Origin: a virus
Virus record (IMG/VR): IMGVR_UViG_3300021440_000056
Span: 1 to 41,946 of that record
Direction: 5' to 3' (one strand)
Length of the DNA stretch: 41,946 nt
This document shows positions 1 through 41,946 of this stretch, in pieces (within the stretch, counting starts at the first letter, position 1; every line of letters starts with the position of its first letter). The notes under the pieces were generated by a model that searched no databases, was not told the DNA's origin, and saw nothing but the letters and a program-made list of their open reading frames with translations. Position numbers and translations under genes: made by a program.

Positions 1-1647
1 CATATCAAACAAGTTAATCTTAGAGCCAAACAACGCTCCAGGTCTTTCAGGAACCTTAAATTTTATGGATTCCAGATCTGTTCCTCCAATGGCCATTAAG
101 CCACCCTTAGCCATTTTACCTGCTAACATCTCTCTAGCTATAACTGGCAAGCCAGCAAGTTCTGCAGAAGTAATCTGGCCAGAGTTAAATGCAGTAGTAG
201 CTAAAGGCAAAAGCATACTTGGAGTAACGGATGCCTTATTATCTATCAGCGGCTTATATACCTTTTGATACAATGGGAGGGAGGCTATCTTAGGACTAGT
301 ACTATAATCCTCAACTCCTCCAGGATAGAGTAATGAGTTAGGACTAGTCAGATCATCACCATGAGTGTGAACCAGATCAGAGAATGCTTGGTTAATTCTT
401 TCTGTAGTCATGGCATCTTTATCTTTTGGAGATGATGCCTTATATTTCGGATCTAACTTTAATTTAGACTCCACATCCACTACAGTAGCTTTCAAAGCAT
501 CCAAAGTTTGAGATGCAGATCCACCCCAGTTAACTTCTGGAATTTTCTTAACCAAAGCCGCCGCTGCCGAGGGATTATCAAAATATTGAAGCTGCTTCTT
601 AGCAACTCTAGAGCCGGCATCAAATAGCCTATAAAACTCTTCTGAGCCTCTCTTAGCCTCAGCTTTATAGGTTCCAATATCCACACTAGGTAGACCCATA
701 GCAGCTAAGCCTTGATTATAGATAGCCATGCCAGCAGAGTCCATACTTACCCCAGCAGCCTTACCTTGTGCCTGGAGATCAAGATAGTTAAGCTTGGCAT
801 TGAATAGGGTATCTTTTCTAGCCTCATCTAACTCAGCACGTTCCGCAGCTCTTTCAGCTCTCTGGCCTGCAGCTATGCTAAGATCAAGTTGGGTATTAGC
901 TCTTTTTGCCTGATCCTTAGATAATGCTAAATGCTCTGTAGCAATATATCTGTTAAAAGCAGAATCATCAGCCTGCTGTCTGGCCTGTTTCTCAGATATG
1001 AATAAAGTCTTAGACCTAAATCCAAATTCTAGATCTTGTGCAGATGCTTGCATAACTGCAGTTTGTGCATCTATGTGATATTTCAAGCCATCCATTCTAG
1101 CTTGGTTAGCCTGAAGTTGACTTGTAAGCTTAGCCATATCTGCAGATGCAGAAGCCAAAACTGCAGAATTAGACTCAACAGAATCTGCTGCAGTCTTACC
1201 TGCAGCTGTGATTGTATTAAGCTTATTATTAAGCCCAGAAGTGACTACAGTGAGTGCCGTGTTAGTATCATGTAATTGATCCTTAACCCCATATTCTGCC
1301 TTAAGCCTATCTAGAATACTACTAGAATTGGACAGATCAGAATACTTTTGAGCCAAAGCTGATGTTCGTTGTCTTAAAGCCTCGGCGGCAGCTAGGTCCG
1401 AGTTTAAGGTATCAATACCTGCAGAAGATCTAGCAGCGGCTGCAGCCTTAGTCTTTTCAGCATCTATTCTTTGTTGCTCAAGTACCTTTACAGCACTTAG
1501 GTCTCCGAAAGAATCTAAAAGCCTAGCATTTTTATCTTCTAATGCTTGAGCCTCAGAATAGTCAGAGGCCTTTGAGGTTGTAATAGTTTTCGAAAGATCT
1601 AAATATTTGGACAGATCGAAGTCCATTGAAGATGCATCAGTAGGCAT
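1..1647 (-). CDS. Internal virion (ejection) protein, partial at left edge
   Basis: This is an open frame of 549 codons with no stop before the window edge, starting at ATG 1647 (MPTDASSMDF...). The protein is rich in Ala, Lys, Glu and Gln, with long heptad-like stretches across roughly residues 40-270 that predict extended coiled coil, and no enzyme motif I recognise. It sits after a 129-aa gene in the late operon. If the genome is circular, it lies just before the 1622-aa gene at the right edge. By size, order and composition this resembles the T7 gp14-gp15-gp16 ejection set, with this protein in the gp15-like place; that is an analogy from position, not homology I can show. The C-terminus is missing or lies across the window junction. 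Confidence is high for the gene and moderate for the role. Confidence 0.75.
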   Translation of the reverse strand, partial: MPTDASSMDFDLSKYLDLSKTITTSKASDYSEAQALEDKNARLLDSFGDLSAVKVLEQQRIDAEKTKAAAAARSSAGIDTLNSDLAAAEALRQRTSALAQKYSDLSNSSSILDRLKAEYGVKDQLHDTNTALTVVTSGLNNKLNTITAAGKTAADSVESNSAVLASASADMAKLTSQLQANQARMDGLKYHIDAQTAVMQASAQDLEFGFRSKTLFISEKQARQQADDSAFNRYIATEHLALSKDQAKRANTQLDLSIAAGQRAERAAERAELDEARKDTLFNAKLNYLDLQAQGKAAGVSMDSAGMAIYNQGLAAMGLPSVDIGTYKAEAKRGSEEFYRLFDAGSRVAKKQLQYFDNPSAAAALVKKIPEVNWGGSASQTLDALKATVVDVESKLKLDPKYKASSPKDKDAMTTERINQAFSDLVHTHGDDLTSPNSLLYPGGVEDYSTSPKIASLPLYQKVYKPLIDNKASVTPSMLLPLATTAFNSGQITSAELAGLPVIAREMLAGKMAKGGLMAIGGTDLESIKFKVPERPGALFGSKINLFDM

Positions 1648-1690
1648 GACTATTCCTAAAAGTTAAACTATTGGTTTTATTAGAAACTAA

Positions 1691-2080
1691 TTAGCCTATA
1701 CCAAATAATTTTCCTATTGCTTTACTAGGATCCAGGCCAATACTAGTCTTTTTAGTCTTGCTACTTGCATTAGTCTTTTGCAAGCCTTCAGTAGTGGATA
1801 CATTCTGAGCCATAACATTAGCCAGCTCTCCATATACTTTAGTCATAAAGTCTTGACTCATTAAGGTTGTAGAAGAACTATCACTTCCACCAACTAGGCC
1901 TTGACCGGATAAGATAGAGGAAATACCCCCATCAGCAGATAACAAATCGTATAATAGCTTATTAGCTGCTTGGTCTGAGAATATCTTACCCGAAGTAGTC
2001 TTACCTGAGGTATTGGTAGTACTGGAGTCCCACTGGTTTCCGCCAGTGTAGTTTATACCCATTAACTGATCATTAGCCAT
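1691..2080 (-). CDS. Small virion-associated protein, gp14-like position
   Basis: A 129-aa protein of the late operon, rich in Ser, Thr, Gly and Asn at the N-terminus, with an Ala/Gln helical middle and a Lys-rich tail ending in a short Gly/Ile segment. No catalytic motif or signal peptide is seen. It lies 2 nt after the preceding 71-aa gene and 43 nt before the large coiled-coil protein that runs off the left edge. From this position just before the two large internal proteins, it may be the small component of the DNA-ejection apparatus. I do not recognise the family, so the role is inference only. Confidence 0.6.
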   Translation of the reverse strand: MANDQLMGINYTGGNQWDSSTTNTSGKTTSGKIFSDQAANKLLYDLLSADGGISSILSGQGLVGGSDSSSTTLMSQDFMTKVYGELANVMAQNVSTTEGLQKTNASSKTKKTSIGLDPSKAIGKLFGIG

Positions 2081-2082
2081 AA

Positions 2083-2298
2083 TTAACCTACTTTCTTGCT
2101 TTGGCTAGAAGCCATGTTAACAGATGAATCATCTACATCATTATCTGGTTCTGCTTCATTTGGATCAGCTTCTTCATCTAGCTTACCCATTAAAGTTTCA
2201 ACTCCAGACATCATAGATGCCATCATAACTTTTGTGCTAAGTTCTTTATTAGATCCTAGCATTTTTAACAGATCGGCGTATTCTTTATCAACTGCCAT
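2083..2298 (-). CDS. Small acidic late protein, unknown function
   Basis: A 71-aa protein with a helical N-terminal half (KEYADLLKMLGSNKELSTKV) and a very acidic Asp/Glu/Asn stretch around residues 40-58, ending in a short Ser/Lys tail. It has no transmembrane segment or recognised motif. It is packed with 1-2 nt gaps between the small membrane protein and the 129-aa gene, so it is certainly in the same late transcript. It could be an assembly chaperone or a minor virion part; nothing in the sequence decides this. Confidence 0.6.
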   Translation of the reverse strand: MAVDKEYADLLKMLGSNKELSTKVMMASMMSGVETLMGKLDEEADPNEAEPDNDVDDSSVNMASSQSKKVG

Positions 2299-2299
2299 T

Positions 2300-2530
2300 T
2301 TAAGCTCCTGAGGATAGAAAAGATGCTATGGATTTAAGATTACTTATAAATGCCCCAGCCAGGCCACCTATAGTAACTAACACCCATAGAGCACCTTTGT
2401 TACGATTGCTATCTGCTATTAGGGTATCGATTAACTCCTGCTTAGCTTTATCTGCTAACAAGAGTTGTTCTACCTTAGTCTCTAGGACAGCTTGTTTAGC
2501 TATAACAGATGTCTTAAACTCATCATCCAT
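2300..2530 (-). CDS. Small membrane protein, holin-like or lysis accessory
   Basis: A 76-aa protein with a charged coiled-coil-like N-terminal part (residues 1-45, many Lys, Glu and Gln) and one clear hydrophobic segment at about residues 47-70 (GALWVLVTIGGLAGAFI). This N-out-of-membrane coil plus a C-terminal hydrophobic helix recalls XhlA-type haemolysin and holin accessory proteins. It overlaps the end of the M15 peptidase gene by 8 nt, the usual coupling of lysis genes. It is a holin or antiholin candidate, alongside the separate 3-TM holin-like gene near 11 kb. Fold and role are inferred from hydrophobicity and context. Confidence 0.6.
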   Translation of the reverse strand: MDDEFKTSVIAKQAVLETKVEQLLLADKAKQELIDTLIADSNRNKGALWVLVTIGGLAGAFISNLKSIASFLSSGA

Positions 2531-2987
2531 ACAACCTAGCCCCGAATTTATCTGTTAATCCTTTGGAGTAGCCTCCAGACGCCAGTAAAGATAGCACTTC
2601 TCCCTTACCTTGCTCTAGCGGGTTTCTAATAGAGATATGTACCCAGGAATGTTCAAGGATTAGCTGGTTAAACTTTATCAGTTCAGTATACTCAGATAGT
2701 CTTTTAGCTACTGCAGCGCATGATCCAAATTTTGGAGAGATGAAGTCTACAGCTAGGCCAGTTAGGTGATCGGAGGTAGGAACTCCACCTACTACTTTAT
2801 TTAATTCTGGACACCTGTACCAGGAATTAACTATAACTGGAGTATTAAGTAAAGCCCTAACTCTCTCCATTTGCCTGGCCATATAAGCAACATTAGACTT
2901 TAATCCATCCGGAAGACTATTATCAATCTCCCTATGTTGGGTAGTAACTACTTCTTCCCAGGAAAAGTTCTCAGATAAGATATCCAT
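2523..2987 (-). CDS. Endolysin, M15 family peptidase
   Basis: A 154-aa protein of the peptidase M15 (VanY / L-alanyl-D-glutamate peptidase-like) type, expected to cut peptide cross-links of peptidoglycan at lysis. The zinc-binding signature is visible as SDHLTGLAVD, giving His74 and Asp81, and a third ligand is His117 in SWVHIS. The Arg in NSWYRCPELN (about residues 54-63) matches the conserved substrate-binding region ahead of the zinc motif. The length is usual for single-domain phage M15 endolysins. There is no signal peptide, so it would need a holin; the next gene overlaps it by 8 nt and encodes a small membrane protein. A virion-borne role cannot be ruled out because it sits among tail and ejection genes. 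Confidence 0.88.
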   Translation of the reverse strand: MDILSENFSWEEVVTTQHREIDNSLPDGLKSNVAYMARQMERVRALLNTPVIVNSWYRCPELNKVVGGVPTSDHLTGLAVDFISPKFGSCAAVAKRLSEYTELIKFNQLILEHSWVHISIRNPLEQGKGEVLSLLASGGYSKGLTDKFGARLYG

Positions 2988-2988
2988 G

Positions 2989-3321
2989 TTAAACTCCTAT
3001 TGCCATATATGTTAAAGTCTTAGACCCACCAGAATTGGTTATGACCATTCCAGTTGTTGTGAATGATTTTAGATATGCTGAACCTCCAGTATCTGGAATT
3101 AGGGTGGCTGTACAGTATAAAATCTGTTGTTTAAATGGTTGGTCAAAAGTTATAGTTGTGTCTCCAGTAGATGTGACTGTTATGGAACCAACCTTGAGTA
3201 TAGCTCCATTTAAGGTTATAGACATATGCTCAGAAGAAGCTCCAGAAAATTCTGGAGTTCCTACCGCCTCTGATTCCATAGTCCTTAAATGGGATAACAA
3301 TGCAACTTGATTAAGACTCAA
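2989..3321 (-). CDS. Small beta-rich late protein, possibly tail-associated
   Basis: A 110-aa protein. After a short helical N-terminus it is dominated by Thr, Ser, Gly, Ile and Val in alternating patterns (GAILKVGSITVTSTGDTTIT), predicting a small beta-sandwich. There is no motif I recognise. Its start overlaps the stop of the 568-aa tail gene by 4 nt (coordinates 3318-3321), indicating translational coupling, and its stop is 1 nt from the endolysin start. A minor tail or fibre-tip protein is plausible from composition and neighbours. Confidence 0.6.
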   Translation of the reverse strand: MSLNQVALLSHLRTMESEAVGTPEFSGASSEHMSITLNGAILKVGSITVTSTGDTTITFDQPFKQQILYCTATLIPDTGGSAYLKSFTTTGMVITNSGGSKTLTYMAIGV

Positions 3322-5024
3322 AATGTTCCTCCAGGATTAAAGATAAGACCTATAGTTACAAGGTTAAATGATCCAGAGATAGATACTGAAACATTAGTTC
3401 CCTCTACTTCACACCATCCTTCATAGATGTCCTTGTTAGATACCCCAGTTGCTAATACTTTAGGAGTTCCAAAGTCCTTACCATTTAAAGATGGAATGGC
3501 CTGAACTTCTGGAGATACATAACTACCATCCGAATCAAGATTATTCATCTCAAAGTTAGAAGATTGTAATATAAGGTTCTTTCCTCTCACATATTGGAAT
3601 CTGCCAAAGATAATCTTTCCAGTGGAGTTAGTGGAATCTGAGATATCAGAATTAAACTCTAACTCAGTTATTGTCATGGCTCCAGATACATTAGAGTATA
3701 ACAACTTTACTGTATTAATATCTTGGATTACATTCCTATGAGGTATCTTTAATCTTCCCCATCGTTTGATAAGTTTATCATATACACTAAGATAGGTATA
3801 GACTAAATGCTTATCATGGGAAGTTGTTTCACTACTCCAATATGCCCCATGAGAGATACAGATATATCTATCTAAAACCTCCCTAACAGGTATAACCCTA
3901 GTGGAATAGTAGTGTGAACTCTGTGCAGTTACAGTTGCATCTTGACTATACACAAGACTTAAGTATCCGGTTGATATGGTTACATCCTCAATAAGACTAG
4001 AGGATAACAATGGATCTATAAAATCTTGTGCAACTATACCTGACTGGCTATCAGATATTATGCGTATCTGGCTATCTGCTCCACAATACACATGTGCAGA
4101 ATAGTTCATTAGAGAACTTAAAGTTTCTGGAATATATCCACATACTCCACTTCTTAAAGTTGTTGAGGTTATTGGAAGTCCTCTAGAGTCTTCTATAAGC
4201 TTAAACTTAAAAGGATACCTAGCATTACCAGTATAGATAGCTGATACAACTTCTGTGGTTGTGTATATGTTAAACCCAGTAACTGTGGGTACACATCTAA
4301 CAATTTCAGAATAAAGATTATTAGGGATTATGGAGCCTGCCCCAGTAACTAGAGATGATACAAAGTCTAGTGGATTGGATAAAGAACTCCAATAGATTGT
4401 TGTTCCATCATAGGCTATGAGGTAGTTATAGGAATTTAATATGCCTCGGATAAAAGTAGAACTTAGGAAATTTGAAGGTGTTACTGACCAATATACATTA
4501 GTTAGAGTACATACTCCACTAGATATTACTAAAGTATATAACTGTTGGCCACCAGAAACTGAGTTATACAGATATGCTACAGAGTTAACAACTGCTGCAG
4601 ACACTGAACTTGGATCATATAAACTTAGTTTATATGGAGCTGCTGGTTGAACTACAGAATAAGCAGTTCCATTATATAACACATAATGTGTATATCCTGT
4701 AGGATCTGAGTATACTGAAAGCAATATAGCTCTTGATACTCCCACTCCAGCTATGTTTACATAACATTCATTGCAATATTTATAAGCTAGTCCAGCTTCA
4801 GTTGTAACTGCTCTACCTACAGTCTTATACCCATCAGGAGTGGGCATAACATTCTCAAGATATATAGCTTGAGGTATACCTGGACTTTGCATAGTACCAC
4901 TAGGGTCTATACGTTTATCGTAATAATTATCTATAGTTGGAACTATAACAGATCTACTGCTATGTCTAACTGAGAATGGGAATTTAGCGGAAGAGAGATT
5001 TCCACGGTATGAGATTTGAGCCAT
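3318..5024 (-). CDS. Large tail protein (nozzle / DNA-stabilisation-like)
   Basis: A 568-aa protein, overwhelmingly beta-strand by composition (Ser, Thr, Tyr, Val, Ile rich, repeated short hydrophobic strands), with no signal peptide or membrane helix. The N-terminal part contains PGIPQAIYLENVMPTPDGYK, a pattern like the start of podoviral tail-nozzle or packaged-DNA stabilisation proteins (P22 gp10 or T7 gp12 type), where a beta-propeller-like domain follows. Repeated YS.SG/YNSVSGG-like strands fit a propeller. It is the first gene after a terminator that ends the upstream fibre and esterase genes, so it may have its own promoter or depend on read-through. The family call is inference; a tail role is likely. 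Confidence 0.65.
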   Translation of the reverse strand: MAQISYRGNLSSAKFPFSVRHSSRSVIVPTIDNYYDKRIDPSGTMQSPGIPQAIYLENVMPTPDGYKTVGRAVTTEAGLAYKYCNECYVNIAGVGVSRAILLSVYSDPTGYTHYVLYNGTAYSVVQPAAPYKLSLYDPSSVSAAVVNSVAYLYNSVSGGQQLYTLVISSGVCTLTNVYWSVTPSNFLSSTFIRGILNSYNYLIAYDGTTIYWSSLSNPLDFVSSLVTGAGSIIPNNLYSEIVRCVPTVTGFNIYTTTEVVSAIYTGNARYPFKFKLIEDSRGLPITSTTLRSGVCGYIPETLSSLMNYSAHVYCGADSQIRIISDSQSGIVAQDFIDPLLSSSLIEDVTISTGYLSLVYSQDATVTAQSSHYYSTRVIPVREVLDRYICISHGAYWSSETTSHDKHLVYTYLSVYDKLIKRWGRLKIPHRNVIQDINTVKLLYSNVSGAMTITELEFNSDISDSTNSTGKIIFGRFQYVRGKNLILQSSNFEMNNLDSDGSYVSPEVQAIPSLNGKDFGTPKVLATGVSNKDIYEGWCEVEGTNVSVSISGSFNLVTIGLIFNPGGTF

Positions 5025-5036
5025 GACATTTCCAGG

Positions 5037-5076
5037 TGAAAAAATACCCCATAGCCTGAGATAGACTTATGGGGTT
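5037..5076 (-). terminator. Rho-independent terminator after the tail esterase
   Basis: Read on the minus strand, the arms ACCCCATA (68-75 side of the 5000s) and TATGGGGT (5046-5053) form an 8-bp stem with a 14-nt loop, followed by A and six T (5039-5044). It lies between the esterase stop (5075) and the start of the 568-aa tail gene (5024). Stem and T-run are read directly; termination in vivo is inferred. Confidence 0.75.
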
Positions 5077-6091
5077 AATAATTCTTTATGAATTTCATCC
5101 AGTCTACAAAAGTGTGACGACCTGTGCACTGATTTTGTGACTTTAAAGAGTGGTCACCTTCAGAGTATGTTTGTAGTTTTACTACGCCAGATGCCCAAGT
5201 ATATTCCCAAGTGTTTTGGACTCCTTTAACTATAGACTCTACTACAGCATCTCCTGGACTGGCAGTAGAAGAACTTCCTCCATCAGTCAGTCTTTTCTGA
5301 ACCACACTCCATTCAGAAATGTATTTTGATAACGAACCAGGAATATCCGCTGGATCAAACTTGTTATCAGCAACAGATAGTGTAGACAATGTTTGATACC
5401 AATAGTGGTCATACCAACTTCCACTAATGATATTTATTGTAGTATCTTTTAACCCATAGTGACCTAAGTATTTGAATCCTGTGGAAGGAAAACTATAACT
5501 CACTGAGTCATAATACTCTACCATAGGTCCTGAAGCAGATATATAATGACTAAACTTATACCCTTCTATGAGCATACGATTAACCATCATACCACCATTA
5601 GAGTGCCCAGCTATGGCTACACTAGTAGCTCCAAACACAGATATAAGGAATAACCTTAGATCTTTCAACATCTGACAATCATCATAACCTGCAGCAATAG
5701 CTCGGTTATTCATCATATGATTATCCCAGCTGCCAGTTCCTCTAGGATTATTTGTAGTTATAGTTCTAGGATCTACCCACCCCATTGGAGATGCCACTAT
5801 AACATTTCCAAAGTTCTGAAGAATGCTCCAGTTAACTTTTTCTGCTGCTAGAGGTATAGATGCTCCAGACACAAGTCCCAAAGCTCTAAGGATATTGTAG
5901 TTTGTTCCTGAGCCACCATGCAAAGTTATTATAGCTTTAGATGAAATAGCTGAATCTGGAACAAGTAAAATTATCTTATGTGGGTGTACTCCACCATCTC
6001 TAAGATTTGGGATATTTACATTATAATATACAGTGCCAGGAGGTGCTCCAGAGATATTGGATATATAAGCAACTAATTTATTTATAGTCAT
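5075..6091 (-). CDS. Alpha/beta-hydrolase esterase of the tail module (PHB-depolymerase / LpqC-like)
   Basis: A 338-aa protein with an alpha/beta-hydrolase core. The oxyanion-hole motif is LHGGSG (His58-Gly59-Gly60), the nucleophile elbow GHSNGG at 162-167 gives Ser164, a plausible acid is Asp216 in GLKDTT, and the base is probably His314 in EGDHSL. The order and spacing resemble extracellular PHB-depolymerase, feruloyl-esterase or LpqC-type esterases. It has no signal peptide. The start codon overlaps the stop of the fibre-like gene (TAATG), and a terminator follows, so the two are coupled in expression. I infer a virion-borne enzyme that removes acyl or ester groups from a surface polysaccharide, or degrades a storage or capsule polyester. 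The first about 45 residues may anchor it to the tail. The fold is quite certain; substrate and virion location are inference. Confidence 0.82.
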   Translation of the reverse strand: MTINKLVAYISNISGAPPGTVYYNVNIPNLRDGGVHPHKIILLVPDSAISSKAIITLHGGSGTNYNILRALGLVSGASIPLAAEKVNWSILQNFGNVIVASPMGWVDPRTITTNNPRGTGSWDNHMMNNRAIAAGYDDCQMLKDLRLFLISVFGATSVAIAGHSNGGMMVNRMLIEGYKFSHYISASGPMVEYYDSVSYSFPSTGFKYLGHYGLKDTTINIISGSWYDHYWYQTLSTLSVADNKFDPADIPGSLSKYISEWSVVQKRLTDGGSSSTASPGDAVVESIVKGVQNTWEYTWASGVVKLQTYSEGDHSLKSQNQCTGRHTFVDWMKFIKNY

Positions 6092-6903
6092 TATGCTATC
6101 CTAGTTGCCTGTATGAAGCCATATCCTAAGACTGCAGAAGTGCATACACATGTGGAGTATACTCCAACTCCAGTATTTGTAGATACAGCAAATACTCTAC
6201 TAGGTGTTGGGATTCTCATATTAGATGAAGGAACTGTGTTAGTTCTAACATTAGTAGAGATATACCCATCAGCAGGTAGTGAGGTTGATGTATTAACCAT
6301 TGAAGACGCTGCAGATACTGAAGCTCCATTAGGGTTAATTACAGTATTGCCTGTAACCATCCATATGCCAGGAGTAAGTGTTAGGCCTATAATCAAAGTT
6401 ACAGGAGTTACACCTGCTGATGGAGTCATTGTTTGAGGAGTACTGGAATCTCTGGTAGCAGATAACTGCTCTCCTATATACCCGGTAGCTGGCAATACTC
6501 CATCTGTTCTACCTTTTCCTTTGAACAAGGTAGTTACATCTAGAGTGCCTATAGTTAATGGATCAGCTACTGCAAAAGTCGCAGTAAGGTTTCCAGACCC
6601 ATCAGTACCTGCTGTTATTGTAATAGTTCCAGACTGAATAAGAGCAGTGACTGCAGCAAATAAAGACTCCAAATCAGCAGCATTGCCAGATACTTCTGAA
6701 ACCTTATCTGCTAATTGCTGTAAAGTAGTCTTCCTTATAGCAAGAGAGTCATCAGCATTAGTTTGATTAACTAACAGCTCATCAGTGCTATATAGTAAAC
6801 CTATTGAATCTGCACTATGTACAGCATTAGCACTTGAAAATGCTGCAGGAGTCCATACACTAGGATCTGAACTAGAGTCATTTGGATTCCAAATACCACC
6901 CAT
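6091..6903 (-). CDS. Tail-fibre-like protein
   Basis: A 270-aa protein. The N-terminal part (about 1-100) contains helical segments with heptad-like spacing (LQQLADKVSEVSGNAADLES), followed by Gly/Thr/Ser-rich beta segments and a C-terminal domain from about residue 140 made of alternating strands. This is the usual look of a trimeric phage fibre with an N-terminal virion-binding part and a C-terminal tip. It lies between the head-tail adaptor and the esterase, and its stop overlaps the esterase start, so fibre and enzyme are probably made in fixed ratio. No catalytic residues are seen. It could also be a base or adaptor on which the esterase is mounted. Confidence 0.65.
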   Translation of the reverse strand: MGGIWNPNDSSSDPSVWTPAAFSSANAVHSADSIGLLYSTDELLVNQTNADDSLAIRKTTLQQLADKVSEVSGNAADLESLFAAVTALIQSGTITITAGTDGSGNLTATFAVADPLTIGTLDVTTLFKGKGRTDGVLPATGYIGEQLSATRDSSTPQTMTPSAGVTPVTLIIGLTLTPGIWMVTGNTVINPNGASVSAASSMVNTSTSLPADGYISTNVRTNTVPSSNMRIPTPSRVFAVSTNTGVGVYSTCVCTSAVLGYGFIQATRIA

Positions 6904-6904
6904 G

Positions 6905-7507
6905 TTAATTACCTATCATGTCTGGAGGATTAGAAGTAAGTACAGATTGCCATTCTTCTAAAGCTAATCCCTTAAAAGTCTTAGCTTCTTCTAGTCTACC
7001 TGTACCAACTAGGACTATGGCAGCCGCTTCATGTACAATCAGGTATGGATGATTGATTGCAATCCAGGAAGAGTAATCTGCATCCACAATGCCAATTTTA
7101 GGTCTTTGGTAATACCCAAGGACTATATATTGAAATTGTGTATTAGATCTCATCTGGATAGAAGAGCCTGCCACATAACATACATTAGACTTAATATATC
7201 CATACTCATCTTTATAGTTTTCTGGAGATATTACTTCCAGCTTAGCTCCATCATTGTAAGCACTATCTGTAAGTCTAATGTATCTTAAGGCCCTAAATCT
7301 TTGTAACACAGTATCATTAGATACATCTATCTGTTGGGTGTAGCTAGCACTGCCAAAAGAGATAGATGTCTCCATAAGGTCATTTCTAAAGAACTCCTTA
7401 GAATGATACTTAAGAGTGGCTGACCGAACTGCAGATAAAGTTCTTGCTGTCAAGTCAGGGCGATTTGTTACAGTAGTAACTTCAGCCAGCAATTCGGTCA
7501 GAGTCAT
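6905..7507 (-). CDS. Head-tail adaptor / connector-like protein
   Basis: A 200-aa protein that begins with a helical segment (TLTELLAEVTTVTNRPDL) and continues as mixed alpha/beta, ending in a helix (AKTFKGLALEEWQSVL). The pattern of N-terminal helix, RSATLKYHSKEFF with FRNDLMETSI, then strands and a final helix is like podoviral connector and head-completion proteins (P22 gp4 or T7 gp11 place). It sits between capsid-side genes and tail genes with 1-3 nt gaps, as expected for such a protein. The assignment rests on position and general pattern. Confidence 0.6.
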   Translation of the reverse strand: MTLTELLAEVTTVTNRPDLTARTLSAVRSATLKYHSKEFFRNDLMETSISFGSASYTQQIDVSNDTVLQRFRALRYIRLTDSAYNDGAKLEVISPENYKDEYGYIKSNVCYVAGSSIQMRSNTQFQYIVLGYYQRPKIGIVDADYSSWIAINHPYLIVHEAAAIVLVGTGRLEEAKTFKGLALEEWQSVLTSNPPDMIGN

Positions 7508-7510
7508 GAT

Positions 7511-7921
7511 TTACTTCGAGAGTTGGGTGAGTTTATCTGCCAGGATATTAACTGCAGTAGCAGTGTCTCCAGAGCCGATAATCACAGATCCACTATCTTG
7601 AGTGGAGGTAGGATTGATTGAAGCAGCATTGGCAGTAGTGCCAAAGTTGGTCTGCAATGCCAATTCTGCCATGATCTCTTCACGAAGCTTAGCCTTAAGC
7701 TTAGCTTCAGGATCTTCCATGGTGGGATCAATATAAACCTCATTAGGATCTACATAGATCGTGGTATTTCCACCGTTGATAGCACGATCAAGTTCTTTGA
7801 TCTTAAGCTTATCATCGGTAAAATACCGACCCTGCTTAAAGATACCAACTCCACCATCAGCAAAGATAAATTGCAGAGAGTTATTGCCAGTCTTATACAG
7901 ACGATGAGAAAGCTCAGTCAT
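7511..7921 (-). CDS. Late structural-module protein, unknown function
   Basis: A 136-aa protein with a beta-rich N-terminal half (SLQFIFADGGVGIFKQGRYF), a TIYVDPNEVYIDP segment near residues 54-66, a charged helix (EAKLKAKLREEIMAELALQ), and a Ser/Thr/Gly tail. No known motif is seen. It lies between the capsid block and the adaptor with 3 and 8 nt gaps. Its codons favour GC-ending forms like the capsid gene, hinting at high expression. It may be a minor capsid or head-completion protein; the function is not recognisable. Confidence 0.6.
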   Translation of the reverse strand: MTELSHRLYKTGNNSLQFIFADGGVGIFKQGRYFTDDKLKIKELDRAINGGNTTIYVDPNEVYIDPTMEDPEAKLKAKLREEIMAELALQTNFGTTANAASINPTSTQDSGSVIIGSGDTATAVNILADKLTQLSK

Positions 7922-7929
7922 GATGTTCC

Positions 7930-8136
7930 TTAGATGATACCGCTGGAAGGGCCAGCAAATGTGAATCTTTTAACTTTGATAAGTTCAGTAGCAGTTTCTG
8001 AATCTACATCAATGTTGCCATTTGAATCTGGAATAAGAGTTACCTCTTCTCCATCTCCTGAGATAACCTTAAGCTCAGAGATATAACCTACTGAACCTTC
8101 AAGTTTACCTAGAGGATTAACAGTCACTAATGACAT
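7930..8136 (-). CDS. Small beta-rich late protein, unknown
   Basis: A 68-aa protein with alternating hydrophobic strands (SVGYISELKVISGDGEEVTLI) and an acidic middle. It is placed directly downstream of the major capsid gene after a short hairpin-containing gap, so it may be a decoration or minor head protein. I do not recognise a family. The start at ATG 8136 is preceded on the minus strand by AAAGGATATTT, an acceptable ribosome-binding site. Confidence 0.55.
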   Translation of the reverse strand: MSLVTVNPLGKLEGSVGYISELKVISGDGEEVTLIPDSNGNIDVDSETATELIKVKRFTFAGPSSGII

Positions 8137-8150
8137 AAATATCCTTTAAT

Positions 8151-8170
8151 AGGGAGTTTTTAGGCTCCCT
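8151..8170 (-). other. Hairpin behind the capsid gene
   Basis: AGGGAG and CTCCCT form a 6-bp stem with an 8-nt A/T-rich loop in the 47-nt gap between the capsid stop and the next gene. No T-run follows on the minus strand, so it is more likely an mRNA stabiliser, processing site or weak attenuator than a full terminator. It would fit higher capsid expression than downstream genes. Confidence 0.45.
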
Positions 8171-8183
8171 AGGTTTCTAACCA

Positions 8184-9407
8184 TTAACCAGCTGCAGCTG
8201 CAGTAAAGTTATCTACAACGGCATTAGCCGGAGGATTCTTAACCACAGTAGTGACTTCAGTGGTAAGAGTTCCACCAATGGCATCGATACCATTATCCTG
8301 TGCCACATCGCCAGACTGATTGAATTCCTTACGTTGAGTCTTTCGACCGCCAAGATAAGCCAGCTTAAAACCATTGATATCAACAGCAATAGCCATCTTC
8401 ATCCAGTCAGCATTGCTATTCAACAGTGGGTGTTCAACCATGTTGAAAGTACCACGAGCAATCTTGAACTGGGTAAACTGCAGACCGTAAGAAGTCTCGC
8501 CATTAACCATATAGTAGGTTGAATTCAACCGACCAATGTTATTGAGAACCTTACGAGCAGTTGCACCAACAAACAGTACTCTAGTATTAGCGCTTGCAGG
8601 ATCAGTTACTTGGTTAAAGCACGGATCAAAGAAGCCTTCCAATTGAGTATAATTGGTAGTGGAACCTGCAGTATACACATTAGCTGCAGCATACGTCGGA
8701 GGATAGTATGCCAGAGTAGATGTGATATTAACCAAACCATCCATGGTACGGAAAGGTTGGCCATTCAGAGTTCCAGAACTCTTCTGCGAGAAGATGATAG
8801 CCTTCTCGATATCATTAGCTTGCAGCTTTGCACAATCACCACGATTTTCAGCGGTAATAGTGTCGCCAGCAATGACTTGAGTTGCAGCAGCAGATCCAGA
8901 AACTGCCCAGGTATTACGAATAATCTGGGTATAGTTAGTGATCTTAACAGGGTTAATGCTCAAAGCATTCGGACGCAGACTAGATTCTTCAAATGCAGTA
9001 CCAACTTGGTAGCACAGCTGAGAGCTAGACATAGTGGCAGCAGTAGAGCCAATACCACGACTAACTTGAATCTGAGTTGCACTACTAACTGCAGTAACCA
9101 TAAACTGCTCTTTAGTAGTTTGGTTGCGCATCATCATACCAGGAATAATATTCGTGGTAGACGATACAGTGATAGTGGTATCAGTGCTAAGTGCAGATGC
9201 ACTCAGAGTAACCTGAGGGAAAATCATGGTCTTAGTGAAAAAACCATGCTCAGGTTGCAATGCAGTTTCTTCTCCAGCTTGCGAAGTCATCACAAACAGT
9301 GGAGCAGTACCATTAGGCATCAAGCGTGTAATAGCTTGTGCAAAACTTGGGACTATATAACTCTGGGTGCTTGATGCACTGGAAGTACTAAAAATGCCAG
9401 TAGACAT
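8184..9407 (-). CDS. Major capsid protein
   Basis: A 407-aa protein in the classic place, after the scaffold-like gene. The N-terminal portion (SFAQAITRLMPNGTAPLFVM, then QPEHGFFTKTM) resembles the DUF5309 / SU10-type major capsid family. The middle and C-terminal parts have alternating strands and helices consistent with an HK97 fold, for example DIEKAIIFSQKSSGTLNGQP and the C-terminal KMAIAVDINGFKLAYLGGRK. Codon use is distinct: CTG, CGT and GC-ending codons are frequent, which leaves a 254-codon open frame on the opposite strand that is only a shadow. The ribosome-binding site is AGGATAATACAATG. Family assignment is from pattern memory; the capsid role is strongly supported by context and expression-type codons. 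Confidence 0.8.
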   Translation of the reverse strand: MSTGIFSTSSASSTQSYIVPSFAQAITRLMPNGTAPLFVMTSQAGEETALQPEHGFFTKTMIFPQVTLSASALSTDTTITVSSTTNIIPGMMMRNQTTKEQFMVTAVSSATQIQVSRGIGSTAATMSSSQLCYQVGTAFEESSLRPNALSINPVKITNYTQIIRNTWAVSGSAAATQVIAGDTITAENRGDCAKLQANDIEKAIIFSQKSSGTLNGQPFRTMDGLVNITSTLAYYPPTYAAANVYTAGSTTNYTQLEGFFDPCFNQVTDPASANTRVLFVGATARKVLNNIGRLNSTYYMVNGETSYGLQFTQFKIARGTFNMVEHPLLNSNADWMKMAIAVDINGFKLAYLGGRKTQRKEFNQSGDVAQDNGIDAIGGTLTTEVTTVVKNPPANAVVDNFTAAAAG

Positions 9408-9441
9408 TGTATTATCCTATTAAATGTTTAAGAATTACCTA

Positions 9442-9849
9442 TTACAGGCACTTCCAGATATACGCAGTATCGCTAACCTTAGTTACCTCCACAAAAGAGA
9501 TAACAAATCCAGGAAGAGTTGCACGCCCCTGCAACGTAATACCAGTATTTGCTACCCAAGTAGGATTAAAACTTGGTATAACACTAACCATAAAGTTAAA
9601 ACTATCACCAGGAGACATATTGGGGGCAGCTGCAGTAATTTGTGCTGCAGTAGGAGTAGTGAAGTTGCGATTAGCAGTAATGCCAGTAATGCGGAAACAG
9701 CCACCGGAAATATCGTTAACTGTAAGAGTATAAGCAGCATCAGTTGCATAATCCACAGATCGGGTATTACCGAAAAACCCTTCACCTGGAACTGCAGCTC
9801 TTGCCAAGCCACCAGCATCTCGAACCATTACACGATCAAAAATTGACAT
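9442..9849 (-). CDS. Capsid-associated small protein (decoration-like)
   Basis: A 135-aa protein, beta-rich with a Gly/Asp/Thr pattern (TNDAAYTLTVNDISGG-type strands) and an N-terminal segment FDRVMVRDAGGLARAAVPGE. It lies between scaffold and major capsid genes in the late operon, with GC-ending codons like the capsid gene. Small beta-sandwich proteins at this place are often capsid decoration or head-fibre proteins. The role is inferred; I recognise no specific family. Longer-looking frames on the opposite strand and in another minus frame here are shadows. Confidence 0.6.
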   Translation of the reverse strand: MSIFDRVMVRDAGGLARAAVPGEGFFGNTRSVDYATDAAYTLTVNDISGGCFRITGITANRNFTTPTAAQITAAAPNMSPGDSFNFMVSVIPSFNPTWVANTGITLQGRATLPGFVISFVEVTKVSDTAYIWKCL

Positions 9850-9857
9850 GATATGCC

Positions 9858-10574
9858 TTATCCATTAACGTAAGAAGACCAATCGTCTGCAGGCTTTTGC
9901 TTAGCAGACTCAATAGGTTTTGGAGCAAACACATCAACTGCTGACATGAGAGCTTCTTGAGCTAGTTGTTGCAGTTCAGTAGGAGAAGCCTTAGGGTTTC
10001 TCATCTGAAGCTGACGAACAGTTTGGGAAATGAAAGGTTGGACAAGAGGATTATTAAACTTCTCAGTTAGGCTTCTCTCTGCTTGAATACGATCTTGTTC
10101 TGTGCGATTGTTAAAGGTCATTGCTTCCAAATGATCTTTAACTTGCTTCTCTGCCAACTTACTAGCTGCAACAACTGCCTGTTGATATACAGCACTAGAA
10201 GTAGCCTGAATAATATCGGCTAAAGCTTGTGCAGCTCCTTCTCCACCAGCAGTAATAGCTTGAAGTTTTTCAGCTGGGATAAGTTTAGAGAAATCAGCTT
10301 TTTGGGCTGCCTCAACTAACTTCTCTACCGGAAGAGTTTCTGCTACCTTAACTTCAAGACCTTCTCCATCCTTAGGAGGAGTCCACAGATCCTTAAACTT
10401 AGCAGTTGGATCAGAGTTTACTGGCGGAGTAACTGGAGGTGCTACTGGGGTTGTAGGCGGATACACTCCAGTAGCTGCATTAGGAGGAGTTTGCAGATTG
10501 TTCTGGTTTCCTTGTGGAATATGGTTTACGCCACCAGAACCAATCTTACCGAAAATTTTATCAATGAGAGACAT
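9858..10574 (-). CDS. Scaffolding protein
   Basis: A 238-aa protein with a Pro-rich linker (about residues 30-55, TPPNAATGVYPPTTPVAPPV), followed by a highly helical, charged Ala/Gln/Glu/Lys body from about residue 80 to 215, and a short basic/aromatic tail. This low-complexity linker plus long helices, directly upstream of the capsid genes, is typical of internal scaffolds that guide procapsid assembly. No protease motif is seen. Sequence identity to a named scaffold cannot be judged here. Confidence 0.7.
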   Translation of the reverse strand: MSLIDKIFGKIGSGGVNHIPQGNQNNLQTPPNAATGVYPPTTPVAPPVTPPVNSDPTAKFKDLWTPPKDGEGLEVKVAETLPVEKLVEAAQKADFSKLIPAEKLQAITAGGEGAAQALADIIQATSSAVYQQAVVAASKLAEKQVKDHLEAMTFNNRTEQDRIQAERSLTEKFNNPLVQPFISQTVRQLQMRNPKASPTELQQLAQEALMSAVDVFAPKPIESAKQKPADDWSSYVNG

Positions 10575-10576
10575 GA

Positions 10577-10825
10577 TTAACCTTGAGAAGTTTGGGAAAG
10601 TGCCTTGAAGGCTTGGGATTGATCTATCAGGAATTGTAATAGATCGATTTTGGATTTAATCTCAGCTTGGATTTGAGCAAACCTTACTGGATTCTTTTCA
10701 TCATATAGATGATTAAGGAACTCTTGAGTATATGCCTTTATTTCCTCCTGGTAGTATTTTTCCACCTCATAAGGTAGAATTTTTCCATAGTTCTCTTGGG
10801 TTACCGGAGTAGCTCCGAACATCAT
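10577..10825 (-). CDS. Small helical late protein, unknown
   Basis: An 82-aa protein, almost entirely helical and charged (EKYYQEEIKAYTQEFLNHLY). The gap to the scaffold gene is 2 nt and to the holin-like gene 1 nt, so expression is linked. It may assist head assembly. No motif is recognised and no membrane segment is present. Confidence 0.55.
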   Translation of the reverse strand: MMFGATPVTQENYGKILPYEVEKYYQEEIKAYTQEFLNHLYDEKNPVRFAQIQAEIKSKIDLLQFLIDQSQAFKALSQTSQG

Positions 10826-10826
10826 A

Positions 10827-11192
10827 TCAATTTCCTTTAGACATTAGTTGTGGAATTATCTTTTCAGCAGTTCTGCCTATAGTATATCCGCCTAGACCTA
10901 ACTGAACTATATCCCACAATTTTAGGTATTCAGCTTCTGTAAGATTAGGAGCAGCCAATCCGAACCATCTGGCAACAATTAAGGCTGTAAAGGTAACCAT
11001 AGTTAATGGTCTCCAATTACAGGTTAACCAGGACTCTGAATTAGCTTCAGCAACTATAACAGAAGTCTGAGCCTGAACTAATGCAAGAATTGCATCAAGT
11101 TTATTCTTATCTTCTTCCCCAGCATTAGGCCATATTTTGTTAATGGCAGTTTCTGCTAGGGAAGATATAGATGAAACTGGATCATTAGCCAT
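10827..11192 (-). CDS. Holin, GTA-type 3-TM-like
   Basis: A 121-aa protein. The motif NSESWLTCNWRPLTMVTFTA (about residues 50-69) followed by a hydrophobic run (LIVARWFGLA), and a second hydrophobic segment VQLGLGGYTIGRTAEKII near residues 94-112, match the pattern of the 3-TM holin family seen in gene-transfer agents and many phages (PF11351-like, with WRP before the first helix). It would make membrane lesions that release the endolysin. It is placed between portal and scaffold genes, away from the M15 endolysin, which also occurs in related phages. The family match is from memory. Confidence 0.75.
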   Translation of the reverse strand: MANDPVSSISSLAETAINKIWPNAGEEDKNKLDAILALVQAQTSVIVAEANSESWLTCNWRPLTMVTFTALIVARWFGLAAPNLTEAEYLKLWDIVQLGLGGYTIGRTAEKIIPQLMSKGN

Positions 11193-11206
11193 CTATATCT
11201 CCGCTA

Positions 11207-13219
11207 TTACTGTTGCATCTGGGAACCGCTAGAGGTTGCAGCTATATTAGTGCCAGAGCTAGGGTTTGCTACATTGGGATCGTATCCAAAATCTGCTGGT
11301 TTAGGCATAGGAGTTTGGAATGGTGATTGTTTCTGAATAGCCATTTGAGCTAACTGATTCCATTGGGATACAGCTTGTTCATATAACTGTTGAGGTTGAG
11401 ATTTCTCAAAAGCACTAAGATCAACTTTCTCAAGTTTCATAATATAGGAGAACATTGGACCTATATTATAGGCTCCTGCTAGAACAGGACTAGATCCAAT
11501 AACCTGCATTGCTGAAATTCTAGCTTCTGGAGACATTACCTTAGAAGTAGGTAACATACCATCAGTTATCTTGAAATTCAGTGATGCCTTACGAAGGGCA
11601 ACTGGATCGAAAGAAGTAAACTTAGCTGCAGTTGGGGAATAAATATCTCCTGAAGGTTGGTATTGCAGAATGTTAAGCTTAATGCACTGCTTTAATGGAG
11701 TAAATACCTGAGCCTCCATATTAAGAGCAAGTCTCTGATCCTTAGATGTGGCGTTATTCATAACATCTTGCCACTGCGAATCAGTCTTATTACCTTTTAC
11801 AAACTGTCCAGATCTTGCAGGATTAAGTCCATTAAGTTTATCAGCAAGTCCAATGAAAGTTTGGATTTCTGATAAGGCTACACTAGATTGATCATCCCTA
11901 AATGGAATCTGGTAGACTGCTTCAGATAATGGTTTACCAAATGCAGAAGGCCTAACAGGAATCTTTGCAGCAGGATTAGGATTGTTAATGTGCTTCTCAT
12001 CAACCAGAGAAGGATTATATAATAATCTATCACTAACAGCTCTTCTACGAGAAGCTATTACTGAATTAAGCAAAGATGAAGCAATTTGTTGGAATGGTTT
12101 AGCATTCTCAGCTGTAGATTTAGTCTGATATCCCAACCCATCTTCGCTAGGTGCAGCAAAGAATACTGGAATCATATCATGTGCATTAGTTAACTTTTCA
12201 GCATATATGATATGTTGATGGTTAATAATGATTAGTTTCCACACTTGAGGAGTATTAGCTTCTGGTACAGCTAATTCAAACTCAGAGGGTAAGATTCGTA
12301 TATATTCAGTGGAGACTTCATATACAGCTTTGTATTGAAAGTTTCCTTTAGATACTTGTTGAGCCAGACCTGCATAGGAGGACCAATCCTCCTGAGGAAC
12401 TTTAAATCTATCTACAATTGCAGAGTAATTTAAAGATGGAAGATAGAAAGATGAGCCATAAGGAGTTGCTACTGAGGGTATAAGGGTAGTTGAGGACTCA
12501 AATGCTGCTTTCAGATTAGCATAAATAGCCTTATTCCCAAGATTTTTGACTAATTTTTTAAGTGCAATCTTGGATAGAAGACGTGTGTTGCCTGCATAAG
12601 TACCTTCTTTACATATATTTTTGGGATGCGGAATGGGATCAAAGTATGTATTATACATATCCCACGCATTTAAGGTATTACCTTGCCAATAGGCATCTAT
12701 AGGTTTACCCTCAGTCTGAGAATATTCTAATTCTGTGGTGACTCCAGGTATAGTCTTAACATCCCACGAGCACTCTACAGCGGCTAGATTATATCTTGCA
12801 CAGCTATAAAAGAATACCATTAACTCACTTACCCATCCAGAACTGATTGAATTTTCTTCTATAACTGCTTGGAATGCAGAAGCTTCTGCCATCTGCTCCG
12901 GCGGAGCTACAACACCCATGATTGGGTAATCTGATAAAAATACTGCAGCCTGATAGTTAACATAAGAGTCAACTTGAGGTGCAATAACTGGAAGCTCTAC
13001 AGGCTGGTACTTTGTAAAGTCCCCATTGTTATTTGCTGCTTCTGCTTTACGCTTTTCAGCATCAAAAGATTGCTGTTCTCTAAGATAAGCTTTATCAATA
13101 GACTCCATTCTAGTCCTACGAGTAGATGTCATCTCAGTAGAACGACCAAGAGTCTTATGATAGGCAATGAATAATGCCTGGCTAGCTTCAGAAAGCCTAA
13201 AGATATTTTTAGCGGCCAT
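11207..13219 (-). CDS. Portal protein
   Basis: A 670-aa protein directly after the large terminase (2-nt gap) and upstream of scaffold and capsid, the canonical portal position. The N-terminal segment STRRTRMESIDKAYLREQQS is a helix with basic residues as in many podoviral portals, followed by long mixed alpha/beta regions and helical stretches around residues 380-520 that could be the stem and wing. The Gln/Pro/Ser-rich C-terminus from about residue 600 fits a barrel or crown tail. The length is nearer to long P22-type portals than to the roughly 530-aa T7 type. It forms the dodecameric ring for DNA entry and exit. The specific family is not recognised. Confidence 0.75.
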   Translation of the reverse strand: MAAKNIFRLSEASQALFIAYHKTLGRSTEMTSTRRTRMESIDKAYLREQQSFDAEKRKAEAANNNGDFTKYQPVELPVIAPQVDSYVNYQAAVFLSDYPIMGVVAPPEQMAEASAFQAVIEENSISSGWVSELMVFFYSCARYNLAAVECSWDVKTIPGVTTELEYSQTEGKPIDAYWQGNTLNAWDMYNTYFDPIPHPKNICKEGTYAGNTRLLSKIALKKLVKNLGNKAIYANLKAAFESSTTLIPSVATPYGSSFYLPSLNYSAIVDRFKVPQEDWSSYAGLAQQVSKGNFQYKAVYEVSTEYIRILPSEFELAVPEANTPQVWKLIIINHQHIIYAEKLTNAHDMIPVFFAAPSEDGLGYQTKSTAENAKPFQQIASSLLNSVIASRRRAVSDRLLYNPSLVDEKHINNPNPAAKIPVRPSAFGKPLSEAVYQIPFRDDQSSVALSEIQTFIGLADKLNGLNPARSGQFVKGNKTDSQWQDVMNNATSKDQRLALNMEAQVFTPLKQCIKLNILQYQPSGDIYSPTAAKFTSFDPVALRKASLNFKITDGMLPTSKVMSPEARISAMQVIGSSPVLAGAYNIGPMFSYIMKLEKVDLSAFEKSQPQQLYEQAVSQWNQLAQMAIQKQSPFQTPMPKPADFGYDPNVANPSSGTNIAATSSGSQMQQ

Positions 13220-13221
13220 GA

Positions 13222-14757
13222 TTAGAATGCGCAGTTGTCTGCTTCAGTTAAAACAGGAATGTTTCTAGACTCTTCATCATCTAGAATCGTGGTCCTAGCT
13301 AAGAACTCAGCGTACTCTTTTGGTACTCTCTCAGCATAGGTTAATAAGTCCAGAATACCATCTGTATTATTAGTCTTTAAGGGGTTAAAAGGTACAATTT
13401 GTGAGGATACCTTAGGCATTTGACTGTGATGAACATAAATGTCCCCTTTCTGTAAAGACTTAAACATGCCAAGAATTCTAGTGTTTTTAGCTGCCCTACC
13501 TGAATAGATAGGTACAACATATACACTTATAATTCCTAGGTCTCTAAGTTGAGATTCTATCTCCTCCTTGAGCACATACTGATAGGCATTGGCTTCAACC
13601 ACTATAAGATAACACTTATTTTTAAGTGCCATTGCTATACATTTCTTACCAGTATCTTTGAATGAAAATCTTCCTTCCTCAATCTCCATCCCTACTGGTT
13701 TTTCATCAAATAACTCAAAATATCCTATAGAGATTGCATCTGCATTAGACTTATCTGTTGCAGGGTCTACTATAACATAATTACCTTGATGAATATCTCC
13801 TTTTTCATAAGGACATCTGGGTAACTTTGTCAAATCTATTCTATCATTTACAGTGGCATTCTCATCATTTAGGACCTCTGCAAAGAAGATTTCCTTACGG
13901 CCAGCTATATAGTCATTCTGGAATTCAACTAATAACTGTTTTATTGGCTGTAAATCTTCCCATAAGGAGGTTCCATCTTCAAGGATGCCACCAGTTATAA
14001 ACTTTATCCAGTTAGGATTATGCTTAATTCTTCTAAGCAAGCTCCATTTGGTTGGATACATGTTAGCAATGAAGATAAACAAGCAACCTTCTGGGCTTTT
14101 TGCCTTCATTGCAGTACCATACATCCAAGTTTCTAGCTTAAGGGATACTGGTTCTGAATCTGCATCCTCTCTAGTCTGAATATCATCAAAGATAATGATA
14201 TCTGGACGTTCATTATTAAGAGTAATACCTCGAATATCTGCTTGGGCACCAACACCCATTAGAATTATGTCTCTTCCTCTAAAGGAAAAATTCTTTTTAT
14301 CCTGCCTATCAGATAGGATTTTTAGTTTCCAGTTACCAAATACCTTAAGAATGTTAGGTTCAGATAACATTCCTGAGATATCAGCTATAATATTCTCTGC
14401 TTTGGAAGCTGTGCCAGCTATAATTAGGATAAATTTCTTATCCGTAAATAGTATGGCATAAAGAACAAATAACTTAATAACAGAAGTTTTTGCAAAACCT
14501 CGGGGAAGGCCTATGGCTAATTGAGAGAAATCTCTCTTCTTATGCACATAGGTCTTTAACCATGCCCAGATAGATAGAAATACCCTTGGGAATAGGTATT
14601 TATATACTAGAGGTAAGGCTAAGGCTGCTAACATATCTAAAGATTCTTTAGCAGCTAACTCTATCTCTTGAGTTCTTAATATAACCTGTCTAGGCTCTTG
14701 AGATACTTCTATGGATGGCCCTGAAGTATCTCCTAGTTTATCTGATAATTTAGACAT
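13222..14757 (-). CDS. terL: Terminase large subunit
   Basis: A 511-aa packaging motor. The ATPase domain shows Walker A GLPRGFAKT at about residues 83-91, the coupling-like AGTASKAENI near 114-123, and Walker B DIIIFDD at 186-192. The C-terminal nuclease (RNase H-like) domain begins near residue 325 with VIVDPATD (Asp331), and a second acidic site is VVEAN (Glu388). Length and domain order are normal for a full terminase. It follows a 220-bp non-coding block holding a promoter, and precedes the portal. It converts ATP hydrolysis into DNA translocation and cuts the concatemer. Packaging type (cos, pac or terminal repeat) cannot be read from the protein here. Confidence 0.9.
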   Translation of the reverse strand: MSKLSDKLGDTSGPSIEVSQEPRQVILRTQEIELAAKESLDMLAALALPLVYKYLFPRVFLSIWAWLKTYVHKKRDFSQLAIGLPRGFAKTSVIKLFVLYAILFTDKKFILIIAGTASKAENIIADISGMLSEPNILKVFGNWKLKILSDRQDKKNFSFRGRDIILMGVGAQADIRGITLNNERPDIIIFDDIQTREDADSEPVSLKLETWMYGTAMKAKSPEGCLFIFIANMYPTKWSLLRRIKHNPNWIKFITGGILEDGTSLWEDLQPIKQLLVEFQNDYIAGRKEIFFAEVLNDENATVNDRIDLTKLPRCPYEKGDIHQGNYVIVDPATDKSNADAISIGYFELFDEKPVGMEIEEGRFSFKDTGKKCIAMALKNKCYLIVVEANAYQYVLKEEIESQLRDLGIISVYVVPIYSGRAAKNTRILGMFKSLQKGDIYVHHSQMPKVSSQIVPFNPLKTNNTDGILDLLTYAERVPKEYAEFLARTTILDDEESRNIPVLTEADNCAF

Positions 14758-14759
14758 AC

Positions 14760-14980
14760 TTATCCATAGTTAACAGTCTAGGTTCCGTTCCGTCTCTACG
14801 CTTCGGGCTTAACCAGCCCAAGGTATCTTATAGAGTTGCTCGATAGTAAAGGGCATAAAATCAGCTTACGCAGATTTTACTCGCAAGCTCGACCCTTGAC
14901 AATCTGCGCCTACTCTAACGCTACGCTTGTGCGGTCAACCCTTGCGCTTCGAGCCTACACTGGCGGCCTAGGAGATAATC
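14760..14980. other. GC-richer structured non-coding block between small and large terminase genes
   Basis: About 220 bp without a gene, clearly richer in GC than its surroundings. It holds a GGGCT-TAACC-AGCCC hairpin near 14805-14820, repeats of the form CGCTTCG(G/A)GC near 14800 and 14946, an AAGGG...CCCTT pairing across 14848-14896, and an 8-bp inverted repeat 14869-14876 / 14901-14908 that brackets a promoter. The place between the terminase genes is where packaging sites often lie, so a cos/pac signal or a structured leader RNA is possible. All repeats are read directly; function is inference. Confidence 0.6.
14874..14902 (-). promoter_or_regulatory. Sigma70-type promoter for the late/packaging operon
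   Basis: On the minus strand the -35 box is TTGTCA (14902-14897), the spacer is 17 nt, and the -10 box is TAAAAT (14879-14874). Each box matches the sigma70 consensus at 5 of 6 positions. It would start transcription about 110 nt ahead of the large terminase gene. Inverted-repeat arms CGCAGATT and AATCTGCG overlap the two boxes, suggesting control by a dimeric or tetrameric DNA-binding protein. Confidence 0.7.
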
Positions 14981-15157
14981 TTAACCTCTTTTAGGGTTAA
15001 GATTCATGAGAGTAGACTTTATCATCTCCAGCCTAAGACGAGCTAGGTCCATATCTTTTTTAAGCGTAGGGGCATGGATAACTTTCTTCTCTGCTTCCTT
15101 CATTGCGCGCAAAGTCTTAAGTATTTCCAGATGATCCGTCATTGAGAAGTTTGACAT
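14981..15157 (-). CDS. Small basic helical protein nested over the small-terminase end
   Basis: A 58-aa frame starting at ATG 15157 and ending at TAA 14981, in a different frame from the small terminase, whose last 41 nt it overlaps. A good ribosome-binding site, AAGGAAATAGAAATG, precedes this start; an in-frame ATG at 15142 is an alternative. The product (MSNFSMTDHLEILKTL...) is helical and Lys/Arg/Leu-rich with an AEKKVIHAP linker. It has no known motif. It could be a packaging helper or an independent small regulator. The helical, charged composition and the RBS support it being real. Confidence 0.6.
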   Translation of the reverse strand: MSNFSMTDHLEILKTLRAMKEAEKKVIHAPTLKKDMDLARLRLEMIKSTLMNLNPKRG

Positions 15158-15668
15158 TTCTATTTCCTTCCAAGGTTGCCAGTGCTAGCTTTTCTACTGC
15201 CCCGGACTGTATAGGTACTAAGGTCTTATCCCCAGTAGCTATAACTTGATTGTTTACGTTAAGTGTGAAAGAGTTTATTGCTATGGCCGGCAAGGTTATG
15301 GAAGCATGTTCCCCAGTTTGAGAAATTGGATCTACTGGAATAACTTCTCTTCCTCTGGCCGCCACCACTCTATGTAAGATACCTGCTAACTTAACAGGAT
15401 CCATACACATTCCCACATACATCTCTATCTGTTTGAGAATCTTATCCTCAATCCGATCGTATGTATTCGCTTTAACTATAGCCTTTTCTACCTTACCACT
15501 TCTTTTCTCAGCTAGGGCTAGTGCGAATTTCTCTTCTTTAAGTAACTGTGACACATAGCTAGGAGAGACTCCAGCAGATTGTGCAGCTAGCTCTTGAGAA
15601 AGTCCGTGGGAAAGCAGGTTTAAGACAACCTGTGCCGGCCCAGAAAAAGATGTTGTTAGGTCAGACAT
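15117..15668 (-). CDS. terS: Terminase small subunit
   Basis: A 183-aa protein. The N-terminal domain has a helix-turn-helix reading LSHGLSQELAAQSAGVSPSY followed by VSQLLKEEKF (about residues 19-48), as used by small terminases to bind the packaging site. A helical middle (KVEKAIVKANTYDRIEDKIL, about 54-80) is the oligomerisation part, and a beta-rich C-terminal tail follows. It is placed directly upstream of the large terminase, separated by the nested 58-aa gene and the structured block. It is the first gene of the minus-strand arm, facing the early genes across a 550-bp divergent region. Confidence 0.8.
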   Translation of the reverse strand: MSDLTTSFSGPAQVVLNLLSHGLSQELAAQSAGVSPSYVSQLLKEEKFALALAEKRSGKVEKAIVKANTYDRIEDKILKQIEMYVGMCMDPVKLAGILHRVVAARGREVIPVDPISQTGEHASITLPAIAINSFTLNVNNQVIATGDKTLVPIQSGAVEKLALATLEGNRNVKLLNDGSSGNT

Positions 15669-16215
15669 GGTTTAGGCTTTGGTTTTGGCGTATGCTACCA
15701 TAATAAGGAAAAGTGGGGATCTTGTGGCCAGGGATTAGGCTAGGTACCTTTCTACCATCTAACTCCTTTCTGTCATCTATCTCCTTTTATCCTAACTTCT
15801 ATATCTAGGCTAGGTCTAGGGAGACGGTAAAAAATTTAGAAAATTTGGGGTAGTTCTTTAGGATAGCCCAGGCTAGGCTAGCCCAAAAAGTCCCATCCCC
15901 TGGCCTGGTTTAAGTATATTCGGATATCTAGATATAGGAAGATAGAAATATAGGCATAGATGGATATAAGCATATGGGAATATAGGCAGGTGGATAGGTA
16001 GGGATATAAGGATGGAAGGATATAAGGATATGGTTATATAAGGATATAGGAATATGATTAGATATGTATATGGTTAGATATGGATATGGATTCTTTTTAG
16101 AGGTCTAGGGAGTTTTTTAGTTTTAGGCTGTAGTTGTAAGGTTCGTGTAAGCGGTTCTGGGAGACAATAGAGGCATCGGTTAGGTTTTAGGTTAGATGAG
16201 AGATAGGAGATAGAC
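15669..16215. other. Divergent intergenic region, candidate replication origin / control region
   Basis: About 550 bp between the leftward and rightward arms with no supportable gene. The left half (15.73-15.9 kb) carries three TAGGCTAG octamers (15736, 15806, 15874) and C/T-rich stretches. The right half (15.93-16.09 kb) is purine- and T-rich on the plus strand with short iterated units. No convincing full promoter was found for either first gene, although TATTAT-like boxes occur ahead of the small terminase. Position, AT-richness and iterated units suggest an origin or early control region. This is inference. Confidence 0.55.
15962..16090 (+). repeat. Degenerate GGATATAAG iterations
   Basis: Exact GGATATAAG occurs at 15962, 16002 and 16018. 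Variants GGATATAGG (16042) and GGATATGG (16027 and 16082) and several TTAGATATG/TATATGG units fill the space between. Units are 8-10 bp with irregular spacing, like iterons or an AT-rich unwinding stretch. Copies are read directly; the origin role is inference. Confidence 0.6.
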
Positions 16216-16422
16216 ATGAGCAAGGCGAAGAATTCTTGGCGGTTTGAGTGGCTGGATGATAATAGGAATACTATCCGGGCGCTGTTCTGGTGCAAGTTCT
16301 ATGCACCTGAGGCAATCTGCAAGGACATTCAACATGGCGTTGCCCTAGGATACCTTCAGGAGGTTGATTGCTGGGCGATTGCCCGGGCTTCTAAGGAACT
16401 CCGGGAACAGGTAGGATTCTAA
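16216..16422 (+). CDS. Small early protein, unknown
   Basis: A 68-aa protein starting at ATG with a clear AGGAG ribosome-binding site 6-7 nt upstream. It has a basic, Trp-containing N-terminus (SKAKNSWRFEWLDDNRNT) and an Ala/Glu-rich helical C-terminus (AIARASKELREQ), with two Cys residues. It is the first rightward gene and so probably among the earliest made, where host-takeover proteins usually lie. I do not recognise it. Confidence 0.6.
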   Translation: MSKAKNSWRFEWLDDNRNTIRALFWCKFYAPEAICKDIQHGVALGYLQEVDCWAIARASKELREQVGF

Positions 16423-16430
16423 GATAAATG

Positions 16431-16459
16431 TTGTCCGGCCTAGGAAACTAGGCTAGAAT
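16431..16459 (+). promoter_or_regulatory. Early sigma70-type promoter with a palindrome in the spacer
   Basis: The -35 box is TTGTCC (16431-16436), the spacer is 17 nt, and the -10 box is TAGAAT (16454-16459). The spacer contains a perfect GCCTAG-GAAA-CTAGGC inverted repeat (16438-16453), placed to act as an operator. It would drive the 80-aa gene at 16509 and those after it. Confidence 0.6.
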
Positions 16460-16508
16460 ATAGACTTAGGTTAGAGGTTAGCAGTTAACTAGGAATCGGA
16501 GATATATC

Positions 16509-16751
16509 ATGGCAAGAATCATCAAGCGGATTCAGGTTTGCACTTTTCAGGAAGCGATTAAGGCTAATTGTGAGGACTTGGGGGAAGTTATCATCAGGTA
16601 TAATTCAGAATATAAAGAGTACTCCGTGACTCCGTCTTGGTACAAAGACGGGACATATTTCACAGATTATAAGCCCGATGCGTATGCATCAGCTCAGGCA
16701 ATAGTTAACGGGGTAAGAAATACTTATGGACTAAAATCTATATCTTTCTAA
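16509..16751 (+). CDS. Small early protein, unknown
   Basis: An 80-aa protein with ribosome-binding site GGAG 10 nt before the ATG. It has mixed alpha/beta composition with a basic start (ARIIKRIQVCTFQEAIKANC), many Tyr residues in the middle, and a helical AYASAQAIVNGVRN stretch. It lies 50 nt downstream of a promoter with an internal palindrome. No family is recognised. Confidence 0.6.
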   Translation: MARIIKRIQVCTFQEAIKANCEDLGEVIIRYNSEYKEYSVTPSWYKDGTYFTDYKPDAYASAQAIVNGVRNTYGLKSISF

Positions 16752-16772
16752 CCTTTTATCTCCCTTCTCTAA

Positions 16773-16830
16773 AGATAACCTAAGGGTTATCTAGAAAATG
16801 CCTAGGTTTAACCTTGGGTATTTTCTAGGC
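16773..16830 (+). promoter_or_regulatory. Two adjacent hairpins ahead of the 222-aa early gene
   Basis: The first hairpin is AGATAACC-TAAG-GGTTATCT (16773-16792), with 8-bp perfect arms. The second is AGAAAATGCC / GGTATTTTCT (16793-16802 and 16817-16826), with one G-T pair. It is immediately adjacent, and a GCCTAG...CTAGGC pair (16800-16830) is nested with it. Neither is followed by a proper T-run. They could be mRNA processing, attenuation or operator elements. Confidence 0.55.
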
Positions 16831-16879
16831 GATCCTGCCTATTTTCCCTTAATCCTTAATCCTCTTCGGAGAATAAACC

Positions 16880-17548
16880 ATGTCTTCTATTTCCAATCGT
16901 CACCAGGTTGTTAAGTTTATCGCTGGCGAGACTAAGGCGTTTTCTGGCCAGAGATTATCTCATATTTCTTACAAGAGCTCCAAAAGGCAGAAAGCGAAGT
17001 TTGAAAACCACTGTGTCTCTGTTCCGGTTTTCGAAACTGCAGATATTATTTCTGCGGTTTCCCGGGGATTCTTTGTTTCAGGAATCCGTGAATTCATTGA
17101 AAATTCTCAAAAGGATTTGATTAAGGCGCTTTTCGAAGCTTCTAGTGGTCTTTTGTCTTCCGTTTCGGATGAAGAGATTTCTTTGGAATCAGTGGAAAAA
17201 TTCCTGCTCGCCAAGAATTCTGATTCTGCTTTCGGGAAGGATACAATTTCTGCCTGGTTCGATTCTCATGTAAAAGATAATCTGACTGTTATTCTTTGCG
17301 ATAAGTTCTCGACTGAAGACACGGAAGCGGAAATTATTATTAAAATGCTTAATCTTTACAAAGCTGTTCTCTGTTTGGCTGCAGATAAAGATTTTGTGCC
17401 TGCCGAGAAACAATTGACTATTTTCCAGAATTCCTTGAAATTCGCAGAGGACTACTGGGTTACGAAAAAGATGCAAGGTTTTCTTGATTCTTGGATTGAG
17501 AAAATTAACGCGCAGAAAGATTTGATGGAAGAAATTTCTGCGCTGTGA
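16880..17548 (+). CDS. Early protein, unknown, 222 aa
   Basis: A 222-aa mostly helical protein with a basic N-terminal segment (about residues 20-45, including SYKSSKRQKAKFE) and an acidic, helical remainder. It starts at ATG with GGAG upstream. Codons differ from the neighbours (more TTC, GTT, GCG and CGG), suggesting high expression or a separate origin. No nuclease or binding motif is recognised. It stands alone between two non-coding stretches, preceded by tandem hairpins and followed by a possible GGCAGGCAG/CTGTCTGCC-TTTT terminator (17611-17665). Confidence 0.6.
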   Translation: MSSISNRHQVVKFIAGETKAFSGQRLSHISYKSSKRQKAKFENHCVSVPVFETADIISAVSRGFFVSGIREFIENSQKDLIKALFEASSGLLSSVSDEEISLESVEKFLLAKNSDSAFGKDTISAWFDSHVKDNLTVILCDKFSTEDTEAEIIIKMLNLYKAVLCLAADKDFVPAEKQLTIFQNSLKFAEDYWVTKKMQGFLDSWIEKINAQKDLMEEISAL

Positions 17549-17949
17549 TTTTTTAGGCTGGGTTTGAATCTAGCTTAGGAATTTCTCTAGGCTAGATTTT
17601 CTGTAGGATGGCAGGCAGTCGGGGACGCAGGCAGTGATCCTGTTTTAGGCTGTCTGCCTTTTGCCTAACTGCCTGGACCATTTTTCAGGGCCCTCCACCC
17701 CTCCCCCATGGGGCCCTAACCGCTATTTTATCTCCACACTTTACCTTATCTATGTTTCTTACCTTATCTATATCTATTTCATATCTCTATGGGGGAGATT
17801 AAAAAGTTAAAGTCTAGCTAAAAAAGACTAAAATTAGTAAAAATTGAATTAAAATCTAAATTTAAAGTAGGGGTATATATGTAAGAAAGAGGTTCAGCTA
17901 TAGAATAACCCTTATATAGATATATTACCCTAGATAGATATAATACCCT

Positions 17950-17977
17950 TATGTATGATGGTAGTAGATCATACATA
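17950..17977. repeat. Perfect inverted repeat, 10-bp arms
   Basis: TATGTATGAT (17950-17959) and ATCATACATA (17968-17977) are exact reverse complements separated by 8 bp. The arm size and spacing suit a dimeric DNA-binding protein better than a transcription terminator, as there is no T-run. Confidence 0.75.
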
Positions 17978-18038
17978 GGCTAGGTAAGGTAGGGAGATTA
18001 GGTAATATATCTATGTTAGGTAGCTCCCATGCACGCAT

Positions 18039-18070
18039 GGGGCAGGGGCAGGGCATAGGGCGGGCCGGGG
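18039..18070 (+). promoter_or_regulatory. Run of six G-tracts, potential G-quadruplex
   Basis: G-tracts of 4, 4, 3, 3, 3 and 4 (18039-42, 18045-48, 18051-53, 18058-60, 18062-64, 18067-70) are separated by 1-4 nt, which meets the usual four-tract quadruplex pattern with spare tracts. It ends exactly at the -35 box of the next promoter. It is striking in an AT-rich genome. Confidence 0.65.
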
Positions 18071-18099
18071 TTGACCTCAGGCAGTTAGTCCTGTAGGAT
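18071..18099 (+). promoter_or_regulatory. Sigma70-type promoter
   Basis: The -35 box is TTGACC (18071-18076), the spacer is 17 nt, and the -10 box is TAGGAT (18094-18099). It lies about 90 nt ahead of the 90-aa gene at 18192 and just after a G-tract run. The -10 box is only a moderate match. Confidence 0.55.
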
Positions 18100-18191
18100 G
18101 GCATCCTGGCGGGTCAATAGGCGCACTGCCTACCATCCTGCCCCTATAGGCCGTAACCGATCAAATTAACCACTGAAAGAGAGAAACAATC

Positions 18192-18464
18192 ATGGAATCC
18201 CAAGAAAATATAATCCTTAGTCTTGAAGCTAGGTTGGAAATGAACAATCTATTCAGGCTAAAGTGGTCTGAATCCTGCGCCGAGTTAAGGCTTGCAAAAT
18301 CCCAGACTTGGGAAAATTCCGGAAAATTCTGCCCTAAAGCAGAATGGCCAAAGTTTCAGGTTAGAATGGTAATTGAGGCAGAGAACAAAGTTAGCTACTG
18401 GGATAAGCTTAGCAAGGAAGTCTTTAAATACTATCCGCATGCGGCAGAGTTTGATAAGTTGTAA
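18192..18464 (+). CDS. Small early protein, unknown
   Basis: A 90-aa protein, helical and rich in Glu, Lys, Ser and Trp, with two Cys residues. It starts at ATG with the leader GAAAGAGAGAAACAATC, a pattern repeated ahead of the genes at 18495 and 19304. Its C-terminus YYPHAAEFDKL is aromatic-rich. It is the first gene after the G-tract promoter. No family is recognised. Confidence 0.6.
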   Translation: MESQENIILSLEARLEMNNLFRLKWSESCAELRLAKSQTWENSGKFCPKAEWPKFQVRMVIEAENKVSYWDKLSKEVFKYYPHAAEFDKL

Positions 18465-18494
18465 TACTTAACCTAAAGTGAAAGAGAAAGAATC

Positions 18495-18980
18495 ATGAAT
18501 AATACCCAAGAATTTAACATCCCTCAGTCCCCAAATGATAAGCCGAGAGAAATTATTAAGGTAAAAATCTCAGACTTCCTTGAGTTTTACGGGGATCGGT
18601 TACATCGGGCATTATGCATACAATTCATGGTATTTATTGGAAATAAGATTGATTTATCCGTAGCTATAATCAACCTTAAGGGTCAACCAAGGGGGGATAA
18701 TCCTATGCATACTTGGCTCATGGATTATTATAAACCGGAACATAAGGCTAAACATTTCCAAGAATACTTGAAATCAGCATATATTTATAGCTATGCAAAG
18801 CATTCCACCGCAGTTAAAAATAAGGTAGGCACTAGTTATCTAGCTTCAATAGATGATACAGGAAGCAAGCATAGGGAAGATTTTATAAATTCCTACCTTA
18901 TTCCCCTAACCCAGTCCCCAAAAACGGATATTGTAGAGCTAGAAGTTTGGGATATAGCTCAGCTCGATCTGCAAAACTAG
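18495..18980 (+). CDS. Early protein, unknown, 161 aa
   Basis: A 161-aa protein. The leader GTGAAAGAGAAAGAATCATG resembles that of its upstream neighbour, supporting the start. An alpha/beta mixture has many His and Tyr residues in the middle (WLMDYYKPEHKAKHFQEY), which could be helical metal or nucleic-acid contacts, but no known catalytic pattern is complete. It lies 30 nt after the previous gene and is probably co-transcribed with it. Confidence 0.6.
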   Translation: MNNTQEFNIPQSPNDKPREIIKVKISDFLEFYGDRLHRALCIQFMVFIGNKIDLSVAIINLKGQPRGDNPMHTWLMDYYKPEHKAKHFQEYLKSAYIYSYAKHSTAVKNKVGTSYLASIDDTGSKHREDFINSYLIPLTQSPKTDIVELEVWDIAQLDLQN

Positions 18981-19005
18981 TAACTCTTAACTCCCAGTCC
19001 CTATC

Positions 19006-19215
19006 ATGAAATACTCTGATATTGAAGCATTCTGGTTTTGCCTTGATTCACCCATACAGATACCTTGTGAGTTTGAGCCCGTACAGTTTTTAGCCGATCA
19101 GATATATAGCCCTCTAACCCCACTATGGGAGTTCAAACCAGAGTTAATTAAAGCCTATATATGGTTTACTGTAGGTAATGAAGATGGCGCAAGATTCTTC
19201 CTTCATGGGCATTGA
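19006..19215 (+). CDS. Small acidic early protein, unknown
   Basis: A 69-aa acidic protein rich in Phe, Trp and Pro (IEAFWFCLDSPIQIPCEFEP). No motif or membrane helix is recognised. It lies in the early operon 25 nt after the previous gene. Acidic, aromatic small early proteins often bind and inhibit host enzymes; here that is only a possibility. Confidence 0.55.
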   Translation: MKYSDIEAFWFCLDSPIQIPCEFEPVQFLADQIYSPLTPLWEFKPELIKAYIWFTVGNEDGARFFLHGH

Positions 19216-19303
19216 ATCTATCCCATAACCCCGAATTCTTTAATTGCCATTAACCTAATGATGGCAATTGAGGCAATTCTGCCTAGTTAGCGAAAGAATC
19301 ATT

Positions 19304-19507
19304 ATGTATTTCCAGTCTGAAATTCCCTCTAATCGGATCAACACTGGCACTAAGGAAGATCCTATTATCATCACTGTTCGGGCATACGAGGACAACCGGC
19401 AAAAATCTGCCTCTGCCTATCGCCTAGCATCGAATCGTGAATGGAATTCCCGATACGATAATGGCAAGACTGCTAGGAAGCGCAGGAATCAAGCTAAGCG
19501 GGCATAA
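19304..19507 (+). CDS. Small basic early protein, unknown
   Basis: A 67-aa protein starting at ATG 19304, chosen because GCGAAAGAATCATT precedes it in the same style as neighbouring genes. An upstream in-frame TTG at 19268 would add 12 residues but lacks such a leader. The C-terminus is very basic (NGKTARKRRNQAKRA), suggesting nucleic-acid binding. A perfect-palindrome terminator follows 28 nt after the stop. Confidence 0.6.
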   Translation: MYFQSEIPSNRINTGTKEDPIIITVRAYEDNRQKSASAYRLASNREWNSRYDNGKTARKRRNQAKRA

Positions 19508-19535
19508 GCCTAGACCTAGCCTAGAATAACCCAAG

Positions 19536-19558
19536 ACCCAGAAATTTCTGGGTTTTTT
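19536..19558 (+). terminator. Rho-independent terminator, perfect palindrome stem
   Basis: ACCCAGAAATTTCTGGGT (19536-19553) is self-complementary, giving a 7-bp stem ACCCAGA/TCTGGGT with an AATT loop, and is continued by a T-run to 19558. It ends the early block that begins near 18.1 kb. Confidence 0.8.
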
Positions 19559-19563
19559 CGTTT

Positions 19564-19611
19564 CTAGACCTAGACCTAGACCTAGACCTAGACCTAGACC
19601 TAGACCTAGAC
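19564..19611 (+). repeat. Tandem hexamer repeat, 8 x CTAGAC
   Basis: Eight perfect, uninterrupted copies of CTAGAC occur in non-coding DNA 6 nt after a terminator. A minus-strand open frame through it would encode an LGLGLG run and is not credible. It is likely an expansion by slippage, or a bank of protein-binding sites, since each unit contains CTAG like other elements in this region. Confidence 0.85.
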
Positions 19612-19669
19612 GGCCCTCCGATCTAGTGATATTTATCTCTCTTTCCACCTAATCTTCCAATATCCATCT

Positions 19670-19972
19670 ATGAAAATAATCTCTTATCGTTGGCCTTATA
19701 AAGCCGAGTTCCAAGGTAAGACCCTAATTGCCTATTCTCCAAAAAGACCTAACTCTTGCAAGGGTTGTCATTTGGAATTTAATCTAAGTTTCGATGAATG
19801 CTATAAGCTAGCGGAACTATTAGAAGGAATGCCTACCTGCGCTTCCATGAAAGCCATAAAGCATCCGACAGCTAGTAATTATATCTGGTTAGCAGAGGAA
19901 AAAATTCAAGGCATATCTCAGAATCAAGAGAATCCTAAATCTTCCCAAGCCTCACAATCCCCTAAAACCTAA
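19670..19972 (+). CDS. Small Cys-rich (zinc-knuckle-like) protein
   Basis: A 100-aa protein. The segment SCKGCHLEF near residues 29-37 gives CxxC, with further Cys residues in DECYKL and MPTCASM. Four Cys plus His residues could hold zinc. Short phage proteins of the form CxGCxF...C...C are widespread and of unknown role. The C-terminal 30 residues are Ser/Gln/Pro-rich and look disordered. It is followed 4 nt later by the 122-aa gene. Confidence 0.6.
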   Translation: MKIISYRWPYKAEFQGKTLIAYSPKRPNSCKGCHLEFNLSFDECYKLAELLEGMPTCASMKAIKHPTASNYIWLAEEKIQGISQNQENPKSSQASQSPKT

Positions 19973-19976
19973 TCTT

Positions 19977-20345
19977 ATGACTGCCTCAAAAACCCCCAAG
20001 ACCGAAAAGACTTATCGTCCATATCTTACCGAGCCGGAGATCACATATCTCCAAAATCTTCTCTTCTCTCAAAAAGAAGATAGTCAAGACCTGAAACTTA
20101 TCAATTCCTCAGTCCTGCTTAAACTCCGAAAGCTAACATGGTCAATCTCTGAAGGTATAGCTAAACCGGCCTCAGTTTCTCCCCAATTAACAAAGGTAGA
20201 GATGCTTAACTCCCTATATGAAAAAGGAGAACTAGATATAAATTCTCTTAACCTTGAGGATAAAATGACCATGTTTGAATATAGGGAAAAGCATAAGCTT
20301 ATCACCGCAGAGGAGCGGAAAGTATATCTTACATTCTTGATCTAA
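19977..20345 (+). CDS. Early protein, unknown, 122 aa
   Basis: A 122-aa helical, Lys/Glu/Leu-rich protein (EPEITYLQNLLFSQKEDSQD). It has no Cys pattern, membrane helix or known motif. It lies between two Cys-rich small genes with short gaps and is probably part of one transcript with the following genes. The function is unknown. Confidence 0.55.
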   Translation: MTASKTPKTEKTYRPYLTEPEITYLQNLLFSQKEDSQDLKLINSSVLLKLRKLTWSISEGIAKPASVSPQLTKVEMLNSLYEKGELDINSLNLEDKMTMFEYREKHKLITAEERKVYLTFLI

Positions 20346-20362
20346 GACTAAAGGAGAATATC

Positions 20363-20677
20363 GTGGCAGAAGCTATTAAATTTCCACTCTTAACATACAC
20401 AAAATTTAACCCAGCTACAGGAGAAGCTACAAATATTACTATACTCCCAAAAGTATCAGACTACTTTAATCTTCCATCTTGTGTAGGTTGCATCTTTCAT
20501 AAAGATGTTAAAGGCTGCAATAGATTTAGAGATAGTCTAGCTAATTCAGTAAACACAGAGACAAGGAAACTACACTTATGCCACCTTAACGGACTAGTGT
20601 TTACTGAATTCCATGAAACTGGACTAGAACCTCAAAAACCTAACTCTATCCCATGCCAACCGTTTAAATATATCTGA
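20363..20677 (+). CDS. Small Cys-rich protein, GTG start
   Basis: A 104-aa protein starting at GTG 20363, preceded by AAAGGAGAATATC, a strong ribosome-binding site. The segment CVGCIFHKDVKGCNRF near residues 40-55, then LHLCHL and IPCQPF, give a CxxC...C...C set that may bind zinc. It resembles the 19670 gene in general plan (CxGC then scattered Cys), so the two may be distant relatives. Unknown function. Confidence 0.6.
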   Translation: MAEAIKFPLLTYTKFNPATGEATNITILPKVSDYFNLPSCVGCIFHKDVKGCNRFRDSLANSVNTETRKLHLCHLNGLVFTEFHETGLEPQKPNSIPCQPFKYI

Positions 20678-20687
20678 AAGTATCCAC

Positions 20688-20891
20688 ATGTATATCTCAC
20701 CTGAAGTATTAGTTATTATCACATCAAGCCTTATAAGCTTTATATTTGCTACCATAGCCTGCTGGAAGCTAGATTTATTCGAACCAGATAACTCTGGAAT
20801 TTCAACTGCCATGATAATTCTCATGTACTCTCTTATGTGGGTAATCCCAACACTAGTAACTATTATTTTTTATCTTCTCCACAAGGACTAG
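20688..20891 (+). CDS. Small two-TM membrane protein
   Basis: A 67-aa protein with two hydrophobic segments, about residues 5-25 (LVIITSSLISFIFATIACW) and 42-63 (AMIILMYSLMWVIPTLVTII), separated by a short acidic loop (LDLFEPDNSG). It is too short for most enzymes. It is probably an early inner-membrane protein, perhaps for superinfection exclusion or host modulation. The next gene starts 2 nt after its stop and is also a membrane protein. Confidence 0.6.
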   Translation: MYISPEVLVIITSSLISFIFATIACWKLDLFEPDNSGISTAMIILMYSLMWVIPTLVTIIFYLLHKD

Positions 20892-20893
20892 TC

Positions 20894-21067
20894 ATGACTA
20901 ACCAAAAATCTGATAAATCCTCAAAATTCTATGATGAACCTTATCTTTCCAAGAAAGAGACAATCTTCTGGTCCTTATTCTGTATAATTATCTCCTGGAT
21001 TCCAGAATTTACAGTTATAACTCTTATCTCTCTAGTCCTAGGATATCTAGCAGGAATAGGTTTTTAG
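20894..21067 (+). CDS. Small membrane protein paired with the previous gene
   Basis: A 57-aa protein from ATG 20894, 2 nt after the preceding stop; a longer frame from 20837 would overlap the neighbour and has no better start. It has a charged N-terminus (TNQKSDKSSKFYDEPYLSKK) and then hydrophobic stretches from about residue 22 to 57, enough for one or two membrane helices. The tight spacing suggests the two small membrane proteins act together. Confidence 0.55.
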   Translation: MTNQKSDKSSKFYDEPYLSKKETIFWSLFCIIISWIPEFTVITLISLVLGYLAGIGF

Positions 21068-21112
21068 CCGATCTCCGATCTCATATCTTTCTTTAACCCT
21101 TGAAAGCTTGCC

Positions 21113-22102
21113 ATGAAATATATCTGCCCCTTGTCCTCAATCGAGGTTGAAACAAACTATTTCTCTAACCTCTCCACTTCCTCAAGGGAACTGCTTCATC
21201 CAATATTCTATCTTCCTCAAAAAACTCTCTTAGCCCAAACAGCTAACTTTGCAAAGGGTAATTTTTCAGACACAGAAACCTATCTCCTATTCCTAGCCCT
21301 GCTAAGGTCTTCCAAGCTTATCCATTTTAGATCCTCTGCTTTCCCATCAGATGATACAATTTCCACCATATATAACAGCTATGAGAAACTGATAAAAATT
21401 CTCATAAGGATCTCCACAGTTCCAGAGGTGGAAAAAATCTTCCCTGTAATTTCCATAAATCCGGACACCAAAGACTTAACCCATGCTCCGGTTTGGATCT
21501 CCCTGTGGGAAGATTCTTACAAAAAATGGACTGAAGGATATAAATTCTCCTCTAACTTTAAGGAACTCGATATACGAGAACGAGCCTTAGAAAGAATGAT
21601 AAGGAATCCTCATAACAAACCTACAGATTATATCTCTCAGGTAGCTTCATGGGCCGCAATGGCTGGGGCTTTTCCCACATTTAACCTAGAACACCCTAAA
21701 ACTAAAAAGACCATAACCCTAGCTGATTACTGGGTAGAGCTGATTAAAAACTCAGTCCATCCATTAAAAGTATGGGATATTCCAGAGAAGGATCTCAAAG
21801 AGCTTAGAGAACATTGCTGGGAAAAGATTGAGCCCGGAACTTTATTTTCTAAAGCCCTATTCTCTGCAATTGAACAAGCAGTAGAATCTCAGAAAAATTG
21901 GAAAGGTCTTGGAGATATAAATGTAGCCACTAATTTTAAAATCCTATCTCAGTCTGAGTCTTCTGCAACAGTAGAGGTTAAAAACCTGACTGCAATTGCA
22001 GCGGCCGCACCAGATAAGGAACCAAAGAGAGAAGATTATATCAAAAACATAGATTATCTTAGAGCTAAGCTTGCATGGCAGCAAGCAGCTAAAAGTAATT
22101 AA
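21113..22102 (+). CDS. Replication-block protein, unknown, 329 aa
   Basis: A 329-aa mainly helical protein with many Trp/Tyr residues, a short CPLSSIE start, a middle helical block (ELDIRERALERMIRN) and a Lys-rich C-terminus. No primase TOPRIM, nuclease or NTPase motif is visible. It lies just before an unknown 197-aa gene and the SF1B helicase. Since I see no primase in this genome, this protein is one candidate for an initiator, primase-like or helicase-loading function, but that is purely by elimination. Confidence 0.6.
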   Translation: MKYICPLSSIEVETNYFSNLSTSSRELLHPIFYLPQKTLLAQTANFAKGNFSDTETYLLFLALLRSSKLIHFRSSAFPSDDTISTIYNSYEKLIKILIRISTVPEVEKIFPVISINPDTKDLTHAPVWISLWEDSYKKWTEGYKFSSNFKELDIRERALERMIRNPHNKPTDYISQVASWAAMAGAFPTFNLEHPKTKKTITLADYWVELIKNSVHPLKVWDIPEKDLKELREHCWEKIEPGTLFSKALFSAIEQAVESQKNWKGLGDINVATNFKILSQSESSATVEVKNLTAIAAAAPDKEPKREDYIKNIDYLRAKLAWQQAAKSN

Positions 22103-22108
22103 CCTTTT

Positions 22109-22130
22109 CCGTCTCCCGTCTCCCGTCTCC
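22109..22130 (+). repeat. Short tandem repeat, 3 x CCGTCTC
   Basis: Three perfect 7-bp units, CCGTCTC, lie between the 329-aa and 197-aa genes. The plus strand is C/T-only across this stretch. It may be slippage or a protein-binding site. Confidence 0.75.
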
Positions 22131-22153
22131 GGCCCTCCTAGAAAGTTTTAATC

Positions 22154-22747
22154 ATGACTTCAACTAACTCTCCCAAGAAAAAATCTTATACTTTTCTTCC
22201 TAAGCATCTTAGGCCTACCCCAAGAAATATTCCTGACTCAAACCCAGATCCAAAAAGACTTAGTCCTTCATCAGAACTCCAGCTATCTCTTTTCCAAATA
22301 GTCTTTGACCATAATGTATCTGCACAAACATTAGTTGTGGAAAACTCTTCCAAAAAGCTTATCAATGCAGAACGATCTGGACCAAAGATTGAGGGTAAAA
22401 GCCTGGTTTCTGTAATGGCAACACATTGGAGACTTAGCGAAGAGCTAGAAAATGCTTGCGGAAAACAAGGTGTATTTATCTTAAAAGTTTGGACTAGAGA
22501 GCATTATCTTGCAGCCCCAAAAGCTAACCTTAAATCAGGTAAGTTTGTAACTCATACCGGAGGACAACAATCCTGGTCTGATTATATGTTTCTAGATGGA
22601 ATCCCTTATAAGATCCGAGAAAAGAAAGCACCTTATGATCCAGAAAATAAATCTCCCTCTGTAATTCTTTCTTTCCGTAAGCATCCGGCGCTTCCAATAG
22701 GGTATGTGTTAGTCAAAAGCTATACATTCTCTGGAAACACAATTTGA
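22154..22747 (+). CDS. Replication-block protein, unknown, 197 aa
   Basis: A 197-aa protein. The N-terminal 45 residues are Pro/Ser/Lys-rich and look disordered, followed by a compact alpha/beta part (KSLVSVMATHWRLSEELENA, then FILKVWTREHYL and SYMFL-type strands). It has no recognised motif. It lies directly before the SF1B helicase gene with a 32-nt gap, so it may load or regulate it. The function is not known. Confidence 0.55.
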   Translation: MTSTNSPKKKSYTFLPKHLRPTPRNIPDSNPDPKRLSPSSELQLSLFQIVFDHNVSAQTLVVENSSKKLINAERSGPKIEGKSLVSVMATHWRLSEELENACGKQGVFILKVWTREHYLAAPKANLKSGKFVTHTGGQQSWSDYMFLDGIPYKIREKKAPYDPENKSPSVILSFRKHPALPIGYVLVKSYTFSGNTI

Positions 22748-22779
22748 TAATTGCCCCTTAACCTTAACTTTTACCAATC

Positions 22780-24483
22780 ATGGCCACTTACTCTAAAGAT
22801 CATCTTGCAGCCTTGCTTTCTAAGCTTGGAACCAAAAACGTAGACAATCCTTTTAAGCAGGAAACACCTAAGCCGGAAAAATCTCTGGCCTCAGTAACTC
22901 CTATTCCTGAAAATTCTATCCAAGTTCTGGATAAATACGGTAATACAATTACCCTTAATGAGAAACAATCAACCGCAGTTTCTTATGCTGCTGCCGGAAA
23001 ATCCTTTGTCCTAATCGGTGCAGCAGGTACAGGTAAAACTACTTGTCAGGGTGCATCTGTTCAAGCCATTATTCAAAATGGCCATGCAAGAATCCTTACA
23101 GATGTTTTTGGTCATAAGCATCTAAAGAAAGGTGCCCCAGGAATTGCTATTGTTGCTTTCACTAGGCGAGCAGTTAATAACATCAAGAAAGCTCTTCCAG
23201 AACACCTTAAAGATTGTTGCATGACTATTCATAAGCTTTTGCAATATTCTCCTGTGAAGGAAGATTATGAGACAGCGGACGGAGAGACTAAAACAAAAAT
23301 GACTTTCCAGCCAACATATACGGCAGATAATCCTTTGCCGCCTTCTCTTCAGTGGATTATCTATGAAGAATCTTCAATGGTAGGAACTGACTTGTATAAG
23401 CGAGTCCAAGAAGCCATGCCTCATATTCATAGAGAAATCTTTCTTGGAGACTTGCAACAGCTTCCACCAGTTTTTGGTCCTGCAGTTCTAGGCTTTAAGC
23501 TTCTAGATTTGCCATGCGTAGAACTCACAGAAGTTTATCGTCAGGCTTTGGAATCTCCTATCCTGTCTCTAGCTTGGAAAGTTCTCAGAGGTGAAGATAT
23601 GCCTCATTCCGAGTTCGATAATCTTTCTGTAGCTGGAAAACTTAAACTCCACGCATGGAAGAAAAAACTATCTGCGGAGGATGCGGTCACTCAGATTGCC
23701 CTATTCTTTAAGAAAGCTTACCAAGCTGGAACATATATTCCCAGCCGAGATATGATCCTAATGGCCCAGAATGTAAAATTTGGGACTCTGGAGCTTAATA
23801 AGTTCATAGCCACCTATATTGCCAAAGATACAGAATCTGAGGTTTTCGAGGTAGTCTCTGGAAGATTTAAACAATACTTCAGAGTAGGTGAGATTATCAT
23901 GGTGGATAAGGAAGATGCTGAGATTGTAGATATCCAGCCTAATCCTAAGTACTTTGGTAAGCCTGCACAACCCTCATCAAAACAACTAAACTATTGGGGA
24001 CAACTAGCAGAAGATCATGTGGAAACTTCACTAACCCAAGAAGCAGATTTTGAACTATCTGCAGATGATATTGATTCCCTGCTGGCAAAAGTGGAAGCTA
24101 TGGGTGGAGATTCTGAAGAGAGAGTTAACCAAGCTTCCCACGTAATCCGAGTCAGGTATCCAGACAGAGATTATGAAGAAGATATTTCAGATTCCGGATC
24201 AATAAATGCAATTCTTCTAGGCTATGCTCTAACTGTGCATAAGGCGCAAGGCTCAGAATGGGAGAATGTATTCTTTGTTTCTCATGGGTCTAATGGAAGA
24301 ATGCTTCAACGAGAACTTCTATATACTGCAGTAACTCGGGCTAAGGATTCTCTATATGTAGTCTGTGAACCTGATATGCTGCAAAAAGCAGTAAAGTCTC
24401 AGATTATTAAGGGTAACACCTTGGCAGAGAAAGCAGAATTCTTTAAGGGTAAGAAAGATAAGATAGCTGAAATGAATAATTAA
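22780..24483 (+). CDS. SF1B DNA helicase (Dda/RecD/Pif1-like)
   Basis: A 567-aa helicase. Visible motifs are Q/N-terminal LNEKQSTAV (59-67), Walker A GAAGTGKTT (80-88), motif Ia VAFTRRAV (125-132), motif II EESSM (196-200, with Glu for the usual first Asp), motif III GDLQQLPP (223-230), motif IV VYRQ (252-255), motif V LTVHKAQGSEW (about 484-494) and motif VI YTAVTRAK (about 515-522). This is the full set for a 5'-3' SF1B motor such as T4 Dda or RecD. It probably unwinds DNA during replication start or recombination. The insert between IV and V (about 330-470) is acidic. It is preceded by two unknown replication-block genes. Confidence 0.9.
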   Translation: MATYSKDHLAALLSKLGTKNVDNPFKQETPKPEKSLASVTPIPENSIQVLDKYGNTITLNEKQSTAVSYAAAGKSFVLIGAAGTGKTTCQGASVQAIIQNGHARILTDVFGHKHLKKGAPGIAIVAFTRRAVNNIKKALPEHLKDCCMTIHKLLQYSPVKEDYETADGETKTKMTFQPTYTADNPLPPSLQWIIYEESSMVGTDLYKRVQEAMPHIHREIFLGDLQQLPPVFGPAVLGFKLLDLPCVELTEVYRQALESPILSLAWKVLRGEDMPHSEFDNLSVAGKLKLHAWKKKLSAEDAVTQIALFFKKAYQAGTYIPSRDMILMAQNVKFGTLELNKFIATYIAKDTESEVFEVVSGRFKQYFRVGEIIMVDKEDAEIVDIQPNPKYFGKPAQPSSKQLNYWGQLAEDHVETSLTQEADFELSADDIDSLLAKVEAMGGDSEERVNQASHVIRVRYPDRDYEEDISDSGSINAILLGYALTVHKAQGSEWENVFFVSHGSNGRMLQRELLYTAVTRAKDSLYVVCEPDMLQKAVKSQIIKGNTLAEKAEFFKGKKDKIAEMNN

Positions 24484-24502
24484 CTAAGCCGGCACGAGGG
24501 GG

Positions 24503-24531
24503 TTGACATGGCCTGCTGATCCCCTTATACT
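24503..24531 (+). promoter_or_regulatory. Consensus sigma70 promoter
   Basis: The -35 box TTGACA (24503-24508) is a perfect match, the spacer is exactly 17 nt, and the -10 box TATACT (24526-24531) matches 5 of 6. It lies about 70 nt ahead of the 209-aa gene and is the best sigma70 promoter I can find in the window. A long 5' untranslated leader follows. Confidence 0.85.
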
Positions 24532-24601
24532 GCATTCATCGGTTAACGCTTTGCACCGATTCACAAAGCAAAGCAAACAAAACTTCTCTCTGGAAACTAT
24601 C

Positions 24602-25231
24602 ATGACTGAACAGATTAACATCAAGCCTGACCTGACCGATTCGCGGGAAATTAGCTTCCGTTTCCGCAAGGATAAGCTGGGCGCAAAACGTGAAGCTATT
24701 TCTCTGGTTGTTGGAGTTCCTAGCGTTGCTGGCATTGTTACCATCCTGCAAGAAAAGGATTCTGATCCTAAGGCTGCAAAAGCTTGGGAACTGATCCAAG
24801 AAGCTTTGCTGGATAAGATTTTTGCAGCAGGTCAAGCCATTATCGGTGACGATGAAAAGGCACAGCTGACTTCGCAAAACTTCCCGATTGATAAGCTTAC
24901 CTGGGAAGCTATTGCCAACCAACCTAAGGCTGATCGTCGTGTTGCAATTCCTGAAGAATTGTGGGCAGAGTTCAATCAGGAATACATTAAGGTTATGCCC
25001 GGCCTTACTGGAAAGACTGATGCTCAAGTTAGCTTGGCAGCTCAAGTCTTTATCAAGAAGCTGGTTCCGGCCCGTGGAGATGTTAAGGCTTTGACTACTC
25101 TGCAAAGCCAACTGGCAATCTTTAGCTCTTCTCCTCGTGCAGAAGAATTTGAAGATATTATCGGTTTCCTGAGCCGTCGTGTAGATACTTACATGGCTGA
25201 AGCTAAGGGCACTGATCTGGGCGCTCTGTAA
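24602..25231 (+). CDS. Probably abundant middle protein, unknown function
   Basis: A 209-aa protein from ATG 24602 (MTEQINIKPD...); a longer frame starting at 24503 overlaps the promoter and is not used. It is soluble, alpha-rich with scattered strands (EISFRFRKDKLGAKREAISL near the start). Codons are strikingly different from neighbours: CTG, CGT and GAA-type host-optimal codons, as in the capsid gene. With a consensus promoter and a private terminator, this points to very high expression. It precedes the nuclease/ATPase/SSB block, so an ssDNA- or replication-related scaffold role is possible, but I do not recognise the family. Confidence 0.7.
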   Translation: MTEQINIKPDLTDSREISFRFRKDKLGAKREAISLVVGVPSVAGIVTILQEKDSDPKAAKAWELIQEALLDKIFAAGQAIIGDDEKAQLTSQNFPIDKLTWEAIANQPKADRRVAIPEELWAEFNQEYIKVMPGLTGKTDAQVSLAAQVFIKKLVPARGDVKALTTLQSQLAIFSSSPRAEEFEDIIGFLSRRVDTYMAEAKGTDLGAL

Positions 25232-25254
25232 TAAGTCCACAAGACTTAACCAAG

Positions 25255-25282
25255 AAGGAACCTCAAAAGGGTTCCTTTTTTA
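25255..25282 (+). terminator. Rho-independent terminator
   Basis: AAGGAACC (25255-25262) pairs with GGTTCCTT (25270-25277) across a 7-nt loop and is followed by a T-run. It directly follows the 209-aa gene, which therefore forms its own transcription unit with the promoter at 24503. Confidence 0.85.
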
Positions 25283-25350
25283 TTGCCTGTTGATTATAGG
25301 TAAGAGGGTTAAATTTTAACTACCCAAAACCATTTTACCTATGACCTGTC

Positions 25351-25626
25351 ATGCAAAATACTCCAGACCATCCACCATATTCTTTAGTATGGAAAACAAT
25401 AAAGAAGGCAGGATCTGTAGATATACAGGCTGACCCTAAGATTCATAAAAGAATTAAAAAAGCAGTTATTAAGAAGAAAAACGAGGATCTTATCTATGCC
25501 ATGAACCTAAGAGATCAGGCGCAGTATTCTAAGCTTGTAATATCTTCAGCCGGCTGGATATTATCTTTTAGGCTTAAAACATTCACCATAGACCTAATCC
25601 TAGAACGATCTCTAGGTAATCTGTAG
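25351..25626 (+). CDS. Small basic protein, unknown
   Basis: A 91-aa protein with a Lys-rich middle (KIHKRIKKAVIKKKNEDLIY) and a C-terminal hydrophobic-to-basic segment. Its Lys-rich central helix could bind nucleic acid. It is the first gene after a terminator, so it needs its own promoter or read-through; no clear one was seen. It lies 11 nt before the next gene. Confidence 0.55.
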   Translation: MQNTPDHPPYSLVWKTIKKAGSVDIQADPKIHKRIKKAVIKKKNEDLIYAMNLRDQAQYSKLVISSAGWILSFRLKTFTIDLILERSLGNL

Positions 25627-25637
25627 AAAGAACTATC

Positions 25638-25922
25638 ATGGACTCCAGAAAATATGATTCAGTAAGTGAGACTTTTACCATCTTTGGGGAAGTTGTAGCA
25701 GAAACCGAGAAAGCCATTCTATTTAAGCCGGCCCCAAAGATAGTCCAAGAAGCGTCCGGAGGTCATTGCTATAAGAATAACGATTACAAGCAAGAATGGT
25801 TTCCAAAGAAGCAAGTGGTAAATATTGATTATGGGTTTAAGGATGAAGAGAATCCGGATAACTCAGAACTCGGATTTATCATAGTCAAGGAATGGATTCT
25901 TTCAGTTAAAGGAATTGTCTAA
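25638..25922 (+). CDS. Small conserved-looking phage protein with WFPKKQV motif
   Basis: A 94-aa protein. It alternates short strands (TFTIFGEVVAETEKAILFK) and contains the EWFPKKQV segment (about residues 53-60) and a C-terminal KEWILSVKG. Small proteins with an E-x-WxPK-x-Q core followed by a Trp-containing tail are frequent in phage replication modules and may be OB-like, but their role is not established. Its stop codon overlaps the start of the next gene. Confidence 0.6.
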   Translation: MDSRKYDSVSETFTIFGEVVAETEKAILFKPAPKIVQEASGGHCYKNNDYKQEWFPKKQVVNIDYGFKDEENPDNSELGFIIVKEWILSVKGIV

Positions 25923-26182
25923 TGCAAGTAGAACTTTTGCAAGAAGAGATTGCCAAACTTGAAGAGCTTATGCTAGCAAAGCGCCCAGAAATGGGAGAAG
26001 CATTGGCAAGAATCCATCAAACTCTTCAGACATATCCAGAGAATGTAACTCTACTTAAGCCTGAAGAAGTTGGAATCGTGATCCGTAGCCTGACTGAGGT
26101 ATCCCAGATTGAGCTAGTTAAACGAGCAGTCTCTAGCTCTAAAGGCACCAAAGCACTAAAAGCTCAGCTAGGTGGATTGTGA
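25922..26182 (+). CDS. Small helical protein, unknown
   Basis: An 86-aa, almost fully helical protein with heptad-like spacing (LLQEEIAKLEELMLAKRPEM), suggesting a coiled coil. It overlaps the previous stop by 1 nt (TAATG) and the next start by 4 nt (GTGA), so all three are translationally coupled. No motif is recognised. Confidence 0.55.
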   Translation: MQVELLQEEIAKLEELMLAKRPEMGEALARIHQTLQTYPENVTLLKPEEVGIVIRSLTEVSQIELVKRAVSSSKGTKALKAQLGGL

Positions 26183-26646
26183 TAAGTCTAAAAGCTAGAG
26201 TTGCTATAATGGCCCTAGCTAATAACTTATTCTCTCTTGACCTAAAAAAGTTCTCAGATTGGCTAGGACTAGACTTTGTAAAGCCATATGAGGGCAAGAC
26301 AAACAAGATCAGAAAAGAATTAGTTTTAGCTATACTTGAGCAAGCGCCAGATGAATGGTATTCTAGAGATTGGGTAACAGTATGTCAGAACCTGATATGG
26401 ATTTCGAGTCTTTCCTCAACGGAACAGTTGAACCTAGCAAAGGAAATTGGTCAGAACCAGGATATGAAGGATCAATTGATTACCGGATTCGGCAATTATC
26501 CTACTCAGGTCTTGAGACATTCCACACCTGCCCAAGAAAATTTGAACTCTACAGAAAGCGTGCAAAAGCCTCAGCAGAGTCAATCGAATCTTCAATTACA
26601 TTCAGCTTTGGCCATGTTGTTGGACAAGGCATCCAAGAAGCCCTAA
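26179..26646 (+). CDS. Protein of unknown function overlapping the exonuclease gene
   Basis: A 155-aa frame from GTG 26179, preceded by AGGTGGATT and overlapping the former stop in GTGA. The first about 70 residues look like an ordinary helical protein (ARVAIMALANNLFSLDLKKF). From about residue 68 the frame runs on top of the exonuclease coding sequence in another frame, and the C-terminal part is Ser/Gln/Asn-rich as expected of overprinted sequence. Either the whole frame is used, giving a roughly 265-bp overlap, or the product is mostly its N-terminal half. An in-frame ATG at 26209 is another start. Confidence 0.5.
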   Translation: MISLKARVAIMALANNLFSLDLKKFSDWLGLDFVKPYEGKTNKIRKELVLAILEQAPDEWYSRDWVTVCQNLIWISSLSSTEQLNLAKEIGQNQDMKDQLITGFGNYPTQVLRHSTPAQENLNSTESVQKPQQSQSNLQLHSALAMLLDKASKKP

Positions 26647-27374
26647 AAGGAACAAGCTATGAACAATTCTTGTTTATGGCCATGCTTACTTGGAAACCGC
26701 CTCTATTTGCAAAAGATGAGAAACGGAATAAATCTTTTTGGTTAGCATTGCAGGCAGTTAAAAAGTTTTATGCTTTAAGATCAACTTTGCTAGAGGACTA
26801 TGAGCTAGTTTACTATAATGGGAAACCATCTTGTGAGCTTTCAGCTTGTGTAATTCTTCCAGATGGATTTAGGTATAGGCTATACATTGACGCGGTTTTG
26901 AGGAATATAAAAACATCGGAGGTTATGGTCCTTGAGTGTAAGACCACAGGATCTAGAAGCCTAAACCCAGCGATGTATAAGAATTCTAATCAAGGAGTAG
27001 GCTATGCAATTATTATTGACAGCTTGTTTCCTGGTCTAGGTTCTTATCAAGTTCTATATCTTCCATATTCAACTGCAACAGAGACATTCACACCTTTTCC
27101 ATTCTTCAAGACAAACCTAGACCGAGCTTTGTGGCTTAACGATCTGATCACAGATATTAGAGTTATCCAGATATATGAGGAAAACTCTGTGTATCCTAGG
27201 CGAGGTGGATCTTGTTTTAACTACAATAGAGAGTGTGAGTTTTTTAACACTTGTGACATGAGTAACTCATACCTTGTCAAACCTTGCAGTGAAGAGCACG
27301 AAGATAAAACTACCTACGATATCTACATCGATTTTGAGACTTTAGTGGCAGCCCAGTTAGGAGATTCAGAATGA
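26382..27374 (+). CDS. PD-(D/E)XK exonuclease (Cas4/RecB-like, probably Fe-S)
   Basis: A 330-aa protein from ATG 26382; a TTG at 26370 would add four residues. The nuclease fold starts with QLSYSGLETFHTCPRKFELY (Cys50), then the catalytic Asp170 in YIDAV and the E185-C-K187 of VLECKT. Three C-terminal cysteines in SCFNYNRECEFFNTC, together with Cys50, form the one-plus-three arrangement of Cas4/AddB-type iron-sulfur nucleases. It lies directly before a Sak4-like ATPase (4-nt overlap), so it likely makes recombinogenic ends for that recombinase. Its 5' part is shared with an overlapping frame. Confidence 0.85.
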   Translation: MSEPDMDFESFLNGTVEPSKGNWSEPGYEGSIDYRIRQLSYSGLETFHTCPRKFELYRKRAKASAESIESSITFSFGHVVGQGIQEALKGTSYEQFLFMAMLTWKPPLFAKDEKRNKSFWLALQAVKKFYALRSTLLEDYELVYYNGKPSCELSACVILPDGFRYRLYIDAVLRNIKTSEVMVLECKTTGSRSLNPAMYKNSNQGVGYAIIIDSLFPGLGSYQVLYLPYSTATETFTPFPFFKTNLDRALWLNDLITDIRVIQIYEENSVYPRRGGSCFNYNRECEFFNTCDMSNSYLVKPCSEEHEDKTTYDIYIDFETLVAAQLGDSE

Positions 27375-28231
27375 AACTTTCAGTCAAGTCAGCTAGCAAG
27401 AGTCATAAGGTTCTGTTATTCGGTCCTCCTAAGTGTGGAAAGACAGAACTAGCTGGGCGCCTAGCAGAACGATTCAATCTCAAATGGATTGATATGGAAT
27501 CTGGAGTAGATACTCTACTTAAGCTTCCAGAAGAGTGGAAAGAAAAGATTGAAGTTATCTCTCTTCCAGATAACCGATCCAATCCTATTGGCATTGAAAC
27601 TTCACTGAAGCTTATCAAAGGTGGTAAGTTAGATATTTGTGAATCTCATGGCCGGGTTGGATGTGCTATCTGTCGCAAGGAAGAAGCTTCATTCATCACT
27701 GATCTAGATATGTCAGTTGCAGATCCTGATACAATCTGGGTTTTTGATTCTCTTACTCAGCTAACTAATTCAGCCATTAGTCAGATTACCAAGAACTGCT
27801 CTGATGATTATAAGATGCAGTTTGATGATTGGGGAAACCTAGGTAAGCTAATGGACATTTTCCTATCTCATGTGCAGACTTCAAAAGCAAACATAGTCTG
27901 TATCTCACATGAGTCTGAGGTAGAGCTTGAAGATGGCTCTATTAAGGTAGTCCCAACTGCAGGAACTAGAAACTTCTCAAGAAACACTGCGAAGTATTTT
28001 GATGAGGTTTACTACCTAACAGTTGAGAATGGTAAGCATAGGGTTGTGTCTTCAACTACTGCTAGGCCTAAAGTTCTAACTGGATCTAGGCATGGGATTA
28101 AGACTGAGCTTCAGGATTCACCTTCACTGATCCCAATTTTCACAGGTGAGATCAAAGCAGAAAATGTCATGACTGCTAATTCACCAGGATCTAATGCTTT
28201 GGCAAATCTTCTTAAAGGAGTTAAAAAGTGA
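27371..28231 (+). CDS. Sak4-like RecA-fold ATPase with inserted Cys/His knuckle
   Basis: A 286-aa ATPase of the Sak4/AAA_24 kind. Walker A is GPPKCGKT (18-25) and Walker B is VFDSL (124-128). A late strand TTARPKVLTGSRHGIK fits the family C-terminus. Between them lies C90-ESH-GRVG-C98-AIC101, a CxxH-x4-CxxC knuckle that could bind zinc and looks like an insertion in the core. It probably acts as a recombinase or annealing partner with the preceding exonuclease and the SSB-like protein two genes on. The start overlaps the exonuclease stop by 4 nt. The family call is good; the metal site is inferred. Confidence 0.8.
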   Translation: MKLSVKSASKSHKVLLFGPPKCGKTELAGRLAERFNLKWIDMESGVDTLLKLPEEWKEKIEVISLPDNRSNPIGIETSLKLIKGGKLDICESHGRVGCAICRKEEASFITDLDMSVADPDTIWVFDSLTQLTNSAISQITKNCSDDYKMQFDDWGNLGKLMDIFLSHVQTSKANIVCISHESEVELEDGSIKVVPTAGTRNFSRNTAKYFDEVYYLTVENGKHRVVSSTTARPKVLTGSRHGIKTELQDSPSLIPIFTGEIKAENVMTANSPGSNALANLLKGVKK

Positions 28232-28872
28232 CTAATTATTTCTTCTCAGATGCTGAGATAAAGAAAGTTCTTGATCATAAACTGGGCATCAAGATTGTAG
28301 CTTTCTGCGGAAAGTCTGGAGTAGGTAAGGATTTTGGTGCGGATTTTGTGGTAAGCTACATGAGAAATTATACTTATATAAGATGCTACAAGGAATCTTT
28401 TGCAACTACGTTGAAGAAGGCTGCAAGCTCCCTTATACCAAGTATGGCTAGGTTAGATTTTTATAGTCAGGCAAAAAAGAATTTACCTGGGACAGAACTA
28501 TTTGGAAAGACACCTAAAGAATTCTTGCAATTTCTGGGAACTGACCTTGTACGAAAACATCTTCACCCTGATTTTTGGGTTGCCTCTATGGCACAATCTC
28601 TAAAGGAACTGACCGGACATTCTTATGCAACAGTGGTAATTTCAGACCTACGATTCCAGAATGAATATGACTGGGTAATCAGTCAAGGTGGAATTATTAT
28701 TCATGTAACCCGTGATGTGGAAGAAGTTGGTATTAAGGGCCATATTTCCGATGCAACGGATAATCTAGACTTTCATTGTAAGGAGAGAACTTTCCATGTA
28801 GACAACAACGACATTCCATACAAATACAAAGAAGCCGTATTAGAAATTGCTTCTAACTACCTCAAGAACTAA
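28228..28872 (+). CDS. Deoxynucleoside monophosphate kinase-like P-loop protein
   Basis: A 214-aa protein with P-loop GKSGVGKD at about residues 28-35 and downstream features of phage dNMP kinases (T4 gp1-like), including FLQFLGTDLVRKHLHPDFWV and VVISDLRFQNEYDWV (Walker-B-like with the DLRF.NE pattern). It is expected to phosphorylate dNMPs for DNA synthesis. The start is GTG 28228, overlapping the Sak4-like stop (GTGA). It sits in the replication block and would work with MazG at 34.3 kb in shaping the nucleotide pool. Confidence 0.8.
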   Translation: MTNYFFSDAEIKKVLDHKLGIKIVAFCGKSGVGKDFGADFVVSYMRNYTYIRCYKESFATTLKKAASSLIPSMARLDFYSQAKKNLPGTELFGKTPKEFLQFLGTDLVRKHLHPDFWVASMAQSLKELTGHSYATVVISDLRFQNEYDWVISQGGIIIHVTRDVEEVGIKGHISDATDNLDFHCKERTFHVDNNDIPYKYKEAVLEIASNYLKN

Positions 28873-28892
28873 TAGGATTACTAGGAATTATC

Positions 28893-29399
28893 ATGGACAT
28901 GAATAGCATTGAATCTCTGCTGAATGGCACTCTGGACGATCTGGCTGATAAGCCTAGCTGGTCTGTATTCCCTACTGGTGCCCATCTTTGCACACTGTCG
29001 ATGGAACTGAAAACTGTTGAAGTTGCTGTCAAAGATCAAGCTGGGAATGCAACTGCTTCCAAGGTTAAGGCAACTGCAGTTAAGGTTTCTTTCAAGGCAA
29101 TTCAGACTCTGGAACTCAAGAATCCGAGTGAAGATAAGCCACTGAATGCTGGTGATGCTAACTCTGTAGACTTGTTCTTCAATCATCCTTCTGAAGTTCT
29201 TTCCAAGAATGGTCAGGGAACTTTCAAGATGATTGCTGGGGTTCTTAATGAACGATTCGGACTCCGTAGCAATATGGATGTGATTAACCAGACCAAGGAT
29301 ATTGAGGTTGTTCTGGCATGTGTTAAGCGTGTTTACAAGGACAAGTCAACTGGTGAACTTCGCGAGAGCATGAACATTGAGCAGATTGCACTGGCTTAA
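28893..29399 (+). CDS. ssDNA-binding-like protein (DUF669-type)
   Basis: A 168-aa protein with an alternating strand pattern (SWSVFPTGAHLCTLSMELKT, then KVKATAVKVSFKAIQTLELK) typical of OB-like single-strand DNA-binding proteins of the DUF669 type. It follows exonuclease, Sak4 and dNMP kinase, as in many phage recombination modules. Codons are CTG-rich, matching the 209-aa gene and the capsid gene, so high expression is likely, as needed for an SSB. A terminator-like hairpin follows. The family is inferred from pattern and context. Confidence 0.65.
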   Translation: MDMNSIESLLNGTLDDLADKPSWSVFPTGAHLCTLSMELKTVEVAVKDQAGNATASKVKATAVKVSFKAIQTLELKNPSEDKPLNAGDANSVDLFFNHPSEVLSKNGQGTFKMIAGVLNERFGLRSNMDVINQTKDIEVVLACVKRVYKDKSTGELRESMNIEQIALA

Positions 29400-29412
29400 A
29401 TATTAGGCCATA

Positions 29413-29456
29413 GAGGATTGACTGTAGAATAACTATCTACCTTAGTCCTTTTTACC
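29413..29456 (+). terminator. Probable terminator after the SSB-like gene
   Basis: GACTGTAGA pairs with TCTAC-ctt-AGTC (a 9-bp stem broken by a 3-nt bulge) across a 7-nt loop and is followed by CTTTTT. It is nested in a longer AATATTAGG...CCTAATATT inverted repeat (29399-29407 / 29455-29463). It sits between the SSB-like gene and the tRNA cluster, and a weak TTGACT box lies inside it. Confidence 0.55.
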
Positions 29457-29469
29457 TAATATTTATTAT

Positions 29470-29558
29470 CCCGGTATGGTGAAATAGGTAGACACATCGG
29501 ACTTAAAATCCGCCGCTTTTAATTAAGCATACCAGTTCGAGTCTGGTTACCGGGACCA
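29470..29558 (+). tRNA. tRNA-Leu (anticodon TAA)
   Basis: The acceptor stem CCCGGTA (29470-29476) pairs with TACCGGG (29548-29554), with discriminator A and an encoded CCA. The T-arm is ACCAG-TTCGAGT-CTGGT, and the anticodon loop CTTAAAA gives TAA. A long variable arm fits a class II Leu tRNA. It would read the UUA codon, common in this AT-rich genome. Confidence 0.9.
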
Positions 29559-29560
29559 CT

Positions 29561-29637
29561 CTGCCATTAGCTCAGTTGGATAGAGCAATTGCCTTCTAAG
29601 CAATAGGTCAGTAGTTCGAATCTACTATGGCAGGCCA
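29561..29637 (+). tRNA. tRNA-Arg (anticodon TCT)
   Basis: The acceptor stem CTGCCAT (29561-29567) pairs with ATGGCAG (29627-29633), with discriminator G and an encoded CCA. The anticodon stem is ATTGC/GCAAT with loop CTTCTAA (anticodon TCT), and the T-arm is AGTAG-TTCGAAT-CTACT. It reads AGA, a codon often rare in hosts but frequent in these phage genes. It lies 2 nt after tRNA-Leu. Confidence 0.92.
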
Positions 29638-29655
29638 CTTTTACTAGGAGAGACC

Positions 29656-29940
29656 ATGACACCTAATCAACAGAAGCAGAGAATTCTTAGCTACACCTTG
29701 TTCAGACTTATTGGAGGAAGAGTTAATTTATCCTTTGGTGATTGGTTAGCACTAGTTGATCCTAAAGTATCTGTGGAGTTAGAACTAGCAGAAGACAACA
29801 AAGATTTTAAGCTTGCACTAGCTATGAACCAGTATATAGATGCAGCCTATAATCTAGAGAACCAACTTAGAAAAGAGTTAGCAAGAATGAAAGAACACAC
29901 ACAAAGTCTGAAGAGTCCTAATACTCCAGATACAAAGTAA
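29656..29940 (+). CDS. Small helical protein, part of a paralogous pair
   Basis: A 94-aa protein with a strong RBS, AGGAGAGACCATG. Its N-terminal segment ILSYTLFRLIGGRVNLSF followed by an LALVDPKVSVELEL stretch resembles the 64-aa gene at 30042 (ILSFYALGKLLGVKV, then ELSPKLQEKLRI), so they look like distant paralogues. The C-terminus is helical and charged. It lies between tRNA-Arg and tRNA-Met. The function is unknown; a helical RNA- or DNA-associated protein is possible. Confidence 0.6.
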   Translation: MTPNQQKQRILSYTLFRLIGGRVNLSFGDWLALVDPKVSVELELAEDNKDFKLALAMNQYIDAAYNLENQLRKELARMKEHTQSLKSPNTPDTK

Positions 29941-29948
29941 CATTTCTT

Positions 29949-30023
29949 GGGCCGTTAATTCAAAGGTTAGAATAGACGACTCATAATCGTTCAATCTGGG
30001 TTCGAGTCCCAGGCGGCCTACCA
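29949..30023 (+). tRNA. tRNA-Met (anticodon CAT)
   Basis: The acceptor stem GGGCCGT (29949-29955) pairs with GCGGCCT (30013-30019), with G-U pairs at both ends, discriminator A and an encoded CCA. The D-stem is ATTC/GAAT, the anticodon stem GACGA/TCGTT has loop CTCATAA (anticodon CAT), and the T-arm is CTGGG-TTCGAGT-CCCAG. It could be elongator Met or a lysidine-modified Ile2; the sequence alone does not decide. Confidence 0.85.
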
Positions 30024-30041
30024 ATAACTTATAGGTGACTT

Positions 30042-30236
30042 ATGTCCACAAAGCCTTCTAGCATTCTTAGCTTTTATGCCCTTGGCAAACTACTTGGGGT
30101 TAAAGTCTCAAGAGAGTATCCTGAACTGTCTCCTAAATTGCAGGAAAAGCTCAGAATCTTTGAAGCTGCAAGACTGGATCTTGTAAAGCATATTAGCGAA
30201 GAATTGCAGGAACATCATGGCCGGAATGGACTTTAA
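30042..30236 (+). CDS. Small helical protein, second member of the pair
   Basis: A 64-aa protein with N-terminal SSILSFYALGKLLGVKVSRE and a helical ELSPKLQEKLRIFEAARLDL region, similar in order to the 94-aa gene on the other side of tRNA-Met. The last 20 nt overlap the start of the DNA polymerase gene, indicating coupled translation. No known motif is seen. A polymerase-linked accessory role is only suggested by position. Confidence 0.6.
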   Translation: MSTKPSSILSFYALGKLLGVKVSREYPELSPKLQEKLRIFEAARLDLVKHISEELQEHHGRNGL

Positions 30237-32739
30237 AGCTCTAGCTGCTAGAGTAGCAGAATTAAAAAAACAAGCACAGCCCTCTAGTCTAGATGTAAAG
30301 TCTAGTCAGAGGGTTTTCTTTCTTGGATCTCCAGAAGATCAAGGATACCTTTTTGCACTAAAGCAGTGTCTTAAGGGATGGACTTGTGATTTTTCTCTGG
30401 CTGCCTATGCTGGAAATAGTGGCTTCACTAGCTTTATGATGTTCCTGAAAAATAAGGGATATTCTAAAGTTATCTCAACTAGATCTGATCTCCTAGCCGA
30501 TCTGGTTAACCTAGAAGGAAACCTAGGAGATATAACCCCATCTATAAATAACTATGCTGGATCTTTATTCACTCGATCTGGCATGGAAGTTTTATTTGTA
30601 GATCCTTTACCACAGATGAGGTCAAAGTCTTATGGAAGATTCCTCACAGAAAGATTTATCAGCAAGTTCACTGAAGAATCCAAATGGGATAATCCAACCA
30701 AGTTTAATTGGTCTCTTGTACAGACTGAGCGGGAGTTGGTGGAGTTTCTAGATCTTGCAGATAGAAGTATTCTTGCTTCAACTGACATTGAAACCAAGCG
30801 TCACAATCTTGCTATTGATTGTTTTTCCTATACATTCTATTATATTCTGCAGGATGGCCTTAAAAAGACTGTAGAATCCAAGACATTGGTAATAGAGTTA
30901 AAGGATGAATGGTCATATGAGGCAATGCGTAGGCTTGGAAACACTAAAGTCTCCAAGATTCTACAAAATGGTAAATACGATAACGCATACTACCTTAGGT
31001 TTAACTGCCCGATCCGTAACTGGTTTTGGGACACAGCACACTTCTTCCATGCTTGGCTATCAGAAATGCCAAAGGATCTAGGATTCCTAAATGCATTCTT
31101 TCTGAGGAATGTTATTTATTGGAAAGACTTATCCGAGTCAGGAGATAGGCAAGATTACCTAAGGTATAATGCATTAGATTCTTGGGCAACTGGAAACATT
31201 ATGATGCAGATGTTACTAGAAGCTCCAGCCTGGGCAAAGAAAAACTACTTCCTAAAATTCCCAAAAGTATTCCCATCATTATTATCCGAGATGACTGGAA
31301 TTCCTAGGGATCAGGAAAAGCTTAAGCATGAAAGAGCTATAGCACTAGAGGCAGAGGAAAAAGCTCTTACAGTTCTTAGGACAATGGTAGGTAACTCAGA
31401 GTTTAAGCCTACTAGCCATGTACATGTTAAAAAACTAATGTGTATCATGGGAGCCCCAGAACTATCTGATTCCTCGGATGAAAAAACTCTGAAAAGATTC
31501 GCATTCAAGCATCCATTAAACGCCTTAGTTGTTGAACAGATTCTCAAAGTACGAGGACTGTCTAAACTTCAGGGTACATACCTTAGGACTGATGAGGATG
31601 GAAAATTCAAGAAAGATGGAAGTCTCGAAGGAGGAAGTAAAGACTATAAAGGAACAATACTCTATAGTCTTAACCCTCACGGAACTGACACCGGACGGAA
31701 CTCTTCCAAAGAATCAGCCTTCTGGTGCGGATTTAACATTCAAAATATCCCTAGTGGGCCATCAGCGCCTAAAAGAACAATTATCAGTCCACCTGGGTTT
31801 TTGTTTGCAGAAGCTGATCTTGAACAAGCAGAGTCAAGAGATACAGCATATATATCAGGAGACTCAAACCTTATTGAAGCTGTGTCAGATAATGATGGAG
31901 ACTTCCATTCATACAACGCATCACGTTTCTTTGGTGTCCCATACGAGGATATATTCGATAGAGCTACAAAGAAAAAGTTAAGGAAAGACTTGAGAGACCT
32001 AGGAAAACCAATTAACCACGGAGCTAACTACAATATGGGTCCGGAAGTGTTAATTGATTCCATGGGATTAAAGAAAGTGTTTGAAGCTGGCAAGGCCCTC
32101 AAACTCCCTTTCACAAATCCTTTGGCTATTACAGAATCTCTTCTTGTCACATTTCATAAAACTTATCCGAGCCTAAAAGGTCAGACAGTAATTAAGAACT
32201 CAGATGTAGCAAACTACTTTGGACTCCATGGAATATCTTATAAATTTTACGCTCCAGGAACTTACTATGCTTGGGTTGCGGACTCAGTTAGAACTAGTAG
32301 TAAATTGGTTTCTAGAGCATACCATCATACTGCTTTTAATCTTTCTAGGTTTCCAGATATTCAAGCCTACACACAAGAGGGTGACTGGACTAGATATTGC
32401 TTCGGGGACCCTGTTAATAATAAACTTAGTCTTAATAGCTATGTTGCACATTGTCCCTCTTCCCTGAATGCTAGAACTCTTGATGAAGCATTTGAGGAGG
32501 TGTTCTGGAAAGTAGCACTAGGTAATAAAGATTTTAGACTATACGCACAAATTCATGATTCAATCTTGCACGGATTCAGAGAAGGAAGAGAAGATCTCTC
32601 ATATAGGGTTAAAGAACTTATGGAGATTCCTATCACTCTCACAGATATATCTGGGGTTACAAGAACATTCACAGTTCCAGCTGCAATCAAAGCAGGTAAA
32701 TCTGGAAAAGGCGCAAAATCTTGGGCTGAAACAGAATGA
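30217..32739 (+). CDS. DNA polymerase, family A
   Basis: An 840-aa polymerase. The 3'-5' exonuclease domain shows Exo I STDIETK (Asp190), Exo II LQNGKYDNAY and Exo III YNALDSWATG. The polymerase domain shows DTGRNSS, motif A ADLEQAES (Asp534), motif B RDLGKPINHGANYNMG (Lys597, His601, Tyr605) and motif C HDSILH (His780-Asp781-Ser782). The residue matching Klenow Phe762 is His601. No 5'-nuclease domain is seen, as in other phage PolA proteins. ATG 30217 has an AGGA ribosome-binding site and overlaps the previous gene by 20 nt. It replicates the phage genome together with the neighbouring helicases. Confidence 0.95.
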   Translation: MAGMDFKALAARVAELKKQAQPSSLDVKSSQRVFFLGSPEDQGYLFALKQCLKGWTCDFSLAAYAGNSGFTSFMMFLKNKGYSKVISTRSDLLADLVNLEGNLGDITPSINNYAGSLFTRSGMEVLFVDPLPQMRSKSYGRFLTERFISKFTEESKWDNPTKFNWSLVQTERELVEFLDLADRSILASTDIETKRHNLAIDCFSYTFYYILQDGLKKTVESKTLVIELKDEWSYEAMRRLGNTKVSKILQNGKYDNAYYLRFNCPIRNWFWDTAHFFHAWLSEMPKDLGFLNAFFLRNVIYWKDLSESGDRQDYLRYNALDSWATGNIMMQMLLEAPAWAKKNYFLKFPKVFPSLLSEMTGIPRDQEKLKHERAIALEAEEKALTVLRTMVGNSEFKPTSHVHVKKLMCIMGAPELSDSSDEKTLKRFAFKHPLNALVVEQILKVRGLSKLQGTYLRTDEDGKFKKDGSLEGGSKDYKGTILYSLNPHGTDTGRNSSKESAFWCGFNIQNIPSGPSAPKRTIISPPGFLFAEADLEQAESRDTAYISGDSNLIEAVSDNDGDFHSYNASRFFGVPYEDIFDRATKKKLRKDLRDLGKPINHGANYNMGPEVLIDSMGLKKVFEAGKALKLPFTNPLAITESLLVTFHKTYPSLKGQTVIKNSDVANYFGLHGISYKFYAPGTYYAWVADSVRTSSKLVSRAYHHTAFNLSRFPDIQAYTQEGDWTRYCFGDPVNNKLSLNSYVAHCPSSLNARTLDEAFEEVFWKVALGNKDFRLYAQIHDSILHGFREGREDLSYRVKELMEIPITLTDISGVTRTFTVPAAIKAGKSGKGAKSWAETE

Positions 32740-32996
32740 CTAATACTAGAAAATTCATTGCAGAAGTCACAGAATACCATATCGGAAAAGCCGATCTTTT
32801 GAATGTGACTACATACACTGACCCAGAAAATAAGCCTCAGGTTATAATCATAGCCAGAGGTAAAGAACTGGAAAACCTTAAACAGGTAATCTCTAAATCA
32901 TTAAACTGCTGGGATAAAGCTCCAGCCAGCCTTAAAGAACTTGCGGATATTCTTTGCCATGGCAAGATCCTGCAAGACTACCATCTTCTAGAATAG
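32736..32996 (+). CDS. Small protein after the polymerase, unknown
   Basis: An 86-aa alpha/beta protein (KFIAEVTEYHIGKADLLNVT, then PQVIIIARGKELENLKQVIS). It overlaps the polymerase stop by 4 nt (ATGA) and precedes the AAA+ ATPase gene by 8 nt, so it is a co-translated link between the two. It resembles a compact ferredoxin-like or thioredoxin-like fold by strand/helix alternation only. The function is unknown. Confidence 0.55.
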   Translation: MTNTRKFIAEVTEYHIGKADLLNVTTYTDPENKPQVIIIARGKELENLKQVISKSLNCWDKAPASLKELADILCHGKILQDYHLLE

Positions 32997-33004
32997 ATAA
33001 AGCC

Positions 33005-34270
33005 ATGACATTTATTTCTTCCTTTATGTCCGTCTTTGAGGAAATGGAACCTCCGGCAAATATAACTAGGTGGGCTGGTTTATCTGCTGTAAGTGTTATG
33101 CTAGGAAGAAACTTCTACTTCCGTCATGGAACATCTGTCATAAACCCAAACATGTACGTGATGTTCCTAGGAAGCTCTGGGACTAGAAAATCCACTCCAA
33201 TTAAATATGCGAAAAAAGTACTAAAGTTAGCAGGCATTGAACACATAGCTGCAGAGAGAACTTCTAAAGAAAAGTTCATAATGGACCTAGCTGGAGTGAT
33301 AGAAGGAGAAGAGTCTAGAATCGTAAAGGATCTTAACTCCTTCCTAAACAGCACAGGTAACATAACTGAGAGTTCTTCTCCGGCAGAATGTTTTATAGCT
33401 GCAGATGAGGCTAATGACTTTCTAGGTCAAGGTAACCTAGAGTTCTTGTCTCTTCTAGGCTCATTGTGGGATTTTGATGGATGGTATGAACAAAAATTTA
33501 AGAACTCAAAAGCTGTGAAAGTCTGGAATCCCACAATCAATATGCTAACTGGAAATACTCCGGCAGGATTCGCTGCTGCCTTTCCTCCAGAAGCTTTAGG
33601 TCAAGGATTCTTTTCTAGACTTTTACTTATTCATGCTGAACCTTCTGGAAGAAAGATAGCATTCCCACCTCCAGTTTCTGAAGAAACAACTTTGTCTCTA
33701 GCCAAAGACTTACTAGAGCTAAAGATGCAGATAACTGGAGAGGCTCAGCTAACAACGGAAGCCAAAAAACTAGTAGATCACATATACCAAAACTACCCCA
33801 AAGTAGCAGATGTGAGATTCGATTCCTATGCTACTAGAAGATTAACCCACCTTATTAAGTTATGCCTAGTTGTGGCAGCTTACAATGGTGCAATAAATAT
33901 AACTGAGGAACATATCTATGAAGCGAACACCATACTAGCTGCAGCAGAATTTTACATGCCTAAGGCTATGGGAGAATTTGGCAAGGCTAAGAACTCTGAT
34001 GTATCTCATAAGATAATTACACATCTTGAGATGGCAGAGTTTCCAGTCTCCCCTGAAGAACTATGGCAACAAGTATCTTCAGATCTGGATTCTATGAAAG
34101 GCCTAGTAGAGATTATGCAAAAACTTATCTCAGCTGGAAAAGTCATAAAGATTCAGGAGGGCCCTCATGTAGGCAAGTTGTTACCCAAACGCTCTTATAG
34201 GGACTTATCTAAGTTACCTGGAGTTGATCTTAGTTATCTCACACCGGAAGAAAAAAGGAATTTCACATGA
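33005..34270 (+). CDS. AAA+/DUF3987-like ATPase, putative replicative helicase
   Basis: A 421-aa protein from ATG 33005; a TTG at 32954 would overlap the previous gene and is less likely. P-loop GSSGTRKST is at about 56-64 and the Walker-B-like FIAADEAN at 129-136 (Asp133-Glu134). A sensor-like LTGNTPAG follows, then GQGFFSRLLL with a possible arginine finger. Helical C-terminal repeats and a winged-helix-like end (VSPEELWQQVSS) complete it. The pattern RWAGLSAVSVMLGRNFYF before the P-loop matches DUF3987-type helicase-like proteins. Immediately downstream of the polymerase, it is the best candidate for the replicative hexameric helicase. No primase domain is fused. Confidence 0.7.
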   Translation: MTFISSFMSVFEEMEPPANITRWAGLSAVSVMLGRNFYFRHGTSVINPNMYVMFLGSSGTRKSTPIKYAKKVLKLAGIEHIAAERTSKEKFIMDLAGVIEGEESRIVKDLNSFLNSTGNITESSSPAECFIAADEANDFLGQGNLEFLSLLGSLWDFDGWYEQKFKNSKAVKVWNPTINMLTGNTPAGFAAAFPPEALGQGFFSRLLLIHAEPSGRKIAFPPPVSEETTLSLAKDLLELKMQITGEAQLTTEAKKLVDHIYQNYPKVADVRFDSYATRRLTHLIKLCLVVAAYNGAINITEEHIYEANTILAAAEFYMPKAMGEFGKAKNSDVSHKIITHLEMAEFPVSPEELWQQVSSDLDSMKGLVEIMQKLISAGKVIKIQEGPHVGKLLPKRSYRDLSKLPGVDLSYLTPEEKRNFT

Positions 34271-34758
34271 CTGATAAGATTGATAATACCGCTGCCGCAG
34301 TTCCAGAAAACTTGATTCAATTCATGAATCATCCTAATGCAAGTAGCTGGGTAAAGATTCCTGGGGATAAGTTTCAGGAGGTCGTTAGGTATGATGTATT
34401 CGTAGCACTCTTGTTTAAACAAGAAGCTACTAGGCAAATGCTAGATCATGCACGGGCTGGAATTTGTGAGGAGGCAGGAGAACTTTCTTCTGTTATTAAG
34501 CGCAATGTGGTATATGGCCAAGCACTTACAGATCCGATGAAGGAAGACGGAAAGCCTTTGCTTACTCATATCATTGAAGAGCTTGGAGATATTAGGTTTT
34601 TCATGCAGGCAGTTCAAAATATGTATGGAATTCCTGAACAAGCAATTCTGCAGCATAATGCTAACAAGCTAGCTGCTAGATATAACCAACTCATGTATAG
34701 TGATGTTGCTGCAATCACTAGACTTGATAAAGATACTGGCCCAGTTGCAGCAGGTTAA
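34267..34758 (+). CDS. MazG-like nucleotide pyrophosphohydrolase
   Basis: A 163-aa all-helical protein. The MazG signature is CEEAGELSSVIKR (EExxE, Glu68/69 and Glu72) with the second site IIEELGDIRF (Glu105-x-x-Asp108), which binds magnesium. It hydrolyses (d)NTPs or signalling nucleotides such as ppGpp to monophosphates; the exact substrate is unknown. The start overlaps the ATPase stop by 4 nt. It probably tunes the nucleotide pool in concert with the dNMP kinase. Confidence 0.88.
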   Translation: MTDKIDNTAAAVPENLIQFMNHPNASSWVKIPGDKFQEVVRYDVFVALLFKQEATRQMLDHARAGICEEAGELSSVIKRNVVYGQALTDPMKEDGKPLLTHIIEELGDIRFFMQAVQNMYGIPEQAILQHNANKLAARYNQLMYSDVAAITRLDKDTGPVAAG

Positions 34759-34781
34759 GTTTAGTTTACTAAGGAAATATC

Positions 34782-35255
34782 ATGTCTAACATGTCAATCC
34801 CTCCAACTATTACCATGTCCACCTCACAAGGTGTAGGCAATGTTTCAGTAGTGACTGCAGGTGGACTTATCCCAGGCTGGGTAAGTGGAGATCCGTCCGG
34901 TCTAGCTATTTCTGGATCAGTTAATACGTTATTTGACCTAGGTCCTAACTGGGCAGATTATTCAACATTTGTAGTAGGAGTGCATGCAGCTAATGCTACT
35001 ACCGCTACAGGTGCAATGGCTATACATAATTGTGATACATCAAATCCTACATTTAATATCAGGACTAGAGCTATTGATGCTTCGCAAAGTGGAACTACCC
35101 CAGCTATTATTAGCTCTCTGACTCCAGCCACTAATGCACTAAATTATACCATCTGCCATATTCGGGCAAGATATGTAATGGTGGTTGTAACCAATGCAGA
35201 TGTAGCTTTGCCATTCTCTGCAGATTCTTATGTAACACTGACAATGAAAGCCTAA
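34782..35255 (+). CDS. Beta-rich, virion-like protein in the early/middle arm
   Basis: A 157-aa protein of low charge, rich in Ala, Thr, Ser, Gly and Val, alternating short strands (GVGNVSVVTAGGLIPGWVSG) with no Lys-rich or catalytic region. This is a composition typical of a small virion beta-sandwich, not of replication proteins. Yet it lies on the plus strand between MazG and an HTH protein, opposite to all recognised structural genes. A ribosome-binding site AAGGAAATATC precedes the ATG. It could be a virion decoration protein expressed early, or something else of beta fold. No family is recognised. Confidence 0.6.
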   Translation: MSNMSIPPTITMSTSQGVGNVSVVTAGGLIPGWVSGDPSGLAISGSVNTLFDLGPNWADYSTFVVGVHAANATTATGAMAIHNCDTSNPTFNIRTRAIDASQSGTTPAIISSLTPATNALNYTICHIRARYVMVVVTNADVALPFSADSYVTLTMKA

Positions 35256-35259
35256 CAGC

Positions 35260-35634
35260 TTGAAGGAAAAATCTTCAAGACCACTTGGAAATTCCAGACT
35301 AAACCTAGTGGCTATTCTGGAAGTTTTAGCTTATAGTCCTAGTGGAGTTACCATAACAGAGCTAGCTGCTAAAGCCGGTGTAACTTATGGAACAGCTCAA
35401 GCTTGGATAAAGGCTCTCCACCAGTCTTGGCTACCTGAAAATATTCGAAGAAAGACAGTATACATATCTAGCTATGCACTGTCTCTTCACTTTTGGGTTC
35501 CTAGATACTCTTTAGGAATTGAACCAGATGCAGTAAAGCCTAAAACAAACAAGACAGTCTACATGGCTGAATACAAAGATAGAAAGCTTAGAGAGAAACT
35601 CTCCGCAGCTAAAGTTAAATCTAAGAAAGGTTAA
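35260..35634 (+). CDS. HTH DNA-binding protein (winged-helix type)
   Basis: A 124-aa protein. The segment LEVLAYSPSGVTITELAAKA then GVTYGTAQAWIKALHQ (about residues 17-52) is a helix-turn-helix of winged type. The rest is basic, Lys/Arg-rich (residues 90-124, many KxK). The start at TTG 35260 is 5 nt after the previous stop; no better ATG keeps the HTH. It is a candidate phage transcription regulator; among the few recognisable DNA-binding proteins here, it is a natural candidate for the palindromic operators near 14.9-18 kb, though this is untested. Confidence 0.6.
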   Translation: MKEKSSRPLGNSRLNLVAILEVLAYSPSGVTITELAAKAGVTYGTAQAWIKALHQSWLPENIRRKTVYISSYALSLHFWVPRYSLGIEPDAVKPKTNKTVYMAEYKDRKLREKLSAAKVKSKKG

Positions 35635-35636
35635 TC

Positions 35637-36581
35637 ATGTCAGAACTTAATAAAAGTATTATTCTTTATCATGCAAATTGTGCAGATGGTTTTGGCTCAG
35701 CTTGGCTTTTTGAACTAGATAGAGCAGCAAAACAAAGTAACACTCAAAGGATTTATAAGGAGGTTCAGTATGGGATGAAAAACTTCTCAGATATCTTAGC
35801 TCTTTGCAATTTTTATGATAATGTTTATATCCTAGACTTCTCTTTTACAAAGGACCAGATTATCTCCATTTGCTCAGAAGTATATCCAGGACAAGTTACT
35901 CTTTTAGACCATCATGAGACAGCAGTTAAAAATCTAAACTGGTATAACTCAATTTGGCCAGAAAACTATTACCAAAAAATCAATAATAATTATTCAGGGG
36001 TTGGCCAGGTAGCAGATTATTTTGGCATTGACCTAGAAGATTATCCTCTTGCAAGATATATTCAAGATAGGGATCTTTGGAGATTTATGTTGCCATGCTC
36101 TAAAGAGATCAATGCAGTTATTGGAGCAACTGAAAAGACTTTTGAAACCTACAGTGGATTGAATGCTAATCTACTTAATAATTTCGAGGAGGTAGTTTTT
36201 GCAGGAGGTTATCTACTAGCCCAGCAGAAGTTGCATGTGAACTCAGTTGTGGAGATGGCTAGAGTTTGTCTAATCTCCACTCCTACTGGAACTTATAAGG
36301 GTCTTATCTGCAACTGCCCAGGATTTTACTCTTCCGAAGTAGGTAACGAACTGGCAAAGATTTCTGGAACATTTGGGGCTACCTTCCAATTCTTAAAGGA
36401 TGGAAAGACCCAAGTTAGTCTTCGCTCTATTGGAGACTTTAATGTAGCTAGCATAGCTGCAGCATTTGGTGGAGGTGGTCATAAGAATGCTGCAGGTTTT
36501 GTAATGACAGAACCACAGACAACAGATACTGTAACTTTCTTCACAGGAGTTCCAAATGAGAAACCAGCCAAATTCAGGTAA
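35637..36581 (+). CDS. DHH-family phosphoesterase
   Basis: A 314-aa protein with the DHH/DHHA1 layout. Motif I is HANCADGFGSA (residues 12-22, Asp17), a second Asp is in LDFSF (Asp67), DHH is at 91-93, QDRDLW follows, and the DHHA1 motif GGGGHKNAAG is near 279-288. All metal-ligand elements are visible, so it should be active on short oligonucleotides, 3'-phosphoadenosine phosphate or cyclic dinucleotides. A role in degrading nano-RNA or blunting cyclic-dinucleotide defence signals is possible but unproven. The next gene overlaps by 26 nt. Confidence 0.85.
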   Translation: MSELNKSIILYHANCADGFGSAWLFELDRAAKQSNTQRIYKEVQYGMKNFSDILALCNFYDNVYILDFSFTKDQIISICSEVYPGQVTLLDHHETAVKNLNWYNSIWPENYYQKINNNYSGVGQVADYFGIDLEDYPLARYIQDRDLWRFMLPCSKEINAVIGATEKTFETYSGLNANLLNNFEEVVFAGGYLLAQQKLHVNSVVEMARVCLISTPTGTYKGLICNCPGFYSSEVGNELAKISGTFGATFQFLKDGKTQVSLRSIGDFNVASIAAAFGGGGHKNAAGFVMTEPQTTDTVTFFTGVPNEKPAKFR

Positions 36582-36936
36582 CATCATTGTCAAGCCTTCA
36601 GAAGTAACAGAAGGTTTTGATAAAACTTCAATGTCGGATGCAGAACTATTCGGATTCGTAACTAGGAAAGAACTTCATAAGCCTTTCACAGGACGAATAG
36701 GTAGGATAGAGATGTTTCCAGATAACATCTATGATCTGCAGGTAGAGGCTAGTCACCATCTAGACCTAAGCCTATATATGCAGCAAGTAGATGATAGTGA
36801 TTTCTACATCCGACTTGCTAACATTGCAGCATTTTTAGGAATTCTTTTAGACGGAGATTATTCCAAGGAAGACCTAGAAAGACTTGTAGATATCATGATC
36901 AGGAAACTTAGAGACAGACGCACGATTGTAGTCTAG
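36556..36936 (+). CDS. Last rightward gene, unknown, 126 aa
   Basis: A 126-aa mostly helical protein with acidic and basic patches (TRKELHKPFTGRIGRIEM, and the C-terminal LERLVDIMIRKLRDRRTIVV). It starts at ATG 36556 inside the DHH gene (26-nt overlap) and ends just before a bidirectional terminator. No motif is recognised. The coupling suggests it assists the DHH enzyme or shares its timing. Confidence 0.6.
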   Translation: MRNQPNSGNIIVKPSEVTEGFDKTSMSDAELFGFVTRKELHKPFTGRIGRIEMFPDNIYDLQVEASHHLDLSLYMQQVDDSDFYIRLANIAAFLGILLDGDYSKEDLERLVDIMIRKLRDRRTIVV

Positions 36937-36948
36937 CTCCATCCAGAC

Positions 36949-36990
36949 AAAAAGAAACCCCACCTGGTTAATTCCAGAGTGGGGTTTTTT
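36949..36990. terminator. Bidirectional terminator between converging arms
   Basis: AAACCCCAC/GTGGGGTTT (with an inner CTGG/CCAG) forms a long stem, with T-rich sequence after it on the plus strand (36985-36990) and A-rich sequence before it (T-rich on the minus strand). It separates the rightward arm (ends 36936) from the leftward internal-protein gene (ends 37005) and can stop transcription from both sides. Confidence 0.88.
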
Positions 36991-37004
36991 ATCGCCTAGA
37001 CTTT

Positions 37005-40000
37005 TTAACTTCCGCCCATAGCCAACTGCATCTTGTACGCGAATGGGCTAGTTAAAGATGTTGCAATCTTATCAGCTTGGGACTGATTAGCATTCTTATA
37101 AATATTTATCATCCATTTATTAAACTCCGTTTGGTTACCACCGTTTTTCACAAACTTAGCTGCGAAATCTTCCACCTGAGACAGGCTAGGTTCATTGCCT
37201 TGAATAAGTGTGGACTTGATATCTTCAGCTAAACTTTGTTGTCTAGTATGCTTTATAGACTCGTATTGAGTTGATCTATAAAGTGCATCTCGCATAGATC
37301 CTTCTGCTAGGGGTTTACCGCCAGCGATCCTCGCAAGAGTAGCAATGGAAAAAAGATCATTGCTATACATAAAATCCCCTTTAGCGCTTGTGCTATATAC
37401 AGTGCCAGATGGTATTCCTTGAAGAGTTTGTGCAATACCAGCAAGAGGCCTACTGATAGTGTTATGCTCCATTCCCTGAAGGAAAGATTCCCAGCCGCCT
37501 CCATTAGCCATTTTTCCAAGAGTTTCATATGCATTCTTAAAGAAGTTAGTCCAGCCGCCAACAGATGGAACTTCCATTAACGAGGTAGGAAGTATAGTCA
37601 ATTGCCTTGGATTGATATCACCACGAGAATAAATATTAGTTCTAGACACTAATGAAGGAAGTCCATACAGGAATAAATCTCCTAAATTTTTACCAAGAGT
37701 TCCATAGGTCTTGTCATACAGATCAGTGTATTGTTGGTTTCCAGAGAACTTACCAACAATGCTAGTATTCATCCATTGAAACCCTGGCATGGATTGTGCT
37801 CCATATAGAGTTCCTTGAAGGCCAGCTAGCATAGCTAAGTCCTTCTTAGTTCCTTCACCGACATACCTGAACAGATTCTGCATCAGATTAAATTGGTGAG
37901 ACTGGAATAAACCTATAGCCTGACCTATTGGACCTTGAAAAACCCCAGGTCTTTGGGTAGCTAATACATTACCTTCAACTCTATTGACGAAAGTCTGAAT
38001 ATAAGATAATGCTTCCTTTGAGGTCATCTGACCTTGTTTCACTGCTTCATCTGTATATATCTCCATACTTCTTGCAGAGACAAATCTATTCATCTCCTCA
38101 AAAAGTTTATTGCCTGTTAATCTCTCCCCGGCCTCTGCTACCTTAGGAGCATTTTCAGAGAACAACGCCTTAGCCTTAGCAAACCCAGAAGCAAGTTTAG
38201 AGTTTAACTCTACTGAAGTCTCTGCACCCTTGAGTGTCAGATCATCAAGCATAGAGGCTAATTGCTCTAATTGGTCTTTGACAAAACCTTGCTCTTTATA
38301 CCTAGTCATGATAGGTTTAGCAGGATCTCTAGCATCCTTGAACCAATCAGAATAGGCTTGGGCTATTACCTTATTTGGAGCCCTAATACTAGACTCCGTA
38401 CCAGGTAACATTATCTTACCAAGGTCTCCAACTTTCTCAGCATCTCCAGCCTTGATGCCTGCAAAGACAGAGTTAAGCTCAGTAAACCTAAGTATCTGTG
38501 ATCCTATGGCGTTATTAACACCATTAAGGAAGTCCCAGCCTAAGGTGAATAAAGCAAGTAGAGAATTAGAACCTCTGACAAACTTAGTCAATTCACCTAC
38601 TGGAGCCTTATGATCTACCAAAGCTTTCATTGCTGCATCATAATAAGCAGGCTTTATTCCATACTTATCTAGTGCATCATTAATACTATCTAGTTCGGCC
38701 ACAGACGGAGTCTTTGCAAAAGTCTCTTGGATAGCTCTATAGGCTTTGGAGAATGAGGTATCTAGGAGTTTATTACCTCTATACCACATTCCAGACTCTT
38801 CAATCTTAGAGATATCTAGAGCTGTGTTTATCTGATCATAGAATGGATTCTTTGTAGTCCTTTTCAGAACTTCCACAGAACTTCCTAACTTAGAAGTAGA
38901 CGAGGCAGAATACTGGTCTCCCATCTTAGTTAGTTGATCAAACACTGGTTCATAGTTAAGCTTAACACTTTCCCTGACCAGATTGTCTGATTTCCTATAT
39001 AGACTCTGCATGAAATCTCCTAGGAATGTATTAACATCTGTCCTAGGTAAGAAGTCAGAAAACACACCTTTAGTGCCTAGTTCATGATCTAGATAAAGTT
39101 CGTTTAAGGCTTCAGTCTTATCATATAGGCCTCTAGCATCTTTATAGTCCTTAATATTCGCCTTGTTAATGATATTATATCTAGGTCCTAATTGTCTAAC
39201 CTTATCCTCAAGAGCTGTTAACTTTTCTGCAGTTGCTGCAGTTAACACAGTCCTATGACCTTCTCCAGTTACAGAGTTATCTATAACAAAGGAGATATGA
39301 GGATACTTAGCTAGATCAGGTCTAACAGGCCTATATACAGGCTCATCAGGAATCTGAGTAAATTTCCCTCTGGCTGACTGGATCTGGGTAAAGCCTATGT
39401 GCTCATTATGGGAATGTTCCATATAAGCTTCTATAGCTTTAGCAGTAGCAGGATTGTTGATTTGAATCGCAGTATCACCAATGTGGTCTGAAATATCTTC
39501 TTCACCTTTGATTAAATCTTTCTTTAATCTAGAAGGTACAAGGAAGTTTTCTCCATCTTGGCTAAAGAATACATAAGGCTCTGTCTTTCTAGCCATCTGC
39601 TGGTTTATACCAATGAACTCTAGGCCGGCTTCCTTATTACCTGCCAGGGTACTTACATGGCCATAAAACTGTTCATCCAGAGACTTTCTCCTAGCATTCA
39701 TGGTCTCCCGAATGGCATTACCTACTCTTTGGATCTTAGCTCCAATGGTTCCATAGTTAGCATCCTCAAAAGATAATGCTCCGCCCCCAGTACCAACTCT
39801 AGATGCAGAGTTAAGATCCTTATCTATGGTAATCTCTGGGAACTTTGCATAATGCTCTTCTAATACCTTAGCAACAGTATTAGATGAAGTGGCAGCATAA
39901 GCTTTCTCCATAGACTTGTAATGGATCAAGCCTTCATCAAATCCAGCCTTAGTCAGATCATTGCCAGCTTTAGCTGCGTACACAACCTTAACTGCTTGAG

Positions 40001-41873
40001 GCAGAAGATATGCATCTGGATAAGCTGCTACCTCTGAGGCAGGAAGACGTTTTGACAGATATGCTTTGAACTCATCATTATAAGATGCTCTAGCAAACAT
40101 GCCAGCTTCCTCAGTTCCTTTAAAAGAACCATTAAGCCAGTCAACTCTAACATCTGCCATGCCTGCAGCTATATGGTCTCCATAACCCTTATATCTACCC
40201 TTAAGGATATTATCGCCAAGGAGTTTAGCTTGCACCTCATTAACTAGAGCCTTCTTAGACTCTCTGATAGTATTAGCCAGATCCAGAGTCTCACCTAGGG
40301 TAGAGGTAGTACCATCCATCCTACGGATAAGAATATCTGTCCTACCATCATTAAGCGCACGCTCTAAGACAGGTATATCCAGTTCATGAACTATGGCATT
40401 CTTAGGAATAGATACTACACCATTACCATGATTGGCCCATACATATCTATACTGCATAGCAGTAAGAGCTTCCTGAGGATTCTTTTCTATGAGATCCAAA
40501 GGATTAAAGACAGAATCTTTTGTTAGCTTAAATCCTTGCTTGCTTGCAGCAGATATAATCTGTTCAGGTGAGGTATGAATATCTCCTAGATGCTTAAGGA
40601 CATTCGGAGCAGTAAAGATTTGGCCAGCCTCTTCTCCAGCTACTTGGAAATATCTAGAAGATACAAGTCTATCTGCAACTTCATCTATGTCAGCTTTGCC
40701 AGCTTTTACTGCTGACATTAAAGCATCAGAAGCTCTTTCAACTTCAGTATATACATGAGTAGGAGATACAGTTAAAGCACCTGCAAATGTATTAAAATAG
40801 GTATCAGAATATCCAGGCTTAAGAGTTCTATCCAGATTACGTTCTGGAGAGATAACATCAGCAAAGAAATTACCTATTGGTTGATCTCCAGCAAGGGTGC
40901 GAATTGACCTACGAGTATCATTAAGCACACTCTCTACCTTATTCATATACAGTTGTACATGAGCTGGATTAGTGATAGAAGTGCCAGTTGGAGTAACTAT
41001 AGGATTTACAGTTTGCTCCAGATTATGCATTGAGGTAATAATAGAATAATCTCTGCCTGCTCTATCAAATGCCGGTGCAGTGGTAACAAATGGGAGTCTA
41101 ATCTTATCTTCTGCAATAACAGATTTACGAACTCCCCACAAGGTCTTAACGCCCGAGAATACTCCACCTACTGCACCTTGGAGCAAGGAGGTAGTTAAGG
41201 TATTCTTAGCAATATCTGAAAAATCCTGAGAGTCCAGAATTGGGGATTTAAACATGGTGGCCTGCACCATAGATTCCCAAGCTAGGCCTTCCAAGAAATT
41301 CTGATGTAAGCCTGCTCCAATTGCCTTAGCCGTGTTAGCATTAAGCAGTTTAACAGCTCCTGCAGATGCATTGATAGCTTCCTCTGCAGTCTTACGAGCT
41401 ATATCTAATTTAGGTGTGAGCAAGCCAAGTGCTCTGCCCATGTTAACACCTACAAAACCTGTAGATTCTGCAGAAGATAAAGCTACCTGGCCTACATTAG
41501 CAGCCTTCTGAGCTACTCCTAGAGTTTTAATGCCTAATGTTCCTGGAATTGCACTCCCTAATAGGAAGCCTACAGTGTCTATGCCTTCCCGATTATCTTG
41601 GTAATATTTTCCCAGATCAGAATCATAGGAAGATATCCAAGCCCCAGTATCTCTAACTGGAGCATCACTTCCAGATACAAAATTACCTACAGACTGTGCA
41701 GTCCTATAGAAGGAATTATATCCAGAAGCTACAGATAAGGCTAGATATTTTGGAATATTTCCAACAGAATCTAGAGTATTGGAGAACCAACTAGACCCTC
41801 CATAGAATCTATTATGGTTATCAGCAGCATCAAAGATTGCTGTGGATGGAGAAGTTAAAATATCATCAGCCAT
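37005..41873 (-). CDS. Large internal virion / DNA-ejection protein
   Basis: A 1622-aa protein, the largest in the genome, from ATG 41873. It has long helical regions, several hydrophobic stretches (for example about residues 100-130 and 1170-1200 including SLLALFTLGWDFLNG, and near 1430-1460), and no enzymatic motif I can name. Giant helical proteins placed after a coiled-coil internal protein are typical podoviral ejection proteins (T7 gp16 position, though without a visible lysozyme or transglycosylase motif). It would be packed in the head and pass through the tail to make a trans-envelope channel. It ends at the bidirectional terminator. Confidence 0.75.
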   Translation of the reverse strand: MADDILTSPSTAIFDAADNHNRFYGGSSWFSNTLDSVGNIPKYLALSVASGYNSFYRTAQSVGNFVSGSDAPVRDTGAWISSYDSDLGKYYQDNREGIDTVGFLLGSAIPGTLGIKTLGVAQKAANVGQVALSSAESTGFVGVNMGRALGLLTPKLDIARKTAEEAINASAGAVKLLNANTAKAIGAGLHQNFLEGLAWESMVQATMFKSPILDSQDFSDIAKNTLTTSLLQGAVGGVFSGVKTLWGVRKSVIAEDKIRLPFVTTAPAFDRAGRDYSIITSMHNLEQTVNPIVTPTGTSITNPAHVQLYMNKVESVLNDTRRSIRTLAGDQPIGNFFADVISPERNLDRTLKPGYSDTYFNTFAGALTVSPTHVYTEVERASDALMSAVKAGKADIDEVADRLVSSRYFQVAGEEAGQIFTAPNVLKHLGDIHTSPEQIISAASKQGFKLTKDSVFNPLDLIEKNPQEALTAMQYRYVWANHGNGVVSIPKNAIVHELDIPVLERALNDGRTDILIRRMDGTTSTLGETLDLANTIRESKKALVNEVQAKLLGDNILKGRYKGYGDHIAAGMADVRVDWLNGSFKGTEEAGMFARASYNDEFKAYLSKRLPASEVAAYPDAYLLPQAVKVVYAAKAGNDLTKAGFDEGLIHYKSMEKAYAATSSNTVAKVLEEHYAKFPEITIDKDLNSASRVGTGGGALSFEDANYGTIGAKIQRVGNAIRETMNARRKSLDEQFYGHVSTLAGNKEAGLEFIGINQQMARKTEPYVFFSQDGENFLVPSRLKKDLIKGEEDISDHIGDTAIQINNPATAKAIEAYMEHSHNEHIGFTQIQSARGKFTQIPDEPVYRPVRPDLAKYPHISFVIDNSVTGEGHRTVLTAATAEKLTALEDKVRQLGPRYNIINKANIKDYKDARGLYDKTEALNELYLDHELGTKGVFSDFLPRTDVNTFLGDFMQSLYRKSDNLVRESVKLNYEPVFDQLTKMGDQYSASSTSKLGSSVEVLKRTTKNPFYDQINTALDISKIEESGMWYRGNKLLDTSFSKAYRAIQETFAKTPSVAELDSINDALDKYGIKPAYYDAAMKALVDHKAPVGELTKFVRGSNSLLALFTLGWDFLNGVNNAIGSQILRFTELNSVFAGIKAGDAEKVGDLGKIMLPGTESSIRAPNKVIAQAYSDWFKDARDPAKPIMTRYKEQGFVKDQLEQLASMLDDLTLKGAETSVELNSKLASGFAKAKALFSENAPKVAEAGERLTGNKLFEEMNRFVSARSMEIYTDEAVKQGQMTSKEALSYIQTFVNRVEGNVLATQRPGVFQGPIGQAIGLFQSHQFNLMQNLFRYVGEGTKKDLAMLAGLQGTLYGAQSMPGFQWMNTSIVGKFSGNQQYTDLYDKTYGTLGKNLGDLFLYGLPSLVSRTNIYSRGDINPRQLTILPTSLMEVPSVGGWTNFFKNAYETLGKMANGGGWESFLQGMEHNTISRPLAGIAQTLQGIPSGTVYSTSAKGDFMYSNDLFSIATLARIAGGKPLAEGSMRDALYRSTQYESIKHTRQQSLAEDIKSTLIQGNEPSLSQVEDFAAKFVKNGGNQTEFNKWMINIYKNANQSQADKIATSLTSPFAYKMQLAMGGS

Positions 41874-41875
41874 GA

Positions 41876-41946
41876 TTACCTCATAGTACGATTTACAGGA
41901 TTATGCTCATTTCTAGAGGTAGTGCTAGCTACGCTTCTATAGATCT
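41876..41946 (-). CDS. C-terminal tail of a gene entering from the right edge (uncertain)
   Basis: A minus-strand frame open at the window edge reads SVASTTSRNEHNPVNRTMR and stops at TAA 41876-41878, 2 nt before the 1622-aa start. The tight spacing is like other gene borders here. It may be the end of the protein running off the left edge, but the frames differ by one base. It could instead be part of an intergenic leader. Confidence 0.4.
   Translation of the reverse strand, partial: IYRSVASTTSRNEHNPVNRTMR

Follow-up and report, generated by a model that had tools for sequence, protein, structure and literature searches.

A candidate receptor-modifying esterase of predicted alpha/beta-hydrolase fold, coupled to a short fiber gene in a podovirus

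A coupled fiber-esterase gene pair

The window analyzed here, meaning the whole stretch of DNA, is a single IMG/VR virus record of 41,946 bases. Judged by its portal, capsid, and terminase sequences, the phage is an SU10-type podovirus, with EBPR podovirus 3, Polaromonas phage Tiera, and Jamesmcgillvirus PaMx41 as distant relatives. When the two ends are joined, a minus-strand open reading frame (ORF) that runs off the start of the window (1-1647) stays open as far as a stop at 41929, shortly ahead of the next ATG, which is at 41873; the genome is probably near complete and circularly permuted. The 1622-aa ORF on the minus strand at 37005-41873 lacks a convincing Pfam match; its place corresponds to that of the giant structural proteins in PaMx41 and Tiera, and it probably encodes a protein internal to the virion. 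Three tRNA genes (Leu-TAA, Arg-TCT, and Met-CAT) lie amid plus-strand genes at 29470-30023.

Two genes of the tail region, a short fiber-like gene and an esterase gene beginning with ATG, are the subject of this study (Table 1). A first-pass annotation, made from the sequence alone, had reported the esterase ORF without naming a strand and had described it as translationally coupled to the fiber gene and closed by its own terminator. The ORF was confirmed, on the minus strand, and both features of its context were found. The final A of the TAA stop of the fiber ORF is the first base of the esterase ATG, a 1-nucleotide overlap (TAATG). Downstream of the esterase, a hairpin at 5046-5075 (−16.1 kcal/mol; z score of −4.0; equaled by none of the shuffled sequences) is followed by a run of T residues. 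This hairpin was absent from the output of a consensus terminator scanner, presumably owing to the loop-size limits of that program. The GC content and third-position GC content of the esterase gene resemble those of neighboring genes, so it gives no impression of having been acquired very recently.

Table 1. Features of the fiber-esterase locus and its borders, in window coordinates
Feature	Position	Strand	Evidence or remark
Alpha/beta-hydrolase esterase gene (predicted), 338 aa	5075..6091	-	ORF, homologs, AlphaFold2 pTM 0.88, PDB fold matches
LHGGSG, residues 57-62, likely oxyanion loop	5906..5923	-	His58, Gly59, and Gly62 nearly invariant
GHSNGG, residues 162-167, nucleophile elbow	5591..5608	-	Ser164 codon at 5600-5602; invariant in 15 homologs
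Asp216 codon, putative catalytic acid (GLKDTT)	5444..5446	-	invariant in 15 homologs
His314 codon, putative catalytic base, in GDHSL (residues 312-316)	5150..5152	-	invariant in 15 homologs
Short tail-fiber gene, 270 aa	6091..6903	-	phrog_11393 tail fiber protein, E 1e-5; MGGIWNP anchor-like motif; C-terminal fiber module at about 100-269
Intrinsic terminator ending the fiber-esterase pair	5039..5075	-	hairpin 5046-5075 plus T run
Head-tail adaptor-like gene, left border of slot	6905..7507	-	SU10_adaptor, E 7e-4; present in 80 of 80 relatives
Conserved 568-aa tail gene, right border of slot	3318..5024	-	homolog in 49 related contigs

Fold, catalytic residues, and relatives of the esterase

Searches with the single esterase sequence were nearly blank. 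PHROGs and PDB sequence searches gave no match, and the family models Lipase_2 and NF050058 were matched just below the cutoff and weakly, respectively. The first-pass annotation had called for a structure prediction and a comparison with esterases. With a 15-sequence alignment as input, AlphaFold2 gave a model (pLDDT 84.6; pTM 0.88) that has a single domain, with disorder confined to residues 1 to 14. Comparison with the PDB returned 293 fold matches at an E value of ≤0.001, led by a feruloyl esterase (8iy8; E 9e-8) and including many other alpha/beta hydrolases at lower ranks. In the sequence-profile comparison, too, the family was matched best by a feruloyl esterase (9j07; E 3e-4). With a TM-score of 0.47 to 0.56 and 13% identity to 8iy8, however, the substrate preference of feruloyl esterases is not transferable to the phage protein. 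On the strength of this model, we are confident in predicting an alpha/beta-hydrolase fold with a nucleophile elbow and the residues Ser, Asp, and His in the expected order.

The motifs GHSNGG (with Ser164), LHGGSG, and a late GDHSL were all found where the first-pass annotation had put them. That annotation had inferred a complete catalytic set but left the acid unnamed; the alpha/beta-hydrolase pattern points to Asp216. The alignment of 15 sequences shows no variation at Ser164, Asp216, or His314. The same is true of W122, N124, and M127, which belong to a W-x-N-x-x-M signature kept in all 15 members. The model places Ser164 between a strand (157-163) and a helix (165-175), and LHGGSG, by analogy with the family, is likely to form the oxyanion loop. 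We regard the catalytic set as exceeding chance, because homologs of 22 to 45% identity retain the triad and the predicted fold is confidently that of an alpha/beta hydrolase. The same conservation bears on whether the protein is still an enzyme. Receptor-binding proteins can lose catalysis, and the protein could be a binding module that has retained its fold but lost its enzymatic action; the invariance of the triad and its surrounding motif throughout a divergent family leaves this explanation only a slim chance.

The first-pass annotation had placed the protein with PHB-depolymerase/LpqC-like esterases and had considered polyester as a possible substrate. What stands is its membership, by sequence and predicted fold, in the PHB-depolymerase/LpqC/feruloyl-esterase neighborhood of alpha/beta hydrolases. 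The short-chain PHA depolymerase model NF050058 is the commonest NCBIfam match (14 of the 15 aligned members; best E value, 6e-18), always as remote homology, and the kinship extends to the fold and the Ser-Asp-His order. A strict PHB/PHA depolymerase was rejected: the window protein scores 16.9 bits against an NF050058 cutoff of 150, and TIGR01840, the model for PHB-depolymerase family esterases, gave no match to it at an E value of 0.01. Nor does the protein carry the hallmarks of extracellular PHB/PHA depolymerases that were looked for, as its N terminus has no lipobox or other export signal and its single-domain, 338-aa model has no substrate-binding domain. The label "PHB-depolymerase-like" is thus fair, on sequence comparison, as remote homology only, and polyester as the substrate is not supported. 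Two further assignments were rejected. Lipase class 2 (PF01674) reached 19.8 bits against a gathering score of 20.3 over just 59 residues, and an SGNH/GDSL hydrolase is inconsistent with both the predicted alpha/beta-hydrolase fold and the failure of any GDSL model to match. The closest PHROGs model, phrog_789 ("esterase/lipase"), is weak; it matched some family members at 8e-4 but not the window protein.

Relatives of the esterase proved sparse. Pattern scans of viral and genome contigs with the lone esterase protein found none, while a degenerate DNA pattern for GHSNGGMM hit eight viral contigs, five of them with true homologs (E 1e-77 to 1e-11). A second motif pattern yielded no further esterase homologs. 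When 50,697 phage records were searched by tblastn, the window esterase had no match at an E value of ≤1, and two phage homologs and one bacterial homolog likewise had none; no isolate phage was matched. A profile search of genome contigs recovered about ten bacterial relatives, mostly secreted, and one of 369 and 399 bacterial genomes recovered the seed genomes alone. In the resulting tree, where the copy on contig L018 forms a long branch and calls for caution, the phage copies make up one clade (support, 99/96), whose neighbors are bacterial proteins, mostly with export signals.

The bacterial relatives, from Solimonas, Nevskia, Nitrosomonas, and Myxococcota, align with the phage esterase over the domain from end to end at 22 to 31% identity and share the triad and W-x-N-x-x-M. 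Unlike the phage copies, which form a separate clade and lack export signals, they mostly have lipoprotein or Sec signals, with a lipobox in most of the neighboring proteins, and are encoded outside phage modules. Since these relatives are mostly secreted, the substrate of the wider family is, as far as sequence can indicate, probably extracellular. This distribution also speaks to the idea of an intracellular auxiliary metabolic enzyme that would, for example, draw on polyhydroxyalkanoate or another ester reserve of the infected host. The prevalence of NF050058 among family matches is what recommends it, but the score of the window protein lies far below the cutoff of that model, the secreted bacterial relatives are not intracellular depolymerases, and the gene sits in a tail slot rather than among metabolic or early genes; we consider such a role highly unlikely.

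Two groups of more distant proteins were noted. Three T7-like contigs encode shorter alpha/beta hydrolases of 211 to 226 aa with GHSNGGMM (L012:4706-5341, L013:3129-3809, and L016:4183-4818), situated between a fiber-like gene and large late genes; they are only remotely related and group outside the esterase clade. Fold comparison also pointed to regions with an alpha/beta-hydrolase-like fold in the cyanophage BFVD entries A0A1D7SKQ1, V5URI3, and A0A6M2ZI79 (573, 974, and 368 aa, respectively), one of which is annotated as a tail fiber.

Some Arthrobacter phage esterases appeared among weak fold matches. Phage alpha/beta-hydrolase esterases of the LysB kind exist in mycobacteriophages, and a LysB-like lysis esterase, which would attack the cell envelope late in infection, was weighed. 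The relatives of the window phage for which a host is known infect Gram-negative bacteria, in which, to our knowledge, LysB has no known substrate; in addition, the phage encodes an M15 endolysin elsewhere (2523-2987), and cutinase-type models have no sequence match to the esterase. We judge this the least credible of the alternatives.

The receptor-binding slot and its occupants

To place the gene pair in context, the capsid protein was used as a profile, which retrieved 414 related viral stretches; 80 were taken for comparison. The adaptor-like gene and the conserved 568-aa tail gene, which has no Pfam or PHROGs match and is possibly the nozzle, were both located in 50 contigs, including the window (some being near-duplicates or the same contig twice). 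The slot between them holds at least one protein in all but 3 of the 50 contigs. In those three (L073, L083, and L121) the slot is empty, so their receptor-binding protein is encoded elsewhere or fused. Among 48 slot proteins scanned, a pectate-lyase model matched nine, Beta_helix five, and GDSL lipase one (these counts may overlap), and many have matches in PHROGs families for tail spikes or tail fibers. The first slot protein usually starts with MSASIWNPG, MSASIWAPG, or MTASLFG, which the MGGIWNP start of the window fiber resembles. We conclude from the comparison with 49 related contigs, near-duplicates among them, that the esterase gene lies in the receptor-binding slot, in agreement with the tail-module placement given in the first-pass annotation.

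The occupants of this slot differ in kind. The beta-helix tailspikes of L002, L004, and others occupy the gene slot that holds the window pair, and the first protein there has an N-terminal motif like that of the window fiber, but these tailspikes are lyase- or glycosidase-like and fused to their anchor, whereas the window enzyme is a predicted esterase on a separate chain. An alpha/beta hydrolase was found in the slot of the window only among the 50 contigs. In one related podovirus, the slot contains an SGNH/GDSL esterase preceded by an MTNLFGGG anchor motif (L058:6391-8007), and it can therefore be filled by an esterase.

The pairing of esterase and fiber recurs outside this group, as known from a few contigs: five homologs besides the window, one of which (L019) lies on a contig that ends upstream of the esterase, with a portal-like gene downstream. 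In L014, L017, and L018, a fiber-like protein of 265 to 311 aa is encoded upstream, and the esterase starts 2 nucleotides after, 1 nucleotide within, and 4 nucleotides within the end of that gene, respectively. In L015, the esterase lies 14 nucleotides upstream of a P2-type tail-collar fiber. Similarity of the window fiber to its counterparts in L018 (E 7e-13) and L014 (E 2e-6) is confined to the C-terminal half, the N termini being different; the L017 fiber has no significant similarity to it. The C-terminal module of the window fiber also has weak matches in annotated tail fibers of Burkholderia and Klebsiella phages. The N terminus of the L018 fiber is shared with a spike-like protein just downstream (E 8e-6), which supports an anchor role for it. 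In L014, the pair is an insertion in the head module, in the interval from the portal to the head protease; it lies beside a second fiber-like protein and between the protease and what we read from sequence as a minor head protein, and it may serve there as a head decoration.

A proposed role in receptor modification

We propose that the esterase is probably a virion-associated, receptor-modifying enzyme, because its placement in a tailspike slot, its coupling to a fiber gene, and its recurring partner fit this reading best. The N-terminal motif of the short fiber would fasten it to the tail, and the esterase, translated in coupling with it, would be seated on or beside the fiber. The model of the fiber itself is poor (pLDDT 41; pTM 0.36) and gives no basis for a mode of joining. 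At contact with the host, the enzyme would hydrolyze ester-linked acyl groups, most likely O-acetyl groups on a surface polysaccharide (O-antigen, capsule, or exopolysaccharide), through chemistry that the fold suggests: an acyl-enzyme at Ser164, with His314 as base and Asp216 as acid. Deacylation would then let the virion pass or bind. Three observations make an O-acyl group on surface polysaccharide appear the likeliest substrate, though we hold this less firmly than the virion role itself: carbohydrate esterases are among the nearest folds, the related bacterial proteins are exported, and the slot of one relative contains an SGNH enzyme. Polyesters, lipids, and acyl groups on proteins are possible alternatives.

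Against a virion role, the esterase is a separate chain with no recognizable anchor of its own, while the slot enzymes of relatives are mostly fused to one. An alternative explanation could be that it is a nonvirion late enzyme, merely cotranscribed with tail genes and freed at lysis to degrade capsule, exopolysaccharide, or lipids for the spread of progeny. The lack of an anchor, the terminator directly behind the gene, and the presence of endolysin and holin genes in the same late region are consistent with such release. Direct coupling to a fiber gene is nevertheless conserved in four phages with differing anchors and structural modules, and the esterase occupies the tailspike slot rather than a place beside the lysis genes. 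We consider release at lysis unlikely, if the most credible of the competing explanations, and favor the virion-associated enzyme.

Esterases in receptor-binding positions are known. Aristophanes gp41 is a receptor-modifying SGNH tailspike esterase (PMC8471582), Klebsiella prophage fibers are SGNH esterases described in a study that also cites G7C gp63.1 (PMC13123978), other prophage SGNH esterases have been described (PMC12115436), and esterase activity has been reported for the Moo19 and B2 spikes, with no fold stated (PMC11654681). The window enzyme is like these SGNH/GDSL deacetylase tailspikes in its gene position and in the proposed removal of O-acyl groups from a surface glycan. It differs in being, by prediction, an alpha/beta hydrolase on a separate chain behind a short fiber, whereas the known examples with a stated fold are SGNH enzymes. 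Within the part of the literature covered, no alpha/beta hydrolase was found described in a tail receptor-binding position, a weak indication in itself, and a search for PHB depolymerase or feruloyl esterase with phage receptor binding, of similarly partial coverage, returned nothing relevant. The papers found describe SGNH esterases, in line with the rarity that the first-pass annotation had ascribed to such a fold in this place. The type of function is thus already known, whereas the fold in this role, its arrangement on two chains, and the family have no known counterpart.

More tentatively, and with the odds somewhat against it, the pair may represent a mobile two-chain device, in which a short fiber with an exchangeable anchor carries a noncovalently docked alpha/beta hydrolase that deacylates a polymer of the host surface. 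Such a device would have spread to podoviruses, a P2-like phage, and one phage in which it is inserted in the head module. That the fiber-esterase pair recurs in unrelated phages points to a type of virion enzyme, so far overlooked, that would remove acyl groups from the surface of the host. Because this esterase family has no PHROGs model, it escapes annotation, which leaves host-range prediction from tail enzymes incomplete. A small coupled pair of this kind offers a direct test of whether receptor-binding enzymes are exchanged as two-gene units. If the proposed role is true, a second fold, independently evolved beside SGNH, would have been recruited for receptor deacylation.
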